From positions 1-52,389 of IMG/VR virus record IMGVR_UViG_3300023178_001875: 52,389 nt of DNA; one strand, written 5' to 3'. Below are positions 1 to 52,389 of this stretch, piece by piece. The DNA comes from a virus. Numbering within the stretch: position 1 is the stretch's first letter; every line of letters starts with the position of its first letter. Below the pieces are notes generated by a model, which saw only the letters and a program-made list of their open reading frames with translations, did not search any database and was not told the origin of the DNA. Made by a program: the position numbers and the translations under genes.

Positions 1-367
1 GTCCTACAATACTAAAGTTACACATACCGGGACGATGTTCAAAGTGTAAGCCTGTCCGTAAAGGAAATGCACTAGCACTTAGTTGCTCGCTTAACCATTC
101 TTGTGCTGTTTCTGGAAGAATCCAATCGTTTGTGCTAACATTAATATCTTGTTCCCATACGTCATTACCGTTGCAGTTGTAACATCGTTGTACTGCTTCT
201 AAAACATCAGGACCTACTTGTTCTAGAGTTTTTGCTCTGTCACTGCCGGTAACAAGATATACATGATTACCGTAACAAAAATCTAAAAAGTAGTCTTGAA
301 ACCGTCCGTTCATTCCTTGCCTACTAGGTGTTAAGGTTCCATCTACATCAAATATAAACTTGTTCAT
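1..367 (-). CDS. Phosphomannomutase-like HAD phosphatase, C-terminus cut by window edge
   Basis: The ATG is at 367 and the frame stays open to base 1, giving about 122 residues with the C-terminus missing. The N-terminus FIFDVDGTLTPSR has the HAD DxDGT nucleophile (D7, D9). LVTGSDR follows the HAD motif II pattern. HFEHRPGMCNFSIVG resembles the substrate-binding segment of eukaryote-type phosphomannomutases (PMM2). It is the last seen member of a coupled chain: its ATG overlaps the stop of the 57-residue gene as ATGA. With the TagD-like gene upstream it suggests sugar-phosphate metabolism for surface modification. A plain sugar phosphatase is the main alternative. Confidence 0.75.
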   Translation of the reverse strand, partial: MNKFIFDVDGTLTPSRQGMNGRFQDYFLDFCYGNHVYLVTGSDRAKTLEQVGPDVLEAVQRCYNCNGNDVWEQDINVSTNDWILPETAQEWLSEQLSASAFPLRTGLHFEHRPGMCNFSIVG

Positions 368-537
368 CTAAGTGATTCCTGGTTATTTAGAAGCCAAATA
401 CATTCGCCAATATCCTCTGCTTTTGTAAAGCCTTTTTCTACTGTGCATCTTTCGTATGGATGAATTTGATATGCAAACTCTATACCTAATCCAAATGCAC
501 CTGCCATTAGTACAAGTATAATCAAAAACTGTTTCAT
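364..537 (-). CDS. Small exported or membrane protein, 57 aa
   Basis: This reading frame is under 60 codons and is supported by context. Its ATG overlaps the stop of the 64-residue gene (ATGA) and its own TGA overlaps the ATG of the phosphomannomutase-like gene in the same way. Residues 1-20 (MKQFLIILVLMAGAFGLG) form one hydrophobic segment, either a signal peptide or an N-terminal anchor. A polar tail follows with two cysteines, C31 and C46. I do not recognise the family. An overlapping 80-codon frame on the same strand lacks this coupling and looks spurious. Confidence 0.65.
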   Translation of the reverse strand: MKQFLIILVLMAGAFGLGIEFAYQIHPYERCTVEKGFTKAEDIGECIWLLNNQESLR

Positions 538-728
538 CCTTGCTGTGCCTTATGCTGTGCAAAACTTGCTGCCTTAGCAAGTTCTGAAAAACGGTCTGCT
601 GTTTGTCTAATTTCACTTGCATCAATATTAGACGCTCCGTAAGATTCTACAGTACGTGCCATATTGTGTAGCAATATAACCATATCTTGATCTGTCAGTG
701 CTTTTCTTCCTTCAGGTAGTTGTCCCAT
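534..728 (-). CDS. Small conserved-type protein, 64 aa, unknown function
   Basis: The ATG at 728 follows GGAGAAAGAAA, a good ribosome binding site lying inside the 3' end of the tagD-like gene (17-base overlap). The protein is predicted helical and soluble, with charged residues spread along its length and no cysteine or membrane segment. It sits between the cytidylyltransferase and the 57-residue membrane protein in a coupled unit, so it is probably made together with them. I cannot assign a function. Confidence 0.6.
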   Translation of the reverse strand: MGQLPEGRKALTDQDMVILLHNMARTVESYGASNIDASEIRQTADRFSELAKAASFAQHKAQQG

Positions 729-1137
729 TTTCTTTCTCCGTTACTCGCGCACGTAAATCACTTGACGAAAAGCGATGGTCGCGTTTGTTAAAGTATAAGT
801 CGATATCTCTTTGACGGCAAATATCTTTTCCGGTAAAGTCTTTATCTCTATATTCTTCGCCTAGTATTCTAACATCTATATGATACATTTGAAGAATATC
901 TTCTAAGTCTCTTTCAGTTCCATAAGGAATAATTTCATCGACATACCCTACTGCCTTTAATTGGGTATAACGTTCTACTACAGTTTGTATAGGAGCATTC
1001 TTTTCTGCTCTATCTACGCTAGGATCAACTTGTAGTCCGCATATAAGATAATCACATTGATCTTTTGCTTCACGTAACATTTGTACATGTCCGGCATGTA
1101 GCAAATCAAATGTTGAACAAGTAAATCCTACTTTCAT
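712..1137 (-). CDS. tagD: Glycerol-3-phosphate cytidylyltransferase-like protein (TagD family)
   Basis: This 141-residue protein has the length and motifs of the nucleotidyltransferase superfamily. HAGH (residues 14-17) is the HxGH CTP-binding motif, and RFSSSDLR (122-129) matches the RxxxISTT-type C-terminal signature. Family members make CDP-glycerol or similar CDP-activated polyols for cell-envelope polymers. The substrate here is not determined by sequence. The ATG follows TAGGAGATAAA. A consensus sigma70 promoter lies just upstream, so early expression is likely. In a phage it may help modify the host surface or supply an activated polyol. Confidence 0.82.
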   Translation of the reverse strand: MKVGFTCSTFDLLHAGHVQMLREAKDQCDYLICGLQVDPSVDRAEKNAPIQTVVERYTQLKAVGYVDEIIPYGTERDLEDILQMYHIDVRILGEEYRDKDFTGKDICRQRDIDLYFNKRDHRFSSSDLRARVTEKENGTTT

Positions 1138-1156
1138 TTTATCTCCTATATTTTAA

Positions 1157-1185
1157 ATTATACTACTTTAAATGTTATTTGTCAA
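1157..1185 (-). promoter_or_regulatory. Consensus sigma70 promoter of tagD-like operon
   Basis: On the minus strand TTGACA (1185-1180) and TATAAT (1162-1157) are separated by exactly 17 bases. Transcription would start about 13 bases before the ATG at 1137 and include the ribosome binding site. The -35 box lies two bases from a divergent late-type motif. Confidence 0.8.
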
Positions 1186-1186
1186 G

Positions 1187-1194
1187 TATAAATA
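1187..1194 (+). promoter_or_regulatory. T4-late-type promoter, TATAAATA
   Basis: TATAAATA matches the T4 late consensus exactly. It points right toward the plus-strand gene whose likely ATG is at 1199, so the transcript would have almost no leader. It abuts the divergent sigma70 promoter. Confidence 0.5.
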
Positions 1195-1198
1195 TATT

Positions 1199-1630
1199 AT
1201 GAATGATGCCTATACTAATGCTTTTTTCGGTATAGTACGTGAGGCTCAAGAAACATCAGGCTACGAATTGCCAATACATCTTGAGCATTATGTAGTGATG
1301 GTATTAGCTATCCATATTGATAAACCTACTTGGCATCCTGAAAAGTCATTTGCAGAAGCATATATGTCTATATCAAATAAATCATCTGCAAAAGATCTAG
1401 GAGATACATGTCTTTTTGTATCTGGAGTTTTTCCTTCTTTTGGAAGTAGAAAAGGTCTTAAGCGATCTTACTTTCAAAGTATAGGAAAAAATTCATACAA
1501 TCAAATTACAGGTGAAATATTCCAAGAACTATCTTTACATTTTGACTTTTTGAGTGACTTTATAGATTTAACTATCAATACACCTAAAACTCACGATCTC
1601 CTTTTTCCGTCAAATATACAAACAAAATAA
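1199..1630 (+). CDS. Orphan plus-strand protein, 143 aa, unknown function
   Basis: This is one of only two long plus-strand genes outside the fibre region's inserted gene; the other is phoH. I chose the ATG at 1199 because an in-frame ATG at 1172 would lie inside the divergent tagD promoter and upstream of the late motif. Neither start has a clear ribosome binding site. The protein is soluble. Its central part LGDTCLFVSGVFPSFGSRKG, followed by GLKRSYFQSIGKNSY, resembles conserved uncharacterised bacterial and phage proteins as I remember them, but I cannot name a function. Its 3' end overlaps the convergent cupin gene by 40 bases. Confidence 0.7.
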   Translation: MNDAYTNAFFGIVREAQETSGYELPIHLEHYVVMVLAIHIDKPTWHPEKSFAEAYMSISNKSSAKDLGDTCLFVSGVFPSFGSRKGLKRSYFQSIGKNSYNQITGEIFQELSLHFDFLSDFIDLTINTPKTHDLLFPSNIQTK

Positions 1631-1917
1631 AGTTCTTCATTTCCTGCATGTACTCTGTGAAATACATCATCTTCGATTAGCACAGTATCTCCAGCTTCTA
1701 CATGATAAGTTACACCATCAAGTTCCATTGTTCCATAACCTTCTAGAAACATATAAACTTCTTCTTGTCCTTTGTGTTTGTGTCCGCTTGTACTTTTACG
1801 AGGATTCAATCTTGTACTACTAACAACAAGATTTTTTAAAGTTGTGTTGTCTTTTACAATATAGCGGTCGTCGTTTTTAACAACAACACCTTCTATACTA
1901 TTACTTTTAAACTTCAT
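1591..1917 (-). CDS. Single-domain cupin protein, 108 aa
   Basis: Both cupin motifs are visible. Motif 1 is GHKHKGQEEVYMFLEGYG (residues 45-62; metal ligands H46, H48 and E52 or E53). Motif 2 is GDTVLIEDDVFHRVHAGN (76-93; H87 or H90). Small cupins of this kind are often sugar-nucleotide epimerases or isomerases, or sugar-binding regulators, but the exact reaction cannot be read here. The start overlaps the stop of the 54-residue gene as TAATG. The 3' end runs 40 bases into the opposing plus-strand gene. A role in surface sugars would fit the neighbouring tagD and phosphomannomutase-like genes. Confidence 0.8.
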   Translation of the reverse strand: MKFKSNSIEGVVVKNDDRYIVKDNTTLKNLVVSSTRLNPRKSTSGHKHKGQEEVYMFLEGYGTMELDGVTYHVEAGDTVLIEDDVFHRVHAGNEELYFVCIFDGKRRS

Positions 1918-2081
1918 TACTTTCTCCGTGTATTAGTTTTCTTTGTTTGTTGTTTATTTAGGTTTTCTTGATAGTCTTCTAACAAATCACGGACATCTTG
2001 CAGTTGAAAAATAATGTCATCTACTAGTTCTAGGTCTCTTTGTTTTTCAGTATCAAGTTCTACTTCAAACTTTATTTTCAT
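1917..2081 (-). CDS. Small charged coiled-coil protein, 54 aa, after DNA polymerase
   Basis: I place the start at 2081 because GGAG lies eight bases upstream, straddling the polymerase stop, while an upstream in-frame ATG lies inside the polymerase gene. The protein is highly charged and predicted helical, with heptad-like leucine, isoleucine and valine spacing in residues 15-40 and a lysine/arginine-rich end. It is coupled to the cupin gene by TAATG. It could be a small partner of replication proteins, but nothing in the sequence proves that. Confidence 0.6.
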   Translation of the reverse strand: MKIKFEVELDTEKQRDLELVDDIIFQLQDVRDLLEDYQENLNKQQTKKTNTRRK

Positions 2082-2082
2082 A

Positions 2083-4752
2083 TTAGTCTCCAAAGTCAAA
2101 CAGACTATTGAATGTTGTGTTTTGCTTAGTATCTTCTAGGTCATAATCCAACACTCCAATGAGATTGTCTAACTTATTATCAATAATAGTTTCAGCCATT
2201 GCTGCATCATCAAATGGCAGTTCTTTAAACCAATCAGGTAGTCTTAACTCATCTGTTGGATAAGCGACACTTGTATAACCTAATGGATTCTGTTTCAGTT
2301 TGCAAACAATGACTTTCATGCCATCTACAATTTCTTGTGAGTATTTGTCACCGTTCATGCGTTTTAGTGTATTCCAGTTAATGCTTGCTCTTACGTGGCC
2401 AGGCATATTAGCCTTGCCTTGCTTTTGTTCTAAGCGTTGGTAGTGTCCAATCTTGTTTGCACGTTTAGGCGAACCTTTTTCCCAGCCCGGCATCTCTTGG
2501 AAGTCTTTGCGGAACTGTGTAATACGTTCTAATACTTCTTTTTCGCTTTTATCAGTAAGCACCATAAGCAATACTTCACTTAAAAATTCTTGCATGAATA
2601 CGGGCGTATCTGAGCGTCTAAGGTCTAGACCCATAGCCTTAACCTTACCAGGCTTGCCATCTGTATCTGAACGAAAACCTTCTGTATCAAACACCAATGC
2701 CGCATAACGCTTCTTAGTAATATACAGGCCTGACTGTGCAACAATTTCTCTACCTGCGGCAATAACATCTGCACGACTTTTTGGACAGTGAAATGCTTTG
2801 CCCATAAACGATACAAATGTACCATTTGCTTCGTCTGCTACTTGATCATAAAGTGTAATGACATTTTCTTTTGTCCATGGAATATTACCTGCATCAATTT
2901 CTTTGCGCAATGTAGGATATGCACTAAAATAAACAGAGTCAGTATCACCATAGATAACCGACTCGCCAACATGATCATAAGTTCCAGTAATTACTTTATT
3001 AACTTCTGCACTCATGTGCTTAACAATAGTACGACCAGTAAGTGTAGTTGATTGTCCTATCCTTTTGTCAAAAAATCTGCAACCAGGATTAAGAATGGCC
3101 CCGTAAAGAGAGTTAAGATTAATTTTCTTAACAAGTTGCCGTTTGTCCCAAAATGCAATTTCAGTTTCATTGCCTGCGTCTTTTGCTTTTTTGAGCATAC
3201 CTTGTAGTTCTTTACGTTCTGCATACCACCTCTTTAGTAGTCCGGGAATAACTCCTTCGAACTCAGTTGTAAATATTGTACCATTAGATGAAAGCATCCA
3301 AGGTTGATTACTATCGAAAATTAGTTTATATAATTCAGCACCGCTTAATACATCGCTGGTTCCGTTTTCCCAATCCACAGTTAGTGCAACATCACGCTTC
3401 TGTTCCATAACAGCTTCATATTCTTCTGTGCTAAATCGTCCTTCCCAACTACCTGCAAATGACTTCTTTTTAAGTGTCATATCTTCGTGTACACGGGCTT
3501 CTGATATCTCTGGACGTATTTGTCCTATGATTGTTTCTGGAGCCATGTTCAGCGCACGAATCACACTAGGATATAGACTGTTCAAGTCCATTGACCCAAT
3601 CCATTTATGCAAGCCTTTTTTAGGAAACGCAACATATGCACCTGCGGCTTGTGTGTTCTCATCATCACGTCTAGGACGATTAGGAACTTGTAAGCCTCTG
3701 TTATGTGCTTCGTTTACAATCGCTTGCTCTGTAACAGCAACAGCACCCATTGTAGTTTGTAGTAGTACAGTATTTGCATGAGCAAGTTCATTGCTAAGAT
3801 CAATAAAGCGTAGCTTCTTGTCTAGTTTGTCTAGTAGTGCGGTATCTTGTATGTTATATTCGATAAATTTGCGGAAGTCATTGTTGTATAATTGATCTAA
3901 TGTACCTTCATATGGTACTTTGTTTTCGCCTACTTCAATCTCACCAATAGCATCCAATCGATATGAGTGTCGTTCTTCGTATGTGTACTTACGATATAGT
4001 TCTAGACTGTCTAAATGCACACGACCTACTAAGTCAAATGTTTCTGCTTGCTTCCCATATTTTTCATATTCACGCTTCTTAGGAAGTTGTCCCCACAAAC
4101 AAAAACGTCTTGTATCATCTTTGCTGAGTACACGACTTGTTCTGTTTACAGTGTAAGGAATATCATAACCCTCACTGTTCCAACCTGACAAAATATCAGC
4201 ATCTTCAATCAGCGTTAAGAACGTGTCGATCATATCACCTTCACGTTCAAACAGCATTACATTTTCGATACCTTCAAGTTCTTTCTTTGCCTGCTCCATT
4301 GTAAGTGTCTTAGGCGGAACAGCAAGACAAACCATAGTTTCCATCCATTGCAAGTATACAGATATGGATGTAATGGGCATAAACGGATCACTAGGATCAG
4401 CAAAGCCTCGCTCCGGGTCAAAGTCTGTTTCAATATCGAAAAACGCAATGTTTAGTTTAGGAGCATCTTGGTTGAGATAATTCTCACTTAGACATTGAAA
4501 GATCGGATTAATATCGCTTTCAAAAAGTTCTTTGTTTTTATTGATGGCAACTTCTTTGCGGAAGTCTTTTGTGTTTTTACAAACAATACGTGTTAGGGGA
4601 TCTCCGTACACACTTTTGTACTTACCACGCTCGTCTTTGTAGTAGAATGTGTACTTTGCTTGATACTCGTGAAAGTGTCTCTTTCCATCTTTACGCTCTA
4701 CAACTCTGATGATATCAGAATCGCGATCAAACATAGCGTCAACGTAACTCAT
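2083..4752 (-). CDS. 43: DNA polymerase, family B, T4 gp43 type
   Basis: The 889 residues are close to T4 gp43 (898). The 3'-5' exonuclease motifs are FDIETD (105-110), GWNSEGYDIPY (190-200) and EYNIQDTALL (298-307). Polymerase motifs are DLNSLYPS (389-396, motif A), KKINLNSLYGA (542-552, motif B) and YGDTDS (601-606, motif C). All catalytic aspartates appear intact. It should replicate the phage genome with the gp44 clamp loader encoded at 23.3 kb. The ATG is preceded by AAGGAG. A hairpin lies in the upstream leader. The downstream small gene starts immediately after its stop. Confidence 0.97.
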   Translation of the reverse strand: MSYVDAMFDRDSDIIRVVERKDGKRHFHEYQAKYTFYYKDERGKYKSVYGDPLTRIVCKNTKDFRKEVAINKNKELFESDINPIFQCLSENYLNQDAPKLNIAFFDIETDFDPERGFADPSDPFMPITSISVYLQWMETMVCLAVPPKTLTMEQAKKELEGIENVMLFEREGDMIDTFLTLIEDADILSGWNSEGYDIPYTVNRTSRVLSKDDTRRFCLWGQLPKKREYEKYGKQAETFDLVGRVHLDSLELYRKYTYEERHSYRLDAIGEIEVGENKVPYEGTLDQLYNNDFRKFIEYNIQDTALLDKLDKKLRFIDLSNELAHANTVLLQTTMGAVAVTEQAIVNEAHNRGLQVPNRPRRDDENTQAAGAYVAFPKKGLHKWIGSMDLNSLYPSVIRALNMAPETIIGQIRPEISEARVHEDMTLKKKSFAGSWEGRFSTEEYEAVMEQKRDVALTVDWENGTSDVLSGAELYKLIFDSNQPWMLSSNGTIFTTEFEGVIPGLLKRWYAERKELQGMLKKAKDAGNETEIAFWDKRQLVKKINLNSLYGAILNPGCRFFDKRIGQSTTLTGRTIVKHMSAEVNKVITGTYDHVGESVIYGDTDSVYFSAYPTLRKEIDAGNIPWTKENVITLYDQVADEANGTFVSFMGKAFHCPKSRADVIAAGREIVAQSGLYITKKRYAALVFDTEGFRSDTDGKPGKVKAMGLDLRRSDTPVFMQEFLSEVLLMVLTDKSEKEVLERITQFRKDFQEMPGWEKGSPKRANKIGHYQRLEQKQGKANMPGHVRASINWNTLKRMNGDKYSQEIVDGMKVIVCKLKQNPLGYTSVAYPTDELRLPDWFKELPFDDAAMAETIIDNKLDNLIGVLDYDLEDTKQNTTFNSLFDFGD

Positions 4753-4794
4753 TTATTCTCCTTCGTTGCTTGTGGCCAACTTAACCTTCTACTT

Positions 4795-4814
4795 GCCAGG
4801 CAATTGCCTTTGGC
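4795..4814 (-). other. Imperfect hairpin in the leader of gene 43
   Basis: A perfect palindrome GGCAATTGCC (4799-4808) is extended by GCCA (4795-4798) and TGGC (4811-4814) with a two-base bulge. It lies between the stop of the 92-residue gene and the polymerase start. No T-run follows on the minus strand, so a simple terminator is unlikely. Confidence 0.4.
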
Positions 4815-4815
4815 G

Positions 4816-5094
4816 TTATAAAATATATAGTCTAGATAGGGCGATACTGTTCATAATTATGAACCATCCAGTTAGTATTAATACCCAAGGTAACTTACGT
4901 CTATATGCACCATAAAAACTTGCACAACTACCTACAAAGTAAAAGGGTAAAAATATATCTGGTCTAGGCACAAGTACAGTATATGTAAGTATAGCACTAC
5001 CTATTATAACAGATATTGCACCTACCATTTCTGCATAGTGTGCAATCGGATCAGAATTCAAACTTTCTAACCAAAATTCCCTAATACTTTGCAC
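4816..5094 (-). CDS. Small multi-pass membrane protein, 92 aa
   Basis: It starts with GTG at 5094, overlapping the TAG of the dsbA-like gene (TAGTG), with AAGGA seven bases upstream. Three hydrophobic stretches, roughly residues 22-42, 47-63 and 68-88, suggest three membrane spans separated by short charged loops (YRRK near residue 65). No enzyme motif is visible. It is co-transcribed with the dsbA-like gene from a consensus promoter and leads into the polymerase gene. Function unknown. Confidence 0.65.
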   Translation of the reverse strand: MQSIREFWLESLNSDPIAHYAEMVGAISVIIGSAILTYTVLVPRPDIFLPFYFVGSCASFYGAYRRKLPWVLILTGWFIIMNSIALSRLYIL

Positions 5095-5354
5095 TACTTG
5101 TCCTTACCGACTGTGACAACTAGTGTTTCTAAGTCATCAAATTCGTCAGACACTCTTTCCCAATCACCTTTTTGTGCAATTTTAATTGCTTTATTAATTA
5201 AACTTGGCTTGATATCAAGTTCTTCTGCTACGGCTTTTACAGTATCTTTTAAACCTAACTGTAAATCTTCTACTTCCTGTAGTACTGTAACACCTTCATT
5301 TACTAGTCTTTCTAGTTTGGCCTTTTCATCGGCACCGAAAACACGACTTCCCAT
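5094..5354 (-). CDS. dsbA: DsbA-like dsDNA-binding protein (late-transcription type)
   Basis: The 86-residue, helical, acidic/basic mixed protein has the length and general pattern of T4 DsbA (89 aa), which binds DNA near late promoters and stimulates late transcription. The best-matching stretch is AEELDIKPSLINKAIKIA (residues 44-61), comparable with the same region of T4 DsbA as I recall it. It is not the disulfide oxidoreductase of the same name: no CxxC is present. The ATG follows AAAGGAGATCCTT. A consensus sigma70 promoter lies 27 bases upstream. Confidence 0.55.
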   Translation of the reverse strand: MGSRVFGADEKAKLERLVNEGVTVLQEVEDLQLGLKDTVKAVAEELDIKPSLINKAIKIAQKGDWERVSDEFDDLETLVVTVGKDK

Positions 5355-5380
5355 AAGGATCTCCTTTAAATTTAAACACT

Positions 5381-5409
5381 ATTATATTATATTATTGAGG
5401 TCTTGTCAA
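5381..5409 (-). promoter_or_regulatory. Consensus sigma70 promoter before dsbA-like gene
   Basis: TTGACA (5409-5404) and TATAAT (5386-5381) are separated by 17 bases on the minus strand. The -35 box overlaps the stop codon of the upstream 280-residue gene, so this separates an early-type unit (dsbA, membrane protein, gene 43) from the virion-type genes. Confidence 0.82.
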
Positions 5410-6248
5410 GAGCTTTTTTCGGCTAATTTGCGATAAAGCATTTCTTTGATAGATTCTTGAGAAAAGTCTTTCTTGTATTTCTCTTTGCGAGGAATGACTT
5501 TGGTTTTGTCACCGTGTGATCCAGCTGCACCACTTTTACGTAATGCTTCCATATCACGCCAATTAGGATCTCTAGCCTTTATAACTGGTTTCTTATTTTT
5601 CTTTGCCTCTTTTTTAGTTTCTGCCTTTTTAATTAAATCTAATAGTTCTTTCTTTAACATCGGATCTGCTAAAATTTTGTTTAGTGTATCCGAATATTTG
5701 TCTAATTCTTTGTTAAAATAACTTTGCTTCTTTACTACTGTTTTTGTTGTTTTAGGTTTAGGATCTTTTTTACCTTTACCTGTAAACACATTACTAATAC
5801 CCTTAGTTAGTGCGTCTGGACCTAGTGCTCCACCAGGTTGTACTGATTTGTAACCTTGCTGGAAAGCATCTAATGGGCCTTCTTCTATGTTATTGTCTAA
5901 ACTATCACCTACTAGTTTATTTCTAGCAGGATGTGGACTTTCGTTACCACCCGGCTTAGAGCTTTTTGTAAATGCATCTTTGCCTTTAAGTTGGCCTGCA
6001 CTACCTTTCTTTTGTCCTTCTGTAAGAGTAACACCTGCTAGTTTAGCAAAGTCACTTATACTGTATTCTCTGTCAACAGGCATAGTTCCTTCTGGAACTT
6101 CCACACTTTCCTGCACGTAATTTTTGGTATTTTCCACACTTTTCTGCGGCAAAGAATCATTTGCTTGTGCTTGTAACTTAGCAAGATCTTCTGCAGGGTT
6201 AGTTGGTTCTATATTAAATAATGTATGTTGAAGTTTATGAAAATCCAT
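5406..6248 (-). CDS. Probable virion protein with basic C-terminal tail, 280 aa
   Basis: This is a low-complexity, lysine- and glycine-rich protein with no membrane segment. The C-terminal third has a helical lysine/glutamate run followed by ARDPNWRDMEALRKSGAAGS and HGDKTKVIPRK. A similar KSGAAGSHKDKKK-like tail is common, from memory, in structural proteins of T4-like marine phages. A SISDFAKLAGVTL segment (about 63-75) resembles the LKKLAGI segments of neighbouring proteins. It follows the 279-residue gene closely under a late-type promoter, which supports virion assembly, but no precise role can be given. Confidence 0.65.
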   Translation of the reverse strand: MDFHKLQHTLFNIEPTNPAEDLAKLQAQANDSLPQKSVENTKNYVQESVEVPEGTMPVDREYSISDFAKLAGVTLTEGQKKGSAGQLKGKDAFTKSSKPGGNESPHPARNKLVGDSLDNNIEEGPLDAFQQGYKSVQPGGALGPDALTKGISNVFTGKGKKDPKPKTTKTVVKKQSYFNKELDKYSDTLNKILADPMLKKELLDLIKKAETKKEAKKNKKPVIKARDPNWRDMEALRKSGAAGSHGDKTKVIPRKEKYKKDFSQESIKEMLYRKLAEKSS

Positions 6249-6250
6249 AA

Positions 6251-7090
6251 CTACATCTTTACACAGTTATCAACGGTCTTACCGCCTTTTTTCTTGGTGC
6301 CCATACGCTTGTAGCCTTTCCAGCATACTTTACCGTCAACACCTTTTTGCTTTTCTTCTTTTACGTTACGCCAGTTTGGGTATCCGCAATCTGAACATAA
6401 GTTTTCAACTTTCTTTGGTAAACCCTTATGCTTTGTTGCGGCAAAATCTTTAGCATCTTTCTTACTAATGTCTTTTGCTACTTTTGCAACTTCTGGACTT
6501 GCTGGCTCTTCTCCTTTTTTAGCGGAGTAAACCATACCCATAAATTTTTGTTGTGCTTGTGATTTAGCTTTTTCTACTAAACTTTTTTTTTGACTTAAAT
6601 TTTCTGAAAGTTTATCTGATAAAGACTCTTTATAGCCTTTTTCTTTCTTAGCAATAGCAATAGCAGCCTTTTGTTTGTTGCTTTTGCCTTTGCCTTCGCT
6701 TACAGCATTACAATTACAATACTTACATGTTGGAGGACATGTGCAATCTTCAGCTTTAACATCAGAACCACAGCACTTGTCTGAACAATAAGTATCTTTG
6801 CCTTCGCCGATAGGAGCCATATCGTCTTGTGCTTCTTGATAGTCGAGATGATGATATACAGAACTTAGATAATCTGCAGCTTTAGTGATTTTAGATTGTA
6901 CCCAACCTTCTAGCCCTTCAGCTTCGCTTACACCTTTGAGCATCTCATGTAACTTAATTGAATACTTAGCGGCTTTGTACAACTCGGCACGTGCCATTTG
7001 TACTTCGTGATCTTTCTCTGCTCTGTCTGCAAGATCAGCTAATCCTTCTTTTACAAGTTGGTCTTTATTTTTTAGTTCTGCTTCTCTCAT
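6251..7090 (-). CDS. Cysteine-rich probable virion protein with two putative zinc-binding sites, 279 aa
   Basis: A dense cysteine cluster (C102, C106, C107, C116, C118, C122, C125, C127) and a second set near the end (C232, C235, C256, C276) suggest two metal-binding knuckles. The C-terminus CSDCGYPNWRN then GKVCWKGYKRMGTKKKGG closely matches a tail I recall on marine T4-like phage proteins. The first 90 residues are helical and charged. The ATG follows GTAGGAG and lies about 20 bases after a late-type promoter. Probably a head or internal protein; the enzyme role, if any, is unknown. Confidence 0.65.
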   Translation of the reverse strand: MREAELKNKDQLVKEGLADLADRAEKDHEVQMARAELYKAAKYSIKLHEMLKGVSEAEGLEGWVQSKITKAADYLSSVYHHLDYQEAQDDMAPIGEGKDTYCSDKCCGSDVKAEDCTCPPTCKYCNCNAVSEGKGKSNKQKAAIAIAKKEKGYKESLSDKLSENLSQKKSLVEKAKSQAQQKFMGMVYSAKKGEEPASPEVAKVAKDISKKDAKDFAATKHKGLPKKVENLCSDCGYPNWRNVKEEKQKGVDGKVCWKGYKRMGTKKKGGKTVDNCVKM

Positions 7091-7109
7091 TAGTAACTCC
7101 TACTAAGTA

Positions 7110-7117
7110 TATTTATC
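7110..7117 (-). promoter_or_regulatory. Late-type promoter GATAAATA before the cysteine-rich gene
   Basis: GATAAATA on the minus strand overlaps the end of the 72-residue gene. It lies 20 bases before the ATG at 7090, with GTAGGAG between. Confidence 0.55.
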
Positions 7118-7331
7118 TCTTTGCTACTTTGCCGCCCATCAAATTGTTTTTGATATCAAGTGCATTTTTTGCTGTTCCGTCTGAATTCTTTGCTTGCGGC
7201 GCTTCAGGAGCACCGTATTTGCCTTTTTTCTTTCCTTTTGCATATGCATATGTAGGATTTACGACACTTGCAATACTACCTGCTGAACTTGCACCTGCAC
7301 TAGCGGCTTCTGTAATATCTTTTATTTTCAT
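7113..7331 (-). CDS. Small alanine/glycine-rich basic protein, 72 aa
   Basis: It is coupled to the ParB-like gene by an ATGA overlap. The N-terminus MKIKDITEAASAG resembles the MKFKELAEDG start of its neighbour. The middle (GKKKGKYGAPEAPQAKN) is lysine/proline-rich and the end is MGGKVAKR. From memory, near-identical small proteins occur in the same place in T4-like marine phages, next to virion genes. There is no catalytic motif. A small virion or head-packaged protein is most likely. Confidence 0.65.
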   Translation of the reverse strand: MKIKDITEAASAGASSAGSIASVVNPTYAYAKGKKKGKYGAPEAPQAKNSDGTAKNALDIKNNLMGGKVAKR

Positions 7332-8899
7332 TTTTTACCACCCTTCATGTTTGCACACCAGTGATACATCTTACCTCGTTCACCACTATACTTTTTTGCT
7401 TTTTTACGTAAACTAGTTACACTTCCGCTACAACTAGCACCTGCCTTTTTGACTCTGCCTGGGCGACTCTTGCCTTTCACTTTACCGTCTGCAAAGTTTT
7501 CTGCAAGTTCGGCAACTTCATCTGGTACTTCAAATTGCCATACAGTTGCTTTACCGTCTTTTGCCATCATTGCTGTAAGTCTTGTGTTTCCGCCAATTAA
7601 TTCTTTATAACCGTCGCTGTAAACAGCAACAATAGGCATTTCAACTGAACCTTTTTCTAATTGTGCTAACGCTCTTTTTTGTTTGTTTTTATCTAAACTT
7701 TTAAATGAATTAATATCTGCGGCATCTGTATTGTTGATATCACTTGCATCTGTAATAGTTATTTCTTTACCCTTTTTTGCAAGTTCTATCCATGCTTGTT
7801 TTCCAATCTTGCGAAACTCAGGATAACGCTCTGCTTCGTCCCATTCTACATCTAGTTGTGGTTTTACAAAGTTTTCTGCTATCATTTCTTCTAATGAAGT
7901 GTCAATCATCCTAACAGTTGCAAATTCTTCGCCCATAAGTCTTAGTGCATCAAATCTATGATGTCCGTTTACTATACGTCCTTTAGGATCAATAGTTAAT
8001 GGACTATAGTTACCGTCTTTAACCTTACTTAGTTGTTTTTCTAACTTACGTAAATCTCTGTTTCTTTGTACACTTTTAAGTTTACTAACTTTAATTTTAC
8101 CTAGTTTGCCTTGATTCTTTATTTGTGGAGGTGCTTCACCACCTGTAGGCTCATCATCAAAATGTGCATCTTGATAACCAGACGCATCTTGAACATCGTA
8201 TCCTATACGTGCAAGTTGCTTCATTAGATACTTCGTTTCTTTTTCGCCAGCATACGGTGCAATAACAACATCAGGTTCGTCTACATTAGAACCTGCTGGC
8301 ATTGACTTTAGATTTGCTAAATTTGTACCAATTTTATAGTGATCATATGCTGTGTCAGACTTTGCTAAGAATGTGTTCTTAGGGTTAGGTATTGCTTTTC
8401 CTTCGCTGTACTTTGCTTTACGCTTTGCAATGGTTTTCTTACGCTTCATTTGCGGAGTTTCTAATGCTGCAATTACTTCGTTATAACCTTTAAGCATACT
8501 CATAAAGGCATCATAGCCTGTACCACTTAGAACTTTTTCTACACCGTCTGCATTGTAATCTAAGTTATCAATAAAACCTTCTAGTCTTTGTTTTAATCTA
8601 TTTTTAAGACCATTTAGTGTATATACACCTACGCCTTTAACCCATACTTCTAAGTTATCTGGGTCAAAGTCTTTAACATCATGTATGTCAGCATACTTGC
8701 CTTCGGCAAGTCCTAAATTAAATAGTACATTAGTTGACTTACCTTTTACTTTACTACTAAGTGTAGGAGGATTGCCACCCTTGTCAACCTTGTTACCAAA
8801 CTTTCCTGCTTCTTTAGGTATTTGATTTACATCCACATCTACTGTAGTGTTTACACCTTTTACAATTCTACCATCTTCTGCAAGTTCTTTAAACTTCAT
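7328..8899 (-). CDS. Double ParB-like-domain protein, probable virion component, 523 aa
   Basis: I place the start at the ATG at 8899, which overlaps the previous stop as ATGA and follows GAGGACGCAAGAA; a longer frame begins inside the upstream gene. Two ParB/sulfiredoxin-like signatures are seen: LTIDPKGRIVNGHHRFDAL (about residues 301-319) and KELIGGNTRLTAMMA (about 432-446). The end, GASCSGSVTSLRKKAKKYSG then GKMYHWCANMKGGKK, is a conserved tail of T4-like marine phage proteins as I recall. ParB-like domains can bind CTP or cleave DNA, but here only the fold can be inferred. Confidence 0.75.
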   Translation of the reverse strand: MKFKELAEDGRIVKGVNTTVDVDVNQIPKEAGKFGNKVDKGGNPPTLSSKVKGKSTNVLFNLGLAEGKYADIHDVKDFDPDNLEVWVKGVGVYTLNGLKNRLKQRLEGFIDNLDYNADGVEKVLSGTGYDAFMSMLKGYNEVIAALETPQMKRKKTIAKRKAKYSEGKAIPNPKNTFLAKSDTAYDHYKIGTNLANLKSMPAGSNVDEPDVVIAPYAGEKETKYLMKQLARIGYDVQDASGYQDAHFDDEPTGGEAPPQIKNQGKLGKIKVSKLKSVQRNRDLRKLEKQLSKVKDGNYSPLTIDPKGRIVNGHHRFDALRLMGEEFATVRMIDTSLEEMIAENFVKPQLDVEWDEAERYPEFRKIGKQAWIELAKKGKEITITDASDINNTDAADINSFKSLDKNKQKRALAQLEKGSVEMPIVAVYSDGYKELIGGNTRLTAMMAKDGKATVWQFEVPDEVAELAENFADGKVKGKSRPGRVKKAGASCSGSVTSLRKKAKKYSGERGKMYHWCANMKGGKK

Positions 8900-9111
8900 T
8901 TCTTGCGTCCTCTGAATTGTACTGGTCCAGTCATGTACGGTTTTGAAAACCATAACTTAAACCATTCTGCATCACCAGGTTTTACACCTAGTTTCTTTTC
9001 TTTCTTTTTTAGTTCTGCGGCTGTGATAGATGGATTTTCATCTATCTTGTATTCTGAGTAGCCTTTGAATTCGTTTATGCCTGCTAACTTTTTGAGAACT
9101 TCGATGTCCAT
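8896..9111 (-). CDS. Small conserved-type protein, 71 aa
   Basis: The N-terminus MDIEVLKKLAGINEFKGYSE carries the LKKLAGI element typical of proteins in this cluster. The C-terminus is basic (QFRGRKK). It overlaps the nucleotidyltransferase gene by 28 bases, with AAAGGAG upstream of the ATG, and couples to the ParB-like gene by ATGA. No enzyme motif is visible. Its place inside the tail-tagged cluster suggests a small virion protein. Confidence 0.62.
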   Translation of the reverse strand: MDIEVLKKLAGINEFKGYSEYKIDENPSITAAELKKKEKKLGVKPGDAEWFKLWFSKPYMTGPVQFRGRKK

Positions 9112-10163
9112 GCGTCTTTATCTCCTTTAGCGGCTGCCTTTCTTCTAGCGGCTATTTTATCTTTAACAGAATCTTCTTCTGGTGGTCTTTTCTTTGTTAC
9201 AGTTGTACGTTTAGGTGTCTTTGTAACAAAACCTAGTATTTCATTTATATCTTCATCAGTAATAGTATATGCTCTATCACCTCTAGTTTTAATTTCTTTA
9301 CCTACAAGCATTTTAAGAACACGTGATAGTTTATCTATATCTTCTTCTTTTTCAATAGCGTCTTGTATCATTTTAGTAAGAAATGATCTTAATGATGCTT
9401 TATTAACAACTAAATCACCTTCGTCTATATCTTTACCTTTAGCACGTTGATCGTCGACCCAGTCTTCATATTCTCGAGCACTTTGTACTTTGTCTGAATC
9501 TGGATCATAACCCATTGCTATAAGTTCTTCTGAGCTTTTGTTAGGTTTTTCAGGACGTATGCCTTCTGTTGCTGGCTCTTTATCTTTGATACCCATACCG
9601 TTACGCACAGCATCGTACATTGTTTGTGCTAGTTTAGGATCTGGTACACCTTGTGTAAATGCTTCTAGATTACCCTCAGCGGCAGCAAGTCTCATCTTGC
9701 TTGCACTCATTCCTTCGGCACCTTCTGCATCTGGGTCACGTGCTCCTGCACTTACAACTTTCAGTGTGTTAAATTCAAATGGTATTTTGCCTGATTTATC
9801 TGGCTTGCCATTGTATGTATCGAACATAGTTTGGAAGCCTTCTACTCTGTCGCTACCTGCAACAAATATAAGATCAGTATATCCTAAACCTTGGAGCATT
9901 TCTAATGCTTGCACTGGTGTACGAACACTTTGGTGCCCTACATTAATACCAGGAAAAAACTTTTTGGCAAACTTTAATTTAGTAGCAAAATCTAATGGAT
10001 CTGTTTTTGGCTTTTGTGTTTGCGACAAGAACAAATAATGATCGCCGTCGTGCTTTTTTATTTGATCCACAAGTTTGCTATGACCAATTGTTGGAGGATT
10101 AAGTCGACCAAAAGCAAGAACTGCCTTTTTTGCTGGTGCTTCAAACAGTTCTCGGAGAAACAT
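9084..10163 (-). CDS. Nucleotidyltransferase-domain protein, probable virion-associated, 359 aa
   Basis: The N-terminal 200 residues form an adenylyl/cytidylyltransferase domain: FGRLNPPTIGH (18-28) has the (H/T)xGH motif in the TxGH form used by phosphopantetheine adenylyltransferases, and SASKMR (153-158) matches the ISSTxIR-type site. The C-terminal half is charged, helical and lysine-rich, unlike stand-alone enzymes of the family (usually about 160-220 aa). From memory, T4-like marine phages carry similar proteins near head genes. The substrate is unknown. It starts at a TAATG overlap with the 109-residue gene, after GAAGGGG. Confidence 0.75.
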   Translation of the reverse strand: MFLRELFEAPAKKAVLAFGRLNPPTIGHSKLVDQIKKHDGDHYLFLSQTQKPKTDPLDFATKLKFAKKFFPGINVGHQSVRTPVQALEMLQGLGYTDLIFVAGSDRVEGFQTMFDTYNGKPDKSGKIPFEFNTLKVVSAGARDPDAEGAEGMSASKMRLAAAEGNLEAFTQGVPDPKLAQTMYDAVRNGMGIKDKEPATEGIRPEKPNKSSEELIAMGYDPDSDKVQSAREYEDWVDDQRAKGKDIDEGDLVVNKASLRSFLTKMIQDAIEKEEDIDKLSRVLKMLVGKEIKTRGDRAYTITDEDINEILGFVTKTPKRTTVTKKRPPEEDSVKDKIAARRKAAAKGDKDAWTSKFSKS

Positions 10164-10492
10164 TAGTATTCCCCTTCTTCTATGTTCTTAATTTCCTCAG
10201 ACTTAATACGTTCGATAATTGACTCTTGATCTACATCAGTAAACACACTTTGTGGAGGATCTAAATCATACTTTTTACAGTATGATTCCATTGCTGATTT
10301 TACTAAAGGCAAAAGAGCTTCATTAAAATTAATATCTTCACCAGCTCTAAACTTATCTGAAAGTAATGACATTACAGGATAGTATTCTTTTCTGTAAAAC
10401 ATGGGGTCGTTTTTCATATAACATTGGCAATCTTGTGCAACGTCATATGGTAAAGTAAATTCGTCTTTTTTATCTAGTTCAAAAAGTTTCAT
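10163..10492 (-). CDS. Acidic protein, 109 aa, unknown function
   Basis: I place the start at 10492 (MKLFELDKKDE), two bases after the upstream stop and preceded by AGGAAGTGGTAAT. A longer frame would run inside the 187-residue gene. The protein is soluble, acidic and predicted helical, with C26 and C28 (QDCQCYM) and an EIKNIEEGEY end. It couples to the nucleotidyltransferase gene by TAATG. It is probably a conserved phage protein, but I do not recognise a domain. Confidence 0.65.
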   Translation of the reverse strand: MKLFELDKKDEFTLPYDVAQDCQCYMKNDPMFYRKEYYPVMSLLSDKFRAGEDINFNEALLPLVKSAMESYCKKYDLDPPQSVFTDVDQESIIERIKSEEIKNIEEGEY

Positions 10493-10493
10493 A

Positions 10494-11057
10494 TTACCAC
10501 TTCCTACATGACCAGTAACGTGCCTTAGTTCTTGGACCCGGGTTATCACAGTTGTGTCTAGCACGGAATGAACGTCTACGTGCTGGATTTGACTTTTTAA
10601 TCTTCATGTTAGGATCGCCAAAATTAACTTTCTTTACATTCTTGGTCTTTGGGTCCTTAACATATACTTTGAACTTCTTAACATCACCACGCATTGGCTT
10701 GCCTAGCGGAACCTTACGTCCTTGATATTCTGCTTCGTCAATAATATCGTCATCATTATACCACATAACGCCATATTCTTCAAAAAAGTCATCACCGTCA
10801 TATGTTTCTTCTGTAACAACAGCATCACCATCAGTAGATATTTCAATATCAAAATCTTCATACCCTTCACTGAACATAAGATTTGCTAGTCTATTAGCAT
10901 ACTCGTCTGCTTCATCTTCTTCTAGCAATCTTGGTAAGGGAATTTCAATTACTGTAGCACCTTGCTCACTTTCGTATATCTCTTGACTAGGAAAAATAGA
11001 CTCGTCTAATCTATTAACTTCTTGTTTTTCCATTACTATTCTTACAAAATGTTCCAT
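10494..11057 (-). CDS. Acidic protein with conserved basic CW-tail, 187 aa
   Basis: The first 105 residues are strongly acidic. The last 77 are basic and end in RRRSFRARHNCDNPGPRTK then ARYWSCRKW. This block, beginning near GRKVPLGKPMRGDVKKF, is a recurring C-terminal module of marine phage proteins that I recall as a domain of unknown function. The two cysteines with histidine could bind metal. The start at 11057 is preceded by AAGGTAACAAC. The split charge pattern fits a scaffold or head-packaged protein, but the role is unproven. Confidence 0.65.
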   Translation of the reverse strand: MEHFVRIVMEKQEVNRLDESIFPSQEIYESEQGATVIEIPLPRLLEEDEADEYANRLANLMFSEGYEDFDIEISTDGDAVVTEETYDGDDFFEEYGVMWYNDDDIIDEAEYQGRKVPLGKPMRGDVKKFKVYVKDPKTKNVKKVNFGDPNMKIKKSNPARRRSFRARHNCDNPGPRTKARYWSCRKW

Positions 11058-11066
11058 GTTGTTACC

Positions 11067-11432
11067 TTAATGATTTAAATTAATACTATTTACAGTGCCA
11101 TCAGTCCAATTACTAACATAAGCTCTTACCCAAACATAGTTGCCTGTAAAGTTATATATGTGTGAGCCTGTATTATAAACACCGCTATCGTCGGTGCTAG
11201 TAAGTTCTGTATTTGAAATAGTAAACCAATCATCTGCGCCAGGATCAACAGCAAGTGTACCCTGCATTTGTATAGTTCCTTGGAACCCGCTCACTGTATA
11301 TTGTACAGTGTGAAGACCATCACTACGACTATAGTAACCGTCCCCTTTATATTTGTCACCAGTATGGGTCTGTACGCTACTATCCCCTACGTGTGTTTGT
11401 GTTGATAAAATTGTTTCACTATTGCTCGGCAT
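11067..11432 (-). CDS. Beta-rich probable virion protein, 121 aa
   Basis: The protein is threonine-, serine- and glycine-rich with alternating hydrophobic residues, consistent with a beta-sandwich. It has no cysteine, membrane segment or catalytic motif. The segment NFTGNYVWVRAYVSNWTDGT near the end resembles small structural proteins of T4-like marine phages from memory. A late-type promoter ends five bases before the ATG, so the message may be leaderless. A decoration or tail-surface protein is plausible. Confidence 0.6.
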   Translation of the reverse strand: MPSNSETILSTQTHVGDSSVQTHTGDKYKGDGYYSRSDGLHTVQYTVSGFQGTIQMQGTLAVDPGADDWFTISNTELTSTDDSGVYNTGSHIYNFTGNYVWVRAYVSNWTDGTVNSINLNH

Positions 11433-11436
11433 ATAG

Positions 11437-12105
11437 TTATTTATCTATATTTTGCGTACTGATAACTCTTTGGACAGATTGGAAATTATGTCCAACAAGT
11501 AGACTGATAAGTTGTAAAACTTTTTCATCTCTAACATACATATACAAGTTGGGGGCAAATCCCTTTTTTACTTCTTCTAACGCTATTCTACCAATTTTTA
11601 CTTTGTCCGAGTTGCGTGTAATCCAATTATGAAAGTTCTCATCTATAGTTCTTGCATTAAAATAAACTTTATATTCGTAATCAAACGGTCCGTTGACTAA
11701 TAAAACATTTTTTTCAAGCAAGTTTAAGTGCTTTAAATTTGGTTGCCATAGTTCGTCTATCGTGATTTTACTACAAACATTATTAATAACACTATTACTG
11801 TTAGTATATAAGCACATATCATTGCGCTCTATACGTAGTTTATACTCGTCGTGATCAAAATGCGAAAATAGGTTTAGTAAGATTTTTGCATCATCAAAAT
11901 GCCTACGGTCAATATAACTTGTCCTATTAAACCCCCAAGTTTTAACAATTTGATGCTTATCGTCTACCATTTGCTGTAGTAGATCTATTTCTTTGCGAGC
12001 ATAATTTAGATTTTTATCTCTAAAAATAACAGCAAGCTGGTTGTGTATTACCAGCTTGTACAGGTACTTGTTATAGAAAAGTTTTTTAGTTTCAAAGTTC
12101 AACAA
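11437..12105 (-). CDS. Unknown protein, 222 aa
   Basis: This soluble protein is rich in aromatic and basic residues (many Y, F, N, K) and has no recognised signature. It contains segments such as KTWGFNRTSYIDRRHFDDAK and NGPFDYEYKVYFNARTID that look like folded alpha/beta sequence. Its start overlaps the end of the clpA-like gene by 14 bases, so it is co-translated with the unfoldase. It could be an adaptor or an unrelated DNA-metabolism protein; I cannot decide. Confidence 0.65.
   Translation of the reverse strand: MLNFETKKLFYNKYLYKLVIHNQLAVIFRDKNLNYARKEIDLLQQMVDDKHQIVKTWGFNRTSYIDRRHFDDAKILLNLFSHFDHDEYKLRIERNDMCLYTNSNSVINNVCSKITIDELWQPNLKHLNLLEKNVLLVNGPFDYEYKVYFNARTIDENFHNWITRNSDKVKIGRIALEEVKKGFAPNLYMYVRDEKVLQLISLLVGHNFQSVQRVISTQNIDK
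11438..11445 (-). promoter_or_regulatory. Late-type promoter GATAAATA at the start of the beta-rich gene
   Basis: The motif lies inside the 3' end of the 222-residue gene. With T4-like spacing the start of transcription would fall on or beside the A of the ATG at 11432. Confidence 0.5.
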
Positions 12106-14332
12106 GTGATTCCCCTAAACTTTCCAAGTATAGGCTTTCATCATCTTCGTTGAATTTAATTGTTACACTACCGCCAGATTTTAAATTACCAAAGAGTAAT
12201 TCTTTTGATAGTGGACGTTTGATTTCATTATCAATTACTCTTGCTAACGGTCTTGCACCCATTTTAGGATCGAAACCTTTATCTACAAGATAGTCTAATG
12301 CTTCAGAATCAACTTCGATCTTGACTCCTTTATCTTTTACCATGTCTTTAAGTTCAACTAAGAACTTACCAACTATCTTCAACATAATTTCTTTAGAAAG
12401 TTTCTTGAATATAATAGTTGCATCAAGTCTGTTACGGAATTCTGGAGCAAAGAATTTCTTAAGTGCTTTATCTTCATATTCTAATTCAAACTCGTCGTTG
12501 AATCCAATTAGATTTTTCTCTGCATCACTTGCACCTAGGTTAGTTGTAAGGATAAGAACACAATTACGTGCATCTGCTTCTTTACTGTTACTACCTGTAA
12601 CTTTACCATTATCCATTAACTGTAGTAATATTTGTGAAACATCTGGGTGTGCCTTTTCGATTTCATCTAACAGTAACACACAGTTTGGATTTTCTTGTAG
12701 TTTTGTAATTAACTGGCCAGCATCTTCTTCGTAACCTACATAACCTGGAGGCGACCCAATTAGTTTAGCAACACTGTGCTTCTCTTGATATTCACTCATA
12801 TCAAAACGGACTAGTTTTACACCTAGTTGTTCTGCTAGTTGCTTGGCTGTTTCTGTTTTACCTGTACCGGTTGGCCCCATAAAGATAAAACTACCAATTG
12901 GCTTATCGTCAGGTTTAAGACCTGCTTGTGCAACAAGAATTTTATCAACAATTTTATCAATTGCTTCGTCTTGTCCATACACCGCTTTTTTCATGTTGGT
13001 TTCTAGATGTGCTAGATTACTTGTTTCTTTCTCTGCAATATTTTCAACAGGCATGTTAATCATCTTAGCAAGTTCAAATTGAATTTCTTCCTCTGTTACT
13101 AGTTTTTCAACTTCAGGATCTTTCAAATTAAATCTACTACATGCTACATCAATTAAGTCAATAGCCTTATCAGGAAGTTTTTTATCTGTTTGATACTTTA
13201 CACTTAATTTTACAGCAGCTTCAATTGCTTGCTCTGTGATTTGTGTTTTGTGATAGTCCTCATAGTACTTTTTAATACCACGTAGAATATCTTTTGCTAC
13301 TTCTGCATTTGGCTCGTCAACTGTAACACGTTGGAAACGGCGCATCAATGCACGATCTTTTTCAAAGCTCTTACGGAATTCTTCCCAAGTAGTTGAAGCA
13401 ACAACTTTTAAGTTACCTTTTGCAAGTGCTGGCTTTAACATATTAGCCAAATCGTTTGATTTGTCTTGCCCGCCTGCTCCTGCTCCGCTCATCATATGAG
13501 CTTCGTCGATAAACATTACAGTTTTGCCTTTTTTCTGTAGTCCTTTGATGACTAACTTTAGACGTTCTTCAAAGTCTCCACGATATTTAGAGCCAGCGAG
13601 CATAGCACCAATATCTAGATTGTATACTTCATACTCTTTTAGGAATTCTGGTACATCGTCATTTACAATTTTAAATGCTAAACCTTCTGCAATAGCGGTT
13701 TTACCAACACCTGGATCACCAACTAAAAGTACATTATTTTTTTGACGGCGTCCTAGTGCAAGAGCAATAGCATCTAGTTCTTCTGAACGTCCGATAATAG
13801 GATCTACACGTTGTTTTCTTACTTCGTCGTTTAGATTAGAAGTAAATGCACGAAGTGCTTTTGCGGCTGCACCGCTTAATTCTTCATCATCAAAGTCTTC
13901 ATGCTCATTCGAAATGTAATCTGCAAATCTGTCTTTAGAAATGCCTGCTTTTTCTATCCAATATGTAGCAATAGATTTCTTTTCATTTAGTATACTAATG
14001 AATACATCGCTTAGTTCTATTTGATTACGACCGCTAAATAGAACTTGAGTAAACGCTCTGTTTAGAACACGTTCAACAGCCTGTGTTTTTTTAGGCTTGT
14101 GCTTTGTTCCGTCAACTTTAATATCATCTAAAGCGGTTTTTAAATGATTTTCTAAATTAGATTTTATAAAGGCAGGGTCAGCACCATAACCTGTAACTAT
14201 GTTTTCAAAGTTTTCTTCGCAAAGCATAGCGAATAGAATATGTTCAACTGTAACATACTCGTGTTGAAGTTTTCTAGCATCTGCGATTGCTTTTTCAAAT
14301 ACTAATTGTAGTTCTTTGCTTGGTTCAACCAT
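12092..14332 (-). CDS. clpA: ClpA-type AAA+ unfoldase, 746 aa
   Basis: The layout matches ClpA (758 aa in E. coli). A Clp N-domain covers about 1-140. The first AAA+ domain has Walker A GDPGVGKT (205-212) and Walker B VMFIDE (272-277). The second has Walker A GPTGTGKT (486-493) and Walker B LLLDE (553-557). There is no long ClpB-type coiled-coil insert. An IGF tripeptide at 609-611 lies where ClpA and ClpX carry the loop that docks on ClpP, so this protein could feed host ClpP. No ClpP is encoded in the window. It overlaps the deformylase gene by eight bases. Confidence 0.95.
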   Translation of the reverse strand: MVEPSKELQLVFEKAIADARKLQHEYVTVEHILFAMLCEENFENIVTGYGADPAFIKSNLENHLKTALDDIKVDGTKHKPKKTQAVERVLNRAFTQVLFSGRNQIELSDVFISILNEKKSIATYWIEKAGISKDRFADYISNEHEDFDDEELSGAAAKALRAFTSNLNDEVRKQRVDPIIGRSEELDAIALALGRRQKNNVLLVGDPGVGKTAIAEGLAFKIVNDDVPEFLKEYEVYNLDIGAMLAGSKYRGDFEERLKLVIKGLQKKGKTVMFIDEAHMMSGAGAGGQDKSNDLANMLKPALAKGNLKVVASTTWEEFRKSFEKDRALMRRFQRVTVDEPNAEVAKDILRGIKKYYEDYHKTQITEQAIEAAVKLSVKYQTDKKLPDKAIDLIDVACSRFNLKDPEVEKLVTEEEIQFELAKMINMPVENIAEKETSNLAHLETNMKKAVYGQDEAIDKIVDKILVAQAGLKPDDKPIGSFIFMGPTGTGKTETAKQLAEQLGVKLVRFDMSEYQEKHSVAKLIGSPPGYVGYEEDAGQLITKLQENPNCVLLLDEIEKAHPDVSQILLQLMDNGKVTGSNSKEADARNCVLILTTNLGASDAEKNLIGFNDEFELEYEDKALKKFFAPEFRNRLDATIIFKKLSKEIMLKIVGKFLVELKDMVKDKGVKIEVDSEALDYLVDKGFDPKMGARPLARVIDNEIKRPLSKELLFGNLKSGGSVTIKFNEDDESLYLESLGESLVEL

Positions 14333-14831
14333 GTGGATATTTTTTCCTTAATTTTATTTGCTTCTTTCTTGCCATATCAAGTTTAAGGCGAGATACACGA
14401 CTAGTAAATTCGATACCCTGTAAGTGATCGTATTCATGTAAAAAACATCTTGCATCTATATCGTATAATTCTATTATACATTCTTTTTGCTGTGTGTCAA
14501 GATATTTTACAACAATACCTCTAGGTCTACTAACCTTTAAAAACAAATTTGGATGACTTAAACACCCTTCTGGCATAGATTCTGCGTTTACTGTTACTTG
14601 CTCTATGCTTGGGTTAATAATTGTAAGTGGACTATTATCTTCTAGCAAATGCGGCTTCATAACAAAAATTTGTCCATTGAACCCAACTTGATTTGCACTC
14701 AATCCTATTCCGCCTTCTTGCTCCATAATTTCAAGCATTTCTTTGGAAATTTGTTCGGCATCGTGCTTTTCGAAATCAAAAGGATCTACAACCTTTTCTA
14801 ACCACGGATCTGGAGATTTAATCAGTTTCAT
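14325..14831 (-). CDS. def: Peptide deformylase
   Basis: All three deformylase motifs are present: GIGLSANQ (41-48, for GxGLAAxQ), EGCLS (88-92, metal ligand C90) and HEYDH (132-136, ligands H132 and H136, catalytic E133). At 168 residues it is close to bacterial length and longer than many trimmed phage versions. It removes the formyl group from nascent proteins. It overlaps dnaJ upstream (14 bases) and clpA downstream, forming a translation and protein-quality operon. Confidence 0.94.
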   Translation of the reverse strand: MKLIKSPDPWLEKVVDPFDFEKHDAEQISKEMLEIMEQEGGIGLSANQVGFNGQIFVMKPHLLEDNSPLTIINPSIEQVTVNAESMPEGCLSHPNLFLKVSRPRGIVVKYLDTQQKECIIELYDIDARCFLHEYDHLQGIEFTSRVSRLKLDMARKKQIKLRKKYPHG

Positions 14832-15657
14832 TGTTTATTATCTTTTTCATACTTTTTATATACTCTAACACCTGTGGGTTATCTATTTGTGGTATATGAG
14901 CATTTATTATTATATATGCGTTTCCACGCACACCATTACGTCTGTCTGGTAAGCCATGTTGTGCTATATTAAATCTACATCCTACCTTCGTTCCTTTAGG
15001 TATTTTAAGATCTAACTGTCTTCCTTCAAGTGTATCTACTATTATACTAGTTCCTGTAATTAAGTCAAGAGCATTTACAGAATATTCTCTATAAAGATTT
15101 ATACCATCTCTTTGCCAATCTGTGTGAGGTAGAATTTGTATTTTAACATGTAAATCTCCTCTAGCAAATTGTAAGAAATCATCTCCTAAGCCTCCATATC
15201 TTATAGTATCACCATCTCTAATACCAGGAGGTATGTTTATCTCAACTGTTTCGGTGTTGCCGCTTCTTAATTTATAACTTGCAATTAGATTCTTACCTTT
15301 GAGAACATCTTCAAGTGTTACTTTAGCGGCAATAGTAATATCCTTGTTTCTACGAGGAGGTGGTCTAAACGGGTCTGTACCGTTTCTAAACATTTGACCA
15401 AACAAGTCCTGTATGTCAGGATTGACATTGTTAAAATCAAATCCTCTCTGATACTGTCCAAATTGGGGTTGAGGATTATCGTACTCAGCTCTCTTTTGCG
15501 GATCAATTAAAGTTTCATATGCATCTTTAATTTGCACAAACTTTTTACTATCACCGCCTTTGTCAGGATGATGCTTTGCCGCTAATTTTCTAAAAGCGGT
15601 TTTAATTTCTTTATCGGTAGCTGTTTTAGATACGCCTAGTACGGAATAGTGGTCCAT
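14818..15657 (-). CDS. dnaJ: DnaJ/CbpA-type J-domain co-chaperone, 279 aa
   Basis: An N-terminal J-domain (about 1-65) has the HPD tripeptide at 30-32 needed to stimulate Hsp70 ATPase. A glycine/phenylalanine-containing linker follows, then two C-terminal substrate-binding barrels with INIPPGIRDGDTIRYGGLGDD-like and DLKIPKGTKVGCRFNI signatures. There is no CxxCxGxG zinc finger, so it is the CbpA-like class (E. coli CbpA is 306 aa). No Hsp70 gene is in the window, so it likely works with host DnaK. It heads the dnaJ-def-clpA unit. Confidence 0.94.
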   Translation of the reverse strand: MDHYSVLGVSKTATDKEIKTAFRKLAAKHHPDKGGDSKKFVQIKDAYETLIDPQKRAEYDNPQPQFGQYQRGFDFNNVNPDIQDLFGQMFRNGTDPFRPPPRRNKDITIAAKVTLEDVLKGKNLIASYKLRSGNTETVEINIPPGIRDGDTIRYGGLGDDFLQFARGDLHVKIQILPHTDWQRDGINLYREYSVNALDLITGTSIIVDTLEGRQLDLKIPKGTKVGCRFNIAQHGLPDRRNGVRGNAYIIINAHIPQIDNPQVLEYIKSMKKIINNETD

Positions 15658-15680
15658 ACTATTACTTATTGATTATGCTG

Positions 15681-15974
15681 TTACTTTTTACTAGTTCCGG
15701 TGTATAAACCAAACCATGCAGCACCAGCACCTACAACAATACTTACAAGTCCTGACTGTTCCATTGTAGGATCTTCAATACCCATGTACCAAATTACAAC
15801 TTTGTACAGCAAGTAAATGTATGTAGTTATAAAAATGCGTGGAAAAATTCTCCAACTGTCAACAGCTTTTGCTAGATCAATCCATGATTGAAATCTATTT
15901 TTTGAACTGTCTACTGTATTTGTATCTACTTCTAGTTCTATGTTTACTTTTTTTGTTTGAATTTCGTCACTCAT
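15681..15974 (-). CDS. Small two-span membrane protein, candidate holin, 97 aa
   Basis: A polar N-terminus (1-40) is followed by two hydrophobic segments, about 45-66 (PRIFITTYIYLLYKVVIWYM) and 72-92 (LVSIVVGAGAAWFGLY), and a short TSKK end. The size and topology fit a holin. The segment AVDSWRIFPR before the first span recalls proteins annotated as holins in marine phages, from memory. It overlaps the 120-residue membrane gene as ATGA. The endolysin and spanins are 2-4 kb away, so the assignment is tentative. Confidence 0.6.
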   Translation of the reverse strand: MSDEIQTKKVNIELEVDTNTVDSSKNRFQSWIDLAKAVDSWRIFPRIFITTYIYLLYKVVIWYMGIEDPTMEQSGLVSIVVGAGAAWFGLYTGTSKK

Positions 15975-16333
15975 TTTTTCTTACCCTCTAATTTCTTAAT
16001 TCTAGCATCTAGTTCTGGCCAAACATCAAACTCGTGTAGTTCTTTACATGGATGGCTATGCTTTTCTAGTTTAATAATTCTAGTTTCTAGTTCGTCGATC
16101 TTACGGGCTATATTGGGATTTACTTTACGCCAAGCATGCGGATCTTGGTTAAACCAAGTCCAACCAAACTTGTCTCTAATGCTATCAAGTAACCAATCCC
16201 ATTTACCGTATGCCCAAAGCGCAATACGTGTATCTCTAATCCATGCAATGAATAAAGCACCAAAGATACTACCAGCTATTGCTGTATAAATCCATAGACG
16301 ATCACTCGCCATGCGTTCTATCATTTCCCACAT
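15971..16333 (-). CDS. Single-span membrane protein with coiled-coil tail, 120 aa
   Basis: A hydrophobic segment (about 14-31, IYTAIAGSIFGALFIAWI) is followed by a tryptophan-rich amphipathic region and a charged C-terminal helix with heptad-like spacing (about 74-118). The gene follows a late-type promoter and overlaps the candidate holin gene. It could be a holin partner or an anchor protein; no family is recognised. Confidence 0.6.
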   Translation of the reverse strand: MWEMIERMASDRLWIYTAIAGSIFGALFIAWIRDTRIALWAYGKWDWLLDSIRDKFGWTWFNQDPHAWRKVNPNIARKIDELETRIIKLEKHSHPCKELHEFDVWPELDARIKKLEGKKK

Positions 16334-16358
16334 AAATGTGCCCTCTTTTGTTATACTG

Positions 16359-16366
16359 TATTTATT
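16359..16366 (-). promoter_or_regulatory. Late-type promoter variant AATAAATA
   Basis: AATAAATA on the minus strand overlaps the end of the 60-residue gene and lies 26 bases before the ATG of the 120-residue membrane protein. Confidence 0.4.
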
Positions 16367-16547
16367 AAAAAATAAGGGTATTTAGGTAGAAGATAGCAAA
16401 CATTGCAAGTAATGCTGATATTTGTATAAGGGTAGGAATAGCAACAAACAGTTTCATTACACTAAAGTCACTTTTTCGGAAGTAATCGGTGTTCTCCCAA
16501 TTTTTGATATCCTTGGGTGTTGCTTCAGTATAATTCTTTGTTGCCAT
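16365..16547 (-). CDS. Small membrane protein, 60 aa
   Basis: A polar N-terminal half containing several lysines is followed by one long hydrophobic stretch (about 31-58) that could form one or two spans. It starts three bases after the previous stop without a visible ribosome binding site, so translation may depend on the upstream gene. Function unknown. Confidence 0.5.
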   Translation of the reverse strand: MATKNYTEATPKDIKNWENTDYFRKSDFSVMKLFVAIPTLIQISALLAMFAIFYLNTLIF

Positions 16548-16550
16548 TTT

Positions 16551-16685
16551 TTAGTTGTACGTTGCGGCGTACATAATTAATAAAGGTAGTGCAAGTGGTG
16601 TTGTTAACATGAAAACAAAATTAATTGCTTCACAAAATTTACAAACCTGCTCGTTCTCCTTTAGTTTCAATATTAATGTGCTCAT
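16551..16685 (-). CDS. Small membrane protein, 44 aa
   Basis: This short frame has a good start: CGGAGATA directly precedes the ATG at 16685. It overlaps the preceding 60-residue gene by 47 bases. Residues 1-18 are charged and include a CKFC pair (C15, C18). Residues 20-40 (NFVFMLTTPLALPLLIMYA) are a clear membrane span. No known family. Confidence 0.5.
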   Translation of the reverse strand: MSTLILKLKENEQVCKFCEAINFVFMLTTPLALPLLIMYAATYN

Positions 16686-16821
16686 TATCTCCGTTAGTCC
16701 TGTGTGTTTCGTTTGCCATATTTCTCATAGTAAGGACATAGTGTAAGTCATGCATAGGTGCATACTTCAAATAAAAGTAACTTACTACGATACTAGCAAA
16801 ACTTATTAAAATAAATTCCAT
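16639..16821 (-). CDS. Small membrane protein with hydrophilic tail, 60 aa
   Basis: The N-terminal 18 residues (MEFILISFASIVVSYFYL) form a membrane span, followed by a charged tail. The ATG follows GGAG at ten bases and overlaps the stop of the 33-residue frame as TAATG. It belongs to the cassette read from the sigma70 promoter at 16952-16980. Confidence 0.5.
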   Translation of the reverse strand: MEFILISFASIVVSYFYLKYAPMHDLHYVLTMRNMANETHRTNGDNEHINIETKGERAGL

Positions 16822-16922
16822 TATATGTTTACTCCAAATAATGAAATCACAAAAATAGCCACAAGAAAAGTTACTTCAAGATGATCTCGAATTTTCTCAT
16901 AGTCATATTTTTGAAATTTCAC
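16821..16922 (-). CDS. Possible 33 aa single-span peptide, GTG start
   Basis: A GTG at 16922 opens a 33-codon frame whose TAA forms a TAATG overlap with the next gene. The second half (VTFLVAIFVISLFGVNI) is a membrane span and the first half is charged. It is the first frame downstream of the sigma70 promoter, about 23 bases after the predicted start, but has no ribosome binding site. This is the least certain gene of the cassette. Confidence 0.35.
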   Translation of the reverse strand: MKFQKYDYEKIRDHLEVTFLVAIFVISLFGVNI

Positions 16923-16951
16923 TTTATAATAATATTAGTAATTTTTATATT

Positions 16952-16980
16952 ATAATATAACAATATAATATATTTGTCAA
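16952..16980 (-). promoter_or_regulatory. Sigma70 promoter of the small-membrane-protein cassette
   Basis: TTGACA (16980-16975) and TATTAT (16957-16952) have a 17-base spacer. The 16822-17022 stretch holds this promoter, a late-type motif just upstream, very AT-rich DNA and the possible 33-residue frame. Confidence 0.7.
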
Positions 16981-16983
16981 CCT

Positions 16984-16991
16984 TATTTATC
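16984..16991 (-). promoter_or_regulatory. Late-type motif GATAAATA upstream of the sigma70 promoter
   Basis: The motif lies three bases upstream of the TTGACA box, same direction, so the cassette could be transcribed both early and late. Confidence 0.4.
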
Positions 16992-17022
16992 AAAAAGTTT
17001 AAAAAGTGGGTATATTATGATT

Positions 17023-17202
17023 TTAATTAATATGCTCGGAGCGAGATTTTTTTGCGGTGTGTGTAACACCTGTACGTGTTACATATGAATCAGGAAGAAT
17101 ACCTTTACTTCCGCATTTGTCATTTAAAACGTCTATCAAGAACCACATACTTACAAAACAAACAATAGCTAGTAAGACTGTAAGTATTATGATAGTCATC
17201 AT
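17023..17202 (-). CDS. Small single-span membrane protein, 59 aa
   Basis: The ATG at 17202 overlaps the stop of the 65-residue gene as ATGA. Residues 3-24 (TIIILTVLLAIVCFVSMWFL) form a membrane span, followed by a polar, basic tail ending KKSRSEHIN. It is the third gene of the iscU unit. I see no known family. Confidence 0.55.
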   Translation of the reverse strand: MMTIIILTVLLAIVCFVSMWFLIDVLNDKCGSKGILPDSYVTRTGVTHTAKKSRSEHIN

Positions 17203-17396
17203 TCGTATATTATTTTTATACCTCTACGAATAAGTTCTCGTCTAACTTTATTTTTAATTTTTGGTTTAGCAGATAGACTGTTTAGATATTCTATTAGTTC
17301 TTCTTTAGGTGTTTGTTTTAGATAGAAATGGACCTCTTTGTTTTTACCGGTTGCTTTATCCCTTATTGAATGACTGGGCTTGAATTTTTCCGGCAC
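17199..17396 (-). CDS. Small basic protein, 65 aa, downstream of iscU
   Basis: It starts with GTG at 17396, overlapping the TAG of iscU (TAGTG). The protein is lysine/arginine-rich, with VHFYLKQTPKEELIEYL followed by a basic helix (KIKNKVRRELIRRGIK), suggesting nucleic-acid binding. It is translationally coupled to iscU and so probably expressed with it. Function unknown. Confidence 0.6.
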   Translation of the reverse strand: MPEKFKPSHSIRDKATGKNKEVHFYLKQTPKEELIEYLNSLSAKPKIKNKVRRELIRRGIKIIYE

Positions 17397-17872
17397 TATT
17401 TAGGTCCTCCGTTATGGCCAATCATGCTGTCATCTTTTTTAATCATGCTGTCTAAAAAAGTGCCTTTTCGACCTGCTTTCTTTTCTTCCCAATCTTTAAT
17501 AGCACGTTGAATACTATCTTCTGCTAGTACAGAACAGTGTATTTTGATAGGCGGCAATTCTAATGCTTCAGCAATTTCTTTATCTTTTATCTGCTTTGCT
17601 TCTTCGATTGTTTTGCCGATAAGCATTTCGACAAACATACTACTAGATGCTATTGCACTTCCGCAACCATAAGTTTTAAATTTTACATCTTCTATAACTT
17701 CAGTTTCTGGATTAAGTTTTAGATCTAGTTTCATAACATCACCACATGCAGGAGCACCTGTCATGCCTATAGCAACGTTTGGATCGTTAGGGTCAAACCG
17801 ACCTACCCCATGAGCGCCTGGGTTATTTGTAACCTGCTCAAATCGGTCGATTACTTTTTGTGAATATGCCAT
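17396..17872 (-). CDS. iscU: IscU-type Fe-S cluster scaffold protein, 158 aa
   Basis: The sequence closely follows bacterial IscU (128 aa in E. coli). The three cluster cysteines are C43 (GAPACGDVMKL), C70 (FKTYGCGSAIASSS) and C113 (IHCSVLAEDSI); the regulatory aspartate D45 is kept. LPPIK (107-111) is the HscA-binding LPPVK motif. There is a short insertion near residues 16-28 and a C-terminal extension of about 25 residues. IscU assembles [2Fe-2S] clusters with IscS and passes them on with HscA/HscB, none of which are in the window, so host partners are implied. It has a consensus promoter but no clear ribosome binding site. Confidence 0.95.
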   Translation of the reverse strand: MAYSQKVIDRFEQVTNNPGAHGVGRFDPNDPNVAIGMTGAPACGDVMKLDLKLNPETEVIEDVKFKTYGCGSAIASSSMFVEMLIGKTIEEAKQIKDKEIAEALELPPIKIHCSVLAEDSIQRAIKDWEEKKAGRKGTFLDSMIKKDDSMIGHNGGPK

Positions 17873-17888
17873 AATGTATTGAAAATTA

Positions 17889-17914
17889 ATTAGTGTATAT
17901 TATATAACACTAAT
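17889..17914. promoter_or_regulatory. Palindromic operator-like site over the iscU -10 box
   Basis: ATTAGTGT (17889-17896) and ACACTAAT (17907-17914) are perfect 8-base inverted arms around a 10-base AT-only centre that contains the -10 box. The position suggests a repressor or regulator site. Confidence 0.5.
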
Positions 17915-17927
17915 GTATTTATGTCAA
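17899..17927 (-). promoter_or_regulatory. Consensus sigma70 promoter of iscU
   Basis: TTGACA (17927-17922) and TATAAT (17904-17899) have a 17-base spacer on the minus strand. A late-like CATAAATA lies in the -35/spacer part. The small hairpin CAACCT-ATTC-AGGTTG (17925-17940) at the end of the o-spanin gene touches the -35 box. Confidence 0.82.
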
Positions 17928-17928
17928 C

Positions 17929-18318
17929 CTATTCAGGTTGTGTTTCTTCTTGCTCACTTTCGTAATATTCTTTGTAAGCATCTATAATTCTATTTTGCTT
18001 TAGCATGTATGCACGTATTTGTGCATAATTCATTCTAAAGTTTTCATAGTTTTCATCGGTCAAACCTATTAGCACAGGGTCAATACCTTTTGCTTCTAGA
18101 TCTGCAAAAACCTGCTCTGCATTTTCTCTGTTAATTATAATCCAGCGAACTTCTTCCAGTTGTGCAGGTTCGGGTAGAGGTAAATTTAACGGCTGTCTTG
18201 CAACTTCTGTTTTTAATACTTCAACTGGCTTGATAGTACTACATCCACTAATAAGGGACGTAGTTAGGATTAGCAAGCTCAGGACAAACAGTGTTGATCT
18301 GTGACTTCTTTGTAGCAT
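17929..18318 (-). CDS. Outer-membrane spanin lipoprotein (o-spanin, Rz1-like), 129 aa
   Basis: A signal sequence ends in a lipobox, LISGC, with C26 the predicted lipidated residue. A proline-rich stretch (LNLPLPEP) and a periplasmic helical region follow. Its start lies 71 bases inside the i-spanin gene in another frame, the classic overlapping Rz/Rz1 arrangement. It would join the i-spanin across the periplasm and fuse inner and outer membranes at lysis. This implies a Gram-negative host. It is longer than the 60-residue lambda Rz1. Confidence 0.82.
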   Translation of the reverse strand: MLQRSHRSTLFVLSLLILTTSLISGCSTIKPVEVLKTEVARQPLNLPLPEPAQLEEVRWIIINRENAEQVFADLEAKGIDPVLIGLTDENYENFRMNYAQIRAYMLKQNRIIDAYKEYYESEQEETQPE

Positions 18319-18733
18319 TTAACTCCTCTTCGGTTAATTCGGCGCCACCTATTATTTCAAAGCAACGTCTTTCATTAACTTCATCTTTATTTAATATACG
18401 CTCTATACTTAATGGTCTTTCAACTGATAAAGCGCCTATATCTCTTTCTACTCCAGACGCATTCAACTGGTTAAATTTTTCATTTAAATTATTGATATTT
18501 GTCTGTAACATTCTATTTACATCTTCTAAGTCATTACGTACCTGAGTAATGGCTTCAAAGTCTCTTTGTTGTTGTTCTATTAGTGCTTGTTGTTCCTGTA
18601 TTCCATCCTCAAGTTTTACAATATTCATCTTTGCTGTGTCAAGGTCGCTTTGTAACTTCTTGACATACCAGAAGCCACCGCCTGCACTAGCAAGGATAAT
18701 TAAAAATATTGCAATTCTTAGACTACTAAACAT
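18248..18733 (-). CDS. Inner-membrane spanin (i-spanin, Rz-like), 161 aa
   Basis: One N-terminal membrane span (about 6-24, RIAIFLIILASAGGGFWYV) is followed by a long coiled coil (about 27-95) and a periplasmic end with two cysteines (near residues 123 and 149). Size, topology and the embedded o-spanin gene match Rz. Its start overlaps the ACP-like gene by eight bases, and the endolysin lies just upstream, making a lysis unit. Confidence 0.82.
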   Translation of the reverse strand: MFSSLRIAIFLIILASAGGGFWYVKKLQSDLDTAKMNIVKLEDGIQEQQALIEQQQRDFEAITQVRNDLEDVNRMLQTNINNLNEKFNQLNASGVERDIGALSVERPLSIERILNKDEVNERRCFEIIGGAELTEEELNATKKSQINTVCPELANPNYVPY

Positions 18734-18956
18734 TAACGTGTTTGCCTACTACTTCAATTAGATCTTGTACAGTACCAATATCAAATGTTTCCTCTTCTGG
18801 AATTTCAATATCAAGTTTTTTAGTAACTTGCACTACAACATCAACTATATCTATCTCATCTCCGTCTAGATCATCTAAAAAATGACTTGCGGGAGTGAAC
18901 TCTTTTTCAGCACCGAAATGATCTTTCAGTACTTGCATAATAACATCTACATACAT
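18726..18956 (-). CDS. Acyl-carrier-protein-like protein lacking the phosphopantetheine serine, 76 aa
   Basis: Length, acidity and sequence follow bacterial ACP: LDDLDGDEIDIVDVV aligns with EDLGADSLDTVELV, and LDIEIPEEETFDIGTVQDLI with [20 protein letters not shown] of E. coli AcpP. The serine of the DSL motif that carries 4'-phosphopantetheine is replaced by glutamate E34 (codon GAG), so it cannot be a conventional acyl carrier. It sits between endolysin and spanin genes with AGGA before its ATG. It may mimic ACP and bind ACP partners, or act in lysis; both are inference. Confidence 0.8.
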   Translation of the reverse strand: MYVDVIMQVLKDHFGAEKEFTPASHFLDDLDGDEIDIVDVVVQVTKKLDIEIPEEETFDIGTVQDLIEVVGKHVNV

Positions 18957-18960
18957 AATT

Positions 18961-19830
18961 TTATCCTAATAGTTCTCCGAGTGTAGCAGGACCAGCAATG
19001 CCGTCAGCTACTAGGCCTTTGCTTGCTTGCCACTCTTTTAATACACGTTCTGTGCCAGGTCCAAAAATACCATCAGCACTAATACCTAGTGCTTCTTGCA
19101 TCATTTTTACACCTTCACCTCTGCAACCTTTGCGGAGCACTCCGATATCATCAATATCAAAGTCATCGTCTCCATTATCATCTGCAATACTTACAGGGTT
19201 GCCTAAAATTTCCATTGCAGATACATAACGTTTTTGACGATCGGCTAACCCAATGTTACCACCGTTAATTTTCTTAGTCATTTTAACAACGTCATCAGTA
19301 TCAGCAATGCTGTTTAAGTTGTTTGTATCCCAGAACCAGCATGCTGATTCAACAGCACCTTTTTCTGTAGCAACATACACAGCTGCTTCTTCGGCAGACA
19401 TATTAACTGATGCTCCAAACCGTGTATAATTCTCACGTCCAGTTAACTGTTTTAAACCACGACCACGGAACAACCAACCGTCGCCTTCTTTAACATTGCC
19501 CATCTTGTATTTACGGAACTCGTCCATGTATACATAGTTTGCAATTTTCTCTGGGTTTCTTGCATATTCAGCAGCATTACGCTTTGGCGGCGCACCAAAG
19601 TAGCGACCAAATACAGCATTTAATGCTTTTTCACTATAATTTAGATTTTCTTGTAAACTTTTGAAGTTTCCACTTTCATGAGCACATTGACTTAAAAAGT
19701 GTGCTACTCTTCGCTTAGTATTAATTTCATATTTAGGCATAATTGCTATCAAAGCATCATACCACTTATCCACATCTTTATTTCCTGGGATTATTTTTGC
19801 AAGGTGATCTCTAGTGAATTCAAAGTCCAT
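18961..19830 (-). CDS. GH19-type endolysin with C-terminal peptidoglycan-binding domain, 289 aa
   Basis: The catalytic domain (about 1-210) has AHFLSQCAHESGNF with the likely acid E52, ENLNYSEKAL with E61, and LFRGRGLKQLTGRENYTRFG, typical of phage GH19 chitinase/lysozyme-like muramidases. Residues 222-289 form a PG_binding_1 domain (KGCRGEGVKMMQEALGISAD, then GIFGPGTERVLKEWQ). There is no signal peptide, so holin-dependent release is expected. It heads the lysis unit with ACP-like, i-spanin and o-spanin genes. The ATG follows AGGAAGAAAT. Confidence 0.92.
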   Translation of the reverse strand: MDFEFTRDHLAKIIPGNKDVDKWYDALIAIMPKYEINTKRRVAHFLSQCAHESGNFKSLQENLNYSEKALNAVFGRYFGAPPKRNAAEYARNPEKIANYVYMDEFRKYKMGNVKEGDGWLFRGRGLKQLTGRENYTRFGASVNMSAEEAAVYVATEKGAVESACWFWDTNNLNSIADTDDVVKMTKKINGGNIGLADRQKRYVSAMEILGNPVSIADDNGDDDFDIDDIGVLRKGCRGEGVKMMQEALGISADGIFGPGTERVLKEWQASKGLVADGIAGPATLGELLG

Positions 19831-19847
19831 ATTTCTTCCTGTTAATG

Positions 19848-20567
19848 CTACTTACGTAGTCTTTCTACAACTAGTGTATTGTTACTATTATCTAGCGATA
19901 GTTTATTACCATATTTAGTAATGTTGTAATCGCCAAGGTATTTACTTAAAAAGATAATTTCAGCAAAATCATCTGTATTAACTCTTTCGTTTATGTTTGC
20001 GATAGTGTTTATCGTTTCTCCAAAATCAATGACTCTAAATTGGATTGGTTCTGCATACACTTTTTTAAGTGTTAGTACGTCACCTGTCATATACGATTCT
20101 TCTAAGTAACTTTTGTTAAAGAAATCTTTGTAATTATTTAGACGTGTTTCTTGGATTTTAATATCGTAAGTATTACTGTCTAATGGAATCTCTTCTGCAA
20201 GACTATCTTGCGTAAGATCTTTTGATTTAAAATTTTTGTAGTATCTAAATTTTAAACTTTCTATGTCAGACAGTTTACAAACACCGTCTGCAATTTCCAT
20301 AACTTGTTCTGGAATATGTTTTGATCTTTCTACTTCTACAAAAACTTTATATGTGCCATCACTTTGTTCGCCTGGTGTAGCATCAGCATCTAAAACAAAG
20401 TCATACCCTTTTTCTAAAAAATTCATTAGATCATTAGCCGCTTCTTTTTCCTTAACACTAAATGCTAATGTTACTATGTCTTTATCTTCCCCCATTTTTG
20501 ATTTGAAACTATCAATTTCAAAAATGTCGTAGACCATGTTTTTTAAATCTGATTTAAGTAAACCCAT
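19848..20567 (-). CDS. Conserved-type phage protein, 239 aa, probable virion component
   Basis: The protein is acidic with mixed alpha/beta character and no catalytic motif or membrane span. LLKSDLKNMVYDIFE starts a charged helical N-terminus and the end NNTLVVERLRK is basic. It starts at a TAATG overlap with the 170-residue gene and shares that gene's late-type promoter. From memory, T4-like marine phages carry this pair side by side. The exact role is unknown. Confidence 0.6.
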   Translation of the reverse strand: MGLLKSDLKNMVYDIFEIDSFKSKMGEDKDIVTLAFSVKEKEAANDLMNFLEKGYDFVLDADATPGEQSDGTYKVFVEVERSKHIPEQVMEIADGVCKLSDIESLKFRYYKNFKSKDLTQDSLAEEIPLDSNTYDIKIQETRLNNYKDFFNKSYLEESYMTGDVLTLKKVYAEPIQFRVIDFGETINTIANINERVNTDDFAEIIFLSKYLGDYNITKYGNKLSLDNSNNTLVVERLRK

Positions 20568-21079
20568 TAGGCTAATTCTCCTGCTGGTTCAGGTGTTGCT
20601 TCTACGTCGGCTTGCTGTGGCTCTTGTTGTGCTGTTGCTGGAACAGCAGGTTCAGTAACTTGCTCTTTGTAACCACCGTAAATATCTGCAAGTAAACTCT
20701 TAGGCATTTCAATGTTTACAATCCATATAGGTTTACGATCAAGTTTACCTTTTTTAGTGCCGTCACGCATGTCGCTAGGTTTCTTAATTTTACGGGGTAC
20801 AATTATATCATCTTTTTGATAAGAAACTTTGCAATCATAATCTACTAAACGCTTGCCACCCATAGGATCTGGCATGTTGTTCCGATCCCACATAAACTTA
20901 CAAGATACCCAATGTCTTGTTATATCAGGACCTTGTAATAATTCACCATCTTGCCAGTTATCATATACATACAGGTCTAGTTCATCTAGCACTCTTTCAA
21001 AGTCTTTTAAGATTTGAAACGCCGAATCGCTATTATATATGTTTTCAACATTTTTTATAATATCTAAAGTATCTTGCAT
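20567..21079 (-). CDS. Conserved-type phage protein, 170 aa, probable virion component
   Basis: The N-terminal 130 residues look folded (DNWQDGELLQGPDITRHWV, YDCKVSYQKDDIIVPRKIKK). The last 35 residues are a proline/alanine/glutamate/glutamine-rich low-complexity tail. The ATG follows GCGGAGAGTACAA. It is the first leftward gene after the divergent phoH region and has a late-type promoter. Function is not known. Confidence 0.62.
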   Translation of the reverse strand: MQDTLDIIKNVENIYNSDSAFQILKDFERVLDELDLYVYDNWQDGELLQGPDITRHWVSCKFMWDRNNMPDPMGGKRLVDYDCKVSYQKDDIIVPRKIKKPSDMRDGTKKGKLDRKPIWIVNIEMPKSLLADIYGGYKEQVTEPAVPATAQQEPQQADVEATPEPAGELA

Positions 21080-21098
21080 TTGTACTCTCCGCTATACT

Positions 21099-21106
21099 TA
21101 TTTATC
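21099..21106 (-). promoter_or_regulatory. Late-type promoter GATAAATA before the 170-residue gene
   Basis: The motif lies 20 bases before the ATG at 21079, with GGAG between. It is divergent from phoH. Confidence 0.55.
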
Positions 21107-21161
21107 GTATTTAAGATCATAACAGACAGTTTTTCTCTGCTGATCAAATGGTAAATACTTT

Positions 21162-21182
21162 TGTACAATATGTCATTGTACA
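21162..21182. promoter_or_regulatory. Perfect inverted repeat upstream of phoH
   Basis: TGTACAAT (21162-21169) and ATTGTACA (21175-21182) are perfect 8-base arms around ATGTC. The site ends 22 bases before the phoH ATG and could be an operator or a leader hairpin. A weak -10-like TACAAT lies in the left arm. Confidence 0.5.
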
Positions 21183-21204
21183 CTATTCCATAGGAGGAAA
21201 CTTA

Positions 21205-21927
21205 ATGGGAGCAAAAAGGAAACAGCGTAATAACGCAAATCCAAACTTTCAAAATGTCGTAGACATTAATTTTCACAAAAAACAATCTAAAGAAATACAA
21301 ATATTACCCAGAAATAGAAACCAAGAAGCATACGTGTTAAAGTTGCTCGACCAATCAAAAGACATAGTCTTTGGCGTAGGTCCTGCAGGAACAGGCAAAA
21401 CTCTTTTGGCTGTGCAAGTTGCTGTAAAACTATTTAAACAAGGCGTAATAGATAAAATAATTGTAACTAGGCCCGCTGTAAGCGCAGACGAAGATCTAGG
21501 ATTCTTACCAGGTACATTAGAACAAAAAATGGCACCTTGGACAAGACCTATCTTTGACGTACTAAGAGACTATTTTAGTGCGAGAGAAATAGAAGGCATG
21601 ATCGAAGAACAAATTATAGAGATTGCGCCTTTAGCATATATGCGTGGTCGAACATTTAAAAGGAGTTTTATATTAGCTGACGAAATGCAAAATACCACAC
21701 AAAACCAAATGAAAATGTTACTTACTAGACTAGGCGAAGGCTCAATGATGGCCGTTACAGGCGACTTAGCACAAGCTGATAGGCTAAAGGACAACGGTTT
21801 ATTAGATTTTATGAAACTGTTGCAAACAAGTAATGTATCTTATTTGGACATAGTCCAGTTCGAACAGGGAGATATAGAAAGACATAAAGCTGTAAAAGAA
21901 GTACTCCAAATATATGGAGACGAATAA
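21205..21927 (+). CDS. phoH: PhoH-like ATPase, 240 aa
   Basis: I place the start at 21205 because AGGAGG lies just upstream; a longer frame from 21148 would run through the inverted repeat. Walker A is GPAGTGKT (59-66) and Walker B FILADE (155-160). RPAVSADEDLGFLPG (89-103) and TGDLAQADR are typical PhoH signatures. PhoH proteins are widespread in marine phages and linked to phosphate stress and possibly RNA metabolism, but the activity is not settled. It is the only rightward gene in the 15.7-31.7 kb stretch and ends at a strong hairpin facing thyX. Confidence 0.95.
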   Translation: MGAKRKQRNNANPNFQNVVDINFHKKQSKEIQILPRNRNQEAYVLKLLDQSKDIVFGVGPAGTGKTLLAVQVAVKLFKQGVIDKIIVTRPAVSADEDLGFLPGTLEQKMAPWTRPIFDVLRDYFSAREIEGMIEEQIIEIAPLAYMRGRTFKRSFILADEMQNTTQNQMKMLLTRLGEGSMMAVTGDLAQADRLKDNGLLDFMKLLQTSNVSYLDIVQFEQGDIERHKAVKEVLQIYGDE

Positions 21928-21928
21928 T

Positions 21929-21951
21929 GAAAGGGGCTTTATGCCCCTTTC
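21929..21951. terminator. Bidirectional terminator between phoH and thyX
   Basis: GAAAGGGGC (21929-21937) and GCCCCTTTC (21943-21951) form a perfect 9-base stem with loop TTTAT. Both convergent genes end at it; the thyX stop codon lies in it. Only short T-rich stretches follow on each side. Confidence 0.75.
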
Positions 21952-22634
21952 AATTCTTCAGCTAGTGGGAAAATTTTTGCAATAACTTCTGCACAAGCAT
22001 GAGCAATTTCCATATGCTCTTTTTGTGTGCCGTTAGCACCTCTTAATTCTATGTAGTGAATCCAGCTACGTAGTGTACCATTCATATACAATCGTGTTTT
22101 AGTAAGTCCTTCTGGTAATACTTTGCGAGCTACTTCTTTTGCAATACCGTTTTCAATAGCCCAATCATAAGCTCGGCCTGCTGTGAATATTACATCCTGT
22201 TGTAATTCTTCCCATTTTACCATAAGTTCAGCCATACCTTCTTGTGCCATATCAAGTTCAATAGAATTTTGTCTGTTTTTATTATCCTGCAACCGAGCTT
22301 CACTAGTAATAAAGACTTCATCGCCCATTTGTCCCGGCTCTGCATAACGTTGACTAAACTCTTGAAAGGCAAAACTACGATGACGCACAATCTGATGTGC
22401 AATATCACGAGTAGTATCTATTTCTAAACAAGCATTTACCATCTCAAGCGGTGACCAGTGTGCATGTTTAATTAAATATTTTACAAGTTTTTCACTTGTT
22501 TCTGAGTTCATTTGATTTGCAGGGTTTGAAACCCTAGCACAAAATGCTACAAGGTCTAATAAATCGTCGCTGTTCATACCTTCAGCAACAAAGTCTTCAG
22601 TTGGTTTTGTGTAACTAACTAGTCGTACGTTCAT
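21939..22634 (-). CDS. thyX: FAD-dependent thymidylate synthase ThyX, 231 aa
   Basis: The ThyX signature RHRSFAFQEFS (84-94) matches RHRxxxxxxxS and is followed by QRYAEP. ThyX converts dUMP to dTMP using methylene-tetrahydrofolate, NADPH and FAD. I chose the ATG at 22634, after GGAGAGGATAAAATTA; a longer frame starts 27 bases upstream inside the 62-residue gene. It is the last gene of the leftward unit that includes ferredoxin and clamp loader, and should supply thymidylate for an AT-rich genome. Confidence 0.95.
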   Translation of the reverse strand: MNVRLVSYTKPTEDFVAEGMNSDDLLDLVAFCARVSNPANQMNSETSEKLVKYLIKHAHWSPLEMVNACLEIDTTRDIAHQIVRHRSFAFQEFSQRYAEPGQMGDEVFITSEARLQDNKNRQNSIELDMAQEGMAELMVKWEELQQDVIFTAGRAYDWAIENGIAKEVARKVLPEGLTKTRLYMNGTLRSWIHYIELRGANGTQKEHMEIAHACAEVIAKIFPLAEELKGA

Positions 22635-22803
22635 TAATTTTATCCTCTCCGTATCTTCCACGATCGCGATTCCCGTCGCTATTAAGTTCAGTTATATCTT
22701 GCTGTACTTCTTTATAATTCTTTTTACCAAAAATACTATTCCAATTATCAGTCATTTGTTTATCGGAAATGTTTTGGGGCCTACGATTACTGCCTTTACT
22801 CAT
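22615..22803 (-). CDS. Small polar protein, 62 aa
   Basis: This hydrophilic, disordered-looking protein is rich in N, D, R and K, with a central [18 protein letters not shown] segment. Its start overlaps the ferredoxin stop by four bases and its end overlaps thyX by 20 bases. From memory, similar small proteins precede thyX in T4-like marine phages. Function unknown. Confidence 0.58.
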
Positions 22804-23147
22804 GTTATGTCCTTAACCGGTATAATACCGAATTCTTCGTATTTGTTAGGATACTCATCCCATTCTTTTGCATCTGGTAATGGTTCCTTTTGATCTATTA
22901 TGTTTATGTTCCAATCAGAAACACGTCTATTAATTTCATCCCACTTTTCTCTAAGTTCTGGACTAAGCTCTGATTCAGATACTATAGCATTAGCAGGACA
23001 CTCAGGAACACAAACACCACAGTCTATGCATTCATCCGGATTAATTGCTAAAAAGTTTTCTGCTTCATAAAAACAATCTACTGGGCAAACAGCTACGCAA
23101 TCGGTATGCTTGCATTTAATACAATTATCTGTAACTAGATAGCTCAT
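22800..23147 (-). CDS. fdxA: FdxA-type 7Fe ferredoxin, 115 aa
   Basis: Nine cysteines follow the bacterial [3Fe-4S][4Fe-4S] pattern: C9, C17 and C50 are likely 3Fe-4S ligands; C21, C40, C43 and C46 the 4Fe-4S ligands ([12 protein letters not shown]); C12 and C25 are extra. The length and the long C-terminal part after residue 55 match FdxA of proteobacteria (about 107-112 aa), not the plant-type [2Fe-2S] ferredoxin of cyanophages. It is a soluble electron carrier. It couples to the 43-residue gene by TAATG. Its cluster could come from the IscU encoded 5 kb away, though that is inference. Confidence 0.95.
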
Positions 23148-23278
23148 TATTTTACCAAACTAGTTAAAATAATAAAACCAAGTACTAACCACATAGTAAT
23201 ACCAATTTTAACTAATTGATTAGTTTTCTTTTTACCTGCAATTAATCCTAAAGTTTTTAGATCTTTTTTTACACTCAT
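23147..23278 (-). CDS. Small single-span membrane protein, 43 aa
   Basis: This short frame is supported by coupling on both sides: ATGA with the clamp-loader stop and TAATG with the ferredoxin start. Residues 1-22 are lysine-rich ([18 protein letters not shown]) and residues 25-41 form a membrane span ([17 protein letters not shown]). No family is recognised. Confidence 0.55.
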
Positions 23279-24189
23279 AATCTTGCTAGTCTAATTAGCG
23301 TTGCCGCTAAGTTAATTTCTGGATCAACGACCAATGTATGATCTACTAACCCCTGCTTAATAATTAGCACAGCTTGGTCTTGTTGCTCCTCAGATCCGAA
23401 CAACTCAATGTTATCGTACAACCAACGATAAATTTCTTCCATCTCTTCTGGACGTACAGCACCACAAAGCATTTTACGTGCTTCTTGAATTTTGCCTGCT
23501 TTAAACAGTTCGACCATGTCTAGTTTCCAATCAGCTTCGCCCGTGTCACCTTCATTAGGCTTTAGCAAACTGTTGTCTTGCACATTCATTTGTACTGTGT
23601 TAATACACTTACGCAAGTCTGGATATGTTGCTTTTACATAGGTATCGAGCGTATCCAAATCAGGAGTAACACCTTCGGTAATAAGGATTTCAGCAACTCT
23701 AGCTGTGAACTCAGTTTGGTCAATTTTAGCAATGTGGAAACCTTGACACCTACTATGCAAAGCGGGTATAATACGATTTGGATAGTTACAAGTAAGAATG
23801 AAACGAGAAGTAGTATGATACTCTTCCATAACACCACGCAACGCCGCTTGAGCGTTGGGAGATAAGTAGTCAGCCTCATCAAGTAGCACCACCTTAAAGT
23901 CCCCAAATGGGATCATCTGTACAAAGTTTACAATTTTATCACGAACATCATCTACTGAGTTTGTTCGCGATGCGTTAATTTCTAGTATGTCTAGATCATT
24001 TACATCAAGTTCGTTAAAAAGTAATTTAGCAAGAGTAGTTTTACCAATCCCAGCATTGCCACTAAAAAGCAAGTGCGGAATAGTTTTATCTTTGATCCAC
24101 TGTTGTACTTGCTTCTTTTGTGCGTCATCTCTAAATACATAACCATCTACATTTTTTGGACGATATTTTTCTACCCAAAGTTCTTTCAT
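23275..24189 (-). CDS. 44: Clamp loader ATPase subunit, T4 gp44 type, 304 aa
   Basis: An AAA+ RFC-family protein: Walker A GNAGIGKT (44-51), Walker B VVLLDEAD (100-107), sensor 1 TCNYPN (133-138) and the SRC arginine-finger motif HSRC (145-148). The length is close to T4 gp44 (319). With gp62 it would load the gp45 clamp for the family B polymerase; neither gp45 nor gp62 is in this window. It couples to the upstream exonuclease gene by ATGA. Confidence 0.95.
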   Translation of the reverse strand: MKELWVEKYRPKNVDGYVFRDDAQKKQVQQWIKDKTIPHLLFSGNAGIGKTTLAKLLFNELDVNDLDILEINASRTNSVDDVRDKIVNFVQMIPFGDFKVVLLDEADYLSPNAQAALRGVMEEYHTTSRFILTCNYPNRIIPALHSRCQGFHIAKIDQTEFTARVAEILITEGVTPDLDTLDTYVKATYPDLRKCINTVQMNVQDNSLLKPNEGDTGEADWKLDMVELFKAGKIQEARKMLCGAVRPEEMEEIYRWLYDNIELFGSEEQQDQAVLIIKQGLVDHTLVVDPEINLAATLIRLARL

Positions 24190-24722
24190 CGTTTAAGTCC
24201 TAATTCTTTATATGCTAATTGCACACCTCTAGATTGAAAATAAGCATCAGCAAGTGCATTGTGTAAATCACTTTGTCCTAGTAGTTTTCTAGGATCTGTT
24301 TCACAACAACCAAACAGTGTTCTGCTATCTTTAATCTGCCAAAAATTCCAAGGTATAGGTTTTCCAATATTCCTATACATATCTTCAATAATAGTTATGT
24401 CAAACCCATAACCATGGCCCCAAATTGTGTCTACACCTACTGACCATTTGCTAAGTTGCTTCAGTGCTTCTTCAACAGTAATACAGTTTTCTTGATCAAA
24501 CGCTTCTTCCATTACTTTAGGATCTTGTTTGCTCCACCATTCAATCGTACTGTCAGATACAGTTCTGCCAAGTTTATCTTGATCGTCTACACAAATTTTA
24601 AAGTACATTTCGCTGTGTGGTTCTGCATCACTGGTAGGATCAAACTTCACGGCACCTAGACTTAAAACTGTGCAACTTGGTCTAGTGTCAAGGGTTTCTA
24701 AGTCGATCATGCCATGAATCAT
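24186..24722 (-). CDS. DEDDh 3'-5' exonuclease (DexA/DnaQ-like), 178 aa
   Basis: The three exonuclease motifs are visible: IDLETLDTRP (D7, E9), WGHGYGFDITI (D108) and DLHNALADA (H154, D159). The general layout resembles T4 DexA. It likely degrades DNA or RNA ends, for nucleotide recycling or host-DNA breakdown. It couples to the clamp-loader gene by ATGA and to the 54-residue gene by TAATG. Confidence 0.88.
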   Translation of the reverse strand: MIHGMIDLETLDTRPSCTVLSLGAVKFDPTSDAEPHSEMYFKICVDDQDKLGRTVSDSTIEWWSKQDPKVMEEAFDQENCITVEEALKQLSKWSVGVDTIWGHGYGFDITIIEDMYRNIGKPIPWNFWQIKDSRTLFGCCETDPRKLLGQSDLHNALADAYFQSRGVQLAYKELGLKR

Positions 24723-24886
24723 TAGTTCATTCTCCTATTTTCTTGTCCGATACCTGAAATAATAAGCATGATATAAAGTAGAGGCCATGCCCAGCCTGTG
24801 ATATACCCAGTAATATGCAATACCATAAGACTTACGCCTGTAAGTCCAGTAGTGCCAATACCTGAGCTTTGATTAGGAATCCGCAT
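24722..24886 (-). CDS. Small membrane protein, 54 aa
   Basis: The ATG at 24886 has AAGGAG at a good distance and a sigma70 promoter 30 bases upstream. Its TAA overlaps the ATG of the exonuclease gene. Residues 10-45 are hydrophobic with glycines and tryptophan (ITGYITGWAWPLLYIMLIIS), giving one or two spans, with a charged end. It is the first gene of the operon containing exonuclease, clamp loader, ferredoxin and thyX. Confidence 0.6.
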   Translation of the reverse strand: MRIPNQSSGIGTTGLTGVSLMVLHITGYITGWAWPLLYIMLIISGIGQENRRMN

Positions 24887-24915
24887 TAGTTCTCCTTGTA
24901 AACTTTTATTGTGTT

Positions 24916-24944
24916 AGTATACAATATAAATGCGGAGTTGTCAA
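24916..24944 (-). promoter_or_regulatory. Sigma70 promoter between mazG and the exonuclease operon
   Basis: TTGACA (24944-24939) and TATACT (24921-24916) have a 17-base spacer on the minus strand. The promoter begins just after the mazG stop codon. Confidence 0.78.
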
Positions 24945-24952
24945 GTGATTTT

Positions 24953-25306
24953 TTAGATAAATTTAGTAAGTTCTGGCGACTTCCAGCCTTCTGGCTTTAG
25001 TACCTTACCATCTTCTCGTTTGATAACTTTGCCTGTCTCTGGATTAATCTTAGCAAAGTTTGTATCCATTACTTCTTTCCAAGCATCTTGCCCTTTAAAG
25101 CCTCCTGCTCGAACGGCGCCTAATGTAACAACAAGAATGTCAATTAATGCATCTAATTGTTCAACTCTATCATTTTCTGCAATAGCTTCTTCTAGTTCGC
25201 CTACTTCTTCTCGAATTAAATCAAGATACATTTTGTAGTTTGCTTCGCTCGGTTCTTGATCGCAAGCCGTTGCGAATTTATTAATGTCTTCAAATACGTC
25301 TGTCAT
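24953..25306 (-). CDS. mazG: MazG-like nucleoside triphosphate pyrophosphohydrolase, 117 aa
   Basis: The all-helical MazG core has IREEVGELEEAI (31-42, ExxE metal ligands) and EQLDALIDILV (49-59, with D52 and D56). The C-terminal part (NPETGKVIKREDGKVLKPEG) matches MazG-like proteins of marine phages. It should hydrolyse NTPs or dNTPs to monophosphates. It has been proposed that phage MazG tunes ppGpp, but that is disputed. It lies just after the groES-like gene. Confidence 0.9.
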   Translation of the reverse strand: MTDVFEDINKFATACDQEPSEANYKMYLDLIREEVGELEEAIAENDRVEQLDALIDILVVTLGAVRAGGFKGQDAWKEVMDTNFAKINPETGKVIKREDGKVLKPEGWKSPELTKFI

Positions 25307-25314
25307 GTTATGCC

Positions 25315-25716
25315 TTATTGGTTTATAAATGATCCAGGATCGATTGTTGCAGGACCGTCTGAGTATTCTGCACCGATCTGTACACTTTCTGGTTTTTCAT
25401 CTGAGTAAGCAAGTACAGCGGTTTCTTCAATCATACGAATTTCTCGTTCGCCATCGTCGGTTTCTATTTTCATACCACGTGTCCACCGACCGTGTTCGAT
25501 TAAAATCCAGTCTCCTACCGAATACTCATCTTTGTTGTCAGGGCCTTTAGAATAAACACGAGCCCAGCGAGGATATATTCCTCTAGTTTTACCATCGTCG
25601 TTGCCGAGGATAATGCCACCTTTAGTAACCTGTTCGCCAAAATGCATATCAGTTACTAGTACTCTTTTCCCAATAGCTCTTGGGTTGCCTTTTATTGCAT
25701 TTATATTTTTAACCAT
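25315..25716 (-). CDS. GroES-like co-chaperonin (functional analogue of T4 gp31), 133 aa
   Basis: The GroES beta-barrel pattern is clear: GKRVLVTDMHFGE, then a mobile loop with VTKGGIILGNDDG whose GIIL element corresponds to the IVL GroEL-contact tripeptide, then VYSKGPDNKDEYSVGDWILI. At 133 residues it is longer than GroES (97) because of a C-terminal tail. It should cap host GroEL for capsid folding, as T4 gp31 does. It starts at the stop of the 137-residue gene. Confidence 0.87.
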   Translation of the reverse strand: MVKNINAIKGNPRAIGKRVLVTDMHFGEQVTKGGIILGNDDGKTRGIYPRWARVYSKGPDNKDEYSVGDWILIEHGRWTRGMKIETDDGEREIRMIEETAVLAYSDEKPESVQIGAEYSDGPATIDPGSFINQ

Positions 25717-26129
25717 TAGTCACCTTTTTGCACAAAATTGCCGTCTTCGTCTTCTACCCAACCATCGTCCATTTCTTCAAACTCTTTAAGTTCTGCTTCA
25801 GATGGTGTAGCTTCAGCCTCTTTTTGCTGAGCTCTTGTAGTAGTTTTAGATTTGACAGTTTTTTGAACAACAGGTTCTTCTTTTACAACATCAGATACAG
25901 TAACCGCAGGTTCTTCTGATACAGGCATAGATCCCTTATAGTAATCTTTAATTACTTGTTCACGCTTACGAACAATTTTACCACCTGGGCCAAGCTCATC
26001 ACCTCGTGCATTTACACGAGCATTGCCTACCGCAGGAGTTAATTCATTCTTCTTACGCAACAAATCCATATCAATCTGTTTGCCTTGCATTGTTGTATAG
26101 GTCTTTTGACCTTTTTGTCTCATTGCCAT
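25716..26129 (-). CDS. Probable virion protein, 137 aa
   Basis: The N-terminal half (TYTTMQGKQIDMDLLRKKNE, then NARVNARGDELGPGGKI) matches a very conserved T4-like marine phage structural protein, from memory. The C-terminal half is an acidic, valine/threonine/glutamate-rich disordered region. A late-type promoter and GGAGAAGCATT precede the ATG at 26129. Role unproven. Confidence 0.68.
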   Translation of the reverse strand: MAMRQKGQKTYTTMQGKQIDMDLLRKKNELTPAVGNARVNARGDELGPGGKIVRKREQVIKDYYKGSMPVSEEPAVTVSDVVKEEPVVQKTVKSKTTTRAQQKEAEATPSEAELKEFEEMDDGWVEDEDGNFVQKGD

Positions 26130-26151
26130 AATGCTTCTCCTATTATGTACG

Positions 26152-26159
26152 TATTTATC
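26152..26159 (-). promoter_or_regulatory. Late-type promoter GATAAATA before the 137-residue gene
   Basis: The motif overlaps the end of the DnaE-like fragment and lies 22 bases before the ATG. Confidence 0.55.
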
Positions 26160-26712
26160 TTAAGAACTCTCGCCAATCCAAGTCATATTGGATTGAATTT
26201 ATCTTATGAACACCTATTAAGTATAACACATAACTTGCTACACTTGACCCACGTCCTACACCCCATACAATGTTATTCTCACGCATAAAGTCTACTAGAT
26301 ATACCATATAGCGTAGTAGGTCATACATACCACGCTCTTTATACGCTTCTAGTTCTTGTTCTACCCGCATCCATTCTGTAGAGTTATATACAAAATCAAC
26401 TCCGGCGTGTTGTTTTTCTTCCATTACTTTTGCAAATAACCATTCTTCAATCGCAAGCGATTTATATTCTTCTGGCATAAACCATTCGCCCTGACATACA
26501 CCGTCAAATGTTTTTTGATCTACATCTAGTGGAATATACTTTTGCAATGGATTCATACCTTGTTCTTCCATTGCTGTATTAAACTTGTCTATGTCATCGC
26601 TAGGATCGCATAAAACCACATGAACTTTATCCGCATCTCCATTATAGATCATATCTATAAGATCGCGATTAGAGAATCTTGGTATTCCTAGAGAATCTGT
26701 TTTCATAAGCAT
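26155..26712 (-). CDS. DNA polymerase III alpha (DnaE)-like fragment, 185 aa
   Basis: The C-terminal part GVGRGSSVASYVLYLIGV (151-168) is the GRGSAAGSLVAYALGIT-type segment of family C polymerases, followed by YDLDWREFLR corresponding to DPLEFDLLFERFL. The protein stops just before the region where DnaE carries its catalytic PDFDVDF aspartates, so it cannot be a polymerase. The ATG at 26712 or 26706 may be used. A sigma70 promoter lies directly upstream, so it is expressed as a separate gene rather than being a random remnant. Confidence 0.75.
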   Translation of the reverse strand: MLMKTDSLGIPRFSNRDLIDMIYNGDADKVHVVLCDPSDDIDKFNTAMEEQGMNPLQKYIPLDVDQKTFDGVCQGEWFMPEEYKSLAIEEWLFAKVMEEKQHAGVDFVYNSTEWMRVEQELEAYKERGMYDLLRYMVYLVDFMRENNIVWGVGRGSSVASYVLYLIGVHKINSIQYDLDWREFLR

Positions 26713-26718
26713 ATATGT

Positions 26719-26747
26719 ATTTTAACTGATATTAATCAGATTGTCAA
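26719..26747 (-). promoter_or_regulatory. Sigma70 promoter of the DnaE-like fragment
   Basis: TTGACA (26747-26742) and TAAAAT (26724-26719) have a 17-base spacer that contains the perfect inverted repeat CTGAT-TAAT-ATCAG. Transcription would start at about the ATG at 26712. Confidence 0.7.
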
Positions 26748-26955
26748 GTCCATTTTCGCTGTCATCATTTGCTTTTTTCATTGCTTGTGCTCTACGTACA
26801 GAAAGTTCTTCTGCATACATATTCATAATGACTTGAATCTGTTCTTGAACAGAGGGGTTTCTTGTTAGCCAGTATTTTCTTCTAAGATCTAGTAACTTTT
26901 CTTCAACTTCAGTATCTGACAATAGAGAAAAGTCGTCAACTAAAGGATTAAACAT
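26722..26955 (-). CDS. Small helical protein, 77 aa, conserved type
   Basis: MFNPLVDDFSLLSDTEVEEK is followed by a charged helix (LLDLRRKYWLTRNPSVQEQI) and a basic stretch. From memory, small proteins with an FNPLVDDFS start are common in T4-like marine phages. It starts directly after the 206-residue gene without a gap. Function unknown. Confidence 0.62.
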   Translation of the reverse strand: MFNPLVDDFSLLSDTEVEEKLLDLRRKYWLTRNPSVQEQIQVIMNMYAEELSVRRAQAMKKANDDSENGLDNLINIS

Positions 26956-27576
26956 TTACTCAAACTGTCCTAGTACTTTTGCAAAAATAGTGTTACCACC
27001 ATCGTTAGTCCAAAATTCTAAGATAGTTTGATTTGTATCGCTGTCTACATCTATACTAACACTAGTTGCTGTGGTAGAAGACCAAGAGTCAGTAGTTAAT
27101 TTTTTCATAGTGTAACTTCCTTCACTACGGAACGTTACTACTCTAGAAACACCAGGTAAATCTGCAACAAGTTCTATAAGCATTCTTGCATAACCACTAG
27201 CAGGCCAGTCTGCTAAAGTAAGGTCATCGCCACTATCTACATATGCTTGAGTTAGTATTCCTGATTGATAAACCCCGTTAAGATAACTTATATTTGTTGC
27301 GTTGTTAATTGCACCTGCTTCAAACACGCCATCGGCACAATTTTTAAATAATGCTTGTGTTACTTCGTTACCGCCAAAGTTGTTGTCTAGTTCTTCTTGG
27401 CTGTCTAACTTATTTTTTAAAACAGCATTTGCTTGAAGTTCTGTAATTTCTGCTCTTGCCGCTGTAAAGTTTTGTTTAATAATATTGAAATTATCTCTAA
27501 AACCTTGACTATCGTTATCTACGCCTGCGACAGGAAACGTATCATCAATTGTTGTATCTACTATATTACTGGCCAT
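26956..27576 (-). CDS. Small tail or fibre protein, 206 aa
   Basis: The N-terminus contains GVDNDSQGFRDNFNIIKQNF and a coiled-coil stretch (TAARAEITELQANA), a pattern typical of fibre proteins of marine T4-like phages from memory. The C-terminal half is beta-rich (VVTFRSEGSYTMKKLTTDSW). A late-type promoter and AGGAGAACAAA precede the ATG. Confidence 0.68.
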   Translation of the reverse strand: MASNIVDTTIDDTFPVAGVDNDSQGFRDNFNIIKQNFTAARAEITELQANAVLKNKLDSQEELDNNFGGNEVTQALFKNCADGVFEAGAINNATNISYLNGVYQSGILTQAYVDSGDDLTLADWPASGYARMLIELVADLPGVSRVVTFRSEGSYTMKKLTTDSWSSTTATSVSIDVDSDTNQTILEFWTNDGGNTIFAKVLGQFE

Positions 27577-27594
27577 TTTGTTCTCCTGGTATAT

Positions 27595-27602
27595 TATTTA
27601 TC
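27595..27602 (-). promoter_or_regulatory. Late-type promoter GATAAATA before the 206-residue fibre gene
   Basis: The motif lies 19 bases before the ATG at 27576, in the gap after the 1117-residue gene. Confidence 0.58.
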
Positions 27603-27607
27603 TAGCA

Positions 27608-30600
27608 TTAAACATTAAAAACATAATTTGGAAAGACAATATATCTTTCTTCTTGAACTCCTGTTGCACTATCTACAACATATCTGTCAACATCGAAGTT
27701 AATTGTTTTAAAATCAAATACTCCGTTATTTAATGCATTTTTTACATTTGTCAGCACCTTTTTCGATTCTCCAGGTTTAACATATGCTAATGGAATTGCT
27801 GTAACATAGTCTAGCTCTTGTATACTTCCATCTTGACCTGTACGCATCCATAAAGGTAAGTATTGTCGTTGACTTTTTCCTATTGCTTCTAATTGTTCAC
27901 GCATGTTTGTTGTGTTACTAATGTACATATTAACTTCGTTAGCATCATTTATAGTAACAGCATCACTATCTGCTTTAATAACGTTTTCTCCACGTTGTCT
28001 TAATCTTTGTCTAATAGGTTCAGCATCACTTAGGTCTACATCTACATGTACTTCTGTACCATCACGTAAGAATACATCAATATCGTCATTGTCAACATTT
28101 TGAATTAAGTCACCTTCTCTAGTGCCGACAGTCATGCCTGCACCTTGATCTAGTATTATTTCACTATCTCTAAAACGTCCGTCAATTTGTACAATATCAA
28201 AACCTGTGTCTTGTGCTGTTTCATCGTCTAATACTTCAAAAGACACAGCATCTGCGGTAATTGCTGGTTGGGGATGACCTATAAAGTTATTTGCAACTTT
28301 TCCTTTTTTACTATCTCTCGGATCCACTATTTCTAAGTAAACTACTTCGTAAACAATATCATTAGATCCTGGTTCTTTTGCAATAGCCGTTTTAATATCA
28401 CCTATATGATACTGACGTCTTTTATGATTCTTTGCTGTTGCTGCTACGTATTCGTCGATATTTTTAGTTTCAATTCCAGCATAGGCAAGCATACTAATTT
28501 TTGTTTGTATTCCAAAGTTAGGATCACTTGGTCTATAAATGCTATTTGTTGGGAATATATCAGGATCACTTACAAAACGTTTATATTCTTTACGTACATT
28601 AGGGTCTAACATTGGCCTAATATACAAGTTACTATAAAGCGTATTGTCTTGATCGATTATGTCTATTATAAATTCACGTTCAACAGCACTGTATCCAAAT
28701 CTATCTTCTGCTCTAATTGTAAACTTATATTGTCTGTCTATTGATGTAGTACCACCGTCTAAACTAAAGTCAGCATTGTCAAATGTTGTTAATCCTAAAT
28801 TTTCTAGTGTACCAAACTGTGTTACTTTACCTATTATTTCGCCTGTATACGCTAATCTAAGCCCGTTTGGCAAACGGCCTTTTATAATACTATAAATTAG
28901 TCTAGTATCAGGTACATTTGTTTGTGCGGTGACACGTTTGGTGCTAAAGAAATTGGCTGTAATACTTCCAAGGTTAGCAGGAGTAATCCATGTAATTTCA
29001 CTATCAACTTCTCCTAATATTCTTATAGTAAATGTTTTAGGAGTCGAAGGATTATTTACGTCTTCATTTGCATAGGTAAGCAATTCTTTTTCAAAAAAGC
29101 CGTCTGCAAATAATGCAATACTAACTGTCTGTCCTGTTACATAATCTCTACCAATTTCAAGTGGTCTGTCAAAGTATACTAAATCTTTATCTTTATCTAA
29201 AAGGGTACGTTTAATATCGGCACCTGGGAATATAGTTGTAATCCTAGAAGATTTTGTTAGAGCATTATCAGGCGCCCAAAAAGTAACGCTTCCTGTAGTT
29301 GCGCCGGCTTCTACATATACAGGTAATTCATTGCCTTCAAATACTCTTATAATAGTTTCAGTAAATGTTTCTGTTTCACCAATTGGTAATTCAGATGCTC
29401 CTGCAGCCTCAAGATTAATTGTTATACTATTAGTTGGACTTGTAATCTGCCATTTTCTATAACCATATATATTTTGTATTGTATAACTTTCTGTAATTGT
29501 ATCTCTAATATAATTTATTTTTTTATCTTTAAATTGTTGTCTTTCAAATAAATTTAATTTTTCTACAAATATGGATTGTGCTTGAGATACTGAATCTTCG
29601 GCAAGTGTAAAACTTATGAATGGACGTAGTCCTTCTGTTAATGTAATAATATCAAAGTCTTCGTCTGAACCATCTACTGATTCAACTTTGTAACTACGAC
29701 CATTTAGTAATAGTGTTTGGTCTTTTAAATCGTTTAGATCATCAATGCCGTCATTTAGTGTAATGCCGTCTTGAACATTTAACGGAAGTTTAAATACCTT
29801 AAATGATCGTTCTCCTGCAAGAGTATCTTCATAAAATGTACCTGTTACTACAGCATAATCTAAGTCATTTGTATATCTTGTTGCTCTGATAGTAAACTTA
29901 TAATCTTTAAAACTCTGAGGTTGGTATGGTATTGTTCCTGTAAGCTCACCGGCAAATACATCTAGTTTTAGTCCCGGCGGCAACACACTTTCTGAGTTAT
30001 CATTGTTTAATTCGTCAACACTGTATAAAACATTTCCGTCTAAGGTATCTGAATCATACACATCTAGATATATTGTAGCATTATTGTTAGATTTTTTATA
30101 TCCTAAATCAGCAGGTGTTAACCATTTAGGTTGTCGAATATGTGTGTTATCTGCTTTAAATACACCATTAGATACTTTCATAATAGTGTTATCTGCTCTT
30201 AGATAATCATCGCCTACAACATAAATCTTAAATTTTCTTTTTGGTGGGTTTTCAGTTACACCGTCATTGATAGTAACTTTAAACTCATAAAATCTATTTA
30301 ATTTCTTTGGAACTTGCGGATTTGATTGTGTATCGTATCTTACGTTGTCATAATAGAAACTATCAAAGCCTCTATCTGGTTTAATACTAAAATCATTTGG
30401 ATATGCATCATAAGGTGCTGTATCAAAGCCGCCCTTTTCAGATTGTTTATCAAGTGCAAGTAAAGGTTCTACAACTCCTTGAATTCTACCTGTTGATGTT
30501 AAAGACAAGCCAGGCGGTAGGGTGCCCTCCCCCGGTACTATATAGTATTCTAATATTTGCCCTGCGGCTGTGTCTGCATCTAATGCTAAAAATTGGTAAT

Positions 30601-30961
30601 CTATTATTTGGTTATCTAATACAAATAGGTTTTCATTTGCTCCTATTGGTAGTAGTCCCGGTTGTGTAATCCAAAAAGGTTCGTCTGGTCCTGTTACGTC
30701 TATAGTAAATGTTCTATCTTCAACAACTGTGCCTAGAGTTGCTCTAAGTACAAATTTAAATGTTTTAGTAATTTCGACTTCAAAAGGTGTACCAACAATT
30801 TCTACACCTTCTAATCTGCATCCAGATGGAAGTTTTCCAGCAATTAAAGTAATATTCGCTTGGTTATCTACAGGTAAAATAAAATCACCTGTTTCTAATT
30901 TTACTCTTTCTACAAGTGTTCTTAGTTTGTAGTTATTTGGTTGTGTCCAGATACTTGCCAT
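27608..30961 (-). CDS. Long virion adhesin with putative Ig-like (He_PIG-type) repeats, 1117 aa
   Basis: At least three He_PIG-type units are recognised by LPPGLSL..TGRIQGV (about 148-163), LPPGLKL..GELTGT (about 325-342) and LPNGLRL..GEIIGKV (about 695-712), each followed by beta strands ending in FTI-R-A. A first, weaker unit is at 44-58. The last 200 residues differ and contain a helical QRLRQRGENVIKADSD region. No signal peptide is present. The late-type promoter and AAGGAATTTTAT precede the ATG. It is probably a tail or baseplate fibre presenting carbohydrate-binding domains. Confidence 0.75.
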   Translation of the reverse strand: MASIWTQPNNYKLRTLVERVKLETGDFILPVDNQANITLIAGKLPSGCRLEGVEIVGTPFEVEITKTFKFVLRATLGTVVEDRTFTIDVTGPDEPFWITQPGLLPIGANENLFVLDNQIIDYQFLALDADTAAGQILEYYIVPGEGTLPPGLSLTSTGRIQGVVEPLLALDKQSEKGGFDTAPYDAYPNDFSIKPDRGFDSFYYDNVRYDTQSNPQVPKKLNRFYEFKVTINDGVTENPPKRKFKIYVVGDDYLRADNTIMKVSNGVFKADNTHIRQPKWLTPADLGYKKSNNNATIYLDVYDSDTLDGNVLYSVDELNNDNSESVLPPGLKLDVFAGELTGTIPYQPQSFKDYKFTIRATRYTNDLDYAVVTGTFYEDTLAGERSFKVFKLPLNVQDGITLNDGIDDLNDLKDQTLLLNGRSYKVESVDGSDEDFDIITLTEGLRPFISFTLAEDSVSQAQSIFVEKLNLFERQQFKDKKINYIRDTITESYTIQNIYGYRKWQITSPTNSITINLEAAGASELPIGETETFTETIIRVFEGNELPVYVEAGATTGSVTFWAPDNALTKSSRITTIFPGADIKRTLLDKDKDLVYFDRPLEIGRDYVTGQTVSIALFADGFFEKELLTYANEDVNNPSTPKTFTIRILGEVDSEITWITPANLGSITANFFSTKRVTAQTNVPDTRLIYSIIKGRLPNGLRLAYTGEIIGKVTQFGTLENLGLTTFDNADFSLDGGTTSIDRQYKFTIRAEDRFGYSAVEREFIIDIIDQDNTLYSNLYIRPMLDPNVRKEYKRFVSDPDIFPTNSIYRPSDPNFGIQTKISMLAYAGIETKNIDEYVAATAKNHKRRQYHIGDIKTAIAKEPGSNDIVYEVVYLEIVDPRDSKKGKVANNFIGHPQPAITADAVSFEVLDDETAQDTGFDIVQIDGRFRDSEIILDQGAGMTVGTREGDLIQNVDNDDIDVFLRDGTEVHVDVDLSDAEPIRQRLRQRGENVIKADSDAVTINDANEVNMYISNTTNMREQLEAIGKSQRQYLPLWMRTGQDGSIQELDYVTAIPLAYVKPGESKKVLTNVKNALNNGVFDFKTINFDVDRYVVDSATGVQEERYIVFPNYVFNV

Positions 30962-30980
30962 ATAAAATTCCTTACATAGC

Positions 30981-30988
30981 TATTTATC
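30981..30988 (-). promoter_or_regulatory. Late-type promoter GATAAATA before the 1117-residue adhesin
   Basis: The motif lies 20 bases before the ATG at 30961, with AAGGAA between. Confidence 0.58.
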
Positions 30989-30993
30989 GGAAT

Positions 30994-31683
30994 TTACAAT
31001 GTTGGTAATAGTCCGTTATCCGTGTTTAATAGATTAGGACTTGTAAGCGTACCGTAATCAGCATCTACAAGATCTTTTAAAAAGTCTACAAAATTGTCAG
31101 TGTTACTTTCAAAATCACCAAAGTCTAAATTAATGAATAAGTCATTTAGTGTTCTTATGTCAACATCGTATACATTACTTTGTACGTTTGTACCTGTAAG
31201 TGTTCCTACATTTAAAATAGCAAAGCCGTTTGCGTTTAGGTTAGCATTTAGGGTTGGATTTGTGTCAGTTTCTAGTGATGCATTTCCGCTAATGGTTACA
31301 GAGTTGTTTGATTCGTTTGCCTGCGTAGTTATGCCACTACCGCCCTGTATACGCAAAGTGCCTCTCGCAGGAACAGTTATAGTTCCTGTATCTGCAACTA
31401 TAGGTCTAGCAGCCAGTGTTGGATCTACTGATAATGTTATATCATTAGGATTTGCTGTAACAGTAATGTCGTTTGATCCTACAATGGATTTAAATTCTAA
31501 ATTATAACCAGTGCGTTGTTTGAAAACACCGGCACCTGAGCCTAGGTTTTCGCCTTCTGTTTTATCATCAATACGTAGGTCTAAATCCTCAAGACTTCGA
31601 TTAATTTTGATAAAGGCTTCTCTAAGGTCATCGCCTGTACCATCGTTTGCAATTCTACCTATGTTTACTAATTCTACTGCCAT
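30994..31683 (-). CDS. Fibre-related protein, 229 aa
   Basis: I place the start at 31683 (MAVELVNIGRIANDGTGDDL), after AGGAAACCAACA; a longer frame begins upstream of the promoter. The GRIANDGTGDDLREAFIKIN motif (8-27) is a hallmark of marine T4-like fibre proteins as I recall. The rest is beta-rich with repeated threonine and asparagine. It is read leftward from one arm of the bidirectional late promoter. Confidence 0.72.
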   Translation of the reverse strand: MAVELVNIGRIANDGTGDDLREAFIKINRSLEDLDLRIDDKTEGENLGSGAGVFKQRTGYNLEFKSIVGSNDITVTANPNDITLSVDPTLAARPIVADTGTITVPARGTLRIQGGSGITTQANESNNSVTISGNASLETDTNPTLNANLNANGFAILNVGTLTGTNVQSNVYDVDIRTLNDLFINLDFGDFESNTDNFVDFLKDLVDADYGTLTSPNLLNTDNGLLPTL

Positions 31684-31705
31684 TGTTGGTTTCCTATCAT
31701 ATATT

Positions 31706-31729
31706 GTATTTATCAAACCTGATAAATAC
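31706..31729. promoter_or_regulatory. Bidirectional late-type promoter in a perfect inverted repeat
   Basis: GTATTTATC (31706-31714) and GATAAATAC (31721-31729) are perfect 9-base inverted arms around AAACCT. Each arm reads GATAAATAC outward: leftward to the 229-residue gene and rightward to the 755-residue gene. Confidence 0.68.
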
Positions 31730-31747
31730 TGTAACAAGGAGTTTTAC

Positions 31748-34015
31748 ATGGCAAGACCATCTTTTAGAAATATAGGACTACGCAGAGATTTAAACCTTTC
31801 TGACTTATCTAACAAAGATCAAGCACTAAACAATGTGCTAAACAACCTTGTTGTAGGTAGTGATAATAAGGTTTTTACAGGCGGCGATCTAGATGCTATT
31901 AAAGGAATAAGCAATAGCACAGTAACTAATAGAGATATCGGCCTAATGGCAGGACTTGCTGTAAAAAATACTGTATTAAACGAAGATAACGAACTAGAAG
32001 ATGTAATAGCATCTCCAGTTATTACAGTAAAAAATCAATTAGACACTATTATCGCAACTACTAATGATCCACCATTCTTTAATGGAGGAGACGGTTTAAT
32101 TGCTAGATTTTATGAAACTGATCAGATTAGCCAAAATTTAACAAAAAATAGTACAGGTGCTACTATTGTTACAGGAGATCCTACGGTTACTAAGCCTTAT
32201 TGGAATAATGGTGTTTTTGAATTCAGTAACAAATTAGACGATACACTCGGTGGTGCAAACGGACTAATACAATGGAGCGGATATTATGTTCCGGATGCAA
32301 GTGGACCTAGCACATTTAGTTTTTCAACAACAGGTTTAGTTATGTTTGAAGTTGCAGATGAATTTGGAGATTTACAAGTAGTTCAAAATACATTTGCAGA
32401 AGATAGACCAATTGAACATTTAAGTGCAATGACAAGCCAAACAGATGTTACAGTAGATCCTATTGATGCAAGAACTGTAGTTATTGGCGACCAAATAATT
32501 GCGGCTGTAGATGATCAAGGTACTCCTATACTCGCAGCTGAAATTAGTAATGGTTTATTTGTAGATGGCGTAGGTAATAGCACAATAACACTTAACCAAT
32601 CTGTTACAGCACCTGCTGGTTCTACATTTACGTATAGCATACAAAATAAAATCGGAAGTGAAAGTTTTAGTTTTATACATACAGAAGCAAATCTTGAAAA
32701 ATATGTTCCTGTCCAAATCAGATTAACATATTGGTATGCTTCGGAAAGTGCAAATTATTTTAACAAATTTATTGATTGCAATTTATCTACAAATATTAAA
32801 GATAGTGGAGATTGGCCTTACTGGTATCTCTATCAAGACGTACCAGTAGACTTTGAAGAAGACAGTTTTAAAGGATTTTACGATAAAAGATTACTTGTAG
32901 GCGGAGGTACTATTGGACCTGAAGATGTAAACTTTAGTACGCAATACGCAAAATGGTTAAGTATTTCACCATTGACTGTTACATATGCGCCACCATTAAG
33001 ATATGCTGACGCACTTAAAGCAGAGTATACCTACACGTTAACGCAAGATAGTAACGTTTTAGCAACAACTTCGACAAGCCCATATACTGATAATATAGAG
33101 ATAGGCAATAAGATAATCACTCCTGCTCTTACAAAAGGCACTAGCGTTAGTGATATTTCAAGAAATAATATTGTAATTGCTAATGCAACAGCATCGGCGG
33201 ATGCTACAGTTCCTGTAAGATTTATGGATCATAGAGGATTTTTAGATGTACAAGCAGGAACGTCGAATAATTTTAATGTTACTATTACTACCACTGAAGG
33301 GTTAAAAGTAGGAACGGTAGTAGTTGCGGCAAGTAATCCTGCAGGCACAGATTATATAAGAGTTACTAGCATAGTTAGTATTCGTGAATTTACTACAAAC
33401 ATTGCTATGAATTTAAACGGATTAGAAGAAGTATTTTTCTATGCAGATAAAGGTCTTCTTAACAATAGTTTAGATAATTTTTGTGTAGGAACATTAGGAC
33501 GAGAACTTACACAAACCGCAACAGTTGGTTCTAATCAACTAGTTTTAAATGATGTAAATGGATTTGGCCTAAACAATGTTATACAAAGTAGTCCTTACCT
33601 ACCTGCTGTAGATGAAAATGATCCTACGACTTTAACTAGAATTACAGCCATAGATACTAACACAAATACAATAACGATTAATAAAACAGTTCAAGCACCG
33701 GACGATATGGTTGCTGGTACTACTGTAGTTATTTGTCCTACTGACACAACACAAAATAAAGAAGCATGTGTTATTCCTTTAAACACAGCGCCACCTTTTG
33801 TAGGAACATTAAACGGACTTAGAACTACAGATGGTCTAGGTGCTACAGTTGGACTACAAATGATTAATGGTAACAGTGTGTTAAAGGTAAGAGATCTTGT
33901 TGCTGAAAACTGTAATGTTACACAATTAGGAATAGGGGTAACAAATAATTTTGATAGAACTGTTCCTATTACGTTTAATGGTACAGTTTACAAAGTATTA
34001 GCATCAACTAGTTAA
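31748..34015 (+). CDS. PA14-like-domain fibre or adhesin, 755 aa, on the opposite strand
   Basis: The ATG at 31748 follows AAGGAG; a longer frame runs back through the neighbouring gene and promoter. After a conserved-looking N-terminus (MARPSFRNIGLRRDLNL) comes a PA14-like region (about 115-320) with GLIARFYE, W-SGYYVPDASGPSTFSF and MFEVADEFG. PA14 folds usually bind glycans. The remaining beta-rich part ends NGTVYKVLASTS. It is the only fibre gene on the plus strand; its stop overlaps the convergent 334-residue gene by 12 bases. Confidence 0.78.
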   Translation: MARPSFRNIGLRRDLNLSDLSNKDQALNNVLNNLVVGSDNKVFTGGDLDAIKGISNSTVTNRDIGLMAGLAVKNTVLNEDNELEDVIASPVITVKNQLDTIIATTNDPPFFNGGDGLIARFYETDQISQNLTKNSTGATIVTGDPTVTKPYWNNGVFEFSNKLDDTLGGANGLIQWSGYYVPDASGPSTFSFSTTGLVMFEVADEFGDLQVVQNTFAEDRPIEHLSAMTSQTDVTVDPIDARTVVIGDQIIAAVDDQGTPILAAEISNGLFVDGVGNSTITLNQSVTAPAGSTFTYSIQNKIGSESFSFIHTEANLEKYVPVQIRLTYWYASESANYFNKFIDCNLSTNIKDSGDWPYWYLYQDVPVDFEEDSFKGFYDKRLLVGGGTIGPEDVNFSTQYAKWLSISPLTVTYAPPLRYADALKAEYTYTLTQDSNVLATTSTSPYTDNIEIGNKIITPALTKGTSVSDISRNNIVIANATASADATVPVRFMDHRGFLDVQAGTSNNFNVTITTTEGLKVGTVVVAASNPAGTDYIRVTSIVSIREFTTNIAMNLNGLEEVFFYADKGLLNNSLDNFCVGTLGRELTQTATVGSNQLVLNDVNGFGLNNVIQSSPYLPAVDENDPTTLTRITAIDTNTNTITINKTVQAPDDMVAGTTVVICPTDTTQNKEACVIPLNTAPPFVGTLNGLRTTDGLGATVGLQMINGNSVLKVRDLVAENCNVTQLGIGVTNNFDRTVPITFNGTVYKVLASTS

Positions 34016-35008
34016 ACACAAATAGTAGTCAATACCATCAATCTTTACTTTTGCTTTATGTGTAAAAGTTGTATTGTTTACAGTTCCACTTTCTGTTATA
34101 GGTGTAACACCGTCAACTAATATACCATTGTTTAATTTAAGATCACCGGTTTGTGCAGAAACGGCGTTAGTTGTTAACTTAGTATTAACACCAGTGCCTG
34201 TAACTTCCCAAGGATTAGACGTATCACTAAATGCTCTAATACGCTGTATATTTGTAACAGGGCTTGATGGATTTGTTATGTAAAGGCCTGGACTAGATGT
34301 TATTACGCCTTCTGTAACAATCATATCTGAAGGATCTTCGATACTAAATGTACCCTCCATTTTAAAATCATCATCTGTGGCTACATCTCTATCTTCAACA
34401 AATTTTTTGTTTGCTTGATACTTTGCAATGTCAAGGTATTGATAAATTTCTAGAAATTGATTTGCATACGTGTCTTCAGGTTCAATACCACCCGCTCCTT
34501 CCGGATTTTCGCTACCTGTTGAAAGACCACTACTAAATCCTGCTGTGTCTTCAACAGCACCTAAGTATGTTAAGTTTGATAATACAACGGCGTCTGATCT
34601 AACAACTTTAAACCCAGCACTAGGTGGTGCAAAAGTATATTGTTCTTCTAACTCAACATCAGTTGCAAACCCAAAAGTTTTTTCACCATCACTATCTGCT
34701 GCGTAGAGATCGTCTTTTAATACATTATCGTTTACATCTAGAATTTTTATAGGGTCACCATTTGTAAAAACAGCACTCCTAGCCGCATTTTTTGCAGGAG
34801 TGTCGTTTACTAGTGTAACTAATCCTGTAATAAAATTGTATTCTAATGCGTCTATTTCTAAAACACTAACGTTTTGGTTATTGTTAATAAACAAACTTAT
34901 ATCGTCTGCAATAGGTGCTTCAGCAAGGTTATTAAGTAACTGTCTGTCCTGTGTGTTTTCTAATAAGTTAGCGGATTGTAAAAATCCTTGTATACTACTT
35001 CCTGCCAT
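34004..35008 (-). CDS. Fibre protein, 334 aa
   Basis: The N-terminus (GSSIQGFLQSANLLENTQDR, then QLLNNLAEAPIADDI) is helical, the middle is beta-rich with a glycine/proline/glutamate linker (GSENPEGAGGIEPED), and the end is VKIDGIDYYLCLTS. The C-terminal G-Y-TS pattern resembles the end of the convergent PA14-like protein, hinting at a shared tip domain. It follows the LRR gene in the leftward unit. The precise place in the virion is unknown. Confidence 0.65.
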   Translation of the reverse strand: MAGSSIQGFLQSANLLENTQDRQLLNNLAEAPIADDISLFINNNQNVSVLEIDALEYNFITGLVTLVNDTPAKNAARSAVFTNGDPIKILDVNDNVLKDDLYAADSDGEKTFGFATDVELEEQYTFAPPSAGFKVVRSDAVVLSNLTYLGAVEDTAGFSSGLSTGSENPEGAGGIEPEDTYANQFLEIYQYLDIAKYQANKKFVEDRDVATDDDFKMEGTFSIEDPSDMIVTEGVITSSPGLYITNPSSPVTNIQRIRAFSDTSNPWEVTGTGVNTKLTTNAVSAQTGDLKLNNGILVDGVTPITESGTVNNTTFTHKAKVKIDGIDYYLCLTS

Positions 35009-35009
35009 T

Positions 35010-37394
35010 TTATAACCTCATATTCCACCCTTTAGATCTAAGGTACTCAATTTGTTCTACAGCGTCACCTGTTGGTGTTGAGGTATTAGCAAGGTTAATG
35101 CTTATACCACTACGAGGATTCGCTTCATAGTTAGCAACTAGATCTGCAACAATATTATTTACCGCTCCAGTTGGTAAGTTAGGATTGTTACTTATATCAA
35201 ATCTATATAAAGATCTGCAACTTACTAATGCACCTGCTACATAATCTGTAAAGTTGTTGTTGTTTAGATAGAAGTCGTAACATAATGTAAGATTATTCAT
35301 ATCTGGAACAGCGCCAGTTATTTGATTGTAACTGATAAACAAACGTCTAAGATTAGGTGTTTCAAGTCCGTTAAATGATGTTAATTGATTGCTGTGTACA
35401 TAGTAGTATTGTAATGCATTGCTTTGTATAACCGGAATAGCACCACTAAAACTATTTCCATATAAGTGACAATAGTATAATAGTGGATTATTAAAGAAAT
35501 TAGGCAAAGGACCTGTAAAGTTATTTTGTAACATTACGATATAACGTAGGTTCTGCATTGTATTTAAACTAGGAAATGCTCCGCTTACACCTGCATTAAA
35601 CGATCTAAATACGATACCTATCATGCCTGTTGGTTTTTCAAAACAATCAGGGTGCATAGGAGCATTTAACAAACTACTACTTGCTACATGGAAGTAACGC
35701 ATTGCACTTGCACAGTCGTCAAACACATCGTCATACAAAACGTAGTCTTGTTCTGTGTCAGATCGCCCGCCTCTTAGTCTTGTATACTGAGCTTGTACAT
35801 AGTAAAGTCTACTGTTACCTGCAAATTTAGGTATAGGTCCGTAATAGCCGCTTGAGTATGCATATATTAATCTTAAGTTACCACAGTTAGCAAACTTATA
35901 ACTTCCGCTCGTTGTAGTAAACAAATTAGAATCTGGTGCTATTCCACTACCACTATTATAGTGAGCATAAAATAAATCCATTGAATTTTTATTGGCTAAG
36001 TTAGGAACGTTTATACCCGGGTTACCACCTATGTTTACATAGTTGATTACAGGACTTAATATTTGGAAGTTATTATCGTATATACTATTGCTATATAAAT
36101 TAATCTGTCTAAGGTCAGGCAAGTCTTTTACACTTTGCGGAACAGTATTAAAACTGTTTCTGTACATGTAATAGTTTTGAACTGTATTTGCTACTTCGGG
36201 AGTTGAACCAGTTGGATCGTCTGCATCTTGATCAAAATAATTAAATGCACCACCTCTGCTGTGTCCGTTTAGATTTAATGTAAGCAAATTTGTTAGTGTT
36301 GTTAAGTCTGCTGTAATACTTCCGTTAAAAGTATTACCAAATCTAATCTCTCTAACAGTGTTTGGTATACGTGCTAATACATCATTATTAAATTTACGTA
36401 AATTAGGTTCGTCACCTAGTGTGAAATTATTTTCACGCACATCTAATAATCTGCAATCGGGCACAAAAGTATTAAAATCTGGAAACGTTTTTATAACATT
36501 TCCATTTAGATATAAATTTTGACAATTTTCTAGTTGTGCAGCAGGTAATTCACTTATTCCTACTCCTGATAAAGGTAGTGTTAAAATATTATTTGGGTTA
36601 TGATAAATTTCTATGTTTTTAGATGCCGCCCCTGTATCTCTGTATCTTAAGAAACTTCTAGTAGTATTAGAGCCTCCAACATTTTCATACTCCTTTGTTA
36701 GGTAGTCAAACTGATTATTAACTATTCTCCAACTAACCGCGCCTGCTGTAACAAGTCTCAAGTCACTATCTAAATTACGGAAAAATCCTTCAAATATTAA
36801 AGGTATTCCTTTCATAGCATACAGATAAACTGTCTGGCCATTTATAGTTGCTTGTATTTTATGAGTAGGTACTTCGGAACTTCTAAATCTAACAAGGTCT
36901 GCTGGTTTAAGTATTTCTAATGTTTGTGTTTCAACAGCACCATCAACTTCTATTTGACTACCATAAAAAATTGGACTAGTATCTGTTGCAGGGCTGTCTG
37001 TACTACTCCAACTACTTACACGGCTTGTGCTTATATCAGCAAACTTTAAAGTAGAATTATCATCGTCTACGTATTGATACTTAATTGCACCTGCACCTAA
37101 TACACCATTTACAGTTAGATTTCCTTTTAGTGATTCAGAGGTGCCTGCTGTTTCATCAATGATTGCACTATATTGTAAAGTATCTTGATAAAGTTTTACT
37201 AGATATGTTTGGACAGGAACATTAAGCCCACTTAGAGCTTTTACATCATCTGCTGTAATACCTAAATCGCCAGCTGCTCCTCGTATAACATCAAGGTCGT
37301 TAATATCGATGCCAATGTTAGCTAAAGCCGCTAAAGGATCTGCAACATCTGCAAGACTTCTGTTTACGTTTAGACCGAATTTTATTTCCGCCAT
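35010..37394 (-). CDS. Leucine-rich-repeat virion protein, 794 aa
   Basis: The N-terminal 250 residues carry phage-fibre-like sequence (LSGLNVPVQTYLVKLYQDTL, SLKGNLTVNGVLGAG). From about 270 to 770 there are irregular leucine-rich repeats of the plant-type LxxLxxNxxxGxIP pattern: NNFTGPLPNFFNNPLLYY, NSFSGAIPVIQSNALQYY, LRRLFISYNQITGAVPDM and LDVRENNFTLGD. The end (VEQIEYLRSKGWNMRL) resembles the caps of bacterial LRR proteins. It starts immediately after the stop of the 1147-residue gene. LRR solenoids bind proteins, so this is a candidate receptor-binding or surface-binding fibre. Confidence 0.82.
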   Translation of the reverse strand: MAEIKFGLNVNRSLADVADPLAALANIGIDINDLDVIRGAAGDLGITADDVKALSGLNVPVQTYLVKLYQDTLQYSAIIDETAGTSESLKGNLTVNGVLGAGAIKYQYVDDDNSTLKFADISTSRVSSWSSTDSPATDTSPIFYGSQIEVDGAVETQTLEILKPADLVRFRSSEVPTHKIQATINGQTVYLYAMKGIPLIFEGFFRNLDSDLRLVTAGAVSWRIVNNQFDYLTKEYENVGGSNTTRSFLRYRDTGAASKNIEIYHNPNNILTLPLSGVGISELPAAQLENCQNLYLNGNVIKTFPDFNTFVPDCRLLDVRENNFTLGDEPNLRKFNNDVLARIPNTVREIRFGNTFNGSITADLTTLTNLLTLNLNGHSRGGAFNYFDQDADDPTGSTPEVANTVQNYYMYRNSFNTVPQSVKDLPDLRQINLYSNSIYDNNFQILSPVINYVNIGGNPGINVPNLANKNSMDLFYAHYNSGSGIAPDSNLFTTTSGSYKFANCGNLRLIYAYSSGYYGPIPKFAGNSRLYYVQAQYTRLRGGRSDTEQDYVLYDDVFDDCASAMRYFHVASSSLLNAPMHPDCFEKPTGMIGIVFRSFNAGVSGAFPSLNTMQNLRYIVMLQNNFTGPLPNFFNNPLLYYCHLYGNSFSGAIPVIQSNALQYYYVHSNQLTSFNGLETPNLRRLFISYNQITGAVPDMNNLTLCYDFYLNNNNFTDYVAGALVSCRSLYRFDISNNPNLPTGAVNNIVADLVANYEANPRSGISINLANTSTPTGDAVEQIEYLRSKGWNMRL

Positions 37395-40300
37395 TTAATC
37401 TTCCTTCGTTGTAATACTTGCGCTAACTAAGTTAACATCATTGTTTATAAGACTTCTTGCCGTAACAAATGTTGCTGTTGTATTTAATATTCCCGGAGAT
37501 ATTACAGTCCTATCTGGACCATAAACGCTTCCTAAGTCAACAGTATTATTCCTGTTTGGTGAAACATACAATGTGTCTTTAAGTTTACCAGGTCTTAAAG
37601 GTTGTGAATTTTGAACATCAACACTAGTACTTGCTAGTCTTTCTTTTGGAAGATAGTTTGCAGCAGGAACACCTGCACTTGATCCTCCTGAGAATACAAC
37701 ATCAACACCTGAATCGGTTATCCATTCAGGACAAAATGCTCTAGTAGTTCCGTTAATGTTTTCAGTAATAGTAATATTATTCATTCTAGCATTGTCACGC
37801 ATGAATACTACCAAGTACAAAGGTTTTGGCTGGAAACTAAAAATTTGCACTTTGTTAACTGATTTTTCTGGGTTACCTGTTATCAGTCTATCAGTAAGTC
37901 TTATAGGACTTAGTTGCAATGTAAATGCTCCGTTGTTTGGAGCACCGTCTATATCTATATAATATTTTTCAACATCTTCGTTATCAATATAACTCTTTAA
38001 TTCTGATGTAAATCTAATTCCGCTTGCTACGCCTGATTCTCCAAACTCACCACCTACTAGCGAAAAGCCGTTTATTATTTCACTCGGCTCTTGATCAAAT
38101 ATTATTATGTCTGAAGGAAGTCCTGATACTGGATCAGCACTTGCATATGTAACACTAAATTCTAATCTATCTTCTATCTTTACATCTATACCGCTACATA
38201 TTCCGCTATCTGTACCTTCTGGTCTTGGTAATCTATAATCAATATCAAACCTAATGCCTAAGGGTGCATCGCCTTCTCTTTCTTCAAAACCGTCTCTATC
38301 TCTATAGAGTGAACTATGTGTGAACTCTGCATGCAATATGTTTGCTAGGTCTGGCTCTATTTCTGTTATACCATCCTTTGCTAAAAACTTAACTTCATTA
38401 ACTGGATTACCTAATGCATTTGTTCTAGTAGAAATTATAGGTTTGTTTTCTGTCACTCCAATTAAGAATTCACAAAACTGTGTGCCTTCTGTAGTTACAG
38501 GGTTTAAATAATTACATTCAAATCCGTCACCTGTAATTGGATATGTTGAACCAGCAATATGATCATAGTAACTTGTAAATCTAACAGCGTCAACTGGTAC
38601 ACTTGCTAAATCAGTAACTACACCATTTAGTAAAACTTGCGGATCGATAGTTCCTGTAGAACTTTTCTCGTACAGAGCGTCAAATCCAATTCGTTCAATA
38701 TTTGCTGTTGATTCACTTGTAATAGCCGCATAACAACTGTTAATACCAGGAACAATTAATTTACTGTCGTCGTCACGTGTTCTAAAAATAGGATTGCCGT
38801 CTGCTGTTCCGCCACTTGCATATGCTGTAAATCCAGACGTGTCAACAGCATTTGAATAGTCAGCATCTGAATATAATGCAAACTGTGTCGCAGATAAAAC
38901 ATCTATGTAATACTCTTGAAAATTAACTTCTGTCATACCAACTACATTTTCTAATGTAACTTTTTGTCCAATAAAGAATCCATGATCTGTATCTGTAGTA
39001 ACAATTCCTGGATTTGCTTGGCTTATATTTGCAATGTTTACAGTTGGTTGTGGATTAATTGTTATTTCACTACCTGCACCATTAATATTAACACTTCTAA
39101 CTATACCATTCTGTGTAGCATGTAAACTAGGTGCATAGTGATGCCCAAATGCTGGGCACCCGTTAATTTCAACCAATTGCACTTCCGATAGTTGATCACA
39201 ATCTATTTTCAAATCCACTGGAAAAACATTTTTCTTATTAGGCTTTTCTACACCGTCACTATTTTTAATTGTACGCTTTGGATAAATCCCCGCAATAGAT
39301 GTTTGTCTTGCATTATTTACAGTTTTGTCATCACTAGTATAACTGTAATATTTTCCTGCACTATTATCGCCACCGTCTATATAGCACGAAGCACCATATT
39401 TGTAAAGGTACTGTGGTTCTCTAATGTTACTTGTGTTTCTAATATCTTGTAGATATCTAAATTTAAAATATGGGTCTTGTAAACAAGGCTCGCCTAATTG
39501 GTTTTCAATTGTTAGTGTATGCATAAGCACCCAACGTGCATCACCTGTGTCTGTTGGAATATAAGCATAGAACTTAGCACCAATAGCACCATACCAACCA
39601 AACTCAATTTTGTACATAGTAACTTTGGTTGGGTCGAGTAAGTAACCTGATCGACCATTACCATCTAACGCATCGCCGTTGAAAAAATCTCTAGTAATTA
39701 CTAGTTCATAAAATTCATCTTCTACGAAAGGTTCTCTACTAGAAACTACTTGTTGATTGTTTTCATTCATGCCCATTCTTTGTAGAACTTCATTTGGCAA
39801 TCTAACTGTACTACGTCTTACGATATTAAACTGTGGACCTCTAATCTGAAATACATATTCATCTGTAGGATTTCCGATACCCCACTCAATGATGTTGTCT
39901 ATACTTGCTTCGTCTCGGCTTGCTCTAAAACCAAAAGTGTATCCTGATATACGTCCAGGCTGATATCTATATGCTTTTTTACTTTGTAGTAAGCCAAAGT
40001 ATTGTATATTATCTGTTTGTCCTGGTCTAGTATTTGTAGCATCATATCCTACAGGAAATTTAATTGGGGTATTAGTATTAGGATCAATAAGCAATCCATC
40101 TCGCATGTTCATCCATGCTTGACACCAATTTTCAATTAAATCATAGCCTAATTGTTCATCATCAGGATATTCTACATCGCCATCTTGTACAAAGCATATA
40201 GCAGGATTTAAAAAGTTTTCTTCTGCAAATTGTTCATTGGTACCAATATATAAATTATACATATCGTTACCAAGATTAATAAATTGTAAGTATCTATTAA

Positions 40301-40838
40301 ATACAGCCTCGTTGTATCCGCCATTAATGTAATTTGGGCCTGGTGGAAAAGTAAATGCTACTGGAAAACTTTCTACAACTAATGCTTGCTCGTTTGTTTC
40401 TTCAACTAGTCTTGTATAAAAATGATCACCATAAACTCTATTACGTCTACGATACCATCCATCAGGACGACCAAATACTCCATTATACTGAAAAAATTCC
40501 CATTCTTCAGGATTAAGACCGTATGTACTAACATCAGAAAACAAACTTAATTGTACTTCAGCTCTAGGTATGCCTAGTAGTGTCGTACTAACTTGCGAAG
40601 TTTCGGCAAATTGTTCTTCTATAGAAAGTTGTGTATTATCTACTACAGCATTATTAATAACTACACTTGTACTGTTTTCTGCTTTAGATAGAGCTTCTAC
40701 TGGACCTTCATCTTCGGTAACAATTATTTGCCCGTTTGAATCTCGTAGTGGTACCCCTTTTACAATATCATAAAGAGGTACAAATGACTTTGAAGTAGGT
40801 ATAGGTATTCTGTCGAATCCTATTTTTATCTGAGGCAT
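37395..40838 (-). CDS. Giant virion protein paralogous to the 1579-residue protein, 1147 aa
   Basis: Three blocks match the upstream neighbour: LLGIPRAEVQLSLFSDVSTY (87-106), KAYRYQPGRISGYTFGFR (about 290-310), KVTMYKIEFGWYGAIGAKFY (about 404-424) and KYGASCYIDGGD (about 480). They are separated by unrelated inserts. It lacks the four CRD repeats of the neighbour. It is beta-rich without a signal peptide. It is probably a tail-fibre or baseplate protein assembled with its paralogue. Confidence 0.75.
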   Translation of the reverse strand: MPQIKIGFDRIPIPTSKSFVPLYDIVKGVPLRDSNGQIIVTEDEGPVEALSKAENSTSVVINNAVVDNTQLSIEEQFAETSQVSTTLLGIPRAEVQLSLFSDVSTYGLNPEEWEFFQYNGVFGRPDGWYRRRNRVYGDHFYTRLVEETNEQALVVESFPVAFTFPPGPNYINGGYNEAVFNRYLQFINLGNDMYNLYIGTNEQFAEENFLNPAICFVQDGDVEYPDDEQLGYDLIENWCQAWMNMRDGLLIDPNTNTPIKFPVGYDATNTRPGQTDNIQYFGLLQSKKAYRYQPGRISGYTFGFRASRDEASIDNIIEWGIGNPTDEYVFQIRGPQFNIVRRSTVRLPNEVLQRMGMNENNQQVVSSREPFVEDEFYELVITRDFFNGDALDGNGRSGYLLDPTKVTMYKIEFGWYGAIGAKFYAYIPTDTGDARWVLMHTLTIENQLGEPCLQDPYFKFRYLQDIRNTSNIREPQYLYKYGASCYIDGGDNSAGKYYSYTSDDKTVNNARQTSIAGIYPKRTIKNSDGVEKPNKKNVFPVDLKIDCDQLSEVQLVEINGCPAFGHHYAPSLHATQNGIVRSVNINGAGSEITINPQPTVNIANISQANPGIVTTDTDHGFFIGQKVTLENVVGMTEVNFQEYYIDVLSATQFALYSDADYSNAVDTSGFTAYASGGTADGNPIFRTRDDDSKLIVPGINSCYAAITSESTANIERIGFDALYEKSSTGTIDPQVLLNGVVTDLASVPVDAVRFTSYYDHIAGSTYPITGDGFECNYLNPVTTEGTQFCEFLIGVTENKPIISTRTNALGNPVNEVKFLAKDGITEIEPDLANILHAEFTHSSLYRDRDGFEEREGDAPLGIRFDIDYRLPRPEGTDSGICSGIDVKIEDRLEFSVTYASADPVSGLPSDIIIFDQEPSEIINGFSLVGGEFGESGVASGIRFTSELKSYIDNEDVEKYYIDIDGAPNNGAFTLQLSPIRLTDRLITGNPEKSVNKVQIFSFQPKPLYLVVFMRDNARMNNITITENINGTTRAFCPEWITDSGVDVVFSGGSSAGVPAANYLPKERLASTSVDVQNSQPLRPGKLKDTLYVSPNRNNTVDLGSVYGPDRTVISPGILNTTATFVTARSLINNDVNLVSASITTKED

Positions 40839-40841
40839 TTA

Positions 40842-43800
40842 TTATTGTTCCTCCCATGTCAAGCTGGCACTTAATGAAACCTGTGGACTAGTAGAATTAG
40901 TGTTGTTACTGAATGTTGCTAAGAACAATGTTTCTAACTGGTCAGTCAATGGATAACTTATGTATTCCTTGTTGTAGTCAAAATATGTTGCTAGGTCAAA
41001 TTCTTCAGCACCTGGTGCAATGTAATAACTTGCTAATTCAGTACCTGATCCAGGTATTGGAGTCTGCGCTCTTAGAGCAACTTCTACTGAGCTTAAACGT
41101 TCCTTTTCAAAAGTAGTTTCGCTTGAAGTCAAACTATTACCTTGTGGATCAAATACTCCTTCTTTCAAGAATGTTGCACCTGATGCAACTTCTAATGTTC
41201 CATTATATATCTCTGTTGGATAGAAGTAGTAGTTGTCATTGCTTTTTTCTAATCTTCCTAATACACTAATCAAAGTTTCACTACCATTTAAACTTGCACG
41301 GAAGTAACCATATAAGAAGTCTCCATTTTGTGATAGATAGTCTGTATCAGTAGTTGATAGTAAGTACGAGCTGTTTAAGTCTACAGATGCATTTAACGCA
41401 AAACTTCCAGTGGTTCCTATTGCTGTTTGGAACTTAGGTGTTTTGAGCAATGTCATTTTAGCATTTACAGTTCCGTCTGCTCCTGCACTTAATCTTGTTG
41501 GATATACCTGTACTCTGTTTCTAACAGCGTCACCGTTACCTGATGTAATGTCGTCTTTGGTTTTTAAACCATATAGTAATGCTGGTCTATCAACGATTAC
41601 ATTTAATGTCGAAACAGCACTTACTGGTTTATTCAAATATAAGTCATTACCATCAACCCAAATTACTTTTACGTTTTGGTCTTGTGAGTTACCTGTTATT
41701 ACTCTTGCATTCATATAGAATGTATTAATTGCGGGTGCAGAGTTTCCTGTAGCATCAGGATCAAGATTTGTTACAGTCATTATAGGTGTAACAGGATCTG
41801 TAGCATTTGTACTATCAACTCCTAGTTTGTATCTTGAACCATATACATCAGTTGGTGTTTCCGAACTGTGGTTAAACAATCTTACAGTACCGCGGTCACC
41901 ACCATCAATGTAGTAAGAAGCACCATACTTGACGAGGCTTTCTGCGTAACTACCATATGGGTTTTGCAATCTATTAGCATTTGGAACACCAAATCTGTTT
42001 TCACTTCCTCCGCCGTAAACAAGATATGTAATTGGAAGTGTAGCATTACCTAGTGAAGATATCTTCAACTGGTTTGAACAACGTAAATGATGTACTCTTA
42101 CCCAACGTGCTTCGCCGTTGTCTACTGGAACATATGCTAAGAACAATGCACCAACAGCACCATACCAACTAAATTCAACTTTAAGCATGGTCACCTTACT
42201 AAAGTCCATGTCCCAAACTGATGTTTGTTCTTGTGCTGATACGCCTGTGCCTAAGAATAGCTCACCGGCTTTTTTATCTAGTACGTTATCACTGTATACA
42301 CTGTTACGTGTTGTACCGTCTAAACTGTCTCCGGAGAATCTTGTTCTACCTACTCTATATTCATAAACACTGTAATATCTAGGATCGACATGATCACGCA
42401 CCCAAGTCTTATACTTGAAGTTTAGGTCATCAATTTGTGTTCTTAAAGATGCAGCATCAACACTAGTGTCAATTGCTGTATCTATGTAACCTATTGTAAC
42501 ATCTGCTTGTTCTGCTGGTAATACACCAGATGATGTATACAAGTATGGGAACATGCCATCATATCTTTCTTCAACACCTGCTAAACCAAATGATTGATTA
42601 TATGCATCTGGGAATATAAATGGAACTGGAGTTTCGATATAGTGTTCAGTTCCTGCTCCTGTTAGTGTAATTGGAGTGTTGTTACTAGGTGTTACGTCAA
42701 ATTGATCAAAGTCTGCAACCGCAGGATCCATTAATGTAATTACATTACCTTTAGGTCCTTTTACTTCACTTACCCAATATGTTTTACCATCAACTAGTTC
42801 TGGGCAATCACCATAATAGTTTACATACTGTCCTATTATAACACTTCCTTCTGCAAGTGTAAAGGTATTATTTGTTGTATCAATTTGTGCTGGTGTTTTT
42901 AGTCTTGGCTTTAATAGTGTAGGATCGTAAGCTGCAGCATGCACCATAATTAATCCATCCCTTAAAATAACAAGATCGCCAAACTGTCCTGCTGTACCAT
43001 AATCTACTGAACCGGCGTATTGTGTAGTAAAGTTGTTTATAATAATGTTAGCGAGTGTATTCAGCTTGTCTGTTTGCTCTGTTGTTAAAGCAAAACGTGT
43101 TGCTAAACTTGGTATAGCAACATTTTGAGAATCACTACGTGTTACATCTACTGTGCCTGTTGCTGTTAATAGATCTTTCAAAAATGTATGTCTATTAATT
43201 TCAGCAACTACACCACCATTTGTTTGTGAATAAACTTTTAATGCGCCGTCACTGTAATATTTAAATGCATTGTATGCTGTAGCTGCGTTGCCACCGAACT
43301 GTAAGTCGCTTGCATATCCGTTAACAACATACTTAACATCTCTAATACACTTAAACTTCAATACATTTAAGAAATCATTAGGATCTGCTCCGTCAGGCAA
43401 ATGTGTTGCTGTATCATATGTTAAACTCTCACTTACAAGATAACCATAGTAAAGTGCATATACACTGAATATAGTTTCTATTTTACTACGCTGGCCATAT
43501 GTAGCACTAGCAATTTGTGCATTTGTAATAAATCCTGTTGTTCCATCTGGTCCTTGTTGTGCAGGGTATGCACCTGAACCATTTGCTGTCACAGCCTGTA
43601 TTTGGAATTTAGCAAGATTACCAATTTTAGTTCTTGCATCTAGTTCGCCAATTTCTGCTAATTTTTCTCTTAGCTTATTTCTGAAATAATAGTGAGTTTC
43701 TCCCTCACGCTCTGCGTCTGTAAGTAATGCTGTATTATAGGTTGCCGCGTTTGCAATTATATGTCCATCACCGCCCCATCTTAAATCGTTAATGTAAGCA

Positions 43801-45581
43801 TCTAGCGCAAATTCTAAATCTCTCTTACATTTTAAATCATCTCCTGTAAATGTTACTGGAGCCACAGTTTCTACTATTGTTTGTGTAGCAGCTGTAATAG
43901 CCGCTTGTGCCGCTGTCATTGAAGCTGCACCCCAAGAAGTATCTGGAACTGTTCTTGTAACAGGAAGACTTAACAGTATGTCGCCTTCGCTAATTACATC
44001 TTTAATTACGTTTGTATATGTAACAGCTAGATCTGCTTCTGTTTGGTTTGCAACACCATTGCCTGTAACTTGTGTTTCACTGTTACCTGTTGTTTTAACA
44101 ATAGTAACGTCTTTAACTATGTCGTCTATAATATCTGCAAGTCTACCATATGCTGCAACAGTTTGTGTAATATAGTTTGCTGTTTGGTCGCTCTTACTAA
44201 ACCCATCGTAAAAGAAGAACCTGCCAGCATCGTATGTAGCACTGTTTCCGCCATATAATATATCATAACTAACAGCGTTTAGAACAAACAATACATCTCG
44301 TGTACATTTGTTTACATTGTGACTAGCACTTGGATATTGATCTGCTACCCAAGCATTTATTTCTGCCGCTATAAAGTCTCTGTTTGCAACTAGTTGATCT
44401 TTTACAGCTTCTCTACTTGCTGATCCGCCGCTAGTTGGATTAGTAAATGTAACAGCCTTTAGGAAAGCAATTTGCTCTGCCTGTGTTGCACTAGCATAGT
44501 CTACTCGTGTAGCAGGATCAACAGCAATAGCACGTAAATTGTTATACCATGTGTCTACAGCCGCGTCTGCTGTGTTATCAACACCTGCTAATGATTTAAC
44601 TTCAGTTTGTGAACTGTTAATTGCATCAGTAACACTTGTTGGTAAAGGATACTCGTTGGAGTTTGACTCTGCAAGTCCTTGGAATGTACTACCGTAGTTA
44701 GTGCCAAGTGTAATGTCTGTTCCTATTGCTTCAAGGAAGTAACCTAAATCTCTTTGACATTTAACAGCACTATTGCTTAGTACACTTCCGTCAATTAGAT
44801 CAAATTTGTTTGCTGTCAAGTATTTGGTTGCTGTAGGATATTGGTTATATGTGCTTGCTGGTTGTCCGGGAGCCTTACCACCTAGTGCATGATCTTCTAA
44901 TTGCTGTCCTGCACTGTTACCAAATTCTAATGGATTTTTTCTAATAATAGACTGTGTACGTCTTACTACAGCAAATTGGTCGCCTTGACCAGTATCTCTT
45001 GTTTCCCAATAGTAGCCATCAAACTTATCAAAGATACCATATTTTTTAACGTCAGGGTTACGTGTTGGTGGTCTTTGTCCTGCACCTACAACATTGCCTG
45101 ATGCAAATGAACTCTTAATACCAAATGTAGCTGCAGAAACACGTCCTGGTTGATATCTAAAAAATCTTTTACTTGTTAGTACTGATGTCTCGTCTGCCGG
45201 TGCTGTAACCATTGCACCTGATTCTTCTGGTAAGTGCAAAATACCCCAGTCTTGTACTCCGCCAATTCCACTATATTGAGATGCTGTATTTGGAACTTGT
45301 GAATATTCTGCTGGTTCACTTGACCATTCGCTTGGGTTAACATCGTAAGTGTTAACGTCTGCAAATATACCTAGTGCAACTTCTGATCTTGGAATACCAA
45401 GTAGAGAAAGTGCAACCTCTGATTGTATTTTGTTCTGTTCAACGACTGGAATTGCTGTTTGATCTGTAGCAACCACAACCGGAATACTGTTTGCTGCTGG
45501 TTGTGCGCCGGGTGTTACTGGAGTAGTTCTACCTACGTTTACGACCGAAGCATTATTGTTTATGTTATTTAGACTTGACAT
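40842..45581 (-). CDS. Giant virion protein with four internal CRD repeats, 1579 aa
   Basis: The largest gene in the window. N-terminal LLGIPRSEVALGIFADVNTY (60-79) starts the block shared with the 1147-residue protein; KVTMLKVEFSWYGAVGALFL (about 1130) and KYGASYYIDGGD (about 1215) are the other shared blocks. Between them are four repeats of about 150-160 residues, each beginning with CxRD: CQRDLGYFLEAI (about 273), CTRDVLFVLNAV (about 424), CKRDLEFALDAY (about 582) and CIRDVKYVVNGY (about 744), each followed by D-L/I-x-x-GGN or GGD. The repeats appear inserted into the paralogous frame. No enzyme motif is seen. Confidence 0.78.
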   Translation of the reverse strand: MSSLNNINNNASVVNVGRTTPVTPGAQPAANSIPVVVATDQTAIPVVEQNKIQSEVALSLLGIPRSEVALGIFADVNTYDVNPSEWSSEPAEYSQVPNTASQYSGIGGVQDWGILHLPEESGAMVTAPADETSVLTSKRFFRYQPGRVSAATFGIKSSFASGNVVGAGQRPPTRNPDVKKYGIFDKFDGYYWETRDTGQGDQFAVVRRTQSIIRKNPLEFGNSAGQQLEDHALGGKAPGQPASTYNQYPTATKYLTANKFDLIDGSVLSNSAVKCQRDLGYFLEAIGTDITLGTNYGSTFQGLAESNSNEYPLPTSVTDAINSSQTEVKSLAGVDNTADAAVDTWYNNLRAIAVDPATRVDYASATQAEQIAFLKAVTFTNPTSGGSASREAVKDQLVANRDFIAAEINAWVADQYPSASHNVNKCTRDVLFVLNAVSYDILYGGNSATYDAGRFFFYDGFSKSDQTANYITQTVAAYGRLADIIDDIVKDVTIVKTTGNSETQVTGNGVANQTEADLAVTYTNVIKDVISEGDILLSLPVTRTVPDTSWGAASMTAAQAAITAATQTIVETVAPVTFTGDDLKCKRDLEFALDAYINDLRWGGDGHIIANAATYNTALLTDAEREGETHYYFRNKLREKLAEIGELDARTKIGNLAKFQIQAVTANGSGAYPAQQGPDGTTGFITNAQIASATYGQRSKIETIFSVYALYYGYLVSESLTYDTATHLPDGADPNDFLNVLKFKCIRDVKYVVNGYASDLQFGGNAATAYNAFKYYSDGALKVYSQTNGGVVAEINRHTFLKDLLTATGTVDVTRSDSQNVAIPSLATRFALTTEQTDKLNTLANIIINNFTTQYAGSVDYGTAGQFGDLVILRDGLIMVHAAAYDPTLLKPRLKTPAQIDTTNNTFTLAEGSVIIGQYVNYYGDCPELVDGKTYWVSEVKGPKGNVITLMDPAVADFDQFDVTPSNNTPITLTGAGTEHYIETPVPFIFPDAYNQSFGLAGVEERYDGMFPYLYTSSGVLPAEQADVTIGYIDTAIDTSVDAASLRTQIDDLNFKYKTWVRDHVDPRYYSVYEYRVGRTRFSGDSLDGTTRNSVYSDNVLDKKAGELFLGTGVSAQEQTSVWDMDFSKVTMLKVEFSWYGAVGALFLAYVPVDNGEARWVRVHHLRCSNQLKISSLGNATLPITYLVYGGGSENRFGVPNANRLQNPYGSYAESLVKYGASYYIDGGDRGTVRLFNHSSETPTDVYGSRYKLGVDSTNATDPVTPIMTVTNLDPDATGNSAPAINTFYMNARVITGNSQDQNVKVIWVDGNDLYLNKPVSAVSTLNVIVDRPALLYGLKTKDDITSGNGDAVRNRVQVYPTRLSAGADGTVNAKMTLLKTPKFQTAIGTTGSFALNASVDLNSSYLLSTTDTDYLSQNGDFLYGYFRASLNGSETLISVLGRLEKSNDNYYFYPTEIYNGTLEVASGATFLKEGVFDPQGNSLTSSETTFEKERLSSVEVALRAQTPIPGSGTELASYYIAPGAEEFDLATYFDYNKEYISYPLTDQLETLFLATFSNNTNSTSPQVSLSASLTWEEQ

Positions 45582-48500
45582 TAGTTAATTTTCCCTTTGG
45601 CTACTACGAAATTATTTTGTAGTGCAACTTGTCCGGAACTCGCCGGCGTTTGAATTGTGGTTACACCAAAATCAATTGTTATAGTATTGCTTATCGTATT
45701 TATTGAATTTATGGTTCCGTTCAATCCTCCTGATGCAGGAGTTGTACTGTGGTTCACTAAGCGGACCACATCGCTTACATTTAGACCGTCTACACTATCT
45801 AGTGGAAGAACATAGTCGTTATTACCATCTGTGCTACCCAACCCTACAATAGTTTTAGTTGGTACATATTCTGTTGCAACTATTCTATATACTAGTCCCT
45901 GTGAGTTAGGATTACTTGCAAGTAAAGTTGAATAACCTGCTCTACTTAGTAAGTCATTTACCTTTCCTGTTACTATTCTAAATTGGAAATTGCCGTTAGC
46001 ATCGCCTGGGGTAGTGAATGATATGTAATCTTCTCCTCCTAGTGTTTGGCTGTAATCCGGATTAGATCCACCTGGAATAACAAGCTCTTCTACGTTATTC
46101 ACTTTGGTTAGTTCATTTATAAGTCCTGTAAGGCTACCTTGATTTGCTGTAAAGTCAAAAAATGCGCCGTTTTCTTGATAGACGTATGCAGGACTGTTAA
46201 AGTCTATATTTGGTTCTAAAGTTATGTTGACACTATCATACTCTGAATTAAGTACATCTGGATTAGCAATAAATTCGCCTGCTGGACCTAATAATACGTT
46301 TGGTGAAAGTACTATCTTGGTTGCACCATATGCAAATATTCCTTCTCCGCAATTATCAACAATGTTCGGAGAAACTATACCTTTTTGTACAGCACTTACA
46401 CTTATTGGTCCTGGGAAATCTCTAAATGTGTTATGAGCTATTTTAATAGTTCTACATTCATCTGCATATAAAGGTTGATAATCATAACTATATGTCAGTC
46501 CACCGCTTGTAATTTCACTGTTAAGTATTGTTAAGTTATTTGTAATTGTTGGATGGTAAGCATATATGCCGCCACCTATTACGTTATCTAACTCAATGTT
46601 TTCGTAAAGTAAGTCATTACCATATAGATAAAACGCAAAGTTTAAAAACTCTGAAGTTGTGTCAGTTGACAAATATTGGTTTTGTGCATTACCATCTATT
46701 CTTAAATCTCTTATTGTTATATTACTATAACTTGTATACCCTGACTTAGGTCTTATTATTGTATTGTCACCTGTTGATGTTTCAGTTGACCAATATTGCT
46801 TGATAATTCTAGTTTGGTCGCCACTTCCTTTTAGTGTAAATCCATCTGGAATTTCTAAACGCTTTATAAAGTATGTTCTATTTTCAAGCTCATAACTATT
46901 TCTATTTTGAGCTTTAGCAGAGTCTATTGCAAGTTGTACAGCTTCTGTATCGTCAACAACTACTTCTATACTAGTTTGGCTTGCATAAAAACTATTTGCT
47001 ACTGTTAAGTTATTTGTATTAGGATCAATTTGTGTAATTTCTGTATCAATCCAACCAAGTTTTGGTGTTGCTGATGCTACAAGTGGAACATGCACAAGTC
47101 CACTATCAGTTGTAAACAATCCTTGTGTAGTTCTTTTACTCCAGGGTGCAACATCAAAGTCATAATAATCTGTCCATACTACATTGCTAAGAGCAACTCC
47201 TAGTTCTTTTGGACCTAATACTTTTAGAAGTGTATAGTTAACTTCGGAACCAATTTTTCTATAAATTAAAATATTGTGTGCCGAACTTACACGACTTACT
47301 ACTAGTTGTAAGTTTTTGTTGTTGTTAAAATCGTTTATTTCGTCCGGTTCAATAGTAATATCTACAGCACTAGATACAGCACTTATCTTACCTGATTGTG
47401 TATCCATTTGTGCAACTCTATAACTAAATGTAACTTCGTTACCACTACCATCTGGAGTAGCAAAGCCTACTCTATTAACCTGTATTCCAAGATTAGAAGT
47501 ATCTTGATCTATGTTATCCGCACTTGCACCAAAAATTCTTATTTTTTGACCTGTATTAAAGTAATCTATATCTGCTGGATTTACAGTTACAATTGAAGTT
47601 TGTGTTCCGCCTGACAATGCTGTAGCATTTACTTTTACACTTGTATTGAATTCTTCGTTTACAGTAATAGCACCACTAACAATAAGGTTACCTTTAATAC
47701 TAACACCGCCGTCAACACTAAGAGCACCACTATCAAAATCTAATGCGGACTGTGTGCTTCTAATCTTTACACTAACAGCTGAATTTAAATCTAGTAAACT
47801 TTCTGTTAATGTTGCACTAGTTTGACTATTAGTAATAAATCTTAAAGTATCATCGCTTGCATTTGGAGTTAGTTCAGCACTAACATATGTTAGTCCATCT
47901 ACTGATCTTACGCCGCCTAAACCATTCCAATTACTACCATCATACCCTTCAAATATTCCTAGTTCTGTATTCAAACGCATAGCACCTGCAACATCAGGCG
48001 CCCTTTGTGCAGAAGTACCCTTAGGAATTACAACACCGTTTGTACCAATAATATTTACATACCCGTTGCCTTTTGGATCTATAGCAATGTTGCTGTTATC
48101 TGGAACAGTTCTTATTGTTGTTCCACTAAACTCTATATTTTCAATAGAATTAAATGCTGTAAATGTATAAGTTCCAGCGCCGTCTGTTTTTAAAACATCG
48201 CCATCGTTACCTTCTGAAATACCTAAATCAGTAAGTGTAGCAGGAATAGTAGGTTTATTTTGTACATCGTCCCATTGTGGATTAGTTGTAGGAATATCTA
48301 AGTATTCAAAGTCACCACCAGCTGCTACTGTTAAGTATTGTCCTGGTGTAGGTGTTTGGCCGTTATCTTTTAATTTTTCAGGAGTAATAAAATCATCATC
48401 AATTTGCGATAATCCAATTTGTCCTGATAGCCCTAAAAAGCTAGTAGCGCCACCGCCGCCACCGCCGCCGGACATGTCAATAAATTGTAAATTGCCTGAA

Positions 48501-48937
48501 CCGTCTGTAGCAAGAACTTGGCCAATAGTTCCGTCATCAACATCTAATTCGTCTATGCCAATTGTATTTGCTTTAATTTGTGCATTACTTGCAGAGCCTT
48601 GTAAATCCCCACCCATGGTAGGATCTTGTGTAGGAATGTTTTGGAAACTAATAGTTCCTGTGCCATTTGTAGTTAAAAACTGTCCTGATGTTCCGTCCCC
48701 AATTCCTAGTTGTAGTATACTAGTTGGTATTGTTGGAAGATTCTGCAGGTCGTTATAGTCGTTTCTAAATACTGTACCATCAACAACTAATTGGCTTGCT
48801 GTAACTGTTCCTAATGCTGTAATATCTAAAGCATTTACAATGCTACTATTTGTAAGTAATAGATTATCTCCGTCTGGTAATTCTCTAAACTGGTTACCTG
48901 ATGTTGTGTCTATTACTAGTGGAAATCTATTGGCCAT
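45581..48937 (-). CDS. Tail fibre or spike with predicted beta-helix domain, 1118 aa
   Basis: The N-terminal half has fibre-type repeats (TVTASQLVVDGTVFRNDYN, NDLQNLPTIPTSILQLGIGD, GQFLTTNGTGTISFQNIP) and a seven-glycine run (about 156-162). A right-handed beta-helix of the pectate-lyase type is likely at about 685-890, with YFIKRLEIPDGFTLKGSG, NITIRDLRIDGN and LTILNSEITSGG. Beta-helix spikes often bind or cut surface polysaccharide, but no catalytic residues can be assigned by eye. The late-type promoter lies 20 bases before the ATG. Its TAA overlaps the next ATG. Confidence 0.78.
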   Translation of the reverse strand: MANRFPLVIDTTSGNQFRELPDGDNLLLTNSSIVNALDITALGTVTASQLVVDGTVFRNDYNDLQNLPTIPTSILQLGIGDGTSGQFLTTNGTGTISFQNIPTQDPTMGGDLQGSASNAQIKANTIGIDELDVDDGTIGQVLATDGSGNLQFIDMSGGGGGGGATSFLGLSGQIGLSQIDDDFITPEKLKDNGQTPTPGQYLTVAAGGDFEYLDIPTTNPQWDDVQNKPTIPATLTDLGISEGNDGDVLKTDGAGTYTFTAFNSIENIEFSGTTIRTVPDNSNIAIDPKGNGYVNIIGTNGVVIPKGTSAQRAPDVAGAMRLNTELGIFEGYDGSNWNGLGGVRSVDGLTYVSAELTPNASDDTLRFITNSQTSATLTESLLDLNSAVSVKIRSTQSALDFDSGALSVDGGVSIKGNLIVSGAITVNEEFNTSVKVNATALSGGTQTSIVTVNPADIDYFNTGQKIRIFGASADNIDQDTSNLGIQVNRVGFATPDGSGNEVTFSYRVAQMDTQSGKISAVSSAVDITIEPDEINDFNNNKNLQLVVSRVSSAHNILIYRKIGSEVNYTLLKVLGPKELGVALSNVVWTDYYDFDVAPWSKRTTQGLFTTDSGLVHVPLVASATPKLGWIDTEITQIDPNTNNLTVANSFYASQTSIEVVVDDTEAVQLAIDSAKAQNRNSYELENRTYFIKRLEIPDGFTLKGSGDQTRIIKQYWSTETSTGDNTIIRPKSGYTSYSNITIRDLRIDGNAQNQYLSTDTTSEFLNFAFYLYGNDLLYENIELDNVIGGGIYAYHPTITNNLTILNSEITSGGLTYSYDYQPLYADECRTIKIAHNTFRDFPGPISVSAVQKGIVSPNIVDNCGEGIFAYGATKIVLSPNVLLGPAGEFIANPDVLNSEYDSVNITLEPNIDFNSPAYVYQENGAFFDFTANQGSLTGLINELTKVNNVEELVIPGGSNPDYSQTLGGEDYISFTTPGDANGNFQFRIVTGKVNDLLSRAGYSTLLASNPNSQGLVYRIVATEYVPTKTIVGLGSTDGNNDYVLPLDSVDGLNVSDVVRLVNHSTTPASGGLNGTINSINTISNTITIDFGVTTIQTPASSGQVALQNNFVVAKGKIN

Positions 48938-48956
48938 TTGCTTATCCTATTTACTA

Positions 48957-48964
48957 TATTTATC
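48957..48964 (-). promoter_or_regulatory. Late-type promoter GATAAATA before the beta-helix fibre gene
   Basis: The motif includes the stop codon of the 50-residue gene and lies 20 bases before the ATG at 48937. Confidence 0.58.
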
Positions 48965-49112
48965 GCCTAATTTTTTTAAGTGCTTCATCGGCTTTTCCTT
49001 TAGGATCTCCAATGACCTTTACTTGTAATCTAGGACCACGATTGGCGATCACTGTTAATCGTCTTCCATTTTCATTAGTAAAACTTTTTCCTTGTGGGCG
49101 TTTCTTTTCCAT
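48960..49112 (-). CDS. Small basic protein, 50 aa, coupled to the upstream fibre gene
   Basis: The ATG at 49112 overlaps the TAA of the long upstream gene (TAATG). It is a basic protein: MEKKRPQGKSFTNENGRR, then LTVIANRGPRLQVKVIGD and KGKADEALKKIRR. Its middle is beta-like. Short basic proteins at fibre-gene ends occur in T4-like phages, sometimes as assembly factors. The role here is unknown. Confidence 0.6.
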   Translation of the reverse strand: MEKKRPQGKSFTNENGRRLTVIANRGPRLQVKVIGDPKGKADEALKKIRR

Positions 49113-52100
49113 TATACTCGTCCTACTACTACTTCAACAATACCTTTGTCATCAGTATCTTTAGTTGTTACAGCCTTACCAATTACACTACCAACTCCTG
49201 GTGTGTTATTAACAATAGCGTAACCAGGAATTGCACTAGTTACAAGCATGTCACCTTTTTTAACAGTGCCTATAACTTTACATGGTACTCTTCCTTGTAA
49301 TGCAATGCAGGTTGCAATGCCTGGACATTCTTGGTTCATTACGAACGCTGGATTTTCACTTACTACGCCAGCAACTCTTGTGTCGCCTTTAGTATTAGTA
49401 AGTGTAATTTCTGCTTCGCCACCAAACACAACCACAGTTCCTACTTCATACTCTGCATCTGCTGAATACATCTCAGCCAAGTCAGCATATGTTGACTGTA
49501 ATTTAGATCCTGAAGTCAGTGACCAGTCACCAGTTATAGTACCTGTTGTTGTATTTGCACCTGTGGTTAAACTTCTTGTAAACACATTTGCCCAATAATC
49601 TGTAGAATCTCCTAAGTTACGTGATGTACCGCTTGGTATAAAATTAGAGTCAACTTTTGCCGACACAGTCAACGTGTCACTGGCTATAGCATTGCCTATG
49701 TCTACATCACCTTTAAGAGTTGATGTACCTTCAACTGTAAGATTATCGTCAACTATAACTGTACCGCCAGTACTGTCTAGTGTAAGATCACCATCCGAAG
49801 TATCAATTTCACCATCAGCGGTTACACCTACTTGGATATTACCAAATGTACCACCACTAGAAGTAATATCTCCATCTACATTTACAGCTTTAACATAAAT
49901 TGTTTTGTAACGATAGTTAGCGTTACCGATATCAACAGTGTTGTCATCTTCAGGCCAAATAGCAAGAGTATCTACTGTTCCGTCACTGTCGCTATCTAGC
50001 ATACCAAACGAAGCAACAGTTTTCTGTACTGTTCCGTTAGTTGCAATAATACCAACATTACCTACATCAACTTTCCCGCTGTATGAACCTAGAGCAATAC
50101 CTGCTGATGTTGCGCCTTTTTCGTCTACTGATTCGATAAAGTTTGTGTACATCCATTTAGAAGCAACAAATCTTGATTCAGTACCTGTTATACTGTTCGC
50201 TGTATCAAATGCTGTATCAGCTGATACATGAAGTGCGCTTCTATCAAATACATCTGGATCTGAATCAGCATCAGCACCATCTGGATCTGTTAGGTTACCA
50301 ACATTCAAATCACCATATACAGTTGTGTATGCTGGGTCTGTTGCACTACCACCTGCTACAGTTATACCTACCCCTGTCTGTATTGATTTAACAGTAAGTA
50401 CGCCATCACTGCCTGAACCTGATTGTGTTATGATTGTGTAGTTGTTTAATTTATAACCTTGTGCATCTATATTACCGCCAGTATCTGTAGAAACAATTTT
50501 ACTTGCTTCACCTGTAGTAGTTGTTGTGGTTACAGCATATAGCTCAGCGTCTGCTGTGCTATCTGTTCTAAGCATAACTTCTTGACCAGCCTCAGCGTCT
50601 ATCGCTGTGGTTGAAAAGTCACCATGTTGTATACCTTTACCGTCATTAACTACTGTCTCAAATGTCACTTCTGCAACGTTAGCTGTGTTTGCTGTTGAGT
50701 TACCTAGCACAGTTTGTGTAGCAATTTGTTCTATCTTTGTCTTAGGTATCCCGTTATCTTTAAGTTGTACATGTCCTCTTGTAACTTTAAAATTTGCACC
50801 ATCAAAACTTGACAATCCTAGTGTTGCTTGGTTGTTTGCATCTGTATCGTCTGCTAGATCTTTAACAACAATATTGCTTTGTAATCTTTTAACAGTACCG
50901 CCACCTGTTATATTAGGATTACTTACGGTTGCTGTAAATGTAGTTCCTGCTGTGCTTGCACTAGCACCTAATGTTGTAAAGTCTGTAGTGCCTTGAAGAA
51001 TAATTTCGTAATTAAATCCAACCACAACTTCTGTTGCTGGAATTGTTATTTGATCGTCTGCTGTTGTTACAAAAGTATCTGATTCTTGCATATCCAGTTT
51101 AGATTGAACTATGCCTGCACTATCATTTACGTCAGCATTTAGAATCACACCTGGATTAATTTGCATATTATAGTATGCTGTAGGATTTGACGGTGTGCTA
51201 GGAACAGCATCGTCATTATCTAATCGACGTGTGCTTAAACTGATGTCACTTACTGGCGTAGCATTTACAAAAGGCTCTTCAGATATGTTAATTATATCTT
51301 GGAATGGGCCGTTTATATATTTTGCATTTCCGCCAACAACGCCGCCGTCTGGTTTAGAGTAAATTGCTGGTGCACCACTCTTTAAACCTGCTATTGTAGT
51401 ACCATTAAATCCTAAATTAAATTCTGATAGTGTAGCAATATCTGGTCCAGCATCAAAGTAAACAATATATACATCACCTAAACCGTTATCATAAACTTCG
51501 TCATCATAACCGCTTATTGTACCATAGTTTGTTGTACCGCCACTGTTTGTTAAAACTCTGCCTGCTACAAACTCTGATTTATTGTTAATGCTATTAGCAT
51601 CAAGCCAAATACTGTAGTGTCCAGTTAAACCTAAAATATCACCTGCTTGTCCGCCACCAATTGATGTGTCACGCAAGTCTTTAAACTTCTTAACACCTTC
51701 AGCTCTGCTATCTACATAGTCTTTGTTTACAGCGGTTGTGCCTGCTGTAAGTGTAAGATCAACAGGAGCAATACCTGTAATAGTATTTGAGTTTGCTTGT
51801 AAGTTACCTGTTAAAGGAACACTACCATTTTGCTGTAGAACACTTGGTCCTAATGGATTTGTTACAGCATTACCTTGTTGATCGTAACCTAAGCGTCTGT
51901 TTACATATCCTCTAACAGCACTTTCAACCGGAACAGTATCGTTAGCATTGTCACTCATTGCATTGTCTGTTGAGAATTCAGTAACAACAACACCACGTTT
52001 AAATCCAATACCGTCAACATCTGAAAGTGCAATACTTGCAGCAAATGTAACTGTACCAGTACCTTGGTCAACTGTAAAGAATCTACCAACACGGAAGAAA

Positions 52101-52389
52101 CCATCTTGGTCAGTACTTACAAAGAACACTCTACCTTTGTTACGTTCTTGTATTTCATTATCTTGTACAGCTTCTCTTGCTGGGAAACCTAAAATAACAT
52201 TTGGATAGTTTGTTTGGTTAAATGAACCTGTACCTATGTCTAGGAAGTCGTGTCCTGTAGCTCTACATGTACTAATTTGTATAGTAATTTTTGCTGGAGC
52301 ACCGTCTTGTAATCCTGCTCTAAGAGCAATTACACTATTAAAGCCTTGGCTAAGTGGTTGTGAAATACCCGATGCTACACCTGTAAAGT
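49112..52389 (-). CDS. Long fibre protein, N-terminus beyond the window, at least 1091 aa
   Basis: The frame is open to the right edge without a stop, so the N-terminus is missing. A GTG at 52129 is internal, as upstream codons (GHDFLDIGTGSFNQTNYPN, GFPAREAVQDNEIQERNKG) look coding. The protein has repeated fibre segments (GNLQANSNTITGI, STGGTVIVDDNLTVEGTSTL). The C-terminal domain of about 130 residues (DLAEMYSADAEYEVGTVVVF to VVEVVVGRV) resembles intramolecular chaperone/peptidase-G2-type tips of phage fibres. It may trim itself during folding. I cannot map catalytic residues. Confidence 0.8.
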   Translation of the reverse strand, partial: FTGVASGISQPLSQGFNSVIALRAGLQDGAPAKITIQISTCRATGHDFLDIGTGSFNQTNYPNVILGFPAREAVQDNEIQERNKGRVFFVSTDQDGFFRVGRFFTVDQGTGTVTFAASIALSDVDGIGFKRGVVVTEFSTDNAMSDNANDTVPVESAVRGYVNRRLGYDQQGNAVTNPLGPSVLQQNGSVPLTGNLQANSNTITGIAPVDLTLTAGTTAVNKDYVDSRAEGVKKFKDLRDTSIGGGQAGDILGLTGHYSIWLDANSINNKSEFVAGRVLTNSGGTTNYGTISGYDDEVYDNGLGDVYIVYFDAGPDIATLSEFNLGFNGTTIAGLKSGAPAIYSKPDGGVVGGNAKYINGPFQDIINISEEPFVNATPVSDISLSTRRLDNDDAVPSTPSNPTAYYNMQINPGVILNADVNDSAGIVQSKLDMQESDTFVTTADDQITIPATEVVVGFNYEIILQGTTDFTTLGASASTAGTTFTATVSNPNITGGGTVKRLQSNIVVKDLADDTDANNQATLGLSSFDGANFKVTRGHVQLKDNGIPKTKIEQIATQTVLGNSTANTANVAEVTFETVVNDGKGIQHGDFSTTAIDAEAGQEVMLRTDSTADAELYAVTTTTTTGEASKIVSTDTGGNIDAQGYKLNNYTIITQSGSGSDGVLTVKSIQTGVGITVAGGSATDPAYTTVYGDLNVGNLTDPDGADADSDPDVFDRSALHVSADTAFDTANSITGTESRFVASKWMYTNFIESVDEKGATSAGIALGSYSGKVDVGNVGIIATNGTVQKTVASFGMLDSDSDGTVDTLAIWPEDDNTVDIGNANYRYKTIYVKAVNVDGDITSSGGTFGNIQVGVTADGEIDTSDGDLTLDSTGGTVIVDDNLTVEGTSTLKGDVDIGNAIASDTLTVSAKVDSNFIPSGTSRNLGDSTDYWANVFTRSLTTGANTTTGTITGDWSLTSGSKLQSTYADLAEMYSADAEYEVGTVVVFGGEAEITLTNTKGDTRVAGVVSENPAFVMNQECPGIATCIALQGRVPCKVIGTVKKGDMLVTSAIPGYAIVNNTPGVGSVIGKAVTTKDTDDKGIVEVVVGRV

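Follow-up and report, generated by a model that had tools for sequence, protein, structure and literature searches.

The gene at positions 18726..18956 (minus strand) of the window, the whole stretch of 52,389 nucleotides analysed here, encodes a 76-residue protein that is predicted to fold as an acyl carrier protein (ACP) and in which an acidic residue replaces the phosphopantetheine serine. We call it ACP-E. ACP is a hub that interacts with many proteins, and it owes its carrier function to the serine. Judged from its sequence and those of its relatives, ACP-E is a remodelled, non-acylatable ACP mimic rather than a decayed ACP.

The ACP-E gene and its neighbours

The open reading frame is on the minus strand, which the preliminary description left unstated; the plus-strand reading of 18726-18956 contains stops. 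It lies inside a lysis cassette whose genes all run in the same direction. On one side is an endolysin (18961..19830, minus strand; PHROG 181 endolysin, 9.6e-73) with a peptidoglycan-binding domain (PF01471, 5.3e-11) and a GH19-like catalytic part that scores just below the Pfam cut-off (PF00182, 22.5 bits, cut-off 25.5). On the other side are the i-spanin (18248..18733, minus strand; PHROG 739 Rz-like spanin, 4.1e-10) and, overlapping it, the o-spanin (17929..18318, minus strand; PHROG 812 Rz-like spanin, 4.3e-12), a lipoprotein with a lipobox recognised by eye as LISGC. The coordinates and profile matches thus agree with the original placing of the gene between an endolysin and overlapping spanin genes. 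Four nucleotides lie between the endolysin stop (18961) and the ACP-E start (18956), while the ACP-E stop (18726) overlaps the i-spanin start (18733) by 8 nt, and translation of ACP-E is probably coupled to that of the i-spanin.

Two genes for virion structural proteins lie upstream of the endolysin, at 19848..20567 (PHROG 13138, 5.1e-21) and 20567..21079 (PHROG 12928, 3e-27), both on the minus strand. We infer late expression of ACP-E, along with the genes for virion and lysis proteins. In the window the T4 late-promoter word TATAAATA is depleted (1 observed against 8.5 expected from shuffles, sd 2.8), and its single match is far from ACP-E and the lysis genes, so that it is the gene context that points to late expression.

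The gene next after the spanins encodes an IscU/NifU-like Fe-S scaffold (17396..17872, minus strand; PF01592, 7.6e-42). Several relatives have a full-length IscS preceding the IscU-like gene (L005:5064-6716), and in two records a further NifU-like copy contains an in-frame stop. Elsewhere in the window, 35010-37394 encodes a 794-residue protein that appears leucine-rich-repeat-like by eye.

The pairing with the i-spanin is constant, the two genes being adjacent in all 52 related contigs described below. The gene upstream of ACP-E varies, and can be a GH19-like endolysin, another lysozyme-like gene (by eye), or none. The synteny proposed earlier therefore holds for the i-spanin but not for the endolysin, which changes type or is absent. 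We rejected the endolysin as the functional partner of ACP-E, because its slot changes or empties while ACP-E and the i-spanin stay paired.

Many relatives do without ACP-E. This is true of 25 of the 41 loci found from the virion gene (a few of them incomplete), despite their having lysis genes of the same kind. Where ACP-E is missing, the i-spanin mostly comes straight after the endolysin or another lysozyme-like gene; in one such relative (L094), a small CxxC ORF occupies the slot. A CxxC protein of about 50 residues, zinc-ribbon-like by eye, recurs beside the endolysin (L039:5634-5777, L084:6720-6893, L110:7248-7406 and others). The ACP profile PF00550 matched 17 of 30 records scanned overall, one of them below cut-off; it was found once per record in 15 ACP-E records, and in none of the 10 ACP-minus IMG/VR records. 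The cultured Pelagibacter phage HTVC008M, which has a related i-spanin, gave no PF00550 match either. Since so many relatives have this kind of lysis genes and no ACP-E, lysis probably does not need this protein.

ACP fold, acidic residue and docking face

Profile and structure searches agree on the ACP assignment made in the preliminary description. ACP-E matches Pfam PF00550 with an E-value of 2.7e-7 (31.2 bits, cut-off 20.8) and PHROG 5934, annotated as acyl carrier protein, at 1.3e-8. PF00550 was run on four family members, and one of these (L063) was slightly below the cut-off at 19.6 bits. The AlphaFold2 model, built from an alignment of 27 sequences, has a pLDDT of 92.8. Foldseek against the PDB at E ≤ 0.001 returned nine matches, all of them ACP chains by title and length, and the TMq of the nine best PDB matches was 0.76-0.84.

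In ACPs the phosphopantetheine serine is at the start of helix II. A phmmer alignment to solved ACPs (best E 7.1e-10) pairs residue 34 of ACP-E with the serine of the DSL motif, and the predicted helix begins at this residue. It corresponds to Ser36 of AcpP and is encoded by GAG, Glu (18855..18857, minus strand; CTC on the plus strand), as first described. A substitute serine was considered and rejected, there being no conserved one near helix II: the sole invariant Ser or Thr in the 27-sequence alignment is T62, far from the helix II start. With the serine replaced by Glu or Asp, no phosphopantetheine is to be expected at the usual site, and ACP-E probably mimics the host carrier without the ability to carry there.

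The acidic residue is found throughout the family. Position 34 is Glu in 30 and Asp in 22 of 52 distinct related IMG/VR contigs, which include many near-copies and comprise 29 distinct ACP-E sequences. The IMG/VR scans used the window protein or family alignments as query, and the pool consists of 43 contigs from a scan for an E/D pattern, 3 from a scan anchored on the i-spanin, and 6 from another scan. The pattern demands Glu or Asp, so the scan behind 43 of the 52 could not have detected serine members. Searches anchored on neighbouring genes are blind to residue 34, and hence provide an unbiased test. From the i-spanin, 44 of 46 contigs were found to have an ACP-like ORF that runs into the start of the i-spanin, with Glu or Asp in 44/44; from the virion gene, 16 of the 41 loci carry ACP-E, with Glu or Asp in 16/16, including three new divergent Asp members. 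From the scans with the protein or its alignments, two loci (L008 and L009) were dropped, as the match was 18 residues within an unrelated ORF. The remaining two i-spanin-anchored contigs have in the ACP-E slot a 36-residue hydrophobic ORF (L067:5889-5999 and L073:5886-5996), which could be a small holin.

Alignment A2, with 27 distinct proteins, reaches down to 30% identity to the window protein and has 10 invariant columns, including D33 and D36. All 27 copies have an open frame of similar length. In a phylogenetic tree, the spanin-linked family is a single clade (support 100/98). As far as sampled, the acidic substitution is a family-wide trait. Close relatives with a serine were sought within the family and none was seen, in keeping with the earlier suggestion that the protein is non-acylatable.

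Outside the family, a bacterial scan with the window protein gave 13 loci, with serine in the 12 ACPs that were read (all but L221). A GTDB scan with alignment A2, whose pattern is biased in that it demands Glu or Asp, found no relative, and tblastn of the window and L055 proteins against named phages gave no match. A cellular or prophage origin of ACP-E thus has no support from the GTDB scans.

The acidity is maintained at the level of the protein. Among 27 distinct sequences, codon 34 is GAA in 10, GAG in 8, GAT in 6 and GAC in 3; the family tree requires four switches between Glu and Asp at this residue, none of which leaves acidity; and dN/dS is 0.065-0.276 in eight pairs of family members. 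These ratios indicate that the family is under purifying selection, and together with the codon use and the switches they argue that acidity at 34 is kept as such.

The residues around the site have fared differently. The positions of AcpP D35, D38, E41 and D56 are acidic in all 28 ACP-E members compared. The E49 position is Lys in 27 of 28, the E53 and E60 positions are acidic in only 2 and 3 respectively, and those of E47 and E48 in 14 each; the acidic counts in 25 serine ACPs are 16 (position 49), 23 (53), 20 (60), 25 (47) and 21 (48). ACP-E therefore resembles AcpP in its predicted fold, its length, its net charge (-14, against -15 for AcpP), the pair of Asp flanking the site and the acidity at E41 and D56. 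It differs in having Glu or Asp for Ser36, in having Phe, Ile, Met or Tyr for L37 of the DSL motif, in the change of E49 to Lys, and in the loss of E53 and E60 in most members and of E47 and E48 in half. ACP-E has preserved the docking helix at its top and remodelled it elsewhere; most of the acidity on the lower face of helix II is gone.

Acyl carrier proteins of other phages

Among the 11 ACPs of named phages first checked, the site is Ser in 10 and Asn in one (Vibrio phage 277E43-1); the ACPs of helene, ICP1 and P-HM1 have Ser. Two adjacent genes annotated as acyl carrier protein occur in Pseudomonas phage HRDY3 (L189:1789-2758), one encoding a 236-residue protein with an ACP-like region at its C-terminus.

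A parallel in gene order is seen in RaK2-like jumbo phages (L193, L199-L203): in the five that were read, Erwinia phage pEa_SNUABM_12, GAP32, CBB, XbC2 and Munch, an ACP gene is followed by i-spanin and o-spanin. The spanin calls are based on PHROGs for pEa_SNUABM_12 and Munch, and on annotation, a spanin screen or gene order for the others. The ACPs of the same two phages are assigned to PHROG 18343, that of Munch scoring slightly below the PF00550 cut-off (20.2 bits). Our crude screen for spanin pairs found them at four of the five loci (missing XbC2, which nevertheless has an annotated O-spanin) but at none of the 14 other phage ACP loci screened, which include one Glu type; two further Glu-type ACP genes had no annotated spanin nearby. 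A virion gene of the window also has distant relatives in the RaK2-like phages. As in the ACP-E family, the RaK2-like ACP gene is directly upstream of the spanins. In contrast to ACP-E, these ACPs keep the serine (DSLD), have about 50 extra N-terminal residues, and do not overlap the i-spanin, which starts about 75 nt away. Linkage to spanins does not therefore require the loss of acylation.

The preliminary description knew of no lysis role for an ACP mimic. An ACP near a spanin-like gene has, however, already been remarked on for Erwinia jumbo phages, in which ACP was also found by mass spectrometry (PMC7760394, in the text accessible to us). Such proximity is thus in print. A literature search on ACP with spanins, lysis, phage auxiliary genes and Ser36 variants, covering few subscription papers, yielded no description of a serine-less phage ACP.

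Acidic residues at the serine position occur in two further groups of phages. Three Ackermannviridae proteins annotated as acyl carrier proteins have DELD instead of DSLD: Sajous1 gp186 (L222:2336-2662), and those of LIMEstone1 (L223:2339-2662) and phiMAM1 (L205:2384-2656), the last matching both PHROG 5934 and PF00550. They are probably not carriers. Like ACP-E they are phage-borne and have Glu at the serine position; unlike ACP-E they are not beside annotated spanins. In the Aeromonas phages ZPAH1 (L208:1983-3227) and Aswh_1 (L224:2001-3245), rIIB is extended at its N-terminus by an ACP-like domain in which Glu takes the place of the serine. Here the domain, in contrast to ACP-E, is fused to an HTH and the rIIB body, in that order (families were scanned for ZPAH1), and it is distant, with long branches in the tree. 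An rIIB profile gave no match in 17 IMG/VR records of the ACP-E group and its relatives, nor in 2 named phages. The profile did detect rIIB in 3 phages known to have it, but also matched 3 of 14 control genomes, and is therefore not specific.

The tree was built without the second ACP of HRDY3 and 6 of the 13 bacterial loci. It rests on 79 columns, its branches are long and its bootstrap had not settled. In AU tests, placing all acidic ACPs in a single clade was disfavoured (p-AU 0.014), and a clade of the ACP-E family with the RaK2-like ACPs was not rejected (p-AU 0.139). A repeated origin of acidic phage ACPs is suggested by this tree.

Proposed role and alternatives

We propose that ACP-E is a dedicated cytosolic ACP mimic that docks on a host protein recognising ACP. 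The target, the timing and the benefit to lysis are what we infer, and we consider the proposal to have an even chance of being right. The patch at the top of helix II (AcpP D35, D38, E41, D56) would be the part retained for docking, and Glu or Asp at the Ser36 position would provide a fixed negative charge where holo-ACP has the phosphate of its arm. ACP-E would then bind to the basic patch on a host protein whose recognition of ACP depends on protein contacts, and late in infection it would keep that protein ACP-bound or ACP-blocked.

The partner that we favour would tolerate an ACP with no arm, and could be holo-ACP synthase, a MukB-like SMC or another moonlighting ACP partner. The earlier suggestion that fatty-acid or lipid A enzymes are sequestered in general is weakened by the loss of most of the acidity on the lower face of helix II. 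An arm-independent partner does exist, since the MukB ATPase is stimulated comparably by apo-AcpP and holo-AcpP (PMC8602292, accessible part). There ACP is a protein ligand that works without its arm, as proposed for ACP-E; the difference is that the cellular ACP keeps its serine and is shared with lipid synthesis. Partners that need the arm may be beyond ACP-E, unless the acid replaces the phosphate, since in E. coli the Ser36Thr change in ACP abolished binding to IscS, for which D35 and D38 are also needed (according to the portion of PMC13343975 available). It counts against the mimic reading that Glu or Asp near the helix start may simply favour a helix.

More broadly, several phage lineages may independently have made ACP into a charge-locked decoy, in which Glu or Asp imitates the phosphate of holo-ACP, and may use it as a regulator of lysis or takeover. 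Such a decoy would be free and spanin-coupled in the uncultured ACP-E group, stand-alone in Ackermannviridae and rIIB-fused in the Aeromonas phages, and would couple the status of host lipids or of the ACP hub to the moment of lysis. We offer this as a speculative and rather unlikely extension.

The constant i-spanin, adjoining ACP-E whatever the endolysin, could also mean that ACP-E times lysis directly through the lysis machinery, be it spanins, holin or membrane state, instead of through a host partner of ACP. The gene order of the RaK2-like phages would fit such a factor, as would the Glu-type domain on the rIIB of two Aeromonas phages, a protein that PHROGs lists as a lysis inhibitor. Nevertheless, the i-spanin has only some 5-11 residues before its membrane segment (by eye), which leaves little for a cytosolic protein to hold, and direct action of ACP-E on the spanin is less likely for this reason. 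Considering also the relatives that have no ACP-E, the Glu-type genes away from annotated spanins, the failure of the crude screen to find pairs beside other phage ACPs and the unmatched rIIB profile, we think this alternative unlikely. The two virion genes upstream of the endolysin raise another, that ACP-E is a component of the virion or its assembly, serving as a small, acidic adaptor that accompanies the structural proteins or is injected. This seems to us distinctly improbable: the constant neighbour is the i-spanin, and as ACP is abundant and soluble, traces of it in virions may be carry-over. Detections that would favour such a role come from the mass spectrometry of Erwinia jumbo phages (PMC7760394) and from the Glu-type Sajous1 gp186, which has one count in a proteome table (PMC10892097), both as given in the accessible parts of these papers.

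The IscU-like gene lies directly after the spanins in three loci, and ACP-E might tune Fe-S assembly by binding a cysteine desulfurase, either host or phage IscS. ACP binds cysteine desulfurase both in E. coli and in the mitochondrial NFS1-ISD11-ACP complex, and its IscS contacts D35 and D38 are invariant in the family. Of 23 ACP-E records searched, 12 have IscU and 5 have IscS; among 10 ACP-minus IMG/VR records the numbers are 1 and 0 (in the latter case with one match below cut-off). These records are not independent, however, and the other 11 of the 23, many of them fragments but including deep branches, show no IscU, so that an Fe-S partner is not phage-borne in general. IscS as a general partner was rejected, being above cut-off in only those five records. 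The enrichment is a lead and not a rule and, given the loss of IscS binding in Ser36Thr ACP, tuning of Fe-S assembly by ACP-E is very unlikely. There remains the idea of a decayed auxiliary ACP gene with no function, in which the serine was lost by drift and the acidity reflects a helix preference. The serine is indeed gone, the Vibrio phage ACP mentioned above has Asn at the site, and Glu, Asp, Asn and Ser are all acceptable near the start of a helix. We nonetheless reject drift on the dN/dS values, the codon use, the acidity in 52/52 contigs with four Glu/Asp switches, and the invariant neighbouring residues; D35, D38, E41 and D56 are retained, as is an open frame of similar length in 27 distinct copies. 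Decay is thus scarcely credible.

The DELD proteins of Ackermannviridae suggest that many phage proteins annotated as acyl carrier proteins are not carriers; of 316 matched records, five were read for this residue, namely those of the three Ackermannviridae proteins and of both rIIB fusions. The ACP-E family has long kept its docking face while giving up the serine, and this makes it a natural arm-less ACP probe. It may also lead to some process of the host that is blocked or redirected by phages around the time of lysis.
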